IMG/VR virus record: IMGVR_UViG_3300025276_003377
Coordinates: 1-47,043 of that record
Strand: one strand, 5' to 3'
Source of the DNA: a virus
Length of the DNA: 47,043 nucleotides
Shown here: positions 1 through 47,043 of the stretch, one piece after another
How positions within the stretch are numbered: the stretch's first letter is position 1
How the letters are laid out: each line of letters opens with the position of its first letter
Program-made: the position numbers and the translations under genes
The notes under the pieces: model-generated
What the model was told of the DNA's origin: nothing
Database searches by the model: none
What the model saw: only the letters and a program-made list of their open reading frames with translations

Positions 1-525
1 ATAGTTGAGGATGCACTCAAGTGGGATCCAAAACCTGCTGAGGTGTATACCAATAACCCTGCCAACGATGGCGTTAATACAGAAACTAGAAAGGGGACAG
101 TATACAGCTGTCCTAGTAACCTATTATTAAATGCCTGGTGGAAGCCAATGTTGGACCAAGCGTTCATCTACTATCAACGAAAAGAGTATCCCCAAGATAT
201 TGATTGGGGCAATATTGAAATCCAAATGGTTGAGTATTCAGATACCGATGACTTCTTTCAAAAACATTCCGACTCATATTTAAACGAAAGACATTATGGT
301 GGGGATGTACGTAAGCTCAGCATGAGCCTCGAACTCACTAATGCATCATACTACACAGGATGTGCCTTGAGGTTTTATAAAGATGATGGATCTACAGTAC
401 GTACTGATCCTATCCAAGGGGACGCATTCGTATTCCCTTCATGGAAGCAACATGAGGTCACTAAATTAGAATCTGGTATTAGACGAGCATTAGTTGTTTG
501 GTATCACGGACCATTTTGGCGTTGA
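1..525 (+). CDS. 2OG-Fe(II) oxygenase, prolyl 4-hydroxylase-like (5' end cut off)
   Basis: The reading frame is open from the first base, so the true start lies upstream of the window; a GTG at 43 is only an internal candidate. Members of this family use 2-oxoglutarate, O2 and Fe(II) to hydroxylate a substrate. Numbering from the GTG at 43, the iron ligands are visible as H75-S-D77 and a distal H137, with R147 in the place that binds 2-oxoglutarate, followed by the family-typical ending WYHGP. The substrate cannot be told. A second, different member of the family lies at 22931-23509. The -35 box of the next gene overlaps the last codons. Confidence 0.85.
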   Translation: MVEDALKWDPKPAEVYTNNPANDGVNTETRKGTVYSCPSNLLLNAWWKPMLDQAFIYYQRKEYPQDIDWGNIEIQMVEYSDTDDFFQKHSDSYLNERHYGGDVRKLSMSLELTNASYYTGCALRFYKDDGSTVRTDPIQGDAFVFPSWKQHEVTKLESGIRRALVVWYHGPFWR

Positions 526-550
526 CATTTATGTGAGATCCATGTATAAT
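522..550 (+). promoter_or_regulatory. Sigma70-type early promoter of denV
   Basis: TTGACA at 522-527 and TATAAT at 545-550 with a 17-base spacer are perfect consensus boxes. The predicted first transcribed base is about 557, which is the A of the denV start codon, so the mRNA is probably leaderless. Confidence 0.85.
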
Positions 551-556
551 GGACCC

Positions 557-976
557 ATGACCAGAATTAATATTGTACCATCAGAAGAGTTAGCTGACCA
601 GCATTTAGTTGCTGAGTATAGAGAAATGTTCATGGTGGGATCTGCTTTGCAGAGATCTTTGAAGTCTCCTCATTGGGAGAAGAACAAGAAGACCTGGCCA
701 GAGACCTTTACACTTAATAGTGGACACGTTAAGTTCTTTTATAATAAAGGACTGTATCTACATAAGCGTTATGAAGAGTTAGTCTCAGAAATGAAACGCA
801 GAGGTATGAAGCCAAGTCCTGATCGTGTATTTAAACGTGAGCAGTGGCCGGATGAATTATACTTAGATTGGACTCCTACTGAGGCTGAGCAATTGATTGT
901 CAGACAGCGGATCCAAGAACGTATTGATGAGAAACCTGATTGGTATCGCTGGACTAAGCCAGCTTTGCTATCTTAA
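557..976 (+). CDS. denV: Pyrimidine dimer DNA glycosylase / endonuclease V (DenV)
   Basis: This is the homologue of T4 endonuclease V, which removes UV-induced pyrimidine dimers by glycosylase and AP-lyase steps. It has 139 residues, against 138 in T4. The N-terminus MTRIN, the block SELADQHL-type with AEYRE, and the ending DEKPDWYRW follow the T4 protein. The two catalytic residues, Thr2 and Glu23, are in place. Because the family uses the alpha-amino group of Thr2 as nucleophile, translation has to start at ATG 557 and not at an upstream codon such as 542 or 494. That start coincides with the predicted transcription start of a perfect promoter. A short terminator-like hairpin follows at 1000-1022. 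Confidence 0.95.
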   Translation: MTRINIVPSEELADQHLVAEYREMFMVGSALQRSLKSPHWEKNKKTWPETFTLNSGHVKFFYNKGLYLHKRYEELVSEMKRRGMKPSPDRVFKREQWPDELYLDWTPTEAEQLIVRQRIQERIDEKPDWYRWTKPALLS

Positions 977-999
977 CTACCTTGTGTAGTCTACCAGAT

Positions 1000-1022
1000 T
1001 TCATCAGTTGATGAATTCTTTT
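1000..1022 (+). terminator. Rho-independent terminator-like hairpin after denV
   Basis: TTCATC (1000-1005) and GATGAA (1010-1015) form a 6-bp stem with loop AGTT, followed by TTCTTTT. The stem is short and AT-rich, so it may be weak. Downstream, the gene-free stretch 977-1183 also holds a 13-base palindrome, ATAGGT-A-ACCTAT, near 1035. Confidence 0.5.
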
Positions 1023-1114
1023 CCACATATAGTATATAGGTAACCTATGTTTAAATGGGATCCTCGTGATCACAAATGGTAATCGATATTGTTATCTTTA
1101 TAGACATAAATTAT

Positions 1115-1122
1115 TATAAATA
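1115..1122 (+). promoter_or_regulatory. T4-type late promoter (TATAAATA)
   Basis: A perfect TATAAATA octamer lies 61 bases upstream of the small ORF at 1184. The predicted start of transcription is near 1128, which leaves a leader of about 56 bases before the strong AGGAGG at 1173-1178. Confidence 0.7.
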
Positions 1123-1183
1123 ACGGTGATAATTCTTTATAAGAGTTATCAATAACATAAACTTTAATCCTTAGGAGGATATA

Positions 1184-1360
1184 ATGACTACTGTAGTTGC
1201 GCTTAAGCGGACTGCGAAGTTCATTGATACAAAGTTTGAAGAAGCTAAACAGAACGAACGAGTATGTAAGATCTGTGAATTACTGCAAATGATGACGTTG
1301 ATGACTTTGCCCCTCGCCTTGCCTTTCCTGATAATCTACTTTCAAACAGCTAGATTTTAA
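1184..1360 (+). CDS. Small protein with hydrophobic C-terminus, unknown
   Basis: I do not recognise this 58-residue ORF. It is supported by a very good ribosome binding site (AGGAGG, five bases before ATG 1184), a late promoter upstream and a terminator directly after it, so it forms its own transcription unit. The first 35 residues are charged and contain two cysteines in a CKIC motif. The last 22 residues are strongly hydrophobic and could be one membrane helix close to the C-terminus. A small late membrane protein could act in lysis, but nothing in the sequence proves that. Confidence 0.7.
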   Translation: MTTVVALKRTAKFIDTKFEEAKQNERVCKICELLQMMTLMTLPLALPFLIIYFQTARF

Positions 1361-1367
1361 ACCAACA

Positions 1368-1398
1368 AACACCCGCTCTAACAAGTGGGTGTTGCTTT
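1368..1398 (+). terminator. Rho-independent terminator
   Basis: AACACCCGCT (1368-1377) pairs with AGTGGGTGTT (1384-1393), a 10-bp stem with one G-U pair and a 6-base loop, followed by GCTTTAT. It ends the small ORF's transcript. The next late promoter begins at 1400, so the hairpin separates two transcription units within a few bases. Confidence 0.75.
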
Positions 1399-1399
1399 A

Positions 1400-1407
1400 T
1401 ATAAATA
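1400..1407 (+). promoter_or_regulatory. T4-type late promoter, leaderless spacing
   Basis: Perfect TATAAATA at 1400-1407, then exactly five bases (1408-1412), then ATG at 1413. In T4 the octamer covers -13 to -6, so +1 falls on the A of this ATG. Confidence 0.75.
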
Positions 1408-1412
1408 CCCAT

Positions 1413-1694
1413 ATGAGAAACTCTTTCAATATAGAATCCGTAGACGTAGAAGGTGTTATTAATAGCACTGCATATGCTGTGAAGGCTAAGTTCGCTGAGT
1501 CTGATGTCGTCCAAATTATCATAGTACCTAAAGAAGCTGATGCACCATTACCTTCTAACTATGAGACTATTATCAGAGCAACAGAACGAGTATATGTTCA
1601 ACACCACTTGATGGATGCTGCAGCGTTTGAAATAGCTGCGACTACTATTATAGATAATGGTATAAGAACAGAACGAGGTGATTGGGAAATATGA
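1413..1694 (+). CDS. Hypothetical late protein
   Basis: This 93-residue protein is not recognised. It looks soluble, with mixed alpha/beta composition and no signal peptide or membrane helix. An in-frame GTG at 1389 lies inside the terminator hairpin and upstream of the promoter, so ATG 1413, five bases after TATAAATA, is the better start. No Shine-Dalgarno sequence would be transcribed. It overlaps the next gene by ATGA at 1691-1694, so the two are probably co-translated. Confidence 0.7.
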   Translation: MRNSFNIESVDVEGVINSTAYAVKAKFAESDVVQIIIVPKEADAPLPSNYETIIRATERVYVQHHLMDAAAFEIAATTIIDNGIRTERGDWEI

Positions 1695-2488
1695 GAACAG
1701 TAAAAACATTTGTAGGACAGTCACAACAAATCATATCGCATACCCAAATGATTGAGGCAGGCGATGAAATTCAAATGCAAGGTATCGATACTGAGTTCGT
1801 AGGCAATGAGCCAGTTAGTATACCATGGGCAGTTAGATTATCTACAGACGCTATCTATGAGATGCTTATTTACTTTGGATCCAAAGCGGGTTGGTTACAT
1901 AGGGGTCAAGAAAATAAATTAGTCTCCGGCGACAGTGATCTATGGCCACCGAAGCAGATGCGATTGATGGCTAAAAATAAAAACAAAATTGAATGGGGCA
2001 TGGAAGATATCTCTGATGAGATAGGAGACAACTTATTTGAAACTAGAGACAATTCAATTGTAGTACCATTCAACTCTGACATAACAGATAGGAAGTATAA
2101 GTTACTAAACTCTGGGTTGCTTGACGACAATCAATACTGTCCTCAAATTATGAATCAAGTAAGGTCGCCAAGACCATTCACTGTCAAATATGAAAACGAC
2201 AATAAGACAATATGCGTTACGTTCATGCCATCTGGTCCAGAAGGATTTAAGATGGAGAACTATGCAGATCAAGGTTGGAAGAATGGTGCTCACTTCACTT
2301 GGAAAGAGGATGGAGAGTTTACTATCCACAAGAAAGGCACTGTCGATTATCTAATACCTGTCCATGATGCTACTATAACAAACAGTACACTTGGACACAA
2401 AATACCTTCTGGAGCTCCAGTAGAACTCACCTCTGACTTCGTAGTCATCGAACCCTCAACCAATATATTACTTCACATCTACAGATAG
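1691..2488 (+). CDS. Hypothetical late protein
   Basis: This 265-residue soluble-looking protein is not recognised. Its start overlaps the previous stop (ATGA), and GGGAAAT just upstream could serve as a weak ribosome binding site; the in-frame TTG/ATG candidates before it are poorer. The sequence is rich in aspartate, asparagine and tryptophan with many predicted beta strands (for example VKYENDNKTICVTFMPSG). The C-terminal 80 residues could be a beta-sandwich, which would fit a structural or surface protein, but this is a guess from composition. It is in a two-gene late unit with the preceding ORF. Confidence 0.75.
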   Translation: MRTVKTFVGQSQQIISHTQMIEAGDEIQMQGIDTEFVGNEPVSIPWAVRLSTDAIYEMLIYFGSKAGWLHRGQENKLVSGDSDLWPPKQMRLMAKNKNKIEWGMEDISDEIGDNLFETRDNSIVVPFNSDITDRKYKLLNSGLLDDNQYCPQIMNQVRSPRPFTVKYENDNKTICVTFMPSGPEGFKMENYADQGWKNGAHFTWKEDGEFTIHKKGTVDYLIPVHDATITNSTLGHKIPSGAPVELTSDFVVIEPSTNILLHIYR

Positions 2489-2500
2489 CAGTTCGTTCCT

Positions 2501-2508
2501 TATAAATA
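2501..2508 (+). promoter_or_regulatory. T4-type late promoter of the curli-like cassette, leaderless spacing
   Basis: Perfect TATAAATA at 2501-2508, five bases (AGTGC), then ATG at 2514. It is the only promoter I can see in front of the overlapping genes 2514-9112, so the secretion and cyclase cassette should be a late operon. Confidence 0.8.
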
Positions 2509-2513
2509 AGTGC

Positions 2514-2807
2514 ATGGATATGTTTACTCTGATTAAAGATGTTGGGGCACCTATCGCTGGTGCTTTAGTTATGGGCTTTTTTATCTTCATGGTAATTAAG
2601 CAAATACTTCATGGTGTATTAAAACAAATTGATACCCTTACCATATTTTGTAAATCATTAGAAAGTCGAGCGCGTGCTATGAACAACGATATGATTAAAA
2701 TCGATATGCTTGTGGGTGCATCATTAGGATTAAGACCAGACATAGACAGAATTGCAAGAGCAGAGAATTTTATTGAGGACGGGAAGTTAGACGTCCGTAG
2801 AGATTAA
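2514..2807 (+). CDS. Single-pass membrane protein, first gene of the curli-like cassette
   Basis: This 97-residue protein has a short N-terminus followed by one membrane helix (about residues 12-32, GAPIAGALVMGFFIFMVIK) and a long, probably amphipathic or coiled, cytoplasmic or periplasmic tail. It is a diverged paralogue of the next gene: both begin with about 10 polar residues, a GxPI motif, a helix containing MGxFI, and a tail with MxxxDMI. The layout recalls YvrJ-type or BhlA/holin-like small proteins, but the match is only by layout. The start sits at the predicted +1 of the late promoter. It overlaps the next gene by one base. Confidence 0.75.
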   Translation: MDMFTLIKDVGAPIAGALVMGFFIFMVIKQILHGVLKQIDTLTIFCKSLESRARAMNNDMIKIDMLVGASLGLRPDIDRIARAENFIEDGKLDVRRD

Positions 2808-3097
2808 TGAATAATGTCGCCACACTTATAAACGAGTTTGGTTTCCCAATTGTCATGGCTGTTGGGATGGGCTACTTTATATACTATGTTTGGAGATTCG
2901 TGATCACAGAACTCAATCCCAAACTATCTACCATGCACATGGCATTGATTAAAGTAATTGATCAAATGAGAATGTTGGATCAAGATATGATAAGGTTACA
3001 ACAAAAAGTTAATGTTGTACTGACATATAGAGACCAACAGGCTGTTATTGATGACGCTGCAGAGAAAGAAGCGTTGCAGGAGAAGAGAAAGAAATGA
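2807..3097 (+). CDS. Single-pass membrane protein, paralogue of the previous gene
   Basis: This 96-residue protein has one membrane helix at about residues 12-32 (FGFPIVMAVGMGYFIYYVW) and a charged, coiled-coil-prone tail ending in KEALQEKRKK. It shares the GxPI...MGxFI helix signature and the DQDMIRL tail motif with its neighbour, so the pair probably arose by duplication and may form hetero-oligomers. ATG overlaps the preceding TAA as TAATG, and the end overlaps csgF as ATGA. Roles could be holin-like, or inner-membrane partners of the CsgG/CsgF pore; I cannot choose between these. Confidence 0.75.
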   Translation: MNNVATLINEFGFPIVMAVGMGYFIYYVWRFVITELNPKLSTMHMALIKVIDQMRMLDQDMIRLQQKVNVVLTYRDQQAVIDDAAEKEALQEKRKK

Positions 3098-3624
3098 TAA
3101 GAAAAATTGAAAGTAAATTACACGTTGTAAGACTAATACTATTAGTAGGAGCTGTTACGCTTGGAATTAATTACGCAGCAGCAGATGAGTTAGTACACAA
3201 ATTTAAATCACCTTCGTTCAGTGGTGTAGGTACCAGCTCACATTATTTGACAATTGAGAACCAAGAGAAGATCAGGAGAGACGCCATCAAGGATGACGTC
3301 GAGGCAGCTTTGTTAGCAGCACAGCGTGCTGAAGAGAATACAACACTAGCTAAATTTATGAGAAATTTAGAGTCAAGGATATTTGCTCAGTTATCAAAAC
3401 AGTTGGTTGAACAATTGTTTAGTGGTGAGGGCAGTACCTTTGGATCGTTTATGATTGACGGCAACATGATTACATACGAACAGACAATCTGTAATCCAGC
3501 TTCCATGGCATGTACGGAAGGCGAGGATGTTATTATAATGACTATCGTAGATCCGAATGGTAGCCAGACTGTAATCATCATACCCATTGGTACAGGTACC
3601 TTTGCAGGGACCGACGGTGGTTAA
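3094..3624 (+). CDS. csgF: CsgF-like curli secretion accessory protein
   Basis: CsgF is secreted to the outer surface, plugs into the CsgG pore and couples it to nucleation of curli subunits. This 176-residue protein has an N-terminal signal segment ending near AAADE. Then comes the hallmark FKSPSFSG at the mature N-terminus, the part that enters the CsgG channel (compare F-R-N-P-N-F-G-G in Escherichia coli). A helical middle follows (FMRNLESRIFAQLSKQL), then a C-terminal beta part with VDPNGSQTVIIIP, matching the known order. It is about 40 residues longer than the enteric protein, mainly between the motif and the helix. It is directly upstream of csgG and overlaps it by 8 bases. Confidence 0.85.
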   Translation: MIRKIESKLHVVRLILLVGAVTLGINYAAADELVHKFKSPSFSGVGTSSHYLTIENQEKIRRDAIKDDVEAALLAAQRAEENTTLAKFMRNLESRIFAQLSKQLVEQLFSGEGSTFGSFMIDGNMITYEQTICNPASMACTEGEDVIIMTIVDPNGSQTVIIIPIGTGTFAGTDGG

Positions 3625-4546
3625 AAAGTATCATACAAGTATCATACTTTTTGCTGCTCTGATATCAGGGTGTGCTTCGTTCCCTTCAATGAACGACACA
3701 TGCAATATAAAACCGTCCGGAGTGGATCCGTATTACACAGTAATGCAATCCATCGGAGAATGTATCGAGCCTCCTCAAGTAGTTGAAATGCCAACACATG
3801 AAGAGCTAAAAGGTTTACCAGCACCAGAGAAGCAACCAATAGTTGCTGTGTATTCGTTTCCAGATAAAACTGGACAACGTAAACAAATGGATGGTGCAGC
3901 TTTATTCAGTACAGCAGTGACCCAAGGGGGTGAGACAATGCTCATCGATGCCCTCAAAACTGCTGGCAATGGAACGTGGTTTAGAGTCGTCGAACGAGTC
4001 GGCATAGATCACCTCACGCGTGAGCGTCAGATTGTGAGGACTACAAGAGAGCAATATAACGAGAAAGATAATACAGGACTCGCCCCCTTGCTGTTCGCTG
4101 GAATGGTTTTGGAAGGCGGAATCATTGGCTTTGATACCAATGTTGAGACTGGCGGACACGGTGCTCGTTATCTTGGAATAGGTGCTTCACAGGCCTACCG
4201 AAGAGATATTGTCGTTGTCCATTTGAGAGCAGTTAGCACATTAACTGGTGAAGTGTTATTAAATGTGCAGACATCAAAAACTATATTGCATGTTGCTGAT
4301 GGGTATGATGTCTTTAAGTTCGTCGATATGGATACAAAGCTAGTAGAAATAGAAGACGGCACAACTGAGAATGAGAGTATAACGCGATCTGTTAGATCAT
4401 GTATTGAGCAGGCTGTGTTAGAAATGATATACCAGGGCCACGATAAAGGGTTCTGGGAAATTAAAGAGGGACATCGTCATCCACATCAAGCTAATGGGAC
4501 GAACGATTTACACCCTACAAAAGAGGAAAGAAATGAAAACGAATAA
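3617..4546 (+). CDS. csgG: CsgG-like outer-membrane curli secretion pore (lipoprotein)
   Basis: CsgG forms a nonameric outer-membrane channel that exports curli subunits. GTG 3617 is preferred because AGGGA lies six bases upstream and it gives a short lipoprotein signal (MVKKY, hydrophobic core, lipobox LISGC with Cys19). An in-frame TTG at 3587 is the alternative. Family blocks are clear: LPAPEKQPIVAVY, DKTGQ, FSTAVTQ, the VEGSIIG-like LEGGIIGFDTNVETGG, GARYLGIGA, TGEVL, TSKTIL and the ending DKGFWEIK. In the channel loop before FSTAV, the Phe is kept but the E. coli Tyr51 and Asn55 positions appear replaced (Asp and Leu). A His/Asn-rich tail of about 25 residues extends beyond the usual C-terminus. 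Confidence 0.95.
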   Translation: MVKKYHTSIILFAALISGCASFPSMNDTCNIKPSGVDPYYTVMQSIGECIEPPQVVEMPTHEELKGLPAPEKQPIVAVYSFPDKTGQRKQMDGAALFSTAVTQGGETMLIDALKTAGNGTWFRVVERVGIDHLTRERQIVRTTREQYNEKDNTGLAPLLFAGMVLEGGIIGFDTNVETGGHGARYLGIGASQAYRRDIVVVHLRAVSTLTGEVLLNVQTSKTILHVADGYDVFKFVDMDTKLVEIEDGTTENESITRSVRSCIEQAVLEMIYQGHDKGFWEIKEGHRHPHQANGTNDLHPTKEERNENE

Positions 4547-5261
4547 ACTTATTGCGTTAGCATTTTTATTATGTCCGACTGTATTGTATGCAGTAGGTAC
4601 CACTGACAATGAAATATTGTTGGATCAATCTGGAGACACCTTAACATTAACCATTGACCAAATAGGTTATGGTAACAAGTTAGGTGGAACGATTGCTAGT
4701 GGTGTTGTTGCATCTGATTGGATCTTTACAGGTTCAAATAATACATTCGATATTGACATGATCGGAAACCTTAACCAAATATTTGGTCCTACACTATTAG
4801 ATAGTTCTGACATCGACTTAAAGATGACAGGTAGCTCTAACATATGGGATTGGAATATCGGTTATGGTGGATCAGCAGATAGTTCTGTAGTGGATGTTGC
4901 TATGACTGGAAGCAGTAATACATTTGATCTTGACTGGGCTTATTCAGCTTCAGCTGAAAGATTAGATTTTGATTTAGATATAACAGGCAGCTCAAACGTC
5001 TGGGATATTGATATCGATGCTGATGACGTCACGTTTAACATCGATGTAATTGGGTCATCTAATAATTTTGACATTGATCAGAAAGACGGAGCCTATAACA
5101 GTCTCACTATGGAGTGGATTGGATCTAATGGTGACATTGATATATTCCAACAATCAGGAACATGCCCAACTGGCACAAGTTCTTGTTACGGTTTAATCAA
5201 TGCTGACTTTGATTCTGAAAATGCTACAGTTAATATTAAACAACAAGATACTGCAGACTAG
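4533..5261 (+). CDS. Asp-rich curlin-repeat protein (secreted fibre subunit candidate)
   Basis: ATG 4533 follows GAGGAAAG and gives a 242-residue protein with a signal peptide ending near LYA (residue 20). The mature part carries at least six degenerate repeats of the form GSxNxxDxD, with the glycines at about residues 67, 100, 126, 152, 174 and 197, that is every 22-33 residues, close to the 22-23 of CsgA/CsgB. Unlike classic curlins, many of the ladder positions are Asp rather than Gln/Asn, so the fibre would be strongly acidic. One QIGYGN unit near residue 43 is canonical. A Cys pair (211, 218) near the end could form a disulfide. It overlaps csgG by 14 bases. Confidence 0.8.
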   Translation: MKTNKLIALAFLLCPTVLYAVGTTDNEILLDQSGDTLTLTIDQIGYGNKLGGTIASGVVASDWIFTGSNNTFDIDMIGNLNQIFGPTLLDSSDIDLKMTGSSNIWDWNIGYGGSADSSVVDVAMTGSSNTFDLDWAYSASAERLDFDLDITGSSNVWDIDIDADDVTFNIDVIGSSNNFDIDQKDGAYNSLTMEWIGSNGDIDIFQQSGTCPTGTSSCYGLINADFDSENATVNIKQQDTAD

Positions 5262-6384
5262 TTTTCTATTATTGCTTATTGGAGCGGCGCTACCACTTGG
5301 AGCAGCTCCTGTAAGCGAGATAGGATCTATTGTAGAGCATAAAGGTTCTGGGGGGATCACTCGCGAAGGCGGTGAGCAGCTTCCCACTAACCTTGATGTT
5401 GGCTTGCAGCCCATGGATTTTATTGAGACTGTAAATGGTAGACTGAAAGCAACTTTTGCTGAAGGGTCTGAGCTCTATATGACGGAGCACACGGAAGCGA
5501 CCATAACTAAATATTATTGGGACAAAGATAAGAACGATGGTGAGATAGGAATCAAGTTTGCTCAAGGCACAGCTAGATTCACCACCGGTAGATTAGGATT
5601 AATACCAAAAGAAAACATCTTAATCGAAACAGCCTCAGCCACTATTGCGGTTAGAGGAACAGATTTTACAACTACGGTTGATGAGTTGGGAAGAACATTA
5701 GTAATACTACTCCCAGAAACCGAATGTACTGTTGATGGAGATTGTAGTCCATCAGGTAGGATAATAGTAACGAACGAAGGAGGTTCAGTTACTTTAGACG
5801 AAGCGTACCAGGCTACTATGGTATCAAGTATGAGCACCCCACCAGTACAACCAGTGACAATTAATAATATTAGTGTGGGTATGATAGATAATATGTTTAT
5901 CGTATCACCACCCCAAGAGATTGAACAGGCAGAAGAAGAGAGCGCAAGAAATAATAGAGATTCTGGTACCAGCATTCTTGACTTCACAGATCTCGATACA
6001 GATTATCTAAAAGAAGATTTCTTGGCAGATGATGATTTAGAGTTCACAGAACTTGACATGGACTTATTAGATGTAGACTTCCTACAAGATGTATTAGTAG
6101 CAATTGAAGAAGTAGACATTTTAAAAAGAGGAACAAGACAAGCTCAAGGTGGACAAGAGTTTACAGGAACCTCATTAGGGTTCGATAAGGAGACACAATA
6201 CAATACTTTTCTTGACAAAGGTCTTGGACAGTTAGTATTTTATAGAGATGTCAATGGTGTGATAGGAATAAGAGTATCATTGGGATCAAATACGAGGATA
6301 GAAAGTGAAAATGAAGGTAAGAAAAATATCATTACAGTTGGTGACGGTACTTCTGTTATTATCACCATTAGGCAAGGCGGATAA
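5221..6384 (+). CDS. Secreted FecR-domain protein
   Basis: ATG 5221 gives a 387-residue protein with an N-terminal signal peptide (hydrophobic core LLLLIGAALPLG, cleavage near GAA). Residues from about 30 to 190 match the periplasmic FecR domain: a G-S-I-V-E-H opening, DFIETVNGRLKATFAEGSEL, and TASATIAVRGTDF, the family's most conserved block. The middle is a strongly acidic linker with repeated LDxD/EDF motifs (about 260-300), possibly Ca-binding. The C-terminal 80 residues resemble another beta domain. FecR domains commonly relay signals across the periplasm; here no sigma factor is present, and the nearby partner is a CHASE2 cyclase. It overlaps both neighbours (41 and 80 bases). Confidence 0.85.
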   Translation: MLQLILNNKILQTSFLLLLIGAALPLGAAPVSEIGSIVEHKGSGGITREGGEQLPTNLDVGLQPMDFIETVNGRLKATFAEGSELYMTEHTEATITKYYWDKDKNDGEIGIKFAQGTARFTTGRLGLIPKENILIETASATIAVRGTDFTTTVDELGRTLVILLPETECTVDGDCSPSGRIIVTNEGGSVTLDEAYQATMVSSMSTPPVQPVTINNISVGMIDNMFIVSPPQEIEQAEEESARNNRDSGTSILDFTDLDTDYLKEDFLADDDLEFTELDMDLLDVDFLQDVLVAIEEVDILKRGTRQAQGGQEFTGTSLGFDKETQYNTFLDKGLGQLVFYRDVNGVIGIRVSLGSNTRIESENEGKKNIITVGDGTSVIITIRQGG

Positions 6385-7042
6385 TTTAATTGAGTTGAAG
6401 CAGGGGTCCTATCAGGGACACACTGGCGACGATTTAAATATTGCTATCGTCCAAAAGGGTGCTGATAATAAAATTCAGTGCTACCGAGACAACTCATGCT
6501 GGATGACTGGAGATGACTTCAATCTACATTTAGAACAAGTCAATACTTCTGGTGCAACTAATGTTTTAGAGCTATGGCATTTAGAAGGTGACAACAATAA
6601 CGTCAGATTTGGACAAGGCGTAGCTCTCAGCGGCTCTTCAGATACAACATTCAATTATGACGGCACCGAAGGTGGCGGTCACTATGCAAGACTAGACATT
6701 CACGGTGATGGAAACAATGTTGCTGGATATCAAACAAATCAAGGATCCACAACAGGGCACTATTATGCTCAGCTAATCTTCAGCGACAACAATAACATAT
6801 GGACTGCACAAAAAGGTAACGGTCGTAAGACAATTAATCTCTATACCACATCAGATGGTAATGGCGTATCGATTACACAACAGGGAAACAATGCTGAGCA
6901 CAATGCCAACATTCAACTGAGAGGTAGCTATGGAACAGACTTGTTATTATTACAGCAAGGCACTACCTCACAAAGTTATACTCTACAACAAAACTGCATA
7001 ACTGTAGGCGGATGCTCAGTTAGCATAACACAAGGTGACTAA
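6305..7042 (+). CDS. Second curlin-repeat protein
   Basis: GTG 6305 has GAGG seven bases upstream; ATG 6311 is the alternative and is too far from it. The 245-residue protein has a signal peptide (KISLQLVTVLLLLSPLGKA) and then a chain of curlin-like units. These have the classic Q-x-G-x-x-N look in QKGADN, QKGNG, QQGNN and QQGTT, and N-rich turns in DGNNV, DNNNI and DGNGV, spaced roughly 20-35 residues. Four cysteines sit in two pairs, near residue 60 and at the very end. Together with the Asp-rich protein it could form a major/nucleator pair like CsgA/CsgB. The first 80 bases overlap the FecR gene. Confidence 0.8.
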   Translation: MKMKVRKISLQLVTVLLLLSPLGKADNLIELKQGSYQGHTGDDLNIAIVQKGADNKIQCYRDNSCWMTGDDFNLHLEQVNTSGATNVLELWHLEGDNNNVRFGQGVALSGSSDTTFNYDGTEGGGHYARLDIHGDGNNVAGYQTNQGSTTGHYYAQLIFSDNNNIWTAQKGNGRKTINLYTTSDGNGVSITQQGNNAEHNANIQLRGSYGTDLLLLQQGTTSQSYTLQQNCITVGGCSVSITQGD

Positions 7043-7260
7043 TGCTTAATAGATTTTTAGAATGGAGCTTTCAGAGGAAGGCAGATAAGATACAAAAGAA
7101 AACACTTCAGATAATTAATCTAGCCCCGAGTGAAGATTGGATAGAGACGATTGTAGAGGTTCATCCTATGAGACAAGTATTCTGGATGACTATAGTCCAG
7201 CTTTGTGTCTTTGGATCCATGCTATTGGCTTTCTGGGTTATCCATGCGCTGGTTAACTAG
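7042..7260 (+). CDS. Small single-pass membrane protein
   Basis: I do not recognise this 72-residue protein. A basic, amphipathic N-terminal half (FQRKADKIQKK) is followed by an acidic patch and one clear membrane helix at about residues 47-69 (FWMTIVQLCVFGSMLLAFWV). It starts on TAATG shared with the second curlin gene and overlaps the cyclase gene by 17 bases, so its translation is probably coupled to both. With this position it may be an inner-membrane partner of the CHASE2 cyclase or of FecR, but that is inference from order alone. Confidence 0.7.
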   Translation: MLNRFLEWSFQRKADKIQKKTLQIINLAPSEDWIETIVEVHPMRQVFWMTIVQLCVFGSMLLAFWVIHALVN

Positions 7261-9112
7261 CATATGGACCGTACTGTTTGTGCTAGTCTTAGGACTATCG
7301 CTTAGAGTAACAGATAATGAAACACTGCAACAGCTCAGGTACATGGGCTTCGATGCAAAGATAACATCACTTCCACAAACTAAATCTAATGACGTTGTAA
7401 TACTCAATATTGGAGAAGGGACCTTGGCCAAGGAAGGCCAGTATCCTTTTCCTAGAGGCCACTATGCAAGAATCATAAGTGATCTTATAGAAGCCAACTC
7501 AGGTGTAGCTGGTTTTACTATAATGTTTCCAGAACCAGATCGGTTCAATCAAGATAACGTATTTGCATCATGGGCTGGTGAACCAAGTGCTGTTGTTCTT
7601 GCTCAGAAAAGTTCAAACAAAGGTAGGTCACAGGAAGCTAGACGCGAAAATATTATTACTAGTGGCAATGGTGATCCATTAAACTGGGTTGATGAGTATG
7701 CAGGTATTGTTTCTAACATTCCTGAACTAGATCAGGCAGCAAGAGGTGTCGGTATGGTAAATGTCACACCATCATCAGACGGGTTGGTAAGAAAGATACC
7801 GCTCGTGGTTCAATCAGGCGGTAAAGCATACTCGAGTTTCCCTATCGAAGTGATAAGATCCATAACAAGTACCAAGGGGTACACTATAAAGGTAGATAAG
7901 GACCTTGGAATTGATTCACTATACATTCATCCAAGAGAGTTTAAGACCGAGCGCGATGGTTCAATATGGGTAATGTGGGATAAGACGTTTGATGAGTATG
8001 AGTGGGGAGTGGATCCACTCCCAAACTTAAATGGTAAGACTGTTATAATTGGTCTGACGGCTGAGGGTCTGGCAAATCCAGTTCCAACTGCCCATGGTCC
8101 TGTATATCCTCACCATCTTCAGGCCGCAGTCGTACAAACGCTTTTAAATCAGAGTTATAGTACCGAGTTGAATATGGTGACCCGCCCATGGTGGACGGAT
8201 GCTGCGGAGTTGGGAATAGCTCTCCTTGGTGGGGTCCTTCTAATAGCTGCTGTTTACTACTTTCCTCTGCTGCTTGCCACTTGCGTCGTTGTAGCATCTG
8301 CTGCCTTCTCCTACTTTGCTGCCGAATACGCATGGACTTCTTCAATGGTGCTCCTTGATTGGACTTTTGTAACAATATTATATATTATACTTGCTCTCCA
8401 CACATATGGCAACAACTTTTACATCCAATACAAGCTGAGAGAGCAGATCAAAGGTCAATTTGGAACGTATCTGTCACCTGACATGGTCGATATGCTGGCA
8501 AAGGACCCAACACTACTAAAATTGGGCGGTGAGAGACGTGAAATGTCCTTTTTATTCATGGACATTGTTGGATTCACGCCCATATCAGAATATTTTAAGA
8601 ATCAAGACGACCCCGAAGGGCTTGTTGAGCTTGTAAATGAGTTTTTGAACGAAATGACGTTGATTATTCTTGCAAATGGTGGTACAATAGACAAATATAT
8701 GGGCGATTGCATCATGGCGTTCTGGAATGCACCTTTAGATTGCGAAAATCACGCTGAAATGGCCGTACTATCGGCGATACAGATAGAAGTTAAGACTGCG
8801 GAGCTTAAAGAATTGTACAAAGAGAGGGGATTACCGGATATTAACGTGGGCACTGGAGTCAATACCGGCACATGCATCGTAGGGAACATGGGATCAGAGA
8901 CTAGATTCGATTATTCTGTTATAGGTGATGCGGTAAACTTGGCAGCTAGGCTAGAAGCAAAAGCAGCTCGACACGAACTTATAGATTACAAAACAGTCAT
9001 CTCTAGTATGACTGCTGACCAACTTCCTGATACTTTTAAGTTGAAAGAGATAGGCGACATAAACGTCAAAGGAAAGGTTGATGTGATAAAGATATTCTCA
9101 CCACGTCTTTAA
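7244..9112 (+). CDS. CHASE2-domain class III adenylate cyclase (membrane sensor)
   Basis: The enzyme should make cAMP from ATP in the cytoplasm under control of a periplasmic sensor domain. The 622-residue protein has one N-terminal helix (about 4-22), then a CHASE2 domain (about 25-300) with DVVILNIGEGTL, PFPRGHYA and MFPEPDR. Next come about three closely packed membrane helices (320-395), and a cyclase domain from about 425. Metal-binding Asp440 and Asp488, adenine-binding Lys484 (DKYMGD) and transition-state Asn565 and Arg569 (NLAAR) are all present, so it should be active; Lys484 favours ATP over GTP. ATG 7244 lies inside the previous ORF. FecR plus CHASE2 cyclase pairs occur in bacteria, but I know of none described in a phage. 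Confidence 0.9.
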   Translation: MRWLTSIWTVLFVLVLGLSLRVTDNETLQQLRYMGFDAKITSLPQTKSNDVVILNIGEGTLAKEGQYPFPRGHYARIISDLIEANSGVAGFTIMFPEPDRFNQDNVFASWAGEPSAVVLAQKSSNKGRSQEARRENIITSGNGDPLNWVDEYAGIVSNIPELDQAARGVGMVNVTPSSDGLVRKIPLVVQSGGKAYSSFPIEVIRSITSTKGYTIKVDKDLGIDSLYIHPREFKTERDGSIWVMWDKTFDEYEWGVDPLPNLNGKTVIIGLTAEGLANPVPTAHGPVYPHHLQAAVVQTLLNQSYSTELNMVTRPWWTDAAELGIALLGGVLLIAAVYYFPLLLATCVVVASAAFSYFAAEYAWTSSMVLLDWTFVTILYIILALHTYGNNFYIQYKLREQIKGQFGTYLSPDMVDMLAKDPTLLKLGGERREMSFLFMDIVGFTPISEYFKNQDDPEGLVELVNEFLNEMTLIILANGGTIDKYMGDCIMAFWNAPLDCENHAEMAVLSAIQIEVKTAELKELYKERGLPDINVGTGVNTGTCIVGNMGSETRFDYSVIGDAVNLAARLEAKAARHELIDYKTVISSMTADQLPDTFKLKEIGDINVKGKVDVIKIFSPRL

Positions 9113-9119
9113 ATTACTG

Positions 9120-9148
9120 TTGACTTTAAACCTAATTTCATGTATAAT
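9120..9148 (+). promoter_or_regulatory. Early promoter of the metabolic operon
   Basis: TTGACT (9120-9125), 17 bases, TATAAT (9143-9148), preceded by G. It drives the operon that begins at 9173; a short leader carries AAGGA at about 9162-9166. Confidence 0.85.
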
Positions 9149-9172
9149 GTGTATACAAGTTAAGGATATATT

Positions 9173-9769
9173 ATGAAAAAATTAAACAAAGTTATTATTA
9201 CCGACATCGATGGCGTAGTCCTCAATTGGGAAGATGCTTTTATTACTTGGATGGAACATAAGGGCCATAAAAGAGTAGAAGGATCCCAGTTTGTATACAA
9301 TGCTGGCGTGCAGTTCGGTATGTCAAGGGAAGAAGGACATAGAATGGTTGAGATATTTAACCAATCAGCTGTCATAGGCTTCCTACCACCACTAAGAGAC
9401 GCTCAGCACTACATCAAGAGATTAGCTGAAGAACATGGATATAGATTCATTGCTCTTACATCATTATCAACAGATAAGTATGCCAAGCAATTGAGGCAGA
9501 AAAATCTAGAAAAGCTCTTTGGCGAAATCTGGGACGACGTTATATGTCTACCTACAGGTGCCGACAAAGACGAATCATTAACACTCTTGTCTCACATACA
9601 TCCTGGTTCATACTGGATAGAAGATAAGATAACAAATATTGAATCTGGCCTCAAGGTTGGGTTCCCTGGAATCCTAATGGAGCATGGTTACAATATGGGT
9701 GGTAGAGAAGATGATAGATTCTTCACTGCTACTAATTGGGAAGAGATCTATAATTACGTCACTCAATAA
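9173..9769 (+). CDS. HAD-superfamily phosphatase / nucleotidase-like
   Basis: This 198-residue protein starts with the HAD nucleophile motif, D11-I-D13-G, in TDIDGVV. Motif II is the threonine or serine in ALTSLS, and the acidic motif near the end is in WIEDKITN. The enzyme family removes phosphate from small molecules or nucleotides, and relatives in phages are often annotated as 5'-nucleotidase-like, which would fit nucleotide recycling from host DNA. The substrate cannot be read from the sequence. It is the first gene of the early operon, with the start 25 bases after the -10 box and an AAGGA ribosome binding site. Confidence 0.8.
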   Translation: MKKLNKVIITDIDGVVLNWEDAFITWMEHKGHKRVEGSQFVYNAGVQFGMSREEGHRMVEIFNQSAVIGFLPPLRDAQHYIKRLAEEHGYRFIALTSLSTDKYAKQLRQKNLEKLFGEIWDDVICLPTGADKDESLTLLSHIHPGSYWIEDKITNIESGLKVGFPGILMEHGYNMGGREDDRFFTATNWEEIYNYVTQ

Positions 9770-9778
9770 GGACCGAAG

Positions 9779-10267
9779 ATGTTATTACTTGCCGTTAATG
9801 GAACTAAGGGTGGTAAGCTACCGAATGGACTTACTACTAAACTAGAACAAGCAGCATATTTTTATGCTAAGAAATTAAAGATGTCTGAGGAAGACTCTTT
9901 TATTGAAATTAAGGTTCCTCGTAAGAGGGGCTTTATTGATGGGTGTATAGGAGGACTATGCAGTGCGGCTGATGAAGAGCACGAAGCAGGTTACGAATAT
10001 ATGCACATTGTAATTGATCTTGCTAATGTAACAATTAGTGAGATGTTGAGAAACCTGGCTCATGAAATGGTCCATGCTAAGCAATACCTAAAAGGTGAGC
10101 TTTGTGTAGATGTACAATCATGGAAAGGGGTTCGATTCAAATCCAAGTTGGGCGTTGATTATGATGTCAATGCACCATGGGAAAAAGAAGCGTACAGGAG
10201 AGAGACTCTTCTATACAAAAAGCTATTAGATCATTATGGAGAAAATTATGGCAGAAGCAGAAAATAA
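9779..10267 (+). CDS. SprT-like zinc metallopeptidase
   Basis: The HExxH zinc motif is H95-E-M-V-H99, inside NLAHEMVHAKQY, and the third ligand is probably the Glu in PWEKEAY near residue 139. The family includes SprT/Spartan proteases that act on DNA-bound or cross-linked proteins, and short stand-alone domains are frequent in phages. At 162 residues it is about one domain long. It follows the HAD gene by nine bases with AAGGACCGAAG as ribosome binding site, and its end overlaps the next gene by 20 bases. Confidence 0.8.
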   Translation: MLLLAVNGTKGGKLPNGLTTKLEQAAYFYAKKLKMSEEDSFIEIKVPRKRGFIDGCIGGLCSAADEEHEAGYEYMHIVIDLANVTISEMLRNLAHEMVHAKQYLKGELCVDVQSWKGVRFKSKLGVDYDVNAPWEKEAYRRETLLYKKLLDHYGENYGRSRK

Positions 10268-10481
10268 ATTCGCTCATGTAGACAAAGCAGTCTTTGCATT
10301 AGCGTCAGCGTTGGATTCAACGTTAAGAGTTCAATCTCAAATCTTTGCATTTGAAGACTTAGATGAAGACTATCTAAACAATTGGTTACAGAAAGAGAAA
10401 GATCCAGTACTCGGTACTGTGATTGCTCAGCTGTTAGGTTTGAGGGAGATACAACCTGAGGGCGAAGCTGATGCCGGTTAA
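10248..10481 (+). CDS. Hypothetical small protein
   Basis: I do not recognise this 77-residue protein. ATG 10248 (MAEAENKF) is preferred over ATG 10236 because GGAGAAAA lies just before it. The sequence is acidic and mostly helical (ALASALDSTL, NNWLQKEK), without membrane helices or cysteines. It sits between a SprT protease and a peroxiredoxin and overlaps both, so it is certainly transcribed with them. Confidence 0.6.
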   Translation: MAEAENKFAHVDKAVFALASALDSTLRVQSQIFAFEDLDEDYLNNWLQKEKDPVLGTVIAQLLGLREIQPEGEADAG

Positions 10482-10992
10482 TGATGGAGAAAGAATGCCT
10501 GACTTCAGGTATTTTGATAGAGTAGCGGGAGCCTTCACTCAGAAGATCCTTCGCAACGAGGCTAAGGAAGGAAGGATAGTTCTATTTGGATTACCTGGTG
10601 CCTTTACGCCAACTTGTTCTACCGAACAGCTTCCAAAGTTTGAAGAACTGTATGATGACTTAACAACATATGTCGATGATGTATTTTGTACTTCTATCAA
10701 CGACCCATTTGTAATGAATGCTTGGTTTGATAGTTTAGATATTAAGAAAGTCAAATCTCTCCCTGATGGAAATGGGGATCTTGCTCAATCACTTAAAATG
10801 TTTGTTGCTAAACGCAATCTAAACTTTGGCCATCGTTCATGGAGATATGCAATGATCGTCAATACAAAAGATAAGTATATTGAAAAAGTCTTCTGTGAAG
10901 AAGGGTATGGGGATAACTGTGAAAGTGATCCATATGAAATATCAAAGCCTGAGAATGTTTTAGCATGGCTAAAATCGAAAGCAGGGCAATGA
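10471..10992 (+). CDS. Peroxiredoxin, Prx5 (AhpE/hybrid Prx5) type
   Basis: The enzyme reduces hydrogen peroxide or organic peroxides with a peroxidatic cysteine. The active-site block is GLPGAFTPTCS with Cys49 and Thr46, followed by the family's SINDPFVMNAW and a conserved Arg in SWRYAMIV. It has 173 residues, the normal length for Prx5. In the same operon there is a glutaredoxin (13414-13677), which could recycle the oxidised cysteine, since many Prx5 enzymes use glutaredoxin. A phage peroxiredoxin would protect the infected cell from oxidative damage. Start ATG 10471 overlaps the previous stop by 11 bases. Confidence 0.9.
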   Translation: MPVNDGERMPDFRYFDRVAGAFTQKILRNEAKEGRIVLFGLPGAFTPTCSTEQLPKFEELYDDLTTYVDDVFCTSINDPFVMNAWFDSLDIKKVKSLPDGNGDLAQSLKMFVAKRNLNFGHRSWRYAMIVNTKDKYIEKVFCEEGYGDNCESDPYEISKPENVLAWLKSKAGQ

Positions 10993-11432
10993 GAAACCTG
11001 ACCTGGAGCCAGGTCGATGAGCTGACTACGCAAGTAGCGGCACACCTTAGTTATGATGCTCCAGACTGTATAGTCGGACTAGCTCGCGGTGGGCTAATTC
11101 CGGCTGTACGCCTTTCTCACGTGTTGGGAGTGCCTATGGAGTGCATTAACATGAGCTTACGTGATTCAAAGGTGTCAGGGAGCTTAGAATTGTTTAAAGC
11201 TCAGTTAGATAACTTAGATAAATATAAGAACATTGCTATAGTAGACGATATATGTGACAGCGGTAAGACCTATCATGTACTTGATATACACTTACAAGAT
11301 CGAGGTCACCGAAACATCCAATGGTGTGCTCTTCTATCTAAAACTACTTCAATGTTTACGCCAACGATAGTTGGGGAAGAAATAAAAGAAATAAACAACT
11401 CAGAATGGGTTGTCTTTCCTTGGGAGGAATAA
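10989..11432 (+). CDS. Phosphoribosyltransferase (xanthine-guanine type fold)
   Basis: The PRPP-binding loop, IAIVDDICDSGKT (about residues 82-94), is a clear type I phosphoribosyltransferase motif. The N-terminal CIVGLARGGLIPA is the second substrate-facing loop seen in Gpt and HPRT-like enzymes. With 147 residues it is close to the Gpt length (152). Its role would be purine salvage, or transfer of ribose-5-phosphate to another base. ATG 10989 overlaps the peroxiredoxin stop as ATGA and has GCAGGGC just upstream; the longer in-frame ATG at 10965 lies in the previous gene and lacks a ribosome binding site. Confidence 0.85.
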   Translation: MRNLTWSQVDELTTQVAAHLSYDAPDCIVGLARGGLIPAVRLSHVLGVPMECINMSLRDSKVSGSLELFKAQLDNLDKYKNIAIVDDICDSGKTYHVLDIHLQDRGHRNIQWCALLSKTTSMFTPTIVGEEIKEINNSEWVVFPWEE

Positions 11433-11594
11433 ATGGATTATATTAAAAAACTTATGAAAGAAAGAACGTCTTGGGACGGTAGTATTATTATTGCAGTCTG
11501 TGGATCAGTAATTCTGCTTGGTGGTTTAGCTAAGGTAGTGGCATGGGCCGGATTAGCGTATGGTATTTACACACTGCTAAAGAGTGAGTCATAA
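11433..11594 (+). CDS. Small two-helix membrane protein
   Basis: This 53-residue ORF follows the previous stop directly, with GGGAGGAATAA as ribosome binding site. A positively charged N-terminus (DYIKKLMKERTSWDG) is followed by two hydrophobic stretches, at about 17-32 and 35-49, rich in Gly and Ala. Similar small ORFs recur in marine T4-like phages as I recall, but no function is known to me. With the next small membrane gene (12419-12628), it flanks the Coq4-like gene, so it could help anchor a membrane-associated activity. Confidence 0.65.
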   Translation: MDYIKKLMKERTSWDGSIIIAVCGSVILLGGLAKVVAWAGLAYGIYTLLKSES

Positions 11595-11609
11595 TCTAGG
11601 AGATTAACA

Positions 11610-12422
11610 ATGTGGAACCCAATAAAGATATACAAGTATTCTAAAAACATTCTAGCTAGAGGCCGTACCAATCATTACGATCAGTCTGACGACACTACGA
11701 ATGATATTGTTTCGCTTTATGGGGAGATGCTGTTTCCGTCTGTATTCTTGTCAGGGCATATTCTAAGAAAGACAGCTGAAGGACGTAATATCCTTTTCGG
11801 TCTCGAGGATAAGTCGGAAGAGCATCAACTTAGTGTATACATTCCAAAAATTACCGATGGTGAATATTTAGATTCACTAGCACCTAATACAGTCGGTGCT
11901 CATTACAAACATTTGATCAATCAATGGTCATTTGAAGAACTGTATAACTCAAGATTTACAAGCATGCCAAAAGATACGTTCGTGCAGAAACGTAGAGCCA
12001 ATGTTGCTCGTCATATCTTTTTAAGTCATGACTTCTGGCACGTATTGTTTAGATATGATACATCACCGCTAGGTGAGGCTTGCATACAAGCTGTAACATC
12101 ACAATATCTGAAATTTACTGGGCCATGGTATATGTCATACCTAATAGCATTCAAAGAAAGACAAATAACAGGTTCGTGGAAAGCATTTAATGTTATTCGT
12201 GAAGCTCATCGAATAGGTAAACAGGCTCACAGAGCTGTATACGATGCTAATTTTGATACACTATTAGAAATGGACATAGAAGAAGTACGCGCACAATTTA
12301 ATGTCGGTGTACCAACAGCGTTCTACGATTATGCTAAAGAGTTTCCAAAAGACTTTAGGTATGATTGCATTCATCCAGAATATAATGATACACAGGTTGA
12401 ATATACAGAGGCAACAATATGA
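11610..12422 (+). CDS. Coq4-like protein (ubiquinone biosynthesis family)
   Basis: Coq4 works in ubiquinone synthesis, on the benzoquinone ring, bound to a metal and to the membrane. The family signature H-D-x2-H-x11-E is complete: His140, Asp141, His144 and Glu156, in a block reading HDFWHVL then LGE. Total length (270) is in the Coq4 range, and the protein is likely monotopic, like Coq4. The region before the motif is the helical part, and KERQ with an N-x-x-R-x-AHR block follows. I have not seen a phage Coq4 described. Whether it acts on host quinone synthesis or on another substrate cannot be decided. Start ATG 11610 has CTAGGAG upstream. Confidence 0.75.
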   Translation: MWNPIKIYKYSKNILARGRTNHYDQSDDTTNDIVSLYGEMLFPSVFLSGHILRKTAEGRNILFGLEDKSEEHQLSVYIPKITDGEYLDSLAPNTVGAHYKHLINQWSFEELYNSRFTSMPKDTFVQKRRANVARHIFLSHDFWHVLFRYDTSPLGEACIQAVTSQYLKFTGPWYMSYLIAFKERQITGSWKAFNVIREAHRIGKQAHRAVYDANFDTLLEMDIEEVRAQFNVGVPTAFYDYAKEFPKDFRYDCIHPEYNDTQVEYTEATI

Positions 12423-12628
12423 GGTGGAAATTTCCAATTCTCACAGCGATCAAAGACTTCTATAAGAAGCATGGTCTAATTAAAACTATTCCTTTCGTCC
12501 TATTCATAGCAATCGGCGCTAAATTTGTTATAGGTAATTTAGGAATACTATTACTAAACGCACTGGGTATGGAACTATTGTTTCCAGGCCCAACTACAAG
12601 GGCAATACTAGCTCTATTTGGAGTTTAG
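12419..12628 (+). CDS. Small membrane protein after the Coq4-like gene
   Basis: This unrecognised 69-residue protein overlaps the Coq4-like gene by four bases (ATGA) and ends directly before iscU. It has a basic N-terminus (KFPILTAIKDFYKKHGL) and two hydrophobic segments (about 24-40 and 42-62), so it should be an inner-membrane protein. Tight coupling to the Coq4-like gene suggests a role at the same membrane site, but that is only context. Confidence 0.6.
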   Translation: MRWKFPILTAIKDFYKKHGLIKTIPFVLFIAIGAKFVIGNLGILLLNALGMELLFPGPTTRAILALFGV

Positions 12629-13096
12629 ATGGCATACTCAGACGAAGTAGTAAAAAGATTTGAAGCGGTTCTTGCTAACCCTAAGAAGCATTCAGTTGGT
12701 TCATTAGATAGAAAGAATCCTAAGGTTGCAACAGGTCTTGCAGGAGCTCCTGCTTGTGGTGATGTAATGCAATTGCAATTGCTGCTCGATGATAATGAAA
12801 AGATTGTCGATGTCAAATTTAAAACATATGGATGTGGATCCGCTATTGCATCTTCATCATTGTTTGTTGATATGATGATGGGACTAACTATCGCTGAAGC
12901 AAAACTAATCAAAGACAAAGACATTGCAGACGTCTTACAACTTCCACCGATCAAATTACATTGTAGTGTATTAGCAGAAGATGCTATCAAACAAGCTATG
13001 GTGGACTACGAGACAAAAAATACAAAGGACTATGCCCATCCTATTTTAGACACAGCAAAGTCTATGGTGGGTCATAATAATCCACCCAATGATTGA
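12629..13096 (+). CDS. iscU: IscU-type iron-sulfur cluster scaffold
   Basis: IscU is the scaffold on which 2Fe-2S clusters are assembled before transfer to target proteins. All ligands line up with Escherichia coli IscU at a constant offset of six: Cys43 (GAPACGD), Cys69 (YGCGSA), His111 and Cys112 (LHCS). The HscA-recognition motif is present as LPPIK (105-109), so host chaperones could still use it. Length is 155 against 128, with most of the extra residues at the C-terminus (MVGHNNPPND). No IscS cysteine desulfurase is seen in the window; sulfur would have to come from the host. The gene starts one base after the previous stop and overlaps iscA by eight. Confidence 0.93.
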   Translation: MAYSDEVVKRFEAVLANPKKHSVGSLDRKNPKVATGLAGAPACGDVMQLQLLLDDNEKIVDVKFKTYGCGSAIASSSLFVDMMMGLTIAEAKLIKDKDIADVLQLPPIKLHCSVLAEDAIKQAMVDYETKNTKDYAHPILDTAKSMVGHNNPPND

Positions 13097-13403
13097 TCTT
13101 ACAGACAGAGCTATAACACACATCATGAGTAACCTTCGTGGCGAAGGTGATTACGTTCGTGTAGGATTGAAGCCAGCTGGGTGCACAGGATTCGAATATA
13201 TTATAGATTGGGATAATGATGTTACAGAAGATGACATGGTTATTGACTTTGGAAAGTTTGGTGTTATTATAGACATACACTCTCAACCAATGATAGACGG
13301 ATCAACAATAGACGTTATCAGTGACGGTATAAATACCAATGTTAAGGTACTTAACCCAAAAGAAATTAACTCGTGCGGTTGCGGAGCAAGCGTACAATTT
13401 TAG
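13089..13403 (+). CDS. iscA: A-type iron-sulfur carrier (IscA/ErpA/HesB family)
   Basis: A-type carriers take a cluster from a scaffold and pass it to apo-proteins. The three ligand cysteines are at Cys32 (AGCTGFEY), Cys96 and Cys98 (SCGCG), the same spacing as in IscA. The length of 104 residues is normal. The immediate neighbours are IscU upstream and a glutaredoxin downstream, so together they form a complete scaffold, carrier and reductant set. IscA-like genes are reported in marine phages, while the IscU neighbour is less usual. The start overlaps iscU by eight bases. Confidence 0.93.
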   Translation: MIDLTDRAITHIMSNLRGEGDYVRVGLKPAGCTGFEYIIDWDNDVTEDDMVIDFGKFGVIIDIHSQPMIDGSTIDVISDGINTNVKVLNPKEINSCGCGASVQF

Positions 13404-13413
13404 GAACTATATT

Positions 13414-13677
13414 ATGGCCACGTGGACAATTTATTCAAAGAACAACTGCCCTTATTGCGACAAAGCAAAATTTGAACTTAGAGCAGAAGACGTAGAAGTC
13501 AAAAACATTAGCGACGATGCAGCATACTTTACTGAACTGATGGAAAGAAATCCAGCAGCTAGAACAATGCCCCAGATATTCAAAGGCGATCAACTAGTCG
13601 GTGGGTATGATCAATTAAAGACCTTATTAGAAGTCACTAGAGGTAGTGATGATGGCCTTATAGATAGATCACTATGA
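13414..13677 (+). CDS. Glutaredoxin (dithiol, CPYC)
   Basis: The active site is C12-P-Y-C15, followed by the cis-proline block TMPQIF and GGYDQL, which bind glutathione. The length (87 residues) is that of classical dithiol glutaredoxins. ATG 13414 is preferred because TAGGAAC lies upstream; the longer frame reaches back into iscA. It overlaps the glycosyltransferase start by four bases. In this operon it could reduce the peroxiredoxin, support ribonucleotide reductase, or assist in cluster assembly. Confidence 0.92.
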   Translation: MATWTIYSKNNCPYCDKAKFELRAEDVEVKNISDDAAYFTELMERNPAARTMPQIFKGDQLVGGYDQLKTLLEVTRGSDDGLIDRSL

Positions 13678-14663
13678 AGCTGAACATAGAAGGCGACATT
13701 AAGAAGAAAAAAGTTAAGCACGATATGGCAGCAGATGCAATGGGCGGTACGGAGTTAATGAAGTATGCCCTGCAAGATAAGATCCCTGCTGATCTATTAG
13801 ACCAGTTTAACATCATCCCTACACGAGTACTCGAACAGCTTCCTACAGACAAGAAGAACATCCTATGGATCCATGACACACATAGTGATCCAGAAGTACA
13901 ACATCTAAAGGATGGTGGATGGAAGAAGTTTGATAAGTTAGTGTTCGTCTCACATCAGCAGCAACAGATGTTCTCAGCTTACCTTGGTATCCCACCAAGT
14001 GCTGGTGTCGTAATGCAGAATGCAATTGAGCCAGTAGACGCCCATGAGAAACCAGATCCAAAGAAGTGTGTTAATCTAATATACCACACAACACCGCATA
14101 GAGGATTAGAACTTCTATTTCCTATCATGCAACATATTAAAGAAGTGCTGCCAGATATCAATTGGCATCTTGATGTATACTCATCGTTTGGTGTATATGG
14201 TCCTAATTGGGAACAGAGAAATAAGCCATACGAAAAACTATTTAAAGATATTGCAGCTGATCCAAACATGACTTATCATGGATACGTAAGCAATGATGAA
14301 GTTAAGAAGGCCCTACAGAAGGCTCATGTGTATGCTTTCCCTAGTATCTGGCCAGAGACTTCTTGTATAAGTATGGTAGAGGCAATGAGTGCTAGATGTT
14401 TAGTTGTACATTCATCATTGGCAGCATTACCTGAGACAGCAGCAAATTGGACTCTGATGTATGACTTTACAGAGGACCATAATGATCACGCGCGCAGGCA
14501 TGCGCTCATGTTAATGGATGCAATGCAGATCGTTAATGATGAAAATATGCAGGAGCGTCTTGATATGCAGAAAGCGTATACAGACGGATTTTATAGTTGG
14601 AATGTGAGGGCACAACAATGGATGGTATTACTACAGAGTCTACTGGAACAGGAACAACAGTAA
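13674..14663 (+). CDS. Glycosyltransferase, GT4-like
   Basis: This 329-residue protein has the two Rossmann-like halves of a GT-B enzyme. The donor-binding half shows HRGLELL, the region VYAFPSIWPETSC, and the E-x7-E signature (E...MVEAMSA), which binds a nucleotide sugar in retaining GT4 enzymes. The N-terminal ADAMGGTELM is the nucleophile-side glycine loop. It could glycosylate phage DNA, virion proteins or host surface sugars; the acceptor is unknown. It is the last long gene of the early metabolic operon and overlaps glutaredoxin by four bases. Confidence 0.8.
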   Translation: MKLNIEGDIKKKKVKHDMAADAMGGTELMKYALQDKIPADLLDQFNIIPTRVLEQLPTDKKNILWIHDTHSDPEVQHLKDGGWKKFDKLVFVSHQQQQMFSAYLGIPPSAGVVMQNAIEPVDAHEKPDPKKCVNLIYHTTPHRGLELLFPIMQHIKEVLPDINWHLDVYSSFGVYGPNWEQRNKPYEKLFKDIAADPNMTYHGYVSNDEVKKALQKAHVYAFPSIWPETSCISMVEAMSARCLVVHSSLAALPETAANWTLMYDFTEDHNDHARRHALMLMDAMQIVNDENMQERLDMQKAYTDGFYSWNVRAQQWMVLLQSLLEQEQQ

Positions 14664-14815
14664 TCAGCGCAGAAGCTCATTATAAGGCTATGGTGGCAGA
14701 GCAGAACGCTCAGATCTATAAGCAGTATGTGAGGATCAGTGATCTCATTGAAGAGAATAAAATTCTAAAGGCTGACGTTGTCGAACTGAGTGCGAAGCTC
14801 AATGAAGTCGAGTAG
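14618..14815 (+). CDS. Small coiled-coil protein at the operon end
   Basis: This 65-residue ORF begins inside the glycosyltransferase gene (ATG 14618), and its last 51 bases overlap the end of the oppositely oriented nuclease gene. The second half is coiled-coil-like, with heptads such as ISDLIEENKILKADVVEL. No function is known. The short Thr/Gly-rich start (TTESTGTGTT) makes the start choice uncertain. A small terminator for this strand follows at 14825-14842. Confidence 0.45.
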   Translation: MDGITTESTGTGTTVISAEAHYKAMVAEQNAQIYKQYVRISDLIEENKILKADVVELSAKLNEVE

Positions 14816-15433
14816 GTACTGATTACGCTCTTTAGCGTTTTTGGTAAACACCTGGGGTTCGGTTTCACCGTCAACACCAATCATCACAACTAGTTGTGGT
14901 ACTTTAATATTAGTTCGTTCTTCGAACATAAATGAATAGGCTGCAGCTTGTAGGAAGTATCCCTGGATCCATGATTCGGGTTTCTTCTTTTTTGACGTCT
15001 TGAAATCTATGATAGATAACTTGCCATCATACTCAGCAATCAAATCAACCTGGCCAGCTGTACGTAAGTAGTTGCTGTATAAGAATCCTTCTACGGATCT
15101 GATATTGTCAACGTGGTCATCCAGACATCCTTTAAGTGCATTGAACATCTCAAAGTTAGCTGGCATTATTTTTGATTCATCTAACTCATTAAGACAGTAA
15201 TCTTCACACAACTTATGTACTGAGGTACCTCTTGAGGTAGCCTTACGTGTGATCTGATTAGCGACCTCATCTCCTACTCTCTTACGCCAGGCCACTATTG
15301 CATCCTTGCTTAGCTGACTCGTTATAGTCGTTACTGACGGGTAATGTGAGCCATCTGGGGTCTCATATACCCTTTTGCCCTCAACGTTCCGTCTAGGCAG
15401 TTTCTGAAGGTTCTCTAGCAGGTGATTAAACAT
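14765..15433 (-). CDS. PD-(D/E)XK exonuclease, Cas4/RecB-like
   Basis: The 222-residue protein has the RecB-type nuclease core. RGTSVHKLCEDY carries the first His, GQVDLI gives the metal-binding Asp, and IDFKTSKK supplies the D-x-K pair, followed by the motif with Q in FLQAAAYSFMF. Relatives occur in T4-like phages as exonucleases that process DNA ends or degrade host DNA. The start, MFNHLLENL, overlaps the PhoH gene by eight bases, so it is part of the same minus-strand operon. Its end overlaps a small plus-strand ORF. Confidence 0.85.
   Translation of the reverse strand: MFNHLLENLQKLPRRNVEGKRVYETPDGSHYPSVTTITSQLSKDAIVAWRKRVGDEVANQITRKATSRGTSVHKLCEDYCLNELDESKIMPANFEMFNALKGCLDDHVDNIRSVEGFLYSNYLRTAGQVDLIAEYDGKLSIIDFKTSKKKKPESWIQGYFLQAAAYSFMFEERTNIKVPQLVVMIGVDGETEPQVFTKNAKERNQYLLDFIELRTQFDNVSL
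14825..14842 (+). terminator. Terminator for the early operon, inside the antisense gene
   Basis: ACGCT (14825-14829), loop CTTT, AGCGT (14834-14838), then TTTT. The stem has only five base pairs but a good U-run, and it sits just after the last plus-strand gene and inside the 3' part of the minus-strand nuclease gene. Confidence 0.5.
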
Positions 15434-16154
15434 ATCCCATCTCTTCTTTCGTTATAATATATTGTTTTACCAAACCAGACCTTACAATGTCCTCTTTGGT
15501 GTATTCAATTGTGTAAAAACTTTCCATATTGTTGACGATGTTCATGAACTTCACTAGACCGTCTGATTCGCTTCTGGTTAAATCAGATTGCCTGAAGTCA
15601 CCACATAATATTAATCTAGTTCGTTTACCAAGTCTAGTGATAACAGAATCTAGCTCATGGAATGTCATGTTGTTTATCTCATCTACCAACACGATACAAT
15701 CGTTAAGAGTAGTGCCACGTATAAAGGATGTAGGAACAAACTCAACCATAAATTTATTTTTAAGAATGTCGTACCCGTCACCGCGTTTAAATAGATCGTT
15801 TGCAATTGCTGTATAAGGTTGTTCATATATTTTAAGTTTCTCTTCAACGGATCCTGGAAGGAATCCTATGTCACGTGTCGGTACTGCTGACCTTACTATT
15901 ACTACTTTCTTGTAGCTTGACTCTTCATCAAGTACATCCTGTAGAGCAAGATACATTCCAACATAAGTTTTGCCAGTACCAGCTGACCCATGTAGTAATA
16001 AATTGTATCCTTTTTGTTGGTAAGCCACAAAAGCGGCCTTCTGGTTCTCTGTCAGGGGATGTACGTCCTTACAATTAAACTTCCCGACATTAATCTTATT
16101 GTCTGTGTCCAACACACCCTGGTGCCTTAGAGCTCGTTGCTCTCTCTTTGTCAT
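15426..16154 (-). CDS. phoH: PhoH-like ATPase
   Basis: The 242-residue protein has Walker A, GSAGTGKT (about 56-63), Walker B in CIVLVDEIN, and an Arg-finger-like GDFRQSDL. It matches PhoH proteins that recur in marine T4-like phages. The biochemical role in phages is still unclear, though the bacterial homologues are linked to phosphate starvation and RNA metabolism. ATG 16154 (MTKREQRALR) has AAGGA in front and leaves an 11-base gap to the upstream gene; the longer in-frame start at 16214 overlaps it. Confidence 0.9.
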   Translation of the reverse strand: MTKREQRALRHQGVLDTDNKINVGKFNCKDVHPLTENQKAAFVAYQQKGYNLLLHGSAGTGKTYVGMYLALQDVLDEESSYKKVVIVRSAVPTRDIGFLPGSVEEKLKIYEQPYTAIANDLFKRGDGYDILKNKFMVEFVPTSFIRGTTLNDCIVLVDEINNMTFHELDSVITRLGKRTRLILCGDFRQSDLTRSESDGLVKFMNIVNNMESFYTIEYTKEDIVRSGLVKQYIITKEEMGYV

Positions 16155-16165
16155 TCTTCCTTGCT

Positions 16166-16498
16166 TCAACTTTGTCCACCCATTACCGATTTCACACCAG
16201 CCTTGTCTTTCCATTTCTGAACAGCTGCTGATGTCTTGACTTGTTTTGGAGTCTTGCCACCATGACTTATACTTTGGCCAAATGGTGTCTCTGGATTCTC
16301 ACTGGCCATCTTCTTGAGTAGGTCTTGGAAAGCATCGTCTGTCTTGACGCCACCATAACCTGATACTATCATTGGAGGTTTAAGTATAACTTGTTTTACG
16401 TTTGGATTGTCTTTTAGAAACTCGTCCTTTTCGGCGAACTTAAAGAACGCTTCAAACACCTCGTTGTTTTCCATATCGAGGAAGTCGTATAGTGGCAT
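16166..16498 (-). CDS. FmdB-like small protein without zinc cysteines
   Basis: The N-terminus MPLYDF followed by a short turn and EVFEAFFKF resembles the FmdB zinc-ribbon start, M-P-x-Y-x-[YF] and F-E. All the cysteines of the FmdB ribbon are missing, so a metal site cannot form. The rest is a polar, Lys-rich tail of about 70 residues. Similar short proteins occur in marine T4-like phages as I recall. Function is unknown. The ribosome binding site is AGGATAACC before ATG. Confidence 0.65.
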   Translation of the reverse strand: MPLYDFLDMENNEVFEAFFKFAEKDEFLKDNPNVKQVILKPPMIVSGYGGVKTDDAFQDLLKKMASENPETPFGQSISHGGKTPKQVKTSAAVQKWKDKAGVKSVMGGQS

Positions 16499-16506
16499 TG
16501 GTTATC

Positions 16507-16932
16507 CTATATGTTTGATTCGTCGATTAAGAAGTCTGGGAAGGCTTCTTGAACTATCTTCTTAGGAACACCAGCGATCTTTCTAGCTTTGCATTCTAAC
16601 AGAAGCGCAGCATCGTCGCAGTCCAACTCTTCTAACATATTAACAAAGATTGCTTCTCTTCGTAAAGGCTTAATGGTCTTATGACCGCCCTCTAAAAAGA
16701 TATACATTCTTCTCATGTCAGCATATAGATGCCCTTGAGCATCAAATGATTTCTCCAATGCTTTGTATGGAGGATTGCCTTCAGGCAGTGCCCAATTCAA
16801 TCTATTGTCGTATGCTAGTTCTAACATACCTCTTAAAACAGGATGGTCATAAAACTTTAGAAGGTCGACCTTCTTCTTCTTTGACTTTTCCTTTCTTACT
16901 TCGATGATTATTTCACCCATTCCTTTTTTCAT
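16507..16932 (-). CDS. Conserved T4-like phage protein, unknown
   Basis: This 141-residue protein is not recognised by function. It has a Lys-rich start (KEKSKKKKVDLLKF), then a mostly helical core (LRGMLELAYDNRLNW), and resembles a conserved protein of marine T4-like phages. The true start is unclear: the GTG at 16944 overlaps the RNase H gene, ATG 16932 comes two bases after its stop, and ATG 16920 has AAAGG directly beside it. It is co-transcribed with RNase H. Confidence 0.6.
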   Translation of the reverse strand: MKKGMGEIIIEVRKEKSKKKKVDLLKFYDHPVLRGMLELAYDNRLNWALPEGNPPYKALEKSFDAQGHLYADMRRMYIFLEGGHKTIKPLRREAIFVNMLEELDCDDAALLLECKARKIAGVPKKIVQEAFPDFLIDESNI

Positions 16933-16933
16933 A

Positions 16934-17815
16934 TTAAAACTCACTAATTGATTCCATCAAGTTTGTTAACTTCGACTTGATGAAATAGTTAAACAGATGT
17001 CCTCTGCCTTGTGTTGGTTTATTGAACTCTTCCATCACCTGAGCTTTTAGATACTCTGGTGTATAGCTTAGATCAACCAACTGTCTGTTCCTAACAAAGT
17101 TAGGTACCCAATCATCCGTACAGTGTACTTCGACTGAGCCGATTGTTAGCATGCTAACCGTCTCTACAATCTTATTTATGGCAGTCTGTCTAAGTGGTCT
17201 CTGTCTGATGCCTGCTACAAAGCAATCATCTTGAGATAACACATTAGGAATACCATCGCCTCTATCTCCTTTCAAGATATGTTCGATAAGATATTGTTCA
17301 GGCTTGTCTTGCCTTAACTTTCTTTTCCTGACTGGATCATATTGATATACGTTTGTGTATATCTGAAGCTGGGCAAAGTCTTTGTCGCCCGACATGATCA
17401 AAATCTTTTCAGCACCGTCGCCAAGTATGGCTCCATGCTCGTGACAGATAACACCAATGATGTCATCCGCTTCTGCCTTATCAACTGTTATGTGTTTATA
17501 AGGAAAGAATTCTTTAAGCTCATCTCTAATTTTATTCAGGGAATCAAATAGCTCTCCCCAATTAAGCTCAGAGTCTTGTCTAGCTTTTTTTCGATGAGCC
17601 TTGTAATAAGGGTATACGTCTTTTCTCCATATGTTAGTGGAGTCGCAACATATAACTAATTCACCATACTCAGCTGAGAACTTATTCTTATAACCCTTCA
17701 GTGCATTAAGCACCATATGTCTAAGTAGGTTCTCATCGAGATCGATGTTCGTGTGTGATCCAATCTGAGCCATCAGGTTGGAAATCATTACTTGGTTTAA
17801 GTCTACGAGTATCAT
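16934..17815 (-). CDS. rnh: RNase H (T4 rnh, FEN-1-like 5' nuclease)
   Basis: The 293-residue protein corresponds to T4 RNase H, which removes RNA primers and 5' flaps from lagging-strand fragments. The acidic metal ligands occur in the expected order: MILVDLN, VICCDSTN, KAEADDIIG, SGDKDFAQ and GDRGDGIPN. ATG 17815 is chosen because the upstream in-frame ATG (17827) lies within the -10 box. The predicted transcript starts about four bases before the ATG, so the leader is almost absent. In T4 rnh is next to dsbA and gene 33; here it sits in a minus-strand operon with PhoH. Confidence 0.92.
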   Translation of the reverse strand: MILVDLNQVMISNLMAQIGSHTNIDLDENLLRHMVLNALKGYKNKFSAEYGELVICCDSTNIWRKDVYPYYKAHRKKARQDSELNWGELFDSLNKIRDELKEFFPYKHITVDKAEADDIIGVICHEHGAILGDGAEKILIMSGDKDFAQLQIYTNVYQYDPVRKRKLRQDKPEQYLIEHILKGDRGDGIPNVLSQDDCFVAGIRQRPLRQTAINKIVETVSMLTIGSVEVHCTDDWVPNFVRNRQLVDLSYTPEYLKAQVMEEFNKPTQGRGHLFNYFIKSKLTNLMESISEF

Positions 17816-17825
17816 AATATGTCCC

Positions 17826-17854
17826 ATTATACACCATTACGATGTAAAAGTCAA
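17826..17854 (-). promoter_or_regulatory. Early promoter of rnh
   Basis: Read on the minus strand, TTGACT (17854-17849), 17 bases and TATAAT (17831-17826), preceded by G. The predicted start of transcription is about 17819, four bases before ATG 17815. Confidence 0.8.
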
Positions 17855-17856
17855 CT

Positions 17857-18231
17857 CTAATGGTTTTCGGGCTGGTCTCGAACGATCGTTTCATAGACCG
17901 ATTTAAACACTTCACCTTCTTCCGCTGAGATAATCTGTTCAGTGATCTTATGTAGTGGGTGTTCAATTCCACATGCTCTAAACATAGTGGCTTTGATTGC
18001 CTCACATAACATAAGCATGTCATGCTCAATTTTTGGGCTAAGGCTAAGATCCATTCCTTGAGCTGCTATATCATCGAACAACTTATACGATAGTTCAATG
18101 GAGCTGTCAAGAATAAACTTCTCTTGGTATGCTTTTATATTAGCTTGTCTTTGTGCCTCTGTCTGAGGAGCCTTTTCAGCTTGGTCAGCCATGTGCGGTG
18201 ATACTGGAAATTGTATTACATTGTTTGTCAT
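17857..18231 (-). CDS. Conserved hypothetical protein
   Basis: This 124-residue protein starts MTNNVIQFP (ATG 18231). It is mostly helical, with a long central helix in the region AQRQANIKAYQEKFI, and has one HPLHKI block near the end. The function is not known; similar short proteins beginning with MxxNVIxFP are common in marine T4-like phages, as I recall. The ATG follows a late-promoter-like ACTAAATA by exactly five bases. The longer frame from 18306 overlaps the upstream gene. Confidence 0.65.
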   Translation of the reverse strand: MTNNVIQFPVSPHMADQAEKAPQTEAQRQANIKAYQEKFILDSSIELSYKLFDDIAAQGMDLSLSPKIEHDMLMLCEAIKATMFRACGIEHPLHKITEQIISAEEGEVFKSVYETIVRDQPENH

Positions 18232-18235
18232 ACTA

Positions 18236-18859
18236 CTATTTAGTCTTCGCCGCCTTGGCTTCTCTTGCCAATTTGAGTCTTTCAACGAGAGCTGCTTTCT
18301 GCTCATCAGTCATAACTCTTTTCTTTCTTTTCTTCTTACCAGGAGTTTCTTTTATAGATATTTCTGGTGTTACAAATCTTGATTTCAACCCATGGTCATT
18401 TCTCTCATCATCGTCCATCTGGGTTGTCCACACTTCTCGACAATCAGGATACCAAACACCCAGCTCACGTTTAGGTCGTCCATCAGAATAGTACGCCATT
18501 GCAATACAACGCCTCTGAACTTTTGATTCCATTCGTCCACCAGCAAACATGCTCGTGTAGGTTCCTTGCTTGAGGTATGTCTCGAGCTGACTACAATATC
18601 CGTTCCATTGCTCATACTTTGCACGAGCGCCTTTCACATCATGACGGATATCATTCTTTGCCGCGGTTTTCAACGACATGGCTTCTTTGAGCCATTCGCG
18701 GACTGTCTTAAAACTGTATGGGTGATCGTCTGGCAGTGCCACAACATATTGACTATACTGTGTGTACTTAGGAGGATTCTTCTCATACCTCTTTTCTCGG
18801 GCCAAAGCTAATCTCTCAGCTCGTAATACCTTTTCTTCTGCACTCAATTGTTTCTTCAT
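18236..18859 (-). CDS. Conserved hypothetical protein with Lys/Ala-rich ends
   Basis: This 207-residue protein has a basic, coiled-coil-like start (SAEEKVLRAERLALAREKR) and end (ALVERLKLAREAK). Between them is a compact domain of about 120 residues holding KRELGVWYPDCREVW. No catalytic motif is clear. The basic ends suggest nucleic-acid binding, but that is only composition. It overlaps its upstream neighbour by four bases, and its stop lies two bases from the next start. Confidence 0.6.
   Translation of the reverse strand: MKKQLSAEEKVLRAERLALAREKRYEKNPPKYTQYSQYVVALPDDHPYSFKTVREWLKEAMSLKTAAKNDIRHDVKGARAKYEQWNGYCSQLETYLKQGTYTSMFAGGRMESKVQRRCIAMAYYSDGRPKRELGVWYPDCREVWTTQMDDDERNDHGLKSRFVTPEISIKETPGKKKRKKRVMTDEQKAALVERLKLAREAKAAKTK
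18237..18244 (-). promoter_or_regulatory. Late-promoter-like octamer (ACTAAATA)
   Basis: Read on the minus strand, ACTAAATA, then five bases, then ATG 18231. It matches TATAAATA at six of eight positions. The octamer overlaps the end of the upstream gene, so a chance match is possible. Confidence 0.4.
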
Positions 18860-19608
18860 AATTTATCCACCAGTTTCATTTGTCTAATTGTCGTTCCACC
18901 GTACTTCATTGCTTCGTCTTCTCCATGATCAAGCGTCCGTCCTTGTTCAGGGCAAAACACTTGGGTGACGGGAGCACGTTGTACGCCTACCATCATGTCG
19001 GCCTTGAGCATGTGCTTGACGGATTTACCCTCAGCAACATGGTTAGTGCATCTGTGATCTGGCCACATTACACTTGTGTTCCTTTCACCAACATATGGGC
19101 ACACCATACACCATCTTTCCAAAGAAGTCCACAGTTCTGCCATTGGACCCGCACAGACACGGGTGTTGCCATCGAGGTACATTAATTTTATAAAATTGGC
19201 TAATCTTGGAGACATGGTATAAAATTCCATAGCAATACCAGCGTTCCATAATTCGTGCGATCTTGCGCCATCAATTATCTGTTGTAGCTTTTCTGGATGT
19301 AATAGGTACGCATCATGTTCAAGTATAAGATGACGCTCTCCAGTTTTTGCAATGTGCATCCACTCTCTGAAATGACTGGTCATGCATGCTTGTTCAGTCA
19401 GCGTCTTCTTACGCTTCTGGCCAGCCCATTTATTAGAGCGTATATATTGCTCCCACCTGAGGGTGAAATCTTGGTCTTTTATAGTGGCTGGTGTAACGCA
19501 TTGAACCATTTCAATATCAATTCCGGATCCATCAAACGATTTCTTCGATAGTTCAGCGTACTTCATCGACAGTTCATTATTAAGGTCACATATCATGCGG
19601 GCTTTCAT
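18856..19608 (-). CDS. GT25-like glycosyltransferase (tentative)
   Basis: The 250-residue protein resembles the LPS glycosyltransferase 25 fold: the block TEQACMTSHFREW corresponds to the family's G-E-x-x-C-x-x-S-H, and LILEHDAYL to the acidic E-D-D-A motif. The second Asp is replaced by His (EHDA), which may change metal binding. Ten Cys residues, several in the last third, are unusual. The start is at the predicted +1 of a TATAAATA promoter. A structural or DNA-modifying role is possible, and I am only moderately sure of the family. Confidence 0.6.
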   Translation of the reverse strand: MKARMICDLNNELSMKYAELSKKSFDGSGIDIEMVQCVTPATIKDQDFTLRWEQYIRSNKWAGQKRKKTLTEQACMTSHFREWMHIAKTGERHLILEHDAYLLHPEKLQQIIDGARSHELWNAGIAMEFYTMSPRLANFIKLMYLDGNTRVCAGPMAELWTSLERWCMVCPYVGERNTSVMWPDHRCTNHVAEGKSVKHMLKADMMVGVQRAPVTQVFCPEQGRTLDHGEDEAMKYGGTTIRQMKLVDKL

Positions 19609-19613
19609 ATAGG

Positions 19614-19621
19614 TATTTATA
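19614..19621 (-). promoter_or_regulatory. T4-type late promoter, leaderless spacing
   Basis: The plus-strand TATTTATA at 19614-19621 is TATAAATA on the minus strand, followed by five bases and ATG 19608. It drives the minus-strand genes from 19608 leftward. Together with the promoter at 19653 it makes a divergent control region of about 100 bases. Confidence 0.8.
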
Positions 19622-19652
19622 CAATTTATTTTCGTTTATTTTCAATTAGCTG

Positions 19653-19681
19653 TTGACTTCAAATCGACCATGTTGTATAAT
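19653..19681 (+). promoter_or_regulatory. Early promoter, repeated promoter-RBS cassette, copy 1
   Basis: TTGACT (19653-19658), 17 bases, TATAAT (19676-19681), then AAGGAG at 19694-19699. The stretch from AGCTGTTGACTTCAAATCGA to the ribosome binding site is nearly repeated at 19983 and 20744. AT-rich TTTATTTTC repeats lie just upstream. Confidence 0.9.
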
Positions 19682-19705
19682 AGATGTATATTAAGGAGAA
19701 AAACA

Positions 19706-19975
19706 ATGCAAAATTACATTACAAAATACGAATACACGGGCGCAAACGCCGCTTCACTAGCAGCTTCAGGAGCTGACGAAGTCTTAACTTTCAAGCAAGC
19801 ACTTACCATAGAAGGTATGTCTGGCAAGAAAATGAAAGGCATTAAGAAGTGTGCAACTTTGATCAGGTTCTCTAAGAAGGACAAAGTGATCGATGAGAAC
19901 GGAATTGAGAAGCCAAAGCCAATCTTCTTCTCAGTGTTCGATGCCCAGGAAGTATTAAAGAGGTTAGCAGCTTAA
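19706..19975 (+). CDS. Small early protein, unknown
   Basis: This 89-residue protein is not recognised. The ATG at 19706 sits behind AAGGAGAAAAAC and the early promoter, which gives the start with confidence. The chain begins with MQNYITKYEYTGA and continues with an Ala-rich helix and a basic central patch (GKKMKGIKK), ending in a beta-rich stretch (PIFFSVFDAQEVLKRL). Strong promoters in front of several small unknown proteins fit host-takeover genes, expressed first in infection. Confidence 0.7.
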   Translation: MQNYITKYEYTGANAASLAASGADEVLTFKQALTIEGMSGKKMKGIKKCATLIRFSKKDKVIDENGIEKPKPIFFSVFDAQEVLKRLAA

Positions 19976-19982
19976 TTAGCTG

Positions 19983-20011
19983 TTGACTTCAAATCGAAAG
20001 TATTGTATAAT
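19983..20011 (+). promoter_or_regulatory. Early promoter, repeated cassette, copy 2
   Basis: TTGACT (19983-19988), 17 bases, TATAAT (20006-20011), then AAGGAG at 20024-20029. The region TCAAATCGA after the -35 box equals copies 1 and 3. Confidence 0.9.
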
Positions 20012-20035
20012 AGTTGTATGTTAAGGAGAAAAGAA

Positions 20036-20269
20036 ATGATAAATTTATTTGAAAAAGGACCGCAGTTTGTGGTCGAGTGTGTTGAGATGGAAACTGAGTG
20101 GATGTTCGGTGATTGGGGCGATGGCGAAGGCATCGGTTCATCAGACATATCAGCCTGTGTCAATAGTGTTGTACGAACAATTTGCGGAACAGCATATTGG
20201 GAAGACACTTCAAAATTTAACCCAACCGAGATCGATATGATTCGAACTTGTGTTCATAATAACCTGTAA
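20036..20269 (+). CDS. Small early protein, acidic, unknown
   Basis: This 77-residue ORF starts at ATG 20036 after AAGGAGAAAAGAA. It is acidic with a Gly/Asp/Trp patch (WMFGDWGDGEG) and three cysteines. The upstream in-frame ATG at 20003 lies within the promoter. Acidic small proteins of early phage genes often mimic nucleic acids, but nothing more specific is visible. Confidence 0.65.
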   Translation: MINLFEKGPQFVVECVEMETEWMFGDWGDGEGIGSSDISACVNSVVRTICGTAYWEDTSKFNPTEIDMIRTCVHNNL

Positions 20270-20279
20270 GGAGAAGTAT

Positions 20280-20540
20280 ATGAAAACTATAGCAGAAATG
20301 TCAAGAGAGATAAACATGAATGGATTCAGCAACACTGAGTTGTCATCGTTAATCTCTAACATCAACTCAATGAAAGCCAGCATGGCTAAAATGTCTTTGT
20401 CAGAAGGCATGGGTTGTATTGTTATCCAGAAGACCAAGCGTACGCCTGGTACCATCATCAAAGTAAACAAGTCTCGTTGTGTCGTTGACATGAATGGTCG
20501 TCACTACAATGTACCGATGTCAATGTTGGAGGCGGCGTAA
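20280..20540 (+). CDS. Small early protein, KOW/SH3-like C-terminus
   Basis: This 86-residue protein has a helical N-terminal half (MKTIAEMSREINMNGF...) and a C-terminal half of short beta strands with GCIVIQKTKRTPGTIIKV and CVVDMNGRHYNVP, which looks like a small beta-barrel. Such barrels bind RNA or ribosomes, but the match is by shape only. It follows the previous stop by 10 bases with AAGGAG, and overlaps the next ORF by one base, so it belongs to the unit started at 19983. Confidence 0.65.
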   Translation: MKTIAEMSREINMNGFSNTELSSLISNINSMKASMAKMSLSEGMGCIVIQKTKRTPGTIIKVNKSRCVVDMNGRHYNVPMSMLEAA

Positions 20541-20707
20541 TGTTTTTTTACTACCGTCTGTTATGCATCAAGACTGATCGTCCTTTATGCGCTAAGATTT
20601 TCTCTAGCGCCATGGCTGCTCATGAATATGCAGAGACGATTAATCTCCAGGTTCCTCTGAACCGATCTCGCATGGATTCTGATGAAGCCTATGTCGCACG
20701 TTTCTAG
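20540..20707 (+). CDS. Small early protein, unknown
   Basis: This 55-residue ORF begins with the ATG of TAATG shared with the previous stop, with GGAGG (20528-20532) as ribosome binding site. It starts MFFYYRLLCIKTDR and contains a helix rich in Ala (SSAMAAHEYAETI). It ends 36 bases before the next promoter. There is no recognised domain. Confidence 0.6.
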   Translation: MFFYYRLLCIKTDRPLCAKIFSSAMAAHEYAETINLQVPLNRSRMDSDEAYVARF

Positions 20708-20743
20708 GAAGCAAAATTAATTCAATTATTTTCCCTTTACCTG

Positions 20744-20772
20744 TTGACTTCAAATCGAAGGTAGGGGATAAT
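20744..20772 (+). promoter_or_regulatory. Early promoter, repeated cassette, copy 3
   Basis: TTGACT (20744-20749), 17 bases, GATAAT (20767-20772), then AAGGAG at 20784-20789. The -10 box is one base from consensus. Confidence 0.85.
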
Positions 20773-20796
20773 AGTTGTATATTAAGGAGAAAGTAA

Positions 20797-21285
20797 ATGA
20801 ATAAATTAACCGCAAATACACAGAAACCAAACAGCCTGCATTATGCAATCTTTCAGTCATCTGACAGAGAGTGCTTATTTCAGGGTGCTAAGCATTGGGA
20901 CGTATCTAAGTCTGACAAGTACAGACAAGTATGTTCTGTTAACTTTTTTGGTGGACTTCAGTTAGATGGTGGCGACTTTTATGTCGACAACATGGATGAG
21001 GTTTTCACTGTATTGAATGGAGCTTATGGAAATGATGAGACTGGCGAAGATGTTGTTTTTGAACATCACGTAACTGGTTTCGGAATTGTAGAAGGCGTTC
21101 GTGAGAGTGACGGATATGAGTACTGCTTTAGAGACATGCACAGCTTGTCTGTCGGCGACATCATCGTTGATCACGTTAATGATGATGGGAAAGCGTTCAT
21201 CGTAGATAGCTTTGGATTTAAAGAGATTCAGTTCACAGGTAAAACTGAAGAGCGTTTCGTTCCTAAGTACGAAGTGGCGGCATGA
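20797..21285 (+). CDS. Early protein, possibly YodL-like fold
   Basis: This 162-residue protein starts MNKLTANTQKPN behind a repeated promoter and AAGGAG. The arrangement FYVDNMDEVFTVLN, then MHSLSVGDIIVDH and AFIVDSFGFKEI, recalls the YodL-type domain found in antirestriction and mobile-element proteins, where SLSVGDVI and a final GF motif are typical. It is a tentative match made by eye. A role against host defence would fit an early gene, but this is inference. Confidence 0.6.
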   Translation: MNKLTANTQKPNSLHYAIFQSSDRECLFQGAKHWDVSKSDKYRQVCSVNFFGGLQLDGGDFYVDNMDEVFTVLNGAYGNDETGEDVVFEHHVTGFGIVEGVRESDGYEYCFRDMHSLSVGDIIVDHVNDDGKAFIVDSFGFKEIQFTGKTEERFVPKYEVAA

Positions 21286-21329
21286 AGAGCTTCATGTCAA
21301 AGCGTTTTATTAATAAATTGAGTTTGCTG

Positions 21330-21358
21330 TTGACTTTTAGCAATAAACCAAGTAAGAT
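21330..21358 (+). promoter_or_regulatory. Early promoter inside the start of a small gene
   Basis: TTGACT (21330-21335), 17 bases, TAAGAT (21353-21358). The -10 box has one mismatch. It drives the ORF whose ATG is at 21390, and is one reason to prefer that start. Confidence 0.6.
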
Positions 21359-21389
21359 CCTCTTTGAGAGAGGGACAGGAGAAGAAGGT

Positions 21390-21566
21390 ATGGATATATT
21401 AGAAGCAATCAAAAGACTTAACAACCAAGAGTTTGTTGAGCTTTGTAGGAGAGCGGCAAGCGAGGATAACCTCGGTAGGCGTTTAGTAGAAACGATCGGG
21501 ATTGAGATCATGGCCAGCGATGGTGAGTTGATCCAAGACCAAATGCATAATGTAGGAGAATTTTAA
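21390..21566 (+). CDS. Small early protein, unknown
   Basis: This ORF has 58 residues from ATG 21390 (MDILEAIKRL), which follows GGAGAAGAAGG and the promoter at 21330-21358. An in-frame ATG at 21282 would add 36 residues, overlapping the previous stop by four bases; that longer start has no good ribosome binding site. The protein is acidic and helical with a REVEL-type surface and no recognised motif. Confidence 0.55.
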   Translation: MDILEAIKRLNNQEFVELCRRAASEDNLGRRLVETIGIEIMASDGELIQDQMHNVGEF

Positions 21567-21800
21567 ATGCAGATAGTAAATGGAATAGGGTTATATCATA
21601 TAGCCACAGGCATAATCGAAGAGGTAGCCCTTAACGGTAAAGAGATGCAACTAGCAATGGACAAGACGAATGTAAATGACTCTTGGGCCATGATGTGTGA
21701 TAGTGTTGAACATAGAACTGAAGGCGCTGTTGCAATAATGGATGGTAATTGGGAACTTGAGTATCTCGTCCTTGGTGGCGAGAAGAAAGTTCTCCACTAG
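21567..21800 (+). CDS. Small early protein, unknown
   Basis: This 77-residue protein starts at ATG 21567 right after the previous stop, with AGGAGAAT upstream. It begins MQIVNGIGLYHIATG and has mixed strands and helices with two Met-rich stretches (MQLAMDKT, WAMMCDS). No domain is recognised. Its last bases touch the next early promoter. Confidence 0.6.
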   Translation: MQIVNGIGLYHIATGIIEEVALNGKEMQLAMDKTNVNDSWAMMCDSVEHRTEGAVAIMDGNWELEYLVLGGEKKVLH

Positions 21801-21803
21801 CTG

Positions 21804-21832
21804 TTGACTTCAGATCATTATCATAGTATAAT
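21804..21832 (+). promoter_or_regulatory. Early promoter of the DUF932 gene
   Basis: TTGACT (21804-21809), 17 bases, TATAAT (21827-21832). The leader to ATG 21881 is about 40 bases and has TTAGGAG as ribosome binding site. Confidence 0.85.
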
Positions 21833-21880
21833 GGTCGTATAAGTTAAACAATAATGTTCACTTTAAATTAGGAGCCCAAT

Positions 21881-22846
21881 ATGGCACATATGGTAGAAAC
21901 AATGGCTTACGCAGGACAACTTCCCTGGCACGGCCTTGGTACGAGAGTATCAGAAAATATTTCAGTCGACGACATGCTCAAAGAGTCTGGATTAGATTGG
22001 GAAGTTCAAAAAGTTCCAGCTTACGCTGAGCTGAATGGACAAAAAATAGCGAGTGGGCATGACATGCTTATTCGTACTTCAGATAACACAGCTTTGGATA
22101 TGGTATCAGGAAACTGGAACCCAGTACAGAATGCAGAAGCGTTTGACTTCTTCAGAGAGTTTGTAGAAGCTGGTGATATGGAAATGCACACTGCTGGATC
22201 TTTACAAGACGGCAAGCGTGTATGGTGTTTAGCTAAAATTAAAGACAGCTTCACTATCAATGGGAATGATAAAATAGATAGCTACATGCTACTTACTAAT
22301 CCTCATATGTATGGTAGAGCGGTCGATATTAGATTCACTCCAATCAGAGTTGTTTGTAATAACACCCTAACTCTTTCTTTAGGACAGAAGTCTGACTATC
22401 AGGTTTCAATGTCTCATAAGAAAGCATTCGATGCTGAAGAAGCTAAGTCGCTTCTAGGTATTGCAAAAGAGAAACTGAATCAGTACGAAGAGATGGCAAC
22501 ATTCTTGTCAGCGAAGCGTTGGACTGATGAAACTCTTAAGCGTTATTTAAGTGTGGTTTTCCCCAATACTAATCCTAACGCTAAGATGAAGACCTTTGAT
22601 ATCAAAGACTTCGATCAGTATGCTTCAAAGAATGCCAAGAGAGCATTAGAAGTGATGCCTTCACAGCCTGGTGCTGAGATGGGCAGAGGTTCTTTCTGGC
22701 AAGCATACAATGCTGTTACATACTTGACAGATCATGAGCTAGGTCGTAGCGCAGACAGTCGTCTTGCTTCAGCTTGGTATGGTCTTAACAAAGTCAAGAA
22801 AGTGAAAGCACTTGAGACTGCAATCGAGTTCGCTGAAGCGGCTTAG
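21881..22846 (+). CDS. DUF932 phage/plasmid-like protein
   Basis: The 321-residue protein matches the DUF932 family (TIGR03299 type): an N-terminal PWHGLGTRV block, a TSDNTALDMVSGNW motif, RVVCNNTLTLSL and KAFDAEEAKSLL, and a WQAYNAVTYLTDHELGR region near the end. The function is unknown; the family is frequent in phages and plasmids. It sits at the end of the early region, right before a tandem hairpin, with its own promoter and TTAGGAG ribosome binding site. Confidence 0.85.
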   Translation: MAHMVETMAYAGQLPWHGLGTRVSENISVDDMLKESGLDWEVQKVPAYAELNGQKIASGHDMLIRTSDNTALDMVSGNWNPVQNAEAFDFFREFVEAGDMEMHTAGSLQDGKRVWCLAKIKDSFTINGNDKIDSYMLLTNPHMYGRAVDIRFTPIRVVCNNTLTLSLGQKSDYQVSMSHKKAFDAEEAKSLLGIAKEKLNQYEEMATFLSAKRWTDETLKRYLSVVFPNTNPNAKMKTFDIKDFDQYASKNAKRALEVMPSQPGAEMGRGSFWQAYNAVTYLTDHELGRSADSRLASAWYGLNKVKKVKALETAIEFAEAA

Positions 22847-22860
22847 TTGTAACCAAGCAG

Positions 22861-22885
22861 AAAAGGGTCCCTAGAGGGCCCTTTT
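22861..22885 (+). terminator. Rho-independent terminator, copy 1 of tandem hairpins
   Basis: AAAAGGGTCC (22861-22870), loop CTAGA, GGGCCCTTTT (22876-22885): a 10-bp stem with one U-G pair and a U-run in its 3' arm. It stops the DUF932 transcript. Confidence 0.85.
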
Positions 22886-22892
22886 CCCGTGT

Positions 22893-22913
22893 AAAGGTCC
22901 CTAGAGGGCCCTT
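22893..22913 (+). repeat. Hairpin copy 2, abutting a late promoter
   Basis: AAAGGTCC (22893-22900), loop CTAGA and GGGCCCTT (22906-22913) repeat copy 1 with one base missing. Its last T is the first base of TATAAATA (22913-22920). It may be a second terminator or a barrier between early and late units. Confidence 0.7.
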
Positions 22914-22920
22914 ATAAATA
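22913..22920 (+). promoter_or_regulatory. T4-type late promoter, near-leaderless spacing
   Basis: Perfect TATAAATA; predicted +1 at about 22926, five bases before ATG 22931. The AAGG at 22921-22924 would lie upstream of the transcript. Confidence 0.75.
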
Positions 22921-22930
22921 AAGGTACATT

Positions 22931-23509
22931 ATGAAGCAGACATATGAGATAGCAACAATCCTTACATCGAAAGAGAGAAAACATCTCCTTGCGTTGAAGG
23001 AATCGTGCGTCACATTAGATGCTCATCAAGACTATAATCTATTCGACGTAGCCAAAACACTGATCCATCCAAAGCATCTAGGCATGTATACTAATAAGTA
23101 TTCGCCGACAGCTAAGCAAGGACTCGACAGCCTACACGCTGCCGCCAAAGAACGAAACGTTGGAGCTCCCGTTGCTCAATACTTTTTAGATTATACTAAA
23201 GACGCCTTTACAAAATTCCACACTGACGATGATGCTAGAGTCGGGCTGACAATGGTCACTCTACTCAATGAAGACAATCTTGAGGGTGGAGAAACAATAC
23301 TACAACAAGTTTACGAATCTAAGGCTCGGCCAGAGCATAAATATGCAAAACGAGAAGGTGCGGACGGACCATACGGACAAAGAATTATCCCAGAGGTAGT
23401 TCCAATGGAAGTAGGCGAGACTATCATATATGATAGAAACCTAATGCATGGTGTTGGGTTAGTACGTGAAGGTATCAGAACGGTATTAGTTACCTGGTAT
23501 CACACATAA
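22931..23509 (+). CDS. 2OG-Fe(II) oxygenase, prolyl 4-hydroxylase-like
   Basis: The family hydroxylates a protein or nucleic acid using 2-oxoglutarate and iron. Iron ligands are His97, Asp99 (HTD) and His173 (LMHGVG), and Arg183 binds 2-oxoglutarate. The C-terminal VTWYHT is characteristic. It is 192 residues long. The protein begins MKQTYEIA. It shares the same ending pattern as the truncated oxygenase at the window start but is only distantly related. The target is not known; it is expressed from a late promoter, so virion proteins are one option. Confidence 0.88.
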   Translation: MKQTYEIATILTSKERKHLLALKESCVTLDAHQDYNLFDVAKTLIHPKHLGMYTNKYSPTAKQGLDSLHAAAKERNVGAPVAQYFLDYTKDAFTKFHTDDDARVGLTMVTLLNEDNLEGGETILQQVYESKARPEHKYAKREGADGPYGQRIIPEVVPMEVGETIIYDRNLMHGVGLVREGIRTVLVTWYHT

Positions 23510-23512
23510 TTG

Positions 23513-23541
23513 TTGACAATAGGGACATATTGAAGTATAAT
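23513..23541 (+). promoter_or_regulatory. Early promoter upstream of the structured leader
   Basis: TTGACA (23513-23518), 17 bases, TATAAT (23536-23541). Predicted +1 is about 23548. It drives the structured RNA and the glycosyltransferase cluster. Confidence 0.85.
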
Positions 23542-23552
23542 ATGATCTTAAA

Positions 23553-23653
23553 GTGGTCGAGTGTTTCTGGTACACTCCCACTAGTGGCAAGACATTCACG
23601 AGCGGGGGAGTGTCGGATAAATGGCGAGGGTAACAACGAGGGGCCAATTTATC
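23553..23653 (+). ncRNA. Structured 5' leader, possible cis-regulatory RNA (unknown class)
   Basis: Three hairpins follow one another. First, GTGG and GAGTGT (23553-23556, 23559-23564) pair with ACACTC and CCAC (23572-23581). Second, GACATTC (23591-23597) pairs with GAGTGTC (23608-23614). Third, GATAAAT and GGC (23616-23625) pair with GCC and ATTTATC (23643-23653). In addition ACACTCCC (23572-23579) can pair with GGGAGTGT (23606-23613), an alternative that would break hairpins 1 and 2. It lies between an early promoter and ATG 23680. I do not recognise the class. An in-frame ORF of 45 codons from 23542 overlaps it but starts inside the promoter. Confidence 0.55.
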
Positions 23654-23679
23654 ATCTTATTAATAATGGAACTATTTGA

Positions 23680-24597
23680 ATGCCTAAAAATCCAAAGACC
23701 GACTTCAGACTAGACGACGCATATCAAGATTACGTTGCTGTGCCTATCCATGACTCACCTTTGGTGATCAACTGGAAAGGTAAGATTGGTTATGGCGACA
23801 TCATATCACCAATATGTTATGCTTTCAACCTAGCAGAGAAGAACAAGATAGATGTAGTTCTCAACTTCCATTGGAAGCAAGAAGGTCCAGTTAAGTTTAA
23901 GCCAGAGGACAATGAAACAATTCAAGACTGGGTAGAGTTTATTGCAAACTATACAGAGCCAGTTGAAATGTTTGATGTTAAGATCAACCACGTATACAAT
24001 TCCGATCTAAGATACAATCATGACAACTATGATGCTGATGATATATCATTGCACAATATGAGGTTCTCTATATTTGGTTTGAATGACTTCAACAATTATC
24101 ATGATACACATAAGTGGATCTCAATGGTAACCACTATCAAACATAAACAACAAATAAAAGATTACGATCCAAACAAGTCATGGAAGGATCCAATTGGCGA
24201 GTCACCTAATGGGTATGCTTGGCCAAAGATATCAACCATGCTTAACAAGAGAGGATGGAACACCAAGCACGTTCATTACGAACATGCATGCTCATCAGCA
24301 GTTAAGAAAATGCTATCAACCAGAGTTGTGTTTGGGTATCACGGAGCACATATGTGGCTTGCTAAATGGCTCGGAATGCCAATGATTATATTCAGCAAGG
24401 GCGGCAAGAGACGGAACAACATAACAGAGAAGGCCTTTCCGTGGGCAGTCACATTTGAATACTGGACAGACTTTAACATAGAATCTATTGAAGAATATGT
24501 AGCGCTGTCAATAAAAAGGAGAGATGAAACAATTGAAAGAAGAAAATATTACCTCACCGGTCCAAATCTTTATAGGTTACGAGGAAAGCGAACGTAA
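23680..24597 (+). CDS. Glycosyltransferase-like protein (GT-B type, tentative)
   Basis: The 305-residue protein starts MPKNPKTDF; ATG 23680 has a weak GGA. It has an early Gly-rich loop (GKIGYGDIISPICYAF), typical of nucleotide-sugar enzymes of the ADP-heptose or GT9 kind. A late block, RVVFGYHGAHMWLAKWLGMP, resembles the second Rossmann domain with the region that chooses the donor. No E-x7-E is seen. It begins a row of three glycosyltransferase-like genes, so I infer a joint role in building or attaching a glycan. The first gene overlaps the second by 74 bases. Confidence 0.55.
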   Translation: MPKNPKTDFRLDDAYQDYVAVPIHDSPLVINWKGKIGYGDIISPICYAFNLAEKNKIDVVLNFHWKQEGPVKFKPEDNETIQDWVEFIANYTEPVEMFDVKINHVYNSDLRYNHDNYDADDISLHNMRFSIFGLNDFNNYHDTHKWISMVTTIKHKQQIKDYDPNKSWKDPIGESPNGYAWPKISTMLNKRGWNTKHVHYEHACSSAVKKMLSTRVVFGYHGAHMWLAKWLGMPMIIFSKGGKRRNNITEKAFPWAVTFEYWTDFNIESIEEYVALSIKRRDETIERRKYYLTGPNLYRLRGKRT

Positions 24598-25228
24598 GGC
24601 GTATGATGTATGTGTCTCCTCAATTGAGCAGAGATCTAACATAAAAATCAACAAGCTACACACATCGCTTCTACCTAACTGGTATAGAGAGAAAGAGCCG
24701 CATCAGTCGACAGACTTTACATACACTAGATTCCTGTGTCCCGAACTTATGGACTTCAAAGGTATAAGCATATTTTGTGATTGTGACTTTCTGTGGTTAG
24801 CCAATCCAGCCTTTCTGATTGATTATATTAAACCTGATCAAGCGGTAGCTGTCTGTCAGCATCCAGCTTATATACCAAACACAGCCAATAAGATGGATGG
24901 TAAAATACAGCATCAGATGCCAAGAAAGAACTGGGCGTCTATGATGGTGTTCAACAATGCACATCCTTCTAATCAAATACTAACAAACAAATATGTGAAC
25001 GAGCATATGCCTGGTAGAGATCTACATCAGTTTGAGTGGTTAAAGGATAGCGAGATTGGATCCATTCCTTTAGATTGGAACTGTCTTGATGACTACTATC
25101 TAATGGAGAACCCTAAGGCAATTCACTTTACAGATGGTGGCCCTTGGTTCAAAGACTACCAAGACACAATGTATAGCGACCTGTGGATCGACCAAGCTCT
25201 ATCGAGATATGAAGACAATGAAAGCTAA
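24524..25228 (+). CDS. Glycosyltransferase, GT8-like
   Basis: The 234-residue protein has the GT-A core. IFIGYEESERKAYDVC is a start typical of GT8-type enzymes, FCDCDFLW contains the D-x-D metal motif, and HFTDGGPW near the end carries the His of the C-terminal donor site. It would transfer a hexose from a UDP- or similar nucleotide sugar. It lies between two other glycosyltransferase-like genes and begins within the previous one, with AAGGAG two bases before ATG 24524. Confidence 0.75.
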   Translation: MKQLKEENITSPVQIFIGYEESERKAYDVCVSSIEQRSNIKINKLHTSLLPNWYREKEPHQSTDFTYTRFLCPELMDFKGISIFCDCDFLWLANPAFLIDYIKPDQAVAVCQHPAYIPNTANKMDGKIQHQMPRKNWASMMVFNNAHPSNQILTNKYVNEHMPGRDLHQFEWLKDSEIGSIPLDWNCLDDYYLMENPKAIHFTDGGPWFKDYQDTMYSDLWIDQALSRYEDNES

Positions 25229-25997
25229 TGACATAACAGTTGTAATGACATGGTATGGTCAACAAGACCATCTGCTAAATCAAATGTTGTTCTATTCTAA
25301 GATGGCTGAGAAGTATCACTACAAGCCAAAGCTAATTATAATGAACGATGCTAATGGTCCTGAGAGGAAATACTTCCACGAATGCATTAATGCATATAAA
25401 GGTGTTATAGATGTTCAGGGCGTTGATGTTAAGACTGACATTGGGTTCAATTCACATACGTGTAGGAATCTAGGAGTCAAGCTAGCAAAGACAGATTGGG
25501 TATGGTTGATAGACGTAGATTGTTTTGAACAGGAAGACATCTATCATTATGCAAGATTTGAAAAGGAACTAAACGAAGATTGGTTTTATGTTCCAAAAGC
25601 AGACATGGACTACCCAGAAGATATGACAGACTATGAGCTTCTGGATCCAAAAGGAATAATCAAATACGTAACACATCCAAACAGTTGGATCATGACTAAA
25701 GAATGCTTTTGGTCAACTGGTGGATATGATATAGAGTTTTGTGGAGTGCGTCAAGGTGATGCAGAATTTTTTATCTCCATAGGACGAGAGGGTCATAAGA
25801 AGTGGGACTACGAGCTTCTACATGACGATAAAATGATACGAGTAGGCTTTCCAAAGCGTGATCCATTCTATATTAGACAGGACAGTTGGAAGCAAGACGA
25901 TGCACGAGAGCTTATAGATTTCGTGAGAACAAGAAACCAGAATCCTTATAGAAAATATAGAAAAAGGATTCACGATCTAACATGGGAGTATGTGTGA
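25209..25997 (+). CDS. Glycosyltransferase, GT2-like (GT-A fold)
   Basis: ATG 25209 (MKTMKANDITVV) is preferred; another ATG lies nine bases later. The 262-residue protein begins with ITVVMTWYGQQDHLL, continues with CRNLGVKLAKTDWVWLIDVDCF, whose D-V-D is the metal-binding triad of GT2 enzymes, and has a WSTGGYDIEFCGVRQGDAEF acceptor region. This fits a galactosyl- or glucosyltransferase. It overlaps the GT8-like gene by 20 bases and gp33 by four, so it is transcribed with both. Confidence 0.75.
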   Translation: MKTMKANDITVVMTWYGQQDHLLNQMLFYSKMAEKYHYKPKLIIMNDANGPERKYFHECINAYKGVIDVQGVDVKTDIGFNSHTCRNLGVKLAKTDWVWLIDVDCFEQEDIYHYARFEKELNEDWFYVPKADMDYPEDMTDYELLDPKGIIKYVTHPNSWIMTKECFWSTGGYDIEFCGVRQGDAEFFISIGREGHKKWDYELLHDDKMIRVGFPKRDPFYIRQDSWKQDDARELIDFVRTRNQNPYRKYRKRIHDLTWEYV

Positions 25998-26251
25998 GCG
26001 AAACAATAGAACTAAAGATGTTGAACTCAGCTACCTTTGCAAAGATGATTACAGACGATGTTGCAAACTCGGGTAATCGGATTACATATCTTGATGCTGT
26101 AGAAGATTTTTTAGCTAGGAATGATGAAGTAGAACCAGAGACGATAGCTTCATTAATTCAAAGAAACCAAAAATTGAAAGCATTAATATATGACGACGCA
26201 GAGATGTTGAACTTAGTAGAAAAGACATCAGCTAAATTACCGATTGACTAA
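25994..26251 (+). CDS. 33: gp33-like late transcription co-activator
   Basis: In T4, gp33 bridges the RNA polymerase beta flap to the sliding clamp to activate late promoters. This 85-residue protein matches it in the block YLDAVEDFLARN, followed by VEPETIASLI (compare M-S-Y-L-E-A-T-T-A-F-L-E in T4). The GTG at 25994 overlaps the previous stop as GTGA and has GGGAG five bases upstream; the track's ATG at 25982 is less likely. The gene order here is 33-59-32, the reverse of T4. Its presence fits the TATAAATA late promoters in this window. Confidence 0.8.
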   Translation: MSETIELKMLNSATFAKMITDDVANSGNRITYLDAVEDFLARNDEVEPETIASLIQRNQKLKALIYDDAEMLNLVEKTSAKLPID

Positions 26252-26272
26252 TTGAAAGGATTAGTGTATAAT
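26244..26272 (+). promoter_or_regulatory. Early promoter of gene 59, leaderless spacing
   Basis: TTGACT (26244-26249), 17 bases, TATAAT (26267-26272). ATG 26280 lies seven bases after the -10 box, at the predicted +1. A nearer ATG (26271) lies within the -10 box and cannot be transcribed. Confidence 0.8.
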
Positions 26273-26279
26273 GAATCCT

Positions 26280-26885
26280 ATGACAAGTTACGTAGGAAGG
26301 ATAAAGAGAGTGGAACCATTTGAGGTTTATCAGAAATACTTAGCGATGAAGAGACACTTCTCGTCGGGTACCTATGACTACCACAAGTATAATGGTAAGG
26401 TGAAAGCCAACAAACACTCGTTCGATATCCGAAAGGACAAATACTTTTTCTACAAACTATCTAAACAAAAACACGTAGAGGAATTTCTACTCGCCAACTT
26501 TGTCGATGGCGATGATGATTTTTGGGTAGGTCAGATGAGTGATGATAAGGTGAACGACGTGTACGAGAACTATCGTAAGCGTCAGCAATCATTATCATAT
26601 ACATTCAAGAACGACCTGTCTAAAATGAAGGATGACTTTGACTCGAACATAATTGTTCCTGACAATGAGCACCCTTACCTGCTTAGATTATACATGCGCA
26701 AAGATATTTGCATTGAGACGTTGACTATTCTCGATATGTTGTGTATAATGTATAAGTATTGGGACAAGAAGTTGGACGATGATGTTATCTGGTCACAGGT
26801 AAAATTAAAGTCTAATAAGTACCGTCCCTTCATGTCAATTGACATAAATAAGTATAGAGCAATCGTAACTGAGCGCTTTACATAA
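26280..26885 (+). CDS. 59: gp59-like helicase loader
   Basis: T4 gp59 loads the gp41 helicase onto gp32-coated DNA. The match shows in VYQKYLAMKRHFS, KYNGKVK, RRDKYFF-like RKDKYFFYKLSKQK, and in the C-terminal KLKSNKYR. Length is 201 residues from ATG 26280, near T4's 217. Translation from ATG 26271 is unlikely as it lies in the -10 box. The gene sits between gp33 and gp32, and carries an internal promoter for gp32 at 26721-26749. Confidence 0.88.
   Translation: MTSYVGRIKRVEPFEVYQKYLAMKRHFSSGTYDYHKYNGKVKANKHSFDIRKDKYFFYKLSKQKHVEEFLLANFVDGDDDFWVGQMSDDKVNDVYENYRKRQQSLSYTFKNDLSKMKDDFDSNIIVPDNEHPYLLRLYMRKDICIETLTILDMLCIMYKYWDKKLDDDVIWSQVKLKSNKYRPFMSIDINKYRAIVTERFT
26721..26749 (+). promoter_or_regulatory. 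Early promoter of gene 32, inside gene 59
   Basis: TTGACT (26721-26726), 17 bases, TATAAT (26744-26749), preceded by G, with predicted +1 near 26756 inside gene 59 coding sequence. The leader of about 170 bases leads to ATG 26925. A TATAAATC at 26899-26906 could be a weak late-like box. Confidence 0.7.
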
Positions 26886-26924
26886 AACGCATATAACGTA
26901 TAAATCGCATATAGGAGAAATATA

Positions 26925-27842
26925 ATGACTGATACATTTGCAGCGCTTAAGCGCAACCGCACCGAGGGCTTTGCCAATCTCACTACCGAGATCAACAAGC
27001 TCAATTCAAACCAAAAGCAACAAAACGGACCCGACGATCGTTTCTGGAAGCCAGAAGTAGATAAAGCAGGTAATGGCTATGCCGTTATTCGTTTTCTACC
27101 TGAGCCAGAGAATGAAGACGTTCCGTTTGTACGTATTTGGGACCATGGCTTTCAAGGCCCTGGTGGTTGGTACATCGAGAACTCGTTGACCACTCTAGGA
27201 CAGAAATGCCCTATGTCCGAATACAACTCAATGTTGTGGAACAGTGGTATCGAATCCAACAAAGATAAAGTAAGAAAGCAGAAGCGTAGACTTAGCTTTA
27301 CTTCAAACATCTATGTTGTAAAAGATCCTTCTCATCCTGAAAACGAAGGTAAAGTATTCTTGTACAAGTACGGGAAGAAAATCTTTGACAAGTTGAATGA
27401 TATGATGAACCCTCAGTTCGAGGACGAGTCACCAATCAATCCATTTGATCTTTGGGAAGGTGCAGACTTCAAACTTAAAATTAGAAATGTAGAAGGCTAC
27501 AGGAACTATGATAAGTCTGAGTTTGAAACACCAGCACCATTATTAGATGATGATGCAGCTTTAGAGGGTATCTGGAAATCAGAGAACTCATTGGCTGAAT
27601 TTGTGAACCCTAGCAACTTTAAAACGTATGAAGAGCTTCAAACTAAACTTAACCGAGTGTTAGGATTAGATGGTGCAGCTCCAGGTACGACTGCAGCTAT
27701 GGCAGAGGCGCCTGCTCCGACTCCAGCAATGGAATCACCAGCAGCTCCAACACCACAAGCTACAATGGCTCCACAGGCAGAAGCATCTGTCGAAGATGAT
27801 GATGAATCATTGGAGTTTTTTAAGAAGCTAGCCCAAGACTAG
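26925..27842 (+). CDS. 32: gp32-like single-stranded DNA binding protein
   Basis: gp32 coats single-stranded DNA in replication and recombination. The N-terminal FAALKRNRTEGF is the basic cooperativity region. The DNA-binding core has WYIEN, FTSNIYVVKDPSHPENEGKVFLYKYGKK and NPFDLWEGADFKLKIR. The C-terminal tail is acidic (EDDDESLEFFKKL), as in T4, where it contacts gp59 and others. The zinc site of T4 is not kept: the positions of Cys77 and Cys90 are Ser, and only one Cys remains (KCPMSEY). It has 305 residues, close to T4's 301. A perfect inverted repeat follows the gene. Confidence 0.95.
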   Translation: MTDTFAALKRNRTEGFANLTTEINKLNSNQKQQNGPDDRFWKPEVDKAGNGYAVIRFLPEPENEDVPFVRIWDHGFQGPGGWYIENSLTTLGQKCPMSEYNSMLWNSGIESNKDKVRKQKRRLSFTSNIYVVKDPSHPENEGKVFLYKYGKKIFDKLNDMMNPQFEDESPINPFDLWEGADFKLKIRNVEGYRNYDKSEFETPAPLLDDDAALEGIWKSENSLAEFVNPSNFKTYEELQTKLNRVLGLDGAAPGTTAAMAEAPAPTPAMESPAAPTPQATMAPQAEASVEDDDESLEFFKKLAQD

Positions 27843-27881
27843 TTACTTAGTATTAAGGAGGTGGCTAAGCCACTAAGTAAC
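27842..27881. terminator. Inverted repeat between convergent genes 32 and the tape measure gene
   Basis: GTTACTTAGT (27842-27851) and ACTAAGTAAC (27872-27881) form a perfect 10-bp stem; a smaller TGGC/GCCA stem is nested at 27862-27872. There is no U-run on either side, so it may be a weak bidirectional terminator. The stop codons of both genes touch its arms. Confidence 0.55.
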
Positions 27882-29792
27882 GATACCAGGTAAGACACGT
27901 CTGTGCCTATGACCTAGTGAACTTCCACCATTGGAACTAATAATTCCAGTGGTGGAATTGTTTATAGCAGTTGTATTATTTACTTGTTGAGTATTCAGTT
28001 CTGTTTTAATATCACCCCTGCCGCCGGACATGAGATCTTTTTCTGATTCTTGTTCGTTCTGTGTAGCAGTGTTTACTCCAGCAGAAGGAGTAGTTGGTGC
28101 ATTAGCTAACATCTCTTGAGCAGCAGTAGTAGTGTCACCAGTATCCATTGGTTGCATTAGCTCAGCCATAGCTTTGGCTATTACGTCTGGATCGTTCATG
28201 TCAGGTTTCTTACTAGACACTAACGTAGCATCTTTCTTTGTTTCTTCTTCTTTCTTTTGATCATATCTTTCAAGCAGCTGTTGTCCAACTACTTCAGACA
28301 TAGTACCATCAGCAACCTTTGCCTCAATGGCTTCTTTAACAGTAGCACGAGGCTGCTCAAAGTCTATTTGTTTTTCTAGCTTATCAGCTGTGGATCCATC
28401 TGACTCACCTCTCTGGTCCACCCTAGCTTGAGCTCTATCACCGAATTCCATTTTCAGTTCACGCATGGATTCTGCTGCACCACCAAGGCCCGGAACCATA
28501 TCAACTAGATCAGCCAAGAAGTCAATGATACCATTGATTAAATTAGCTATACCAATAAGAACTTTATCACCAGCATTAGCTAGCATGTTCTTAGCTTTCG
28601 CTGTATCACCTTGGAAGAAGGCTAGTACTGCTCCCACAACATCAGTAATTGAACTTATAATTGTGCCTAGCGTACTTGCAATAACGCCAATTACGACACC
28701 AATTGCTTCGAACACGGGGGTTAGGAATACGAGCATCTCTGTAAAGACATCCATAAGTTTGCTGAATAGTGCAATGATCGGTGGAAGGAGATCTTCCATT
28801 ATAGCATTAATGGCTGGCATCAATGCTTCCATTAACGTAGCAAACAATCGCATAATAGTTTCGAACAGTTGCATGATTGGAGGTAGAAGCTGCTCGACGA
28901 GGTTCAATATAATAGGCATCAATGTCTCTACTATCTTACCAAACGCTTGCGCTAATGTTTGTACAATCTCTATAACAGCTGGCATTACCACATCCACGAC
29001 TTTCATTATACCTTCAAACAATGGAGGTAGTACGTCGTTCATGAACGTATCAAACAAGTCTTTAACTTGCTGCATTAAAGGTCCGCCACCTGATATCAAT
29101 GCCATGGCTAATACGGACAGCCCAACTAAGAATAAACTAATACCTTTGAATAGACTTTTTATAGTCTTCATGATACCACCAAACATCTTACCAACTACGC
29201 CTTTCTGTTTCTCAGGCTTGTCGTTAGGGTCCGTTCCAGAGTCGCCTTTGTTATCATCCACATCATCAGCGTCACTGCGGATTTTTTGCTCCACCATTAA
29301 ATCTTTTATCACCTCGGCGTGCGCTGCTGTTTGTGCTGTGTGTAGCTCAATGCTTTCAACTAGCTCTCTGATGCCGCCGTTATCATCTTCAGCATCTTCA
29401 TCGTCTGCTAGCTTATCTGCGTCTTTAGATTCACCAATCTCTTCTTGCATGCGTAATTGTTCTTTAATCTCAATTACTTCATCTTTAAGTCCACGCATTG
29501 CTAATGCATCGAAGTGCATGCTGTGTAGATACGTCTCTATACTCATTAACAATCTTACTGCATCGGGTTGTTCTTGAATATCAACTTTAGATGCATCACC
29601 AGGTCCTTCACTGCCCTCGCCTTCTGGTGCTATAAGTTGGATCGGTTCTACGACGACATCAACCTTACTCATCGTATTGATGCTAAGCTCAATGCCTTCA
29701 ATACGCTTAACAATAGTGTCAGCTATATCGTTAGTGACTCTCTCGACATCAATTGTCTCGCCTGTCGCTGTGAGTAGAACCGGAAGTGCCAT
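27873..29792 (-). CDS. Tail tape-measure protein
   Basis: The 639-residue protein is identified by composition and place. It begins with a soluble 180 residues, with an acidic stretch (DADKLADDEDAEDD). A long hydrophobic and amphipathic middle (about 200-430) follows, with repeated LPPI, MPAI and MPII turns every 15-20 residues, and a polar tail with QQVNNTT repeats. This is the layout of tape-measure proteins, which set tail length and help DNA enter the host; T4's is gp29 (590 residues). The genes directly upstream on the minus strand are tail-assembly chaperone-like. ATG 29792 has AGGAAATA nearby. It is last in the minus-strand tail operon. Confidence 0.75.
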   Translation of the reverse strand: MALPVLLTATGETIDVERVTNDIADTIVKRIEGIELSINTMSKVDVVVEPIQLIAPEGEGSEGPGDASKVDIQEQPDAVRLLMSIETYLHSMHFDALAMRGLKDEVIEIKEQLRMQEEIGESKDADKLADDEDAEDDNGGIRELVESIELHTAQTAAHAEVIKDLMVEQKIRSDADDVDDNKGDSGTDPNDKPEKQKGVVGKMFGGIMKTIKSLFKGISLFLVGLSVLAMALISGGGPLMQQVKDLFDTFMNDVLPPLFEGIMKVVDVVMPAVIEIVQTLAQAFGKIVETLMPIILNLVEQLLPPIMQLFETIMRLFATLMEALMPAINAIMEDLLPPIIALFSKLMDVFTEMLVFLTPVFEAIGVVIGVIASTLGTIISSITDVVGAVLAFFQGDTAKAKNMLANAGDKVLIGIANLINGIIDFLADLVDMVPGLGGAAESMRELKMEFGDRAQARVDQRGESDGSTADKLEKQIDFEQPRATVKEAIEAKVADGTMSEVVGQQLLERYDQKKEEETKKDATLVSSKKPDMNDPDVIAKAMAELMQPMDTGDTTTAAQEMLANAPTTPSAGVNTATQNEQESEKDLMSGGRGDIKTELNTQQVNNTTAINNSTTGIISSNGGSSLGHRHRRVLPGIVT

Positions 29793-29803
29793 CTATCTAT
29801 TTC

Positions 29804-30175
29804 CTAATTACTGTTAATTTTATCTTTTGCTGTACCAGCATATAGACCAAACCAAGCTGCACCTGCACCGACTACGATACTGATTAACCCTGATTGTTCC
29901 ATAGTAGGATCTGGTAGTTCCATAAACCACATCGTACAGTAGTACAATAGGAATATGTATACGCTAAGGAATGCACGTGGAAAGATTCTCCACGAATCAA
30001 CCATGTTAGATAAGAAGATCCAACGTTGCCAAGGATTGTCTGGCTCCTTGTTGGCTTTCATCTCTACAATCTCAGCTTTAAGACTTGAGTTCTCTGTTAC
30101 AAGTTCCATGAATTTTGCAAGATCAATTTCGACCTCGTTGCGGCTCATGTCACCACTAAATTTTTCATCTGCCAT
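29804..30175 (-). CDS. Membrane protein with two helices, holin-like layout
   Basis: This 123-residue protein starts MADEKFSGD. The first 55 residues are polar with a coiled-coil (TENSSLKAEIVEMKANKE), then follow a helix (RAFLSVYIFLLYYCTMWFM) and a Gly/Ala-rich helix (SGLISIVVGAGAAWFGLYAG). It resembles the GTA or 3TM holin type by layout, but the coiled-coil and the place in the tail operon, between the chaperone genes and the tape measure, are unusual for a holin. RBS GGAGATAG. Confidence 0.6.
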   Translation of the reverse strand: MADEKFSGDMSRNEVEIDLAKFMELVTENSSLKAEIVEMKANKEPDNPWQRWIFLSNMVDSWRIFPRAFLSVYIFLLYYCTMWFMELPDPTMEQSGLISIVVGAGAAWFGLYAGTAKDKINSN

Positions 30176-30177
30176 TT

Positions 30178-30375
30178 CTATCTCCGTTTATTAGATGCTG
30201 CCCGCTCTTCATTTTTAATCTTTTCTTTCTCAAGATGATCAATTAACATAGCAACATATATATCACGCTCAAAGGGCATCAGATTTTCTATCTCTGTTAT
30301 AGAGTATTTATGATGCTGAGCCAGCGAGAAAACTAAAGAATAGTAGTTTGCAAGACTATTATGACTCAGCAGCAC
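30178..30375 (-). CDS. gp26/chaperone partner, likely made by -1 frameshift
   Basis: This frame starts with GTG 30375 and encodes 65 residues, with NLMPFERDIYVAMLIDHLEKEK as its core. The upstream gene stops at 30375-30377, directly after eight T residues (30384-30377). A -1 slip on that U7 would continue into this frame, giving a protein of about 300 residues. There is no good ribosome binding site for the GTG. This is the G/GT pattern of tail-assembly chaperones, and the next genes are the TM protein and the tape measure, where such chaperones always lie. Confidence 0.65.
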   Translation of the reverse strand: MLLSHNSLANYYSLVFSLAQHHKYSITEIENLMPFERDIYVAMLIDHLEKEKIKNEERAASNKRR

Positions 30376-31079
30376 TAAAAAAAATCAGATATTCCCTCTA
30401 ACTTAATTGATCTTTCATTACCTTCTTTGTTTATATAGTTAAGTTCGTGGATCAATTTAGGTCCAGTCTCAAAGAAGTCTCTCAATTTTCCAAACATTGT
30501 TATGTCCATACTTTTAATAAAAGTGTTGAACTCTTCCTCTGTGAAGTCATCATATACTTCATCAGCATCGTAGACCTTGTCAGTACATGAATACAATAAC
30601 TTGTATACGTTTTCAGTACTATCAATCTCTCCTTCTTCAATGTTTAGCTTCTCCATCATATTAAGTGTTGGCTCATTGAGCTTGATTGATATATTACCAT
30701 CAAGTTCAACTAGCTCTTGATGAGCATCGTTAAATGTCATCTCGAGGTCATCAAGATCGATTTCAAAATCGTATACTCTTTGATCCTCTTTATCTCTATA
30801 CTTCAGTTCAACTATATTCTGAACTGATCTTGCTCTTATTTGTACAAACAAGAACTCAATATCTGGCATAGATAAAGTACCTATGTCAAACTTAGCAGGC
30901 TTTTGAATTACTGCTTCAAGTATTTGTCTAAGGCCGGTAAGCATGGATTCGGATCCACCCTCTTTTGCCATCATTAGAATCTTCTCTTCTTTAACAAGAA
31001 AAGGTCTAAAGGTTATTTTTTGTTTTGATACAGGAAGCGTTATATTAAATAACGGTGTATCTAACTTCGGTAGTGCCAT
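30375..31079 (-). CDS. 26: Baseplate/hub assembly protein gp26-like
   Basis: The 234-residue protein corresponds to the T4 baseplate protein gp26 family: MALPKLDTPLFNITLP, then FRPFLVKEEKILMMA, LRQILEAVIQ and an acidic tail. Its T4 relative is a baseplate hub or assembly factor, not found in finished virions as far as I recall. The C-terminus (GISDFF) sits on a run of eight T and a stop; see the next entry for the frameshift. The ribosome binding site is GGAGAAAAAT. Confidence 0.8.
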   Translation of the reverse strand: MALPKLDTPLFNITLPVSKQKITFRPFLVKEEKILMMAKEGGSESMLTGLRQILEAVIQKPAKFDIGTLSMPDIEFLFVQIRARSVQNIVELKYRDKEDQRVYDFEIDLDDLEMTFNDAHQELVELDGNISIKLNEPTLNMMEKLNIEEGEIDSTENVYKLLYSCTDKVYDADEVYDDFTEEEFNTFIKSMDITMFGKLRDFFETGPKLIHELNYINKEGNERSIKLEGISDFF

Positions 31080-31096
31080 AATTTTTCTCCATAATA

Positions 31097-31942
31097 TTAA
31101 CCACCGGTTCGTCTGCCTCCAAACGAACCTAGAAATGTTTGTGCGTTACTAACAACATTTATCACGTCACCCACTGATGTAGGTTTTTTCATAGATGCTC
31201 TCAATGCTTTTCCAGCAGTACCAATTCTGATTAACTGCTCAAAGCCGGACAGTGCTCTAGTACCTGCTGCTTCAGTAGGACTGTCATTTACGTCTGAGGT
31301 CCAATACCTGATAGAGAAGTTGACTTGAAGTCTAGCAATCTCATCTGTATTGTTCCATCCCAATTGAACATCGCCTAAAACAGTAGGCCATGCTTCATAC
31401 GCTTTGTATGTAATAGTTGGATTCCCAGCTACATCATACATAGTGATCTTTAATTCTGTTAGGTAATTGTCTCTATAATAGACCTCACCAAATGCTGCAC
31501 CATTCTTTTCTGTCTGCTCACCACCGGATGCATCGATGTTGATAATGTTGTTCATCCATTCTTGGAAGAACCCTAAATTGTTTCCGTTCGAGTCAAGCAT
31601 TATCTGGGCTGTAATATCAGGAGTAATGTATTGTGTAGGACGTCTATCAAATGGTCCAAAACCTTGACTTTTAATTTCAGCAGGGATAGCAGAACCACCA
31701 CCTATGTTTACACTATCACAAAAGAAAATTATTCTTTCTGCTGCACCAGATCCTTGTGACCACTTTGGTGGAGATATCTCTAATGTGTATTTGCTTGATT
31801 GTGCTAGACTGTTTACTTCTTGAAGCTGCCCCATGAATGTGTTCAAGTTGAACTGCGATTGTTCGCCCATGCGTGGCTTTTCTAATAGCTTACCTTTAAA
31901 TAAGCCAAAAGCATCTCTTGCAATATTTTTTAAATTAGCCAT
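31097..31942 (-). CDS. Tail-tube/baseplate tube initiator-like protein (gp19/gp54 family)
   Basis: The 281-residue protein has an N-terminal helical part, then SSKYTLEISPPKW, FFCDSVNIGG, and an FGPFDRRPTQY block. Further on are TAQIMLDSNGNN, WMNNIINID, ITMYDVAGNPTITYKAYEAWPT and VNFSIRYW. This is the fold of the T4-like tail-tube proteins (gp19, gp54). Length and place suggest gp54, the tube initiator, but the marine phages often use different lengths, so the exact role remains open. It is on the minus strand with the other tail genes. Confidence 0.7.
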   Translation of the reverse strand: MANLKNIARDAFGLFKGKLLEKPRMGEQSQFNLNTFMGQLQEVNSLAQSSKYTLEISPPKWSQGSGAAERIIFFCDSVNIGGGSAIPAEIKSQGFGPFDRRPTQYITPDITAQIMLDSNGNNLGFFQEWMNNIINIDASGGEQTEKNGAAFGEVYYRDNYLTELKITMYDVAGNPTITYKAYEAWPTVLGDVQLGWNNTDEIARLQVNFSIRYWTSDVNDSPTEAAGTRALSGFEQLIRIGTAGKALRASMKKPTSVGDVINVVSNAQTFLGSFGGRRTGG

Positions 31943-32595
31943 TAGCTTCTATACTTTTTCCTGTCTATTAAACTGTCTCTCCATACTCTATTTATGCCAG
32001 CTTTCCTAAACCGTTGAAGAGGCATCATCATTACTGTGTCCCAAGCGATTGGAGGCACATACATGAAGTTTCCTATAACATTCTTTTTATTATATCTTTT
32101 CCATGTAGGTTTGAATGACATCATCGACCTTCTCTTTTCCATAAAGTCATAATTTACTCTTGGGCCAATCCTAGTTCTTAGTGTTATTCCTATGTCAGTA
32201 CCTTCTGTCTGAGGGGCAACAACAAACGGATACAGTGCATCCATTAACTCTGCTCTATAGATAGGTGGCAAATAATGTAGGTTCATTCCAGAAAAGTATT
32301 TGTCTTGTACATCCATACAAAAGAATACAGGAAACATATCATAGTATGGCAGTGTTTGTTTGTGTATAGGATTGTATCTCATCATATACATTCTACCAGG
32401 AAGCAGTCTCTTTGTTCTCATGCCATCGTTTAATATAGTATTAGGAGAGGTTCTTCTCATCTCTTCTGCCTGCTCTCTTAGCCACGTAACCGGATCTCCA
32501 GCCTGTTTAGTATGGAGGTCTCGTAGTGATTCAAACTCCATGCCAAACTCTTCGTTAGTCATGTTCACAGCTTTTTGAAATAAATATGTTGGCAT
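31942..32595 (-). CDS. Conserved structural or assembly protein (unknown)
   Basis: The 217-residue protein has blocks DILNDGMR-type, GRMYMMRYNPIHKQTLPYYD, FCMDVQDKYFSGMNLHYLP and VPPIAWDTVMMMP. It looks like the conserved marine T4-like protein found next to gp4, which I recall as an unnamed structural protein. A role in the virion is likely from context: tail-tube upstream and gp4 downstream. It overlaps both neighbours by one base. Confidence 0.65.
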   Translation of the reverse strand: MPTYLFQKAVNMTNEEFGMEFESLRDLHTKQAGDPVTWLREQAEEMRRTSPNTILNDGMRTKRLLPGRMYMMRYNPIHKQTLPYYDMFPVFFCMDVQDKYFSGMNLHYLPPIYRAELMDALYPFVVAPQTEGTDIGITLRTRIGPRVNYDFMEKRRSMMSFKPTWKRYNKKNVIGNFMYVPPIAWDTVMMMPLQRFRKAGINRVWRDSLIDRKKYRS

Positions 32596-33035
32596 TATCC
32601 TCTGATTCCTAATTCTTTCTCAGTGATGAGCTGAAAAGTCATTCCTTTATTAGCACAAAATTGTCGTGCAACTTCGAACTTTCTTTGATTTACAGCATGG
32701 CGAGCTAGCGCTCCCATGTATCTTCTTGTCTTTCTTTTCGGCACTTTTGGCGGATCAATATGCTTTTGAGGCTTAACTTCTATAACAACTTGCTCCACTG
32801 TACCGTCTTTATTCTCTTTCTTTACCCAGAAGTCTGGATAGTATCTATGCATTTTACCATCAACAGGGCTGCGATATGGTATGCTAAACTCTTCAGATGC
32901 CCATAAAAGTACGTCATTGTGTTCATCTAAATACTTCATGAGCTTGAGCTCCCACAAACTTCTATAAATAATACGTGATGGGTCACCCTTATACTTAATT
33001 GGGTTTTTGGGTTGGAATCTTCCACTATAGGCCAT
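32595..33035 (-). CDS. 4: gp4 head completion protein
   Basis: The 146-residue protein matches T4 gp4 (gp50): MAYSGRFQPKNPIKYKGD, IIYRSLWELKLMKYLD, IPYRSPVDGKMHRYYPDFWVK and VIEVKPQK. The TnsA-like nuclease core (P-D-F, E-V-K) is kept. gp4 closes the head before tail attachment. The start, ATG 33035, lies five bases after the late-like CCTAAATA. Inside the gene on the other strand is TATAAATA, probably the late promoter of the plus-strand baseplate operon. Confidence 0.9.
   Translation of the reverse strand: MAYSGRFQPKNPIKYKGDPSRIIYRSLWELKLMKYLDEHNDVLLWASEEFSIPYRSPVDGKMHRYYPDFWVKKENKDGTVEQVVIEVKPQKHIDPPKVPKRKTRRYMGALARHAVNQRKFEVARQFCANKGMTFQLITEKELGIRG
32963..32970 (+). promoter_or_regulatory. 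T4-type late promoter, antisense inside gp4
   Basis: Perfect TATAAATA on the plus strand within the gp4 gene. Predicted +1 is near 32976, about 83 bases before ATG 33059. It is the best candidate for the baseplate operon. Confidence 0.6.
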
Positions 33036-33040
33036 ATACG

Positions 33041-33048
33041 TATTTAGG
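33041..33048 (-). promoter_or_regulatory. Late-promoter-like octamer of gp4, leaderless spacing
   Basis: On the minus strand CCTAAATA, then five bases, then ATG 33035. It differs from TATAAATA at two positions. Confidence 0.5.
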
Positions 33049-33058
33049 AAAAAATAAA

Positions 33059-33928
33059 ATGAGTTGGACAGAAATAGGAAAAAAGAAATTAGGTGCTAGA
33101 ACACCCGATCAGATAATTAGCAATAAGACGGGTGAGTCTAAAGTTGACATTGAGCACTTTCCAGCAAGGCTGGCCGGTCATCAGTTTATAATGAACTTTG
33201 TCAAGTATGAGTTTGATCCAGATGCAGCTGCATCTAACGATACTACTCTATCCGTAGCCTTCCCTATTCCAAAATCTGGAGTAGTAGACAAGACTGAGTT
33301 AAAATATAATGCATCTGAAATGGGCACTATGGGAGCAGGTATTGCTAGCATCGGTGGTAAACTCAAGGAGACGTTTGATTCACTAGGAACATCCGCAGCA
33401 GAAAGTAAGCCAGTTATAGACTATCAAGCAGTGACGAGAGATGCTGTCGCAGCTGGTGCAGCAATTGCAAGAAACATGGCACCAGAACCATTGAAGCAAG
33501 GGGCTTCATTAGCATTAGGTAACGTATCCAATCCTCACGTAGCTTTATTGTTTGAAGGAGTAGGTCTTAAAACATTTACATTTGGTTGGCAGTTCTCCCC
33601 TGACAGCGAAGAAGAGTCAAGAAGGCTCACACGAATCCTAAATCGTATTAAAGAAGTTACGCATCCCAAATTTACAGCCTCTGGTAAGAACGGCAATAAC
33701 TTTTTCTTAGACTTTCCTAACCAAGTAGATTTGTATTACTTAGGCAGTCAAGATCATTTACATTACTTCAAGCGTTGTAGTGTAACCTCAGTTGAGGTAA
33801 ACTATCAGTCAGAACAAACATCTTTCTTTGCTGGCGGTGCACCTACTATTATTGAATTAACAATGGGATTCCAAGAAACAGAGATCTGGACATCAGAAGA
33901 TTACGCTCAGTCTGGGGCGGGAGAATAA
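33059..33928 (+). CDS. Baseplate tail-tube cap/initiator (gp48/gp54-like)
   Basis: The 289-residue protein begins MSWTEIGKKKLG. It has an Ala-rich middle (about 90-150). The C-terminal half is the most conserved part: HVALLFEGVGLKTFTFGW, SPDSEEESRRL, FFLDFPNQVDLYYLG and YFKRCSVTSVEVNYQSEQ. This matches the cap/initiator proteins at the tube end of T4-like baseplates. Start ATG 33059 has TTAGGA upstream. It begins the plus-strand baseplate operon. Confidence 0.8.
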   Translation: MSWTEIGKKKLGARTPDQIISNKTGESKVDIEHFPARLAGHQFIMNFVKYEFDPDAAASNDTTLSVAFPIPKSGVVDKTELKYNASEMGTMGAGIASIGGKLKETFDSLGTSAAESKPVIDYQAVTRDAVAAGAAIARNMAPEPLKQGASLALGNVSNPHVALLFEGVGLKTFTFGWQFSPDSEEESRRLTRILNRIKEVTHPKFTASGKNGNNFFLDFPNQVDLYYLGSQDHLHYFKRCSVTSVEVNYQSEQTSFFAGGAPTIIELTMGFQETEIWTSEDYAQSGAGE

Positions 33929-33929
33929 C

Positions 33930-34460
33930 ATGGCACGTGGACAATATTTTGAATCGTTTCCAGAAATAGTATATGGAACGAAGATAGCAAAGAACTTAAT
34001 AGCTAGACCCAATGTTCTTACAACAGTATTCAATCAGCCAACGGCGTTCTATGATTACATAATCAAGGATGATCTCAGGCCTGATCAAGTAGCTGGATTG
34101 TATTATGATGACCCACAAATGGTATGGCTAATATTCCTAATGAATAACATTACGGATCCATATCATGAATGGCCATTGACAGATCCTCAGTTTGAATTGC
34201 ATATGGAAGCAAAGTATGGTTCTGTTGCAACAGCAAAATCTACTATCATGCATTATGAACACAACATTACTGGTACTAAGATATCACCAGATACGTATAC
34301 ACTCAATTCTACATTCAGTAAAATAGTAGCAGGACAGTATACAGCAAAGGCTGCTTATGATATTCACAGTGCAAAAAACGATGTTAGAAGAAAGATTAAA
34401 TTATTAGATAAGCGATTCGCCAGCCAAGCAAAAGCTGAACTGAAGCGCGTGATGGGATAA
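33930..34460 (+). CDS. 53: gp53-like baseplate wedge protein
   Basis: The 176-residue protein resembles T4 gp53: an N-terminal FPEIVYGT, then YDDPQMVWLIFLMNNITDPYHEWPL, which corresponds to the T4 segment around Q-L-Y-W-V-L-L-M, and the YGSVATAKSTIMHYE region. It forms part of the wedge that joins to the hub. The ORF starts one base after the previous stop. Its end overlaps the next start by one base. Confidence 0.8.
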   Translation: MARGQYFESFPEIVYGTKIAKNLIARPNVLTTVFNQPTAFYDYIIKDDLRPDQVAGLYYDDPQMVWLIFLMNNITDPYHEWPLTDPQFELHMEAKYGSVATAKSTIMHYEHNITGTKISPDTYTLNSTFSKIVAGQYTAKAAYDIHSAKNDVRRKIKLLDKRFASQAKAELKRVMG

Positions 34461-35743
34461 TGAGCAAAAAATATAAACTTAATAGCATAGAACTTGAACG
34501 TATCGATCTAAAATTCGATGGCGGTACTCATAGCTTGCTTGACAGTTATGTAGACATACGAATAGATGAAGATCTGGACAGTGATTCTTTACAAATGAAT
34601 ATATCATTTTTAGATGCTGCAGACATATCAAACAAGATTGACTTTGACGGCAATGAGATAATTGATATTAAGTTTTCATCTCCAGGCCAAAGAGAAGTTG
34701 AACTTCTGTTTCAAGTGTATAAAGATATGATTACGCCAGACCCGAAAAGCGGATCCGCTAAAATCGTAACCCTATTTGGTGTTACACCAGAGCATTACAC
34801 ACAAGCCAACGTAGATGTGAACCAATCGTTTAGAGGATCAATCAGTAAGTTTGCAGAAATAGTATACAATAAGCTAAAAAGTAAACGTGGATTTATATCA
34901 GATCCAACAACCGGATCCGTTCTTACTATTGTACCTGGAATGACTCCTTTTGAGTCTATGGGATTTCTATCGTCAAGGGCATATGATTCAAAGTTTAAAT
35001 CTTCAGCGTTTAAGTTCTACGAAGATTTGGATGGGTATAATTTTAGAAATATAGAATCATTGATTACAGACGGCAAAGCAAATCCATTTGTATACAAACA
35101 ATCACCAGCAGCTACTCTACAACACGAGTCAGCAGCACAGCAATTTGACATTCAACACTTAGAAATAGATACTGGTAAAGACGTAATGTCTAAAATTAAG
35201 TCAGGGATGTATGCATCTGAAGCTAAAGAGATAGACTTAATTAATCAAACTATAATAGAAACCTCATTCTTAATGAAGAATCAGTTCGATGAGTTCGAAC
35301 ATTTAGATGATGATGCTATGTCAATAGATTCTAAAAAAGTATTACATGATCACTTTAGAACAATCAATACATCATATTGGCTGGTACGTAATATAGACAA
35401 CCTACAAGAAGAACCAAACTTCACAGAAATTATTCCACGTAGGATGTTTTATCTGTCATCACTAGAACAGGTAAGATGCAAGTTGGGCATACCAGGAAAT
35501 ACGGACATGGGTGTAGGTAAAGTAGTGCATCTTGACATATTAGAGATGACTGCAAAGACTGGTACTAGAGATCCAGAGGGTAAGATATCAGGCAATTATT
35601 TAACAACAAAGGTGTCTCATTTGATTGAGAGACAAAGAGGATATACTATGGCAGTGGAGATGTGTAAAGACAGTTACAGATCTAATGTAAGGAACCCACA
35701 TAAAAATATAGTATCCCAAAGAAAGAGTGCAAAGAGATTATGA
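34460..35743 (+). CDS. 27: gp27-like baseplate hub protein
   Basis: The 427-residue protein has the place and layout of the hub gp27: N-terminal KYKLNSIELERIDL and DLDSDSLQMNISF, a SFRGSISKFAEIVY region, and a conserved end with KVVHLDILEMTAKTG and SGNYLTTKVSHLI. T4 gp27 has 391 residues. The hub trimer holds the spike gp5, whose gene follows and overlaps by four bases. Confidence 0.8.
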   Translation: MSKKYKLNSIELERIDLKFDGGTHSLLDSYVDIRIDEDLDSDSLQMNISFLDAADISNKIDFDGNEIIDIKFSSPGQREVELLFQVYKDMITPDPKSGSAKIVTLFGVTPEHYTQANVDVNQSFRGSISKFAEIVYNKLKSKRGFISDPTTGSVLTIVPGMTPFESMGFLSSRAYDSKFKSSAFKFYEDLDGYNFRNIESLITDGKANPFVYKQSPAATLQHESAAQQFDIQHLEIDTGKDVMSKIKSGMYASEAKEIDLINQTIIETSFLMKNQFDEFEHLDDDAMSIDSKKVLHDHFRTINTSYWLVRNIDNLQEEPNFTEIIPRRMFYLSSLEQVRCKLGIPGNTDMGVGKVVHLDILEMTAKTGTRDPEGKISGNYLTTKVSHLIERQRGYTMAVEMCKDSYRSNVRNPHKNIVSQRKSAKRL

Positions 35744-37173
35744 GAAGCGGACAAGAAACATTTACAGGACTAAAACACTTCATTGGTGTAGTTGAAAATC
35801 GTACTGATCCAAAACAATTAGGACGCGTACAAGTAAGAGTGTATGGTATACACACTGGCGACAAGTCAGCTATCCCAACAGAAGACTTACCTTGGGCAAC
35901 CGTTGTTGCACCAATAACTAGTGCATCGTTAAGCGGAATAGGAACAACACCCACTGGTGTGTTAGAAGGGTCGTGGGTATTTGGACTGTTTATTGACGGC
36001 GAAGAATATCAGACACCAATTGTTTTAGGAACACTTACAGGTATGCCAAGTGAAGATCCGGATCCTAGAAAAGGGTTCAATGATCCACAAGGACAATATC
36101 CATTAGATGATCCAGAGATATCGACGCTTGCTGAGAGCTCTATAACTAGATTAGCTAGAGACGAAGAAGCTGAAAAGCATGCTCATCTTATTAATAAACG
36201 AAGTGCCAAAACCACTCTTGGTATTGTAGAGAGCGCACTTGCTCCTAAAGTAACAAGTATACTTGCGGACAAAGCTGACTCATACTATGAGAGAACTACT
36301 TGGGTAGAACCTCATCCACGTTTTGGTGGCCAAGGCAAAGATTATCCAGAAGGTGTATCGCAATCCACATATCCGCTCAACCACGTAAAGCATTCTGAGT
36401 CGGGTCATGTATTGGAAGTGGACGATACTCCAGATGGCGAAAGATTACATATGTACCATTCGAAGGGATCATTTATTGAGGTACAGCCAGATGGAAGTAA
36501 GGTAACAAAGGTCGTAGGAAACGACTATGAGATTACCATTGGGGACAAGGATGTCTATGTAAAGGGCAATGTTAATATTACAGTTGATGGTGACGTACGT
36601 CAGGTCATACATGGGAATAAAATCGAAGAGATTGATGGCGACTACATGATGACTGTAAGAGGTGATTATGTTAAGAAGGTAGCTGGCAACGAAGCTAAAG
36701 AGATTATGTCAGACAAAGCTACCAACGTCAATGGCAATCTAAACCAAAGAGTTTCTAAGAACGTGAACTTAACTACTGTCGGAAGTTTTGTTGATAGCAT
36801 TAAAGGATTATTTACAAAGACTGTTTCTGGTGAAGAGAAGAGAACAAACTTAGCAACCATGACACAGATACTACCAGACAACTATACACTTGCTGGTGCT
36901 GGTAAACTAACAATTAAGTCTGGCGGCGATTTGACTATATCATCTGACACTGCAATTAAAATGCACAGTGGTGCCAACACTACAATGACTGCTAATGGAT
37001 CACAAATAATGAATTCAACTAAGCTGCATATTGAAAACGATTCTGACTTAACTGGTACTTTAGATGCTAGTACGCAAGTTAAAGCGAATGGTATTCTTTT
37101 AGATGGCCACACCCATGTTGGTTCACCGACTGCAGCAACTGGTGCAGTATCTAATACAGGAGTGTCTCAATAA
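35740..37173 (+). CDS. 5: gp5-like baseplate spike without lysozyme domain
   Basis: The 477-residue protein opens with an OB-fold region (about 10-120: HFIGVVENRTDPKQLGRVQVRVYG, SWVFGLFIDGEEYQTPIVLGT). A linker leads to a long beta-helix segment (about 230-450) with short repeats such as GNVNITVDGDVRQVIHGNKIEEI and LTIKSGGDLTI. The end has DGHTHVG, as at spike tips that bind a metal or PAAR cap. Unlike T4 gp5 (575 residues), no lysozyme domain lies between OB fold and beta-helix. Start ATG 35740 overlaps the hub gene. Confidence 0.85.
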   Translation: MRSGQETFTGLKHFIGVVENRTDPKQLGRVQVRVYGIHTGDKSAIPTEDLPWATVVAPITSASLSGIGTTPTGVLEGSWVFGLFIDGEEYQTPIVLGTLTGMPSEDPDPRKGFNDPQGQYPLDDPEISTLAESSITRLARDEEAEKHAHLINKRSAKTTLGIVESALAPKVTSILADKADSYYERTTWVEPHPRFGGQGKDYPEGVSQSTYPLNHVKHSESGHVLEVDDTPDGERLHMYHSKGSFIEVQPDGSKVTKVVGNDYEITIGDKDVYVKGNVNITVDGDVRQVIHGNKIEEIDGDYMMTVRGDYVKKVAGNEAKEIMSDKATNVNGNLNQRVSKNVNLTTVGSFVDSIKGLFTKTVSGEEKRTNLATMTQILPDNYTLAGAGKLTIKSGGDLTISSDTAIKMHSGANTTMTANGSQIMNSTKLHIENDSDLTGTLDASTQVKANGILLDGHTHVGSPTAATGAVSNTGVSQ

Positions 37174-38279
37174 TGAGTAATCCATGTTTACCAAAAGCAT
37201 CTGTTGAACTAACAGGTCAAATTGATGAAGCCAAAGCAGCTGCAGATGGCTTGATAGGAGACGCAACAGCTTCAGTCACAGATCTAATCACTGCTCAGAC
37301 TGATGGCATCAAAGGAAAGTTAGATGCATTAGTTCCAGAAATAGAACTACCGCAAGCTAATTTACAAGATCAAATGACTTCAATGTTAGAGTCTGCAGAT
37401 GATCCCGGTGCTATGATTACTAAGTTTGCTGAGTTAAAAAGCAATTTTGGATCCGCAATTAATTTAGATTCAGTGATGGCTGGTGTTGGCTTAGATGCTG
37501 ATAAATTAAACTCGCTGGATGCAAAGCTAAGCGAAGCAATTGCAGTAGGGGCTGGTATTAGAGATGGTATAAGTGATAAGATAAATTCTGTATTACCAAC
37601 GGGTGGTGCTGCTGGTGAAACCTTAAAGGCTATAGCAGGTGGTGCTGAGTCTGCAATATCTGGCTTATTAGGATCCAGTGACATAGGAGATGCCGCTGGT
37701 GCGTTGGATGACGTGTGTAAGAAAATACCTAACCTAGATTTAGACAAAGCTGGTAACATAATTAAGAAAGGTCTTCCTGTTGATCTTCCATCAGTTGATG
37801 CTGTTATATTAGAAGCAGGAGCTAGTATTAAAGTCGCCGATCAGATCAAACCACTGACTAAGAAGTTAGATGCAGCTAAAGAAAACACTACCATTACTAT
37901 TACAGCGGCAAGTCCAGACAGGGCTAAGATAGTTGAAAAATGGAACGAGCGAATAAAACTTAACCATGAAAACATTGCAAAGAAAACAGCTGAGAAAAAA
38001 GCTATCATTTCTAAGTTAAAAAGATCAGCAATTGCCCCAGCACAAGAATTGCTTGATGAGTTTAGGAGCTTCAAATATTGGCAACAGATTGATATGTTTG
38101 ATGCTGATGCTCAGAAAGAACAAGCACTTGAAGCAGCGGGTCTTGCCTTTAATGCTGCTAAGGCAGACTTTGAAACTATACCAAGATCAGTATTGAACGA
38201 TAAATGTCCTGTATCATCTATTAGATCCCAGCTAGAAGCTGGCTTAGAAAGCAAAGTTAAGATCAATGAGGAGACATAA
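37173..38279 (+). CDS. Coiled-coil structural protein between spike and gp25
   Basis: The 368-residue protein is rich in Ala and Ser and mostly helical. It has heptad-like stretches (IDEAKAAADGLIGDATASV, AGGAESAISGLLGSS, AKKTAEKKAIISKL). I do not know it. Only five Cys, mainly near the ends (NPCLPKA, KCPVSS). In marine T4-like phages the gene at this place is also unnamed. It may be part of the baseplate or a chaperone. Its last bases contain the late-promoter-like box of gp25. Confidence 0.6.
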   Translation: MSNPCLPKASVELTGQIDEAKAAADGLIGDATASVTDLITAQTDGIKGKLDALVPEIELPQANLQDQMTSMLESADDPGAMITKFAELKSNFGSAINLDSVMAGVGLDADKLNSLDAKLSEAIAVGAGIRDGISDKINSVLPTGGAAGETLKAIAGGAESAISGLLGSSDIGDAAGALDDVCKKIPNLDLDKAGNIIKKGLPVDLPSVDAVILEAGASIKVADQIKPLTKKLDAAKENTTITITAASPDRAKIVEKWNERIKLNHENIAKKTAEKKAIISKLKRSAIAPAQELLDEFRSFKYWQQIDMFDADAQKEQALEAAGLAFNAAKADFETIPRSVLNDKCPVSSIRSQLEAGLESKVKINEET

Positions 38280-38282
38280 ATA
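38275..38282 (+). promoter_or_regulatory. Late-promoter-like octamer (CATAAATA), leaderless spacing
   Basis: CATAAATA, then CTAAC, then ATG 38288. It differs from TATAAATA only at the first base and overlaps the stop codon of the upstream gene. Confidence 0.6.
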
Positions 38283-38287
38283 CTAAC

Positions 38288-38668
38288 ATGACTACTTACT
38301 CTGACTTCAACACTTCGCTTGCAACACATCCAATCAAAAAAGACTTATCTTTAAAGACTGATGTGAATGCCGTCATACAATCAATTAAAAATTTATTATT
38401 GACAAACAAAGGCGAAAGGTTAATGCAACCTAACGTAGGTACAAATATCAGACAGTTATTGTTTGAGAACTTTACACCACAAACAACAACACTACTTAAA
38501 CAATTCATAGCAGAGACTATTGACAATCACGAACCCAGAGCTAGCCTATTAGACGTTACGGTATCACCGGACGATGATAATAACTCGCTTCTAGTATCAT
38601 TGATTGTTGAGGTAATAAATAATCAGGATCCAGTAACACTAAATCTTGTATTAGAGAGAATACGATAA
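38288..38668 (+). CDS. 25: gp25-like baseplate wedge protein
   Basis: The 126-residue protein has the lysozyme-like gp25 fold seen in all contractile systems: TKVDVNAVIQSIKNLLLT-like, then NKGERLMQPNVGTNIRQLLFE, the most conserved block, and RASLLDVTV. T4 gp25 has 132 residues. It joins wedge and sheath. The neighbouring gp6 starts one base before its stop ends. Confidence 0.9.
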   Translation: MTTYSDFNTSLATHPIKKDLSLKTDVNAVIQSIKNLLLTNKGERLMQPNVGTNIRQLLFENFTPQTTTLLKQFIAETIDNHEPRASLLDVTVSPDDDNNSLLVSLIVEVINNQDPVTLNLVLERIR

Positions 38669-40458
38669 TGGCAAACACAGCACTCAACGTCGCAAACGTC
38701 GACTTTTCATCAATTAAGAGCAATCTAAAACAGTACCTTGGAGCACAGAGTCAATTTAAAGACTATGACTTTGATGGATCTAACCTTAGCGTTCTATTAG
38801 ATACACTATCATACAATACGTATATGAATAACTTCTACCTTAATATGGTAGCAGGAGAATCATTCTTGGATAGTGCTTTGTTAAAAGATAGTGTAATCTC
38901 ACATGCTAAGACTTTAAACTACTTGCCTGGTTCATATACTTCATCAAAAGGTATAGTTGACATTCAAGTATATCCTGCAGACAGTCCAGCAAACATTAGC
39001 ATTCCAAAGTATACAACATTCACATCTAAAGTAGAGTCTAATACATACACGTTTACTACTAATGAAGGTATATCTATTTCAGCTGATTCAAATGGTAACT
39101 ATAAAGCAATTGGACTTGACATATTTGAAGGTGAAGTAGTTACGGAATTGTTCCAAGTAGACACCTCTAACACATCACAAAGATATGTAATCACCAACAA
39201 AGAGATAGACACATCTAGCTTAATAGTAACTGTTACATCATCAGCTACAGATCTCAGCAATAGCGCATGGACGAAAGCATCAACTACTATCGGTGTCGAT
39301 GGAACATCTAACACATACTTCCTCGTACCAGCAGAAAACGAAACATATGAAATTCAATTTGGTGACAATATTTTAGGTAGATCAGTATCACATGGAAATG
39401 TTGTAGAAGCAAGATATAGAAAGTCAGCAGCAAACAATGCTGACTCTGCTGCAGTGTTTACTCTGTCAGGAGACATTCAAGGATACACTAACGTAGCTAT
39501 TACTACTGTAAGTAAATCAGTAGGTGGTGGGTATGCAGAATCAATTGAAAGCATTAAATTTAATGCACCTAAGTCAGTGACTGTCCAAGATAGATTAGTC
39601 ACTGTGTCTGATTATAAAACTTTATTAGTTCAAGAGTTCAATGATATTGAAGCTCTTAATGTGTATGGTGGTGAGGAATTGGATCCACCTTTATTTGGTA
39701 AAGTGATTGTGGCAGTAGATTTAAAAAACTCAGACGGAGTTTCAGTTCAACGTAAGAACGAAATTGAGAAGTTTATTAAGCTGCGTGCACCTTTATCCAT
39801 ATCTCCAAAAGTAGTACAACCAGAGTTTTTATTTGTTGATGTTATAACCGAAACAGTGTATAATCCTAATGTTACTGTTAAAGGTGATAATGAGATCAGC
39901 ACTGTAGTAACTACAGCTATTAAAACATTCATGGATGCTAATATTAATAAGTTTGATGCAACACTAAGACTCTCAAAACTTACTAACACAATGGACTTAG
40001 CTGACTCATCTATCCTTAATAACAACGCGGCTCTTCGTTTACAGAAGACCATGATACCTAGTATCGGTGCAGCAACTAGCTTTACATTGCTATTTGATAA
40101 TCCAATATACAGAGAGATACCAGTTAACAACGTGTTCGTAGATGGCACAGCACCATGTACATCATCTTCATTTACATTCTTAAACAAAGTAGGATGCTTC
40201 TTGAGAGACAATGGGTTAGGTGTAATGCAAGTCATTCAAGACAGTTCTGGACAAGTAGAGATAGTTGAATCTAATATTGGATCAGTCAACTATGACACCG
40301 GTGTAGTACAGATAACAAATTTAAATGTATCAGCTTATTCTGGTGCAGGGATTACATTAAGTGTGTTCCCATCTAAACAAACATTAAAGAGCTCAAAAAA
40401 TATTATAATGAAATATAATGAGAAGCCTTCTATCACGGTAACACAAGAGAGAGTATAA
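38668..40458 (+). CDS. 6: gp6-like baseplate wedge protein
   Basis: The 596-residue protein matches T4 gp6 (660 residues) and the J-family: N-terminal VDFSSIKSNLKQYL, SVLLDTLSYNTYMNNFYLNMVAGESFLDSA, IPKYTTF, FGDNILGR, and a middle with VQDRLVTVSDYKTLL and LFGKVIVAVDLKN. gp6 joins neighbouring wedges in a ring. It starts next to gp25 and ends next to gp7, with one-base overlaps. Confidence 0.92.
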   Translation: MANTALNVANVDFSSIKSNLKQYLGAQSQFKDYDFDGSNLSVLLDTLSYNTYMNNFYLNMVAGESFLDSALLKDSVISHAKTLNYLPGSYTSSKGIVDIQVYPADSPANISIPKYTTFTSKVESNTYTFTTNEGISISADSNGNYKAIGLDIFEGEVVTELFQVDTSNTSQRYVITNKEIDTSSLIVTVTSSATDLSNSAWTKASTTIGVDGTSNTYFLVPAENETYEIQFGDNILGRSVSHGNVVEARYRKSAANNADSAAVFTLSGDIQGYTNVAITTVSKSVGGGYAESIESIKFNAPKSVTVQDRLVTVSDYKTLLVQEFNDIEALNVYGGEELDPPLFGKVIVAVDLKNSDGVSVQRKNEIEKFIKLRAPLSISPKVVQPEFLFVDVITETVYNPNVTVKGDNEISTVVTTAIKTFMDANINKFDATLRLSKLTNTMDLADSSILNNNAALRLQKTMIPSIGAATSFTLLFDNPIYREIPVNNVFVDGTAPCTSSSFTFLNKVGCFLRDNGLGVMQVIQDSSGQVEIVESNIGSVNYDTGVVQITNLNVSAYSGAGITLSVFPSKQTLKSSKNIIMKYNEKPSITVTQERV

Positions 40459-43400
40459 TGCATACTGTTGAAGACAAGATATCAATTTTCGTCAAGGACC
40501 AGCTTCCTGAGTTCTATCATGATGAAGGTCCGGTGTTTATGGCTTTCATACAAGCATACTATGAGTGGCTTGAAACACAGCCTACATCTAAGGTTGCTAG
40601 AAACCTATTAGAATATCACGACATTGATAACACTACAGAACAATTTTTAGAATTCTTTAAGAAGACATTCCTAGATGGCTTTCCTGGATCTTTCAAAGCA
40701 GACACACAACTTACCTTAAAAAATATACTTGACTTTTATAAATCAAAAGGATCACCTCGATCTATAGAATTACTTTTTAGAATTCTATTCGATGATAATG
40801 CATCGATAGCATATCCATCTGATGATGTATTACGTTTATCTAATGCAGAGTATATTCGACCTCAGTACATCGAGGTTAGAGCAGATAGCTTGACCAACTT
40901 AATTAGTTTAGAACAAAAAGAAATAGTTGGTGCAACATCTGGCGCAAAGGCCTTTGTTGAATCTATTGCTACAAGACTTATCAATAATATTAAAGTCCAT
41001 GTAATGTATCTATCGAATGTTAGAGGACTGTTTGTACGAACAGAAGTAGTCGCTCCATCAGATACAGGTCTGCAAGATGACATGCCAGTGGTTGTTGGAT
41101 CTCTTTCTTCTGTTGACATTACATTAGGTGGAAAAGGTTTTTCTATTGGTGACACGTTTGACATTCAAGCCAGCTCTGGTAAGCAAGGTAAAATAAGAGT
41201 AAATTCTATTGCTGATGCTACTGGATTGATTGACTTTAATTTAGCTAATGGTGGTTTTGGTTTTTCTACTAACTCATCATTTACAGAGACAATAGTAAAC
41301 GATCAAAACTTATTGGTCAGTAATGTTATTAACACAGCACAGACATATAGTAACACTACACATCCAACAGCGTTCGACTGGCACGAGAAGAAAATAGATA
41401 AGGCAGCCTTCTTTAGATTTGAAACAGTAGATCAGACAGTAGAGCAAGTTAGCTTCTTGTCTGGCGCTAACCTTAATGCTAATGTAGAACACTATATTGC
41501 TAACACATCCAAAACATCTAACCCATGGGTTAATGGTAAAGACTCTGGTGGTAATGTAATTGCCAATGGATATATTATTGCAACCACAATCAATGGTGCT
41601 AATGGCACATATGATATTGCACCGGTCCTTGGTACGTTTGGTGATCAACGAAAACTAACTATTGCAAAAGCTGTAGCTACACATAACTTCCAAGAAAAAG
41701 AAGAAGTGTTTGAAGAGAGCTCGGTTGAACTATCATTCACTACACCAAAGGCTGGAACTTTCTCGGTATCTGATCTTGTTAGAGGACATGAGAGTCTTGC
41801 TAATGGAATTGTCACTGCAGTTAACTCAACAGTGATAACAGTTAATGGATCCTTTGGTACATGGTCAGCAAATGACAACGTACAGAAAGTAGCAGACACA
41901 GCTGTCACAGCAAACGTAACAACAATTAACGTCACTACATCCGGAGCCAATGCAGTTATAACAGACATTGCTAACTCAACTACGATGACAATTGCAGACA
42001 TAACTGGTATATTTAATCAGAACAAAAAAATTCATGGTGTGCAGTCTCATGCAATAGCCACACTTCAGGCCGATGGAGTTGCTTCTGGTGTCTCCGATAT
42101 CTTCTTTGAAGGTGCTGCAGGTACCCAGGGCGTTGTAGATACTGTTGCAAACAACTCAGTAACAGCAAGAGTGCTTGGATCCAATACCTCTCAAGTAGGT
42201 TTTGCAAATACAAAATATTCAAACGGATTGGCCACAGCGTTCTCAGCTAACTTAGCTGCACCTATTATTGGTAGAGATTCTAATACACACGCCAACGTAA
42301 CAGTCGTTAGTACTGGAGCAGGTGCTGCTTTTGACATATCGACTTTAGAAAATACAGAAGACGTAACAATATACACAGACTTTGTTGGTGATAAGAACAC
42401 TGCTAATGTATTGTTCCTTGATTGTGTTATTGACGGCGGCAACAGTGGTATTGGATTCTTAGATACAGTGACAGTCAATACAGCTGGTACAGGGTATTCA
42501 AATGGCCAGATCATTACATTTGATCTTGGTGGTCGTGGCGGCGGTCGACCAACAACGTCAGCAACAGCTAACGTAACAACAAATGGATCTGGAGCAGTAT
42601 TATCGGCACAGGTAATTACTGCTGGAGCAGGCTTCATGTCTAACTCCGTAGCCAACCTTAGTAATATGTCAGGCGGATCCAGTTTAGCAGTAACAGGTAA
42701 CTTTGATTATGGATACGGTTTCCCTAAAGATCCAAACGGCGATTATACAACTATCATCGATAACGTGCTCACTAGGTTCACAGGAACCATAGGAACCATA
42801 GCTGGACTAGGAAACATCAACCCGGGTAATAACTACAGCTCAGACCCTTTCACAAGCGTTTACACGAAAGGTATTGCTAAGTATGATAGAAAGGACCTAG
42901 TTGTAAATATAATCAATAAGAACGGCGTATTCACTACAGGCGAGAATGTAAATCAAACCGTAGCACTTGCAGGCCAGCAGATAACATTGAGCAGTAATAC
43001 TGGTCCATTTACTATTGGTGAATCACTTAGACAAGTACACAGCTCTGGTAATCCATCTATAGTAGCCACCGGTGAGATATACGCAGCATCAGCAACTACA
43101 TTATCCATACAGAATCCTAGATTGAAATCAGAATTCTCTAATGGAACATTTACTGTCAACGCAACAAACACGTCACCGTTTGTATCTAACTCAACAGTGA
43201 ATGCTGTATCGGGTGTGTTATCAGCACAGACAGGTGTTGCAAGTGTCGTATCTGTTGTGTCGCAAACACAGACAGCCAAAGGCCAAGTATATGCTCAGAC
43301 AGATGACTCAGTAAGTTTACGACGATTATCATTTAGTGTAGGCTTTAATGATGCACCAGGTAGTTTTATATTTGGAGCTTCTTCAGGTGCAAATGGAACT

Positions 43401-43886
43401 ATAACATCAGTGATCATCGATGACAATACAAGACCTATTGGTGACAATGCTAGTTTAATAACAAAGACCCAAGCAGCTAATGGAATTGTAACATCAGTTG
43501 ATATGATCGATTCTGGGTTTGGTTATCAGCACAATGCTAGTCTAACATTAAAGTCATCTAACACAGAATCAAACATTGTGGTATCGGGAACAGCTAATGT
43601 TACGACCACTGGTATTGGAGAAGGATATTGGGCAGACCAAGAATCGTTCTTGAACACTAAATACATACATGACAATGATTACTATCAGTCTCACTCTTAC
43701 GTAGTAGAGTCTGGTTTGTCGTTGGATAAATATAGAGAAGTATTATTAAAGGTAGCGCACGTAGCTGGAACGAAACTGTTTGGCCAAGTCAATAGAGAGA
43801 CTATAGCTAATACACAAGTGGGACTTTCCAACTCATCTGTTACTGCTGGTACTACAAACGGTGGAGGAGTATTCACAGCAAGCTAA
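40458..43886 (+). CDS. 7: gp7-like baseplate wedge protein (long)
   Basis: The 1142-residue protein has a conserved N-terminal 150 residues (FVKDQLPEFYHDEGPVFMAF, YYEWLE, FYKSKGSPRSIELLFRIL). Then come many Ser/Thr/Asn-rich repeats of beta type, with GANGT, TAGTGYSNGQ and ITAGAGFM motifs, which look like repeated sandwich domains. It is at the place of T4 gp7 (1032 residues). The identification is by place and N-terminus; the repeats are not found in T4. The C-terminal region FLNTKYIHDNDYYQSHSYVVESGL is conserved among marine phages, as I recall. Confidence 0.75.
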   Translation: MHTVEDKISIFVKDQLPEFYHDEGPVFMAFIQAYYEWLETQPTSKVARNLLEYHDIDNTTEQFLEFFKKTFLDGFPGSFKADTQLTLKNILDFYKSKGSPRSIELLFRILFDDNASIAYPSDDVLRLSNAEYIRPQYIEVRADSLTNLISLEQKEIVGATSGAKAFVESIATRLINNIKVHVMYLSNVRGLFVRTEVVAPSDTGLQDDMPVVVGSLSSVDITLGGKGFSIGDTFDIQASSGKQGKIRVNSIADATGLIDFNLANGGFGFSTNSSFTETIVNDQNLLVSNVINTAQTYSNTTHPTAFDWHEKKIDKAAFFRFETVDQTVEQVSFLSGANLNANVEHYIANTSKTSNPWVNGKDSGGNVIANGYIIATTINGANGTYDIAPVLGTFGDQRKLTIAKAVATHNFQEKEEVFEESSVELSFTTPKAGTFSVSDLVRGHESLANGIVTAVNSTVITVNGSFGTWSANDNVQKVADTAVTANVTTINVTTSGANAVITDIANSTTMTIADITGIFNQNKKIHGVQSHAIATLQADGVASGVSDIFFEGAAGTQGVVDTVANNSVTARVLGSNTSQVGFANTKYSNGLATAFSANLAAPIIGRDSNTHANVTVVSTGAGAAFDISTLENTEDVTIYTDFVGDKNTANVLFLDCVIDGGNSGIGFLDTVTVNTAGTGYSNGQIITFDLGGRGGGRPTTSATANVTTNGSGAVLSAQVITAGAGFMSNSVANLSNMSGGSSLAVTGNFDYGYGFPKDPNGDYTTIIDNVLTRFTGTIGTIAGLGNINPGNNYSSDPFTSVYTKGIAKYDRKDLVVNIINKNGVFTTGENVNQTVALAGQQITLSSNTGPFTIGESLRQVHSSGNPSIVATGEIYAASATTLSIQNPRLKSEFSNGTFTVNATNTSPFVSNSTVNAVSGVLSAQTGVASVVSVVSQTQTAKGQVYAQTDDSVSLRRLSFSVGFNDAPGSFIFGASSGANGTITSVIIDDNTRPIGDNASLITKTQAANGIVTSVDMIDSGFGYQHNASLTLKSSNTESNIVVSGTANVTTTGIGEGYWADQESFLNTKYIHDNDYYQSHSYVVESGLSLDKYREVLLKVAHVAGTKLFGQVNRETIANTQVGLSNSSVTAGTTNGGGVFTAS

Positions 43887-46015
43887 TGAAAAAGATAACA
43901 AAACAATTTAATACACATAACGCAAAGCAATTCGTCGAATCTATTTCCGAACAAGCTAATTCATTGTATTATGTATTTGCTGGTAGACACGTTCCGTGGC
44001 CTAGCGACATCAACCCTCCAACACCAAGTGGATCAGAAGAAGATACCTATTATCAAATATACAGAGATATGGTATTTGGTAAAAAAGTAAATGCTGTCGA
44101 CGTAAAGCATATGGTAGACAATAATGCGTGGACGTCTGGTACGGTATACAATCAATACACTAATACAGCAGCTGCTCTTACTAACTTCTTTGTAGTAGTT
44201 CCAGAGTCAGGTGGGTATAGCGTATTCAAATGTTTGTTTAATAATAAAGGAGCTGCATCTACATCTCAACCAACAAAAGCAGCAACTACTGCAGACGATG
44301 ATGTGTATATAACTACTGCGGACAAATACCAGTGGGTGCTTATGTACTTCATGACTGATGCAGATCATAGTAAATTTGCTACTGCATCCAAGGTACCAAT
44401 CATTGCTAATACAGCTGTAGAGGCAAATGCAGTGAGTGGAGCTATTGATGTTATTAATGTTAACACAGGTGGTTCCAGATATTTCTCTGTAGCGAATGGT
44501 GTTGTTAAAGTAGCCAACGTAGCATCTAATACATTAATACACGAGCTCGAATCTCTCGTAAGTGCCAATGTGACACCAACATCTATTACAGGTACTTTTG
44601 TTATAGAAAAGGCAGATCTATTTGGTAAGCATGCCAATGGTGATATCAATACAGCAAACAATGTTGCTAATGGTGTTATCGTTGAGGCTAATACAACCTT
44701 ATTAAGGTTTACAGACATTGCAGGCAACTTCTTTGGACAACAAAGTAATGTGTTTGTAAAAGGACAAACGTCTTCAGCCACAGCATTGATTGATAGAATA
44801 GAATCAACAACCTCATCTCTATCATCAAATACAGACTTCTATAAAGGAAGCGTGTTCTATATTACAGCAGGTGCTGGTGCAGGACAACAAAGAACTATTA
44901 GTGAATATATTGTTACTGGTTCAGCCAGAAGAGTATTATTAGCTACCCAATTTACAACAGCAATCGACAGCACATCACGATTTGAAATCTCACCACGTAT
45001 ATCTGTCATAGGTGACGGTACTGGATTAGAAGCAAGAGCAATTGTAAACACAGCTACATTTGCAGTTGATACTGTAGACATAATCAACAGGGGATCCGGA
45101 TATACATTTGGAACAGCCCAGGTATTTGGTAACACAGGTATTGTTGAAGGTAATGACTCTGATGGCAATCCTATTATAGGCCAAGCTAACAATGCTAATG
45201 TTTCTATTATTATAGGACCAAAGGGCGGCCATGGTTCAGATCCAATAACTGAATTAGATGGATCCACCATAGGCATATCAGTAGACTTTGCTAATAACGA
45301 AGGCGGCAACATTTCTATTAACAATGACTTTAGACAATTTGGTCTATTGAAAGATCCATTGTTTGCCAATGTCCAGCTATCAATAGCTAACACTACTTTG
45401 ACTGATGGCTCTGCTGGATCCGGAACCTCGTTTGCAGTTAATGATGTAGTTACACAATCAGCAGGCGACAACGCAGTTGCGAACGGAGCTCATGGTGTAG
45501 TAAAATCAAGAGCAGCTGGTACGATTGCAGTAGCAAATGTATATGGTAATTTCATTACTAGTGGTAGCAATACATCACTAAGAATAGTGAACGCCGCTAA
45601 CACATCTGCCAATGTCATTTCAGCACTAACTAACCCATCCAGGTCAACATCAGATACTAATTCGTTTGATCAGAGATTAGTGTTAACAGGATTTAGTAAT
45701 CAAGCGTCTGTAGCATTTACTTCAGACGAAATAATTAAACAGGACTCAACTGATGCGACAGGTGTCATTGAGGTTATAAATAGTACAAGCGTTGCAATAA
45801 CAAGGGTTCAAGGAAACTGGTTAGCATCTGATACAGCATCAGGAACATACTATAGTTTCAACGGACAAACAAGCTCTGGTAGAGGATACTTTACAGGAAT
45901 TAGACAACCAGACTTAGTACAAGGGAGTGGCGAAGTTCTTTATATAGAGAACGGTCAGCCAATAACCAGAAGTGCAGCCCAAACAGAAAGAATAAAACTG
46001 CTGATTGAATTTTAG
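43886..46015 (+). CDS. 8: gp8-like baseplate wedge protein (extended)
   Basis: The 709-residue protein is twice as long as T4 gp8 (334). The N-terminal 150 residues (SLYYVFAGRHVPWP, YYQIYRDMVFGKKV, YKWEYLF-like KYQWVLMYFM) and the C-terminus (LYIENGQPITRSAAQTERIKLLIEF-like, here with YIENGQPI and AQTERIKLLIEF) match gp8. The inserted middle is rich in Asn, Ala, Val and beta repeats resembling those of gp7. A TATAAATA inside the gene (45775-45782) may be chance. Confidence 0.8.
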   Translation: MKKITKQFNTHNAKQFVESISEQANSLYYVFAGRHVPWPSDINPPTPSGSEEDTYYQIYRDMVFGKKVNAVDVKHMVDNNAWTSGTVYNQYTNTAAALTNFFVVVPESGGYSVFKCLFNNKGAASTSQPTKAATTADDDVYITTADKYQWVLMYFMTDADHSKFATASKVPIIANTAVEANAVSGAIDVINVNTGGSRYFSVANGVVKVANVASNTLIHELESLVSANVTPTSITGTFVIEKADLFGKHANGDINTANNVANGVIVEANTTLLRFTDIAGNFFGQQSNVFVKGQTSSATALIDRIESTTSSLSSNTDFYKGSVFYITAGAGAGQQRTISEYIVTGSARRVLLATQFTTAIDSTSRFEISPRISVIGDGTGLEARAIVNTATFAVDTVDIINRGSGYTFGTAQVFGNTGIVEGNDSDGNPIIGQANNANVSIIIGPKGGHGSDPITELDGSTIGISVDFANNEGGNISINNDFRQFGLLKDPLFANVQLSIANTTLTDGSAGSGTSFAVNDVVTQSAGDNAVANGAHGVVKSRAAGTIAVANVYGNFITSGSNTSLRIVNAANTSANVISALTNPSRSTSDTNSFDQRLVLTGFSNQASVAFTSDEIIKQDSTDATGVIEVINSTSVAITRVQGNWLASDTASGTYYSFNGQTSSGRGYFTGIRQPDLVQGSGEVLYIENGQPITRSAAQTERIKLLIEF

Positions 46016-46023
46016 AGGAAACA

Positions 46024-47043
46024 ATGCCAATAGACACAGATTTAAACATATCACCATACTTTGACGATTATGATGAAACAAAAGACTTTCACAAAGTATT
46101 GTTCCGTCCAGCGGTTCCTCTACAAGCTAGAGAAGTAACTCAGCTACAGACTATCTTACAGAAACAGATAGAGCGCTTTGGTGGATTCCAATTTAAAGAA
46201 GGAACCATCATTAAGGGTTGTTCATTTTCGTTTGATTCCAAAATCAAGTATGCTAAGATTCTCGACAAGACACAGTCAGCTACACCGGTTGATGTAAACG
46301 TAAACTTATTTTCAGTAAACGATTACATTAGATCAAGTGCTAACTTGACAGCTCAGCTTGTCAGTAGATCCTCAGGATTAGAAACACAGAACCCTAATCT
46401 AAACTCATTATACTTTAACTATATCAATACAGGCACAGGCGATGAGAAGGCTTTTGTAGCTGGCCAAGTATTGGAAATCTATCCTGCAGCAACAGCTCTA
46501 GCAGCTGATCACGACCAGACAGCTGGTGGTGATGTTGTAATAACATCTAAAGGTGCAAACTATTCAAACGCAGATACAGTTGTAATTTCATCTGCTTTAC
46601 ATGGAGTAGGAGCTGCTGGTAATGTAGTTACTTTCTCATCTAATGGATCTGTATCACATATATTAATTACTGCCAATGGTACAGGATACTCTATTCAAGA
46701 CTATCCAGCAATATCCATTACTAGAGCCAACACTCAACTAGAGATAGCAACAGATAAGTTTGTTGGTAGAATTCAGTTATCTAAAACAGCCAATGTAACT
46801 ATTGCGAATACATCTTTCCAGAAAGCAGGCAACAATGAATTTAACGTAGTTGGATCCTCATATCAAATGAAGGTATCTGATGGTATCGTATATCAGAAAG
46901 GTGCATTCCAAAGATTTGAAGAGCAAGACATTATAGTATCTTCATACACAAATAGACCACATGAATTATCTGTAGGCATAGTTACGACTGAAGCTGTAGT
47001 TAATAGTTCGATTGATACAACATTACTCGATAATGCATCAGGA
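46024..47043 (+). CDS. DUF4815-type baseplate/tail fibre protein (3' end cut off)
   Basis: ATG 46024 with GAGGAAAC opens a frame of 340 codons that runs out of the window. The N-terminus MPIDTDLNISPYFDDYDET and the block FRPAVPLQAREVTQLQ, then FKEGTIIKGC, match the DUF4815 proteins of marine T4-like phages, which lie at the place of gp9/gp10. These join the baseplate to fibres. A Gly-rich repeat (ITSKGANYSNADT, ANGTGYS) like that in gp7 and gp8 follows. Confidence 0.85.
   Translation, partial: MPIDTDLNISPYFDDYDETKDFHKVLFRPAVPLQAREVTQLQTILQKQIERFGGFQFKEGTIIKGCSFSFDSKIKYAKILDKTQSATPVDVNVNLFSVNDYIRSSANLTAQLVSRSSGLETQNPNLNSLYFNYINTGTGDEKAFVAGQVLEIYPAATALAADHDQTAGGDVVITSKGANYSNADTVVISSALHGVGAAGNVVTFSSNGSVSHILITANGTGYSIQDYPAISITRANTQLEIATDKFVGRIQLSKTANVTIANTSFQKAGNNEFNVVGSSYQMKVSDGIVYQKGAFQRFEEQDIIVSSYTNRPHELSVGIVTTEAVVNSSIDTTLLDNASG

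Follow-up and report, generated by a model that had tools for sequence, protein, structure and literature searches.

A late phage cassette joining curli-type export genes to a FecR-domain protein and a CHASE2 adenylate cyclase, and its counterpart in alphaproteobacterial genomes

The viral contig analysed here (47,043 nt, hereafter the window) contains a late operon that unites a pore of the curli type and two curlin-like subunits with a periplasmic FecR domain and a CHASE2 adenylate cyclase that looks intact, in support of the original prediction made from this DNA. We tentatively propose, with a confidence that falls somewhat short of even, that the operon encodes a type VIII (curli-type) system for late export of curli-like fibres in which FecR reports to the cyclase, and that it was taken over whole from an alphaproteobacterial-type operon. 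The cassette was published for ocean phages between 2020 and 2022 and the gene set itself is not new; the suggestion that the full set was undescribed does not hold, as it is already listed for podo- and myo-type pelagiphages (Wittmers et al. 2022, PMC9599517). New here, all of it computational, are a bacterial sister operon, a curlin-like end on the FecR protein, the identification of the leading proteins S1 and S2 as something other than kinases, a conserved late promoter and a class IIIb-type cyclase site.

Results

Gene content and organization

The cassette spans positions 2514-9112 of the window and consists of nine open reading frames on the + strand, all of them present at the place and strand originally given.

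2501-2508, + strand: T4-type late promoter element TATAAATA, 13 nt ahead of the first ATG
2514-2807, + strand: S1, one-helix protein, 97 aa, phrog_18771
2807-3097, + strand: S2, one-helix protein, 96 aa, homologous to S1
3094-3624, + strand: CsgF (PF10614, E 2.3e-11, over the curated cut-off)
3617-4546, + strand: CsgG outer-membrane pore lipoprotein (PF03783, E 2.1e-50; longest ORF from TTG 3587)
4533-5261, + strand: curlin-like protein 1, with signal peptide (8c50 profile match; longest ORF from 4494)
5221-6384, + strand: FecR-domain protein (PF04773, E 9.6e-9; longest ORF from 5200)
6311-7042, + strand: curlin-like protein 2, with signal peptide (family recovered with curlin-1; end motif; longest ORF from 6305)
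7042-7260, + strand: small membrane protein, 72 aa, in a variable slot
7244-9112, + strand: CHASE2 adenylate cyclase with a predicted class IIIb type active site (PF05226, PF00211; longest ORF from 7205)

The junction overlaps of 1-80 bases described earlier hold for the longest open reading frames, but the likelier starts (CsgG GTG 3617, curlin-1 ATG 4533, FecR ATG 5221, curlin-2 ATG 6311 and cyclase ATG 7244) shorten most of them; the overlap between FecR and curlin-2 is still ~74 nt. The GTG start of CsgG yields a signal peptide and a lipobox. The 72 aa membrane protein was rejected as a core component, given its variable slot.

A neighbourhood comparison for CsgG, FecR and CHASE2 finds the order S-S-CsgF-CsgG-curlin-FecR-(curlin)-cyclase preserved in about 100 phage loci besides this one. 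Two complete isolates share it: Pelagibacter phage HTVC008M (KC465899) and Melnitz EXVC044M (MZ577097), a Methylophilales phage of the Kyanoviridae that likewise has the second curlin. In HTVC008M the cassette is sited between replication and baseplate genes, FecR and the second curlin are annotated as hypothetical, and FecR, cyclase and CsgG show about 35-47% identity to their window counterparts over the matched parts. The same genes in the same order make up the T8SS cassette of pelagiphages, both myo- and podophages, where they are given as one or two 'HK', CsgF, CsgG, CsgA/B, FecR, CsgA/B and adenylate cyclase (PMC9599517; Zaragoza-Solas et al. 2020, PMC7029224). Our reading differs from those descriptions in placing two short one-helix proteins that lack a kinase domain at the 'HK' position, in taking FecR for a secreted protein with a curlin-like end, and in identifying the promoter and the bacterial sister operon.

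The T4-type late promoter called at 2501 is confirmed, with TATAAATA conserved across loci: of 89 distinct phage loci compared, 51 have it ahead of their first gene, where chance would give about 0.0085 occurrences per stretch, and in 36 of those 51 the spacing is exactly 13 nt; it is near-absent ahead of internal cassette genes. A sigma-70-like promoter is present at 9120-9148, ahead of the gene after the cassette, and a search for a terminator 3' of the cyclase found none.

The leading S pair

Nearly every phage cassette includes the S pair, which is seen only there. The leading genes have been labelled "HK", one or two per cassette, and noted as short (Wittmers et al. 2022, PMC9599517); judging from position and from that remark, the label apparently refers to the S pair. 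These proteins of ~95 aa are without the dimerisation/His box and ATP-binding domain of histidine kinases, and 33 members of the pair matched no kinase family (E 0.1); with no domain match, the histidine kinase assignment is rejected. A holin assignment is doubtful as well, the match to phrog_4898 being weak (E 5e-4) and only 23 residues long, and the pair being seen only with the curli cassette.

Curli-type components

CsgF, CsgG and putative curlin repeats are common to the phage cassette and to canonical alphaproteobacterial and E. coli curli systems, the latter of which additionally has CsgE, CsgC and CsgD. The absence of CsgE noted earlier is borne out, as PF10627 was not found in the window, in the complete HTVC008M and Melnitz genomes, or in three bacterial genomes with the sister operon, in a search that recovered E. 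coli CsgE as a control. Because CsgE is missing, the export model leaves gating without an explanation.

Both curlin-like proteins fall below the Pfam cut-off (E 0.15 for curlin-1, no match for curlin-2), and a profile of 15 phage homologues matches the curlin-repeat structure 8c50 with E 0.0024. The AlphaFold curlin model is strand-rich and gave no significant PDB match with Foldseek; this and the sub-threshold Pfam scores were counted against export. The Melnitz paper reports that curlin genes are lacking (PMC9004378), yet curlin-like genes lie beside CsgG in Melnitz itself and in nearly all loci. Also counted against export is that cells infected with Melnitz did not clump under the growth conditions of that study (PMC9004378).

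The FecR protein is laid out as a signal peptide, a FecR/PupR-like domain, an acidic linker and a C-terminal strand domain with a curlin-like end, and its predicted fold is nearest to PupR (6ovk) by model and fold match. Only the FecR domain matches Pfam, the N-terminus being a signal peptide with no anti-sigma domain, for which reason a role as iron anti-sigma regulator was rejected; the cassette also contains no sigma factor. A C-terminal strand motif is shared by 93 of 94 curlin-1, 76 of 88 curlin-2 and 90 of 91 FecR proteins, compared with 36 of 1723 other ORFs (2%) and none of the other cassette proteins. Profile comparison of the FecR tail with curlin-2 gives E 6.5e-4 with the ends in register and controls worse, but because the profile probability is only 27.5 our claim is limited to a common end motif and does not extend to homology, and the tail is rejected as a true curlin domain.

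The cyclase and cAMP

The cyclase has Pfam E-values of 8.9e-32 for CHASE2 and 6.6e-19 for the class III cyclase domain, and the catalytic residues ascribed to it are all in place: two metal-binding Asp, the substrate Lys, and the transition-state Asn and Arg. All 106 aligned cyclases have the two Asp, the Lys and the Arg. Class IIIb cyclases are defined by Thr or Ser replacing the substrate-specifying Asp; this position is S571 in the window, and Ser (102), Thr (2) or Asp (2) in the alignment, and judged by this residue the window cyclase is of the class IIIb type. The Melnitz enzyme differs in that its substrate site has Asp, its Asn is replaced by Ser and it bears a C-terminal extension; both Melnitz and one further locus (L174) have another version of the catalytic domain behind the same CHASE2 arrangement. 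On two phage contigs, of 22.8 kb and 8 kb, the cyclase occurs and CsgG is missing from the fragment; this was counted against the export model.

Among 30 CHASE2 proteins sampled from a single bacterial order, 5 have a FecR open reading frame next to them; these include the cassette itself and one weak match. FecR and the CHASE2 cyclase remain neighbours in phages and in the bacterial operon, an arrangement that makes the predicted link from envelope state to cAMP plausible. Host signalling through a CRP-type receptor looks unlikely in Pelagibacter: such a receptor was not found in 41 Pelagibacter-genus genomes, a result counted against export, and 36 of these have no cNMP-binding domain. In the other five the cNMP match falls within a single frame of 870 codons, which in the two that were read encodes an acyltransferase-like fusion. 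No cNMP-binding protein was found in the complete HTVC008M and Melnitz genomes, which was likewise counted against export.

A bacterial sister operon

A syntenic CsgF-CsgG-curlin-FecR-CHASE2 operon is present on three alphaproteobacterial contigs (L170, L171 and L173) from Caulobacteraceae and Hyphomonas MAGs, and is so far known from MAGs only. Gene order and domain architecture are like those of the phage cassette, from which these operons differ in having chromosomal flanks and no S pair; their cyclases carry a C-terminal extension that is present in just two phage-type cyclases. The operon contradicts the statement that bacterial curli operons hold no FecR or cyclase, and neither FecR nor a CHASE2 cyclase was found at 62 other bacterial CsgG loci within the fetched stretch of up to 10 kb on each side.

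The three bacterial cyclases branch as sister to the entire set of phage cyclases (support 96/96) in a tree that includes one wrongly chosen outgroup ORF (L307, branch length 10). The CsgG tree nests the bacterial operons inside the phages, with a phage clade not rejected (p-AU 0.213), and the FecR tree does not settle their placement; this unsettled position was likewise counted against the export model. Transfer of the cassette from phage to bacterium was considered and rejected on the CsgG p-AU and the cyclase topology.

Discussion

The export model draws on domains, gene order, a conserved promoter, a shared C-terminal motif, a bacterial sister operon and conserved catalytic residues, all read directly from the sequences. 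T4-like marine phages would have captured the cassette as a unit from a donor operon type that already had FecR and the CHASE2 cyclase. Late in infection it would be expressed as a single transcript from TATAAATA; CsgG with CsgF would by homology form the outer-membrane pore, and the two curlin-like proteins would cross the inner membrane via their signal peptides, exit through the pore and probably build fibres or a coat on the infected cell. FecR would remain periplasmic as a gauge, its curlin-like C-terminal strands contacting curlins in transit and its PupR-like domain contacting the CHASE2 domain and setting cAMP output. S1 and S2 may be phage-specific inner-membrane accessories, and the phage may benefit because sibling cells aggregate or competing phages are blocked.

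A fuller version of this proposal, in which FecR gauges fibre export as a periplasmic adaptor with a curlin-like end and relays what it senses as cAMP through the CHASE2 class IIIb-type cyclase, and in which the arrangement arose in an alphaproteobacterial operon that marine phages later acquired whole, adding two inner-membrane accessory proteins of their own, is speculative and rather doubtful in its entirety. We know of no described curli system with such a signalling arrangement.

Since a similar operon exists in bacteria, the contig might be an assembly chimaera in which a bacterial cassette was joined onto phage sequence, but this is effectively ruled out because the complete isolates HTVC008M and Melnitz carry the cassette; so do many independent viral contigs, its GC content (0.409) fits the rest of the window (0.394), and a phage late promoter stands in front of it. 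The cyclase might instead act on its own, using cAMP to change the physiology of the host or of competitors, and be linked to the curli genes only as a passenger, as the fragments with cyclase and no CsgG and the other catalytic domain version in Melnitz and L174 would allow. We consider this unlikely, given that the cyclase invariably occupies the final place of a fixed order, both in about 100 loci and in the bacterial operon, that FecR occurs beside CHASE2 cyclases elsewhere, and that the 41 Pelagibacter-genus genomes yielded no CRP-type receptor.

Other interpretations assign the pore a different task. In the lysis-timing reading of Buchholz et al. 2022, CsgG/CsgF, with or without S1/S2, would set the moment of release as a gated pore or pinholin, and no curlin fibres would be exported; the late promoter, the missing CsgE gate, the one-helix S1/S2 with their short holin match and the lack of clumping in Melnitz infections (PMC9004378) all agree with this. 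The proposal took curlins to be absent, however, whereas curlin-like genes adjoin CsgG even in Melnitz; moreover an outer-membrane pore is not a holin, and the operon without S1/S2 sits on bacterial chromosomes, where lysis makes no sense, so that we regard it as distinctly unlikely. More improbable still is that CsgG admits nutrients or siderophores under an iron-regulated FecR (Zaragoza-Solas et al. 2020; Wittmers et al. 2022), a role compatible with a pore that lacks the CsgE gate and with the FecR domain, but at odds with a FecR that has a signal peptide and no anti-sigma domain, with a cassette devoid of a sigma factor, and with CsgF and two curlins that would be of no use for uptake.

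Ocean phages that infect very abundant bacteria commonly carry the cassette, and reinterpreting its leading genes takes a kinase out of published models. For the favoured model of late fibre export, the shared C-terminal motif provides a concrete hypothesis for how export may be sensed, and the bacterial sister operon would provide a curli system with a built-in cAMP output that could be studied outside infection.

Organization and distribution of the cassette

The window, an IMG/VR virus record of 47 kb, carries nine open reading frames on one strand at 2514-9112, and Pfam searches identify CsgF, CsgG, FecR, CHASE2 and class III cyclase domains among their products, with weak scores for the two curlin-like proteins (curlin-1 and curlin-2). 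PHROGs families exist for the two leading one-helix proteins (S1 and S2, the S pair), CsgF, CsgG, FecR and the cyclase, each annotated as having unknown function. T4-like tail and baseplate proteins are encoded at 27-46 kb. Genes adjoining the cassette (43-976 and 9173-12422) encode a 2OG-Fe(II) oxygenase, a pyrimidine dimer glycosylase, an NT5C-like nucleotidase, a redoxin, a phosphoribosyltransferase and a Coq4-like protein. The interval between curlin-2 and the cyclase (7042-7260) is a variable slot, with differing small open reading frames of ~50-190 aa at many loci.

A tblastn search of 50,697 phage records shows relatives of CsgG, FecR and the cyclase in Pelagibacter phage HTVC008M and four isolates of the Methylophilales phage Melnitz, with a gene order identical to that in the window. 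CsgF, CsgG and companions have been reported in pelagimyophages (Zaragoza-Solas et al. 2020, PMC7029224), and Buchholz et al. 2022 (PMC9004378) interpreted these genes as a pore for timing lysis; according to those authors, curlins are absent. The full set of HK(s) (labeled histidine kinase), CsgF, CsgG, CsgA/B, FecR, CsgA/B and adenylate cyclase is documented by Wittmers et al. 2022 (PMC9599517) for both podo- and myophages, together with metatranscriptome evidence for expression. Because the full set is already published, the novelty claimed for it in the original prediction falls; this is a known phage system, and the window represents one further phage carrying it.

Domain content, gene order, promoter and conservation of the cassette are evident from sequence. 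Two scans of viral contigs yielded 159 loci, 82 of them with the complete order S-S-CsgF-CsgG-curlin-FecR-curlin-cyclase; most of the others are truncated where the contig stops, and in a few the second curlin is missing or genes are split. At three loci the cyclase is the sole cassette gene on the sequence retrieved. One of these has just 0.8 kb upstream; for the other two, a search of the full records (8 kb and 22.8 kb) found no CsgG. Three viral contigs with the cassette (L354, L339 and L353; 340, 251 and 217 kb) far exceed the 141-147 kb of the isolates. In a 16.9 kb record (L379) the S pair is followed by a methyltransferase-like gene, the cyclase is on the opposite strand, and elsewhere on the contig is a CsgG that contains an internal TAG; this is a rearranged or decaying cassette, or a misassembly. 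An unverified record of 1.5 kb labeled 'Salmonella phage' (L004, OR851715), whose CsgG groups with bacterial sequences, is probably bacterial contamination.

The S pair and late promoters

S1 and S2 are mutually homologous proteins of ~95 aa, each with one N-terminal hydrophobic helix followed by a polar helix. They are probably the 'HK' of Wittmers et al. (PMC9599517), who describe it as short; a histidine kinase identity is rejected, as none of 33 S members matches a kinase family. CsgF is present in 77 of the 80 loci retrieved by the S alignment itself, two of the exceptions stopping at a contig edge and the third being a rearranged locus whose contig carries CsgG at a different position.

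In 51 of 89 distinct loci the late promoter element TATAAATA precedes S1 by no more than ~70 nt, and in 36 of these it is exactly 13 nt ahead of the start codon, as it is in the window (2501-2514). When all loci are pooled, a distance of 13 nt separates TATAAATA from the following open reading frame more often than any other (63 of 171 sites). With the geometry of T4 late promoters used to place the RNA start, this spacing puts it at the ATG, and its being the commonest suggests that late mRNAs of these phages are leaderless.

FecR, curlins and cyclase

In the predicted FecR structure (mean pLDDT 71), a signal-peptide helix precedes a beta domain for which the PupR signalling domain is the top match in the PDB (probability 1.00, E 2.8e-3); an acidic, disordered linker then leads to a strand domain at the C-terminus. 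A C-terminal motif, [VIFLT]x[VIL]xQ, is shared by FecR (90/91), curlin-1 (93/94) and curlin-2 (76/88), and occurs in 36 of 1723 other open reading frames and in no other cassette protein, although it was defined post hoc from alignments of related, non-independent sequences, and the counts are descriptive rather than a test. Profile comparison lends weak support to a possible FecR/curlin homology. Judged by homology, the cassette likely exports the curlins and forms fibres.

Residues D453, D501, K497 and R582 are invariant among 106 cyclase sequences. In 104 of them, position 571 holds Ser or Thr, as is typical of class IIIb. The Melnitz and L174 (MAG contig) cyclases carry a different version of the catalytic domain: Asp occupies position 571, and Asn is replaced by Ser. 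Cyclases of the Melnitz type (L003 11607-13658; L174 6672-8708) also have a C-terminal extension resembling that of the bacterial operon's cyclase.

Neither complete phage (HTVC008M, Melnitz) encodes a cNMP-binding domain, and none is found in 36 of 41 Pelagibacter-genus genomes, although draft genomes may be incomplete; the other five have a match within one 870-codon frame. Judged by eye, two such loci (L280 and L281) combine cNMP-binding domains with acyltransferase- and SGNH-like parts, and the frame there looks like an acyltransferase fusion, not CRP. Operon-bearing bacteria encode several cNMP-binding proteins, some CRP-sized. We infer that FecR and the cyclase are linked, and that the cassette is of advantage to the phage.

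Bacterial operons

A single scan of genome contigs, using the alignment of phage CsgG proteins as query, retrieved 80 loci. S-family genes are present at 13, whose contigs appear to come from phages and to have been binned into MAGs. No S gene was detected at L178 or L179, yet the CsgG tree places both with phages; L178 is end-cut, and L179 includes the cassette start together with 4.7 kb of upstream sequence in which the S genes were not detected. The MAGs holding phage-like cassette contigs (L164-L169, L172, L174-L176, L178-L181 and L191), apparently through binning, are those of Bacteroidota, Planctomycetota, Cyanobacteriota and others. Neither FecR nor the CHASE2 cyclase is present on the fetched stretch at the 62 remaining bacterial loci. 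Three loci are bacterial sister operons:

Bacterial sister operons
L170, L171: Caulobacteraceae MAGs; CsgF-CsgG-curlin(s)-FecR-cyclase
L173: Hyphomonas sp. TMED17, 705 kb contig; CsgF-CsgG-curlin(s)-FecR-cyclase

These operons are flanked by genes for TonB receptors, acyl-CoA dehydrogenase, acetyl-CoA hydrolase and FAA hydrolase, and the S pair was not found in them. They fall inside the phages in the CsgG tree, with a phage clade not rejected, and their cyclases are sister to all phage cyclases in the cyclase tree. Such operons are rare; beyond the genomes bearing them, no full-length FecR match was found in samples of ~400 (order), 350 (a family) and 385 (class) genomes. It has been stated in print that FecR and the cyclase are not part of bacterial type VIII (curli) secretion system operons, and these three cases, every one from a MAG, bear on that exclusion.

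Follow-up and report, generated by a model that had tools for sequence, protein, structure and literature searches.

A phage branch of the Coq4 superfamily with a nearly constant small membrane partner

Does a phage gene that resembles Coq4 truly belong to this superfamily, and, if so, on what might its product act in the infected cell? The gene lies in a window (the whole stretch of 47,043 nt that was analysed, i.e., positions 1 to 47,043 of virus record IMGVR_UViG_3300025276_003377) that is the DNA of a T4-like phage. A bacterial contig or contamination is ruled out because the window contains genes for a T4-like baseplate, gp32, gp59, PhoH, and an exonuclease. The nearest relatives of the baseplate wedge protein come from T4-like phages of Caulobacter, Sinorhizobium, Stenotrophomonas, and Pelagibacter (best identity 41%), and the host is likely an alphaproteobacterium.

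Several other genes of the window deserve mention. A 162-aa protein (9779–10267), which matches only PHROGs with no known function, contains an HExxH motif (HEMVH) and is possibly a small metallopeptidase. Matches to glycosyltransferases (family 25; family 8, below the cut-off; and family 2-like) and one weak match to a 2OG-Fe(II) oxygenase were obtained for the regions 18856–19608 (minus strand), 22931–23509 (plus strand), and 24524–25997 (plus strand).

The Coq4-like gene and its phage family

The Coq4-like gene (11610–12422, plus strand) starts with ATG, has a putative ribosome-binding site AGGAG 7 nt upstream (11598–11602, plus strand), and encodes a protein of 270 residues. The complete motif H-D-x2-H-x11-E ascribed to this protein in the preliminary description was confirmed at residues 140–156 (12027–12077, plus strand; HDFWHVLFRYDTSPLGE). 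No hydrophobic segment or membrane helix was seen in the protein by sliding-window hydropathy. Two small ORFs on the same strand flank the gene. The upstream one (11433–11594) encodes a predicted membrane protein of 53 aa and ends 15 nt before the Coq4-like gene. The downstream one (12419–12628), identified by position, hydropathy, and alignment, encodes a predicted single-helix membrane protein of 69 aa, referred to here as TM1; it overlaps the end of the Coq4-like gene, stop codon included, by 4 nt and is followed directly by a NifU-like gene starting at 12629. The span initially assigned to the Coq4-like protein, ending at 12628, takes in TM1. Judging from strand and spacing, the Coq4-like gene and the two small ORFs probably share an operon. 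Both flanking ORFs reported earlier as membrane proteins do exist and have hydrophobic segments, but only the downstream one is a constant partner; the 53-aa protein (cluster 8) was rejected as a part of the module, since it occurs only in one genome context (context A, see below), in 15 of 38 loci.

Residues 76–233 of the protein match the Pfam Coq4 profile PF05019 (E = 2.3e-9, 37.3 bits with the cut-off at 22.9). The profile is matched individually by 21 of 22 family representatives (E of 0.01 or better), and its cut-off is exceeded by 19 of 21 whole records; the two exceptions, the records of L299 and L005, do not reach it and were counted against the quinone function discussed at the end. 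In a phmmer search of solved structures, two cyanobacterial Coq4-family proteins ranked first, albeit weakly (E = 0.052 and 0.2), and the profile of the phage family matched 3msq at E = 5e-4. The AlphaFold2 model built from 22 sequences has a mean pLDDT of 83 and a pTM of 0.83. With this model as the query, Foldseek returned 6e12 and 3msq (E = 5e-6 and 4e-5, respectively) as the sole entries at E of 0.001 or better, and VIA-align aligned the model with 6e12 at Z 19.4 (rmsd 2.8 Å over 206 residues) and with 3msq at Z 17.1 (rmsd 3.4 Å over 204 residues), the next row dropping to Z 3.4. The two structures are those of cyanobacterial Alr8543 (6E12) and Npun02000094 (3MSQ), to which the phage protein is similar in fold and motif, being only about 17% identical in sequence.

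The superfamily motif was defined as HDxxH-(x)10-13-E, and the exact form HDxxH-x11-E is present in 57 of 58 loci, the exception (L335) being cut off by the contig end. Given this conservation and the matches to both the profile and the fold, a motif arising by chance is ruled out. Thus, the Coq4-like identity proposed from the window is borne out by the sequence profile and by the structure comparison suggested as its check, and by profile, motif, and modelled fold the protein is a member of the Coq4 superfamily. With the eukaryotic COQ4/Coq4 proteins (PF05019) it has in common the profile match, the HDxxH-x11-E motif, a similar size, and the character of a soluble helical protein. What sets the phage clade apart from them is a distinct N-terminus (MWNPIKI), a C-terminal tail (R-x-D-x-[IF]-H-P), a histidine at position 135, and the nearly constant membrane partner.

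Relatives were collected stepwise: a search with the single protein yielded two, a search with an alignment yielded 37 contigs, and a second pass yielded 57, including 20 new ones. The resulting family comprises 58 loci (57 relatives on viral contigs and the window) with 45 distinct proteins, which are between about 30% and about 70% identical to the window protein. No PHROG was found for any of 22 family members, tblastn with four members gave no match among 50,697 INPHARED phage records, and the window model had no match at E of 0.001 or better among the BFVD predicted viral structures. A phage Coq4 was likewise absent from the literature searched, supplements and most subscription papers lying outside that search. 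The statement that no Coq4 had been described in phages hence held across PHROG, INPHARED, BFVD, and this part of the literature. None of eight proteins was matched by NCBIfam, a result that is uninformative, as two known plasmid Coq4 proteins included as controls were equally unmatched. We conclude that the family is a new phage branch of the known Coq4 superfamily and that its nearly constant partner is new as well.

The membrane partner, genome contexts, and exchange between phages

TM1 is encoded directly 3' of the Coq4-like gene in 54 of the 58 loci (37/38 in the first set and 17/20 among the further loci). Proteins of the TM1 family are ~60–80 aa long and have W-x-[FWL]-P near the start and, according to hydropathy, one main hydrophobic helix. 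All 16 aligned copies share W3, P6, K35, N40, and P58; K35 and N40 fall inside the hydrophobic stretch, and an invariant lysine and asparagine in the helix are unusual for a plain anchor. The four loci lacking TM1 (L017, L291, L292, L306) all have a protein of cluster 3, described below, upstream. Searches with two TM1 queries produced 22 rows, mostly from contigs already in the family set; in 21 of them Coq4 is directly upstream, and the contig of L355 starts inside TM1, so that no TM1 without Coq4 was found among these rows. Among 160 loci picked by other genes, five had both Coq4 and TM1 (four of them being contigs already counted) and 155 had neither.

Clustering of neighbours in the first 38 loci demonstrated that the pair occurs in at least four genome contexts. 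Context A (17 loci including the window) is that of T4-like phages and features genes for peroxiredoxin, phosphoribosyltransferase, NifU-like and HesB-like proteins, glutaredoxin, and glycosyltransferase, not all of them present in every locus. In the window, the block around the pair (10471–13677) contains, according to Pfam, the peroxiredoxin, phosphoribosyltransferase, NifU-like, HesB-like, and glutaredoxin genes; among viral contigs, NifU-like genes occur very widely, with at least 600 matches. The pair adjoins ribonucleotide reductase in context B (8 loci) and terminase or tail genes in context D (4 loci). In context C (8 loci), tail-fibre genes lie on one side of the pair and a head "stabilization" gene on the other; among the best relatives of the latter are those of Octadecabacter, Roseobacter, and Pelagibacter phages. 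One locus, L017, stands alone outside these contexts.

Outside context A, the gene directly upstream of Coq4 encodes a protein of ~230 aa assigned to cluster 3 (e.g., L003:3055–3744). It precedes Coq4 in 34 of the 58 loci (20/38 in the first set and 14/20 among the further ones); in the first set, these are all loci of contexts B and D, L017, and all loci of context C but L025, whose contig begins just before Coq4. The model of the cluster 3 protein (pLDDT 92.6) is bicupin-like (best Z 9.0). We do not call it an enzyme, as it has no Foldseek match at E of 0.001 or better and no conserved His/Glu metal set in the family alignment. It had no PHROG match and only one Pfam row, at chance level.

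Comparison of closely related loci is indicative of exchange. Between the window and L037, PRX, PRT, TM8, NIFU, GRX, GT, and two other neighbours are 72–85% identical and ISCA is 58% identical, but Coq4 is only 45% and TM1 27% identical. Similarly, the neighbours in L018 are mostly 79–98% identical to those in L021 and L023 (72% for PRX and 68–69% for NIFU), but the identity is 47% for Coq4 and 33–35% for TM1. As in these two comparisons Coq4 and TM1 diverge at the same site while most neighbours stay alike, the pair appears to be a mobile two-gene cassette, swapped in place for divergent versions in otherwise similar phages. At the same time, the identities of NIFU and ISCA are also patchy, which means that recombination affects the whole block; in both comparisons the pair is merely its most divergent part. 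When context A is mapped on an IQ-TREE tree, the well-supported branches alone require three or more changes. The data do not support a strict joint inheritance of Coq4 and TM1: their distances are moderately correlated (0.56 across 21 loci), and between L020 and L037 TM1 is 81% but Coq4 only 37% identical, so that TM1 also changes its Coq4 partners.

An exchanged multigene cassette made of other genes is known from pelagiphages, i.e., the curli (T8SS) partner cassette with FecR and adenylate cyclase, described as exchanged between phage families (available text of PMC9599517); the words "ubiquinone," "quinone," and "coq" are absent from the main text of that paper. The window has its own set of CsgF (3094), CsgG (3587), FecR (5200), and CHASE2-adenylate/guanylate cyclase (7205–9112) genes in the region 3094–9112, and it matches that cassette as described in the available text of PMC9599517.

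Cellular relatives

To compare the two groups, 22 phage proteins were aligned with 42 cellular ones, all of them bacterial (from cyanobacteria, alphaproteobacteria, and, in one case, a betaproteobacterium); the cellular set is what remained of 91 hits after near-duplicates (>80% similar) and pieces shorter than 200 residues had been dropped. H140, D141, H144, and E156 are identical in all 22 phage and all 42 cellular proteins, and G155 and R227 are nearly so across the entire set. Two positions differ between the groups: position 135 is arginine in 41 of the 42 cellular proteins and histidine in all 22 phage proteins, where the alignment of the arginine could be shifted by one residue, since phage R134 is invariant; position 148 is glycine in 38 of the 42 cellular proteins and arginine in 91% of the phage proteins. 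In the FastTree tree, the phage proteins form one clade (support 1.000) on a stem of 1.63 changes per site, the deep branches where it joins cellular Coq4 having weak support.

A bacterial source of the phage clade is not supported. Of 337 alphaproteobacterial genomes sampled, 32 have a PF05019 protein, which implies that most of them perform the C1 step otherwise. The A2 phage profile matched 24 of the 337 genomes, with a best score of 55 bits, in genomes that also match ordinary Coq4, and the A2 scan of genome contigs, limited by its pattern, gave 27 pattern matches and no relatives. Coq4-family genes were also observed on plasmids of sphingomonads and a cyanobacterium, adjoining an AtuA-family terpene-utilisation gene and an FAD oxidoreductase (L042), acyl-CoA dehydrogenases and nitronate monooxygenase (L043), or P450 genes (L044). 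They probably have non-ubiquinone roles, and because of such neighbourhoods not every Coq4 can be read as a ubiquinone-synthesis protein.

Possible roles in the infected cell

Alphaproteobacteria make ubiquinone, and beyond the homology, fold, metal motif, conserved pairing, and exchange between phages established above, we propose that the Coq4-like protein is a membrane metalloenzyme, anchored by its partner and directed at the prenylated quinone pool of the host, a plausible function to which we assign somewhat less than an even chance. As with cellular COQ4, the phage protein would be a peripheral membrane metalloprotein whose HDxxH-x11-E motif binds one divalent metal or two and whose helical bundle accommodates a long-chain isoprenoid, TM1 keeping the protein at the inner membrane. 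During infection, it may work on prenylated quinone precursors of the host. The simplest chemistry would be the one-step COQ4 reaction, in which the C1 carboxyl is replaced by a hydroxyl, and the resulting supply of ubiquinone might keep respiration going until lysis, to the benefit of the phage. Precedents come from COQ4, a C1 oxidative decarboxylase converting the carboxyl of the ubiquinone precursor to a hydroxyl (available text of PMC11495197), and from the Nostoc homologue 6E12, with oleic acid and Mg ions at the HDxxH motif (available text of PMC9774615). Viral genes tied to quinone synthesis have been reported, namely phage-borne ubiG (PMC9301287) and COQ2 (UbiA; PMC12724203), both encoding enzymes unrelated to Coq4. 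In their passages on viral quinone genes, neither of these two papers names Coq4, and in the available text of PMC10653327 and PMC8115048 quinones are mentioned without it.

The quinone function is favoured by the Pfam assignment, the structure matches restricted to Coq4, the retained metal ligands, the near-constant membrane partner, the redox and Fe-S neighbours in the window, the kinship with phages of alphaproteobacteria, and the other viral quinone genes. Disfavouring it are the Arg-to-His and Gly-to-Arg changes at positions 135 and 148 near the active site, the location of the pair in contexts B–D next to tail, head-stabilisation, terminase, or ribonucleotide reductase genes rather than redox genes, the scarcity of Coq4 among the 337 alphaproteobacterial genomes sampled, and the in-place swapping, unusual for a plain metabolic helper. 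COQ7 (PF03232) was found in none of 21 records, which may be fragments. The role in respiration or quinone balance raised in the preliminary description is possible, and its alternative, the same fold used on another molecule, is nearly as likely.

The same residue changes beside the metal site, together with the long, fully supported stem of the phage clade, would fit reuse of the fold on another isoprenoid or lipid (e.g., undecaprenyl phosphate, a carotenoid, a hopanoid, or a phospholipid chain), with the substrate changed but the lipid cavity and metal site retained. The plasmid genes, whose neighbours are AtuA, acyl-CoA dehydrogenases, or cytochrome P450 and not genes for ubiquinone synthesis, and the fatty acid in the solved homologue (available text of PMC9774615) point in this direction as well, but no particular substrate is indicated, the fold and ligands do not discriminate, and the arginine at 135 may be misaligned by one residue; we regard this explanation as nearly as likely as the quinone function. 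The in-place replacement (window and L037; L018, L021, and L023) and the exchange among contexts could alternatively reflect a device for membrane takeover or an arms race, i.e., superinfection exclusion, counter-defence, or lysis timing, with the Coq4-like protein and TM1 acting on or in the inner membrane and making no metabolic product. Late-gene positions in contexts B–D and the invariant lysine and asparagine within the TM1 helix agree with such a device, but all four metal ligands are strictly retained, which speaks for chemistry, the known families of lysis or exclusion proteins gave no match, and a PADLOC search with five proteins gave only a weak match for L026 (E = 0.0072) and none for the window proteins, its models covering defence and not counter-defence. 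We consider this improbable.

Even less probable is a scaffold or decoy without catalytic activity, which would bind and redirect ubiquinone-synthesis proteins or quinone intermediates of the host: COQ4 has long been viewed as organising the CoQ complex (available text of PMC11495197 and PMC9774615), but the metal ligands are fully kept in all 57 loci covering the motif. Taken more broadly, the phage-only branch and its one-helix TM1 with a buried invariant lysine may constitute a two-gene membrane-lipid device, traded among distant phages and exchanged in place one allele for another, serving a new lipid substrate or a membrane arms race rather than ubiquinone synthesis, a possibility that we take seriously, short of favouring it.

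Human COQ4 was reported as a C1 oxidative decarboxylase only recently (available text of PMC11495197), and bacterial Coq4 is still functionally obscure. A compact phage Coq4 with its own membrane partner is a simple two-protein system in which the role of the fold can be probed. If it makes quinone, phages would rebuild a respiratory lipid of the host during infection; if it does not, the Coq4 fold would have a second use, and matches to PF05019 should not be read as ubiquinone synthesis by default.
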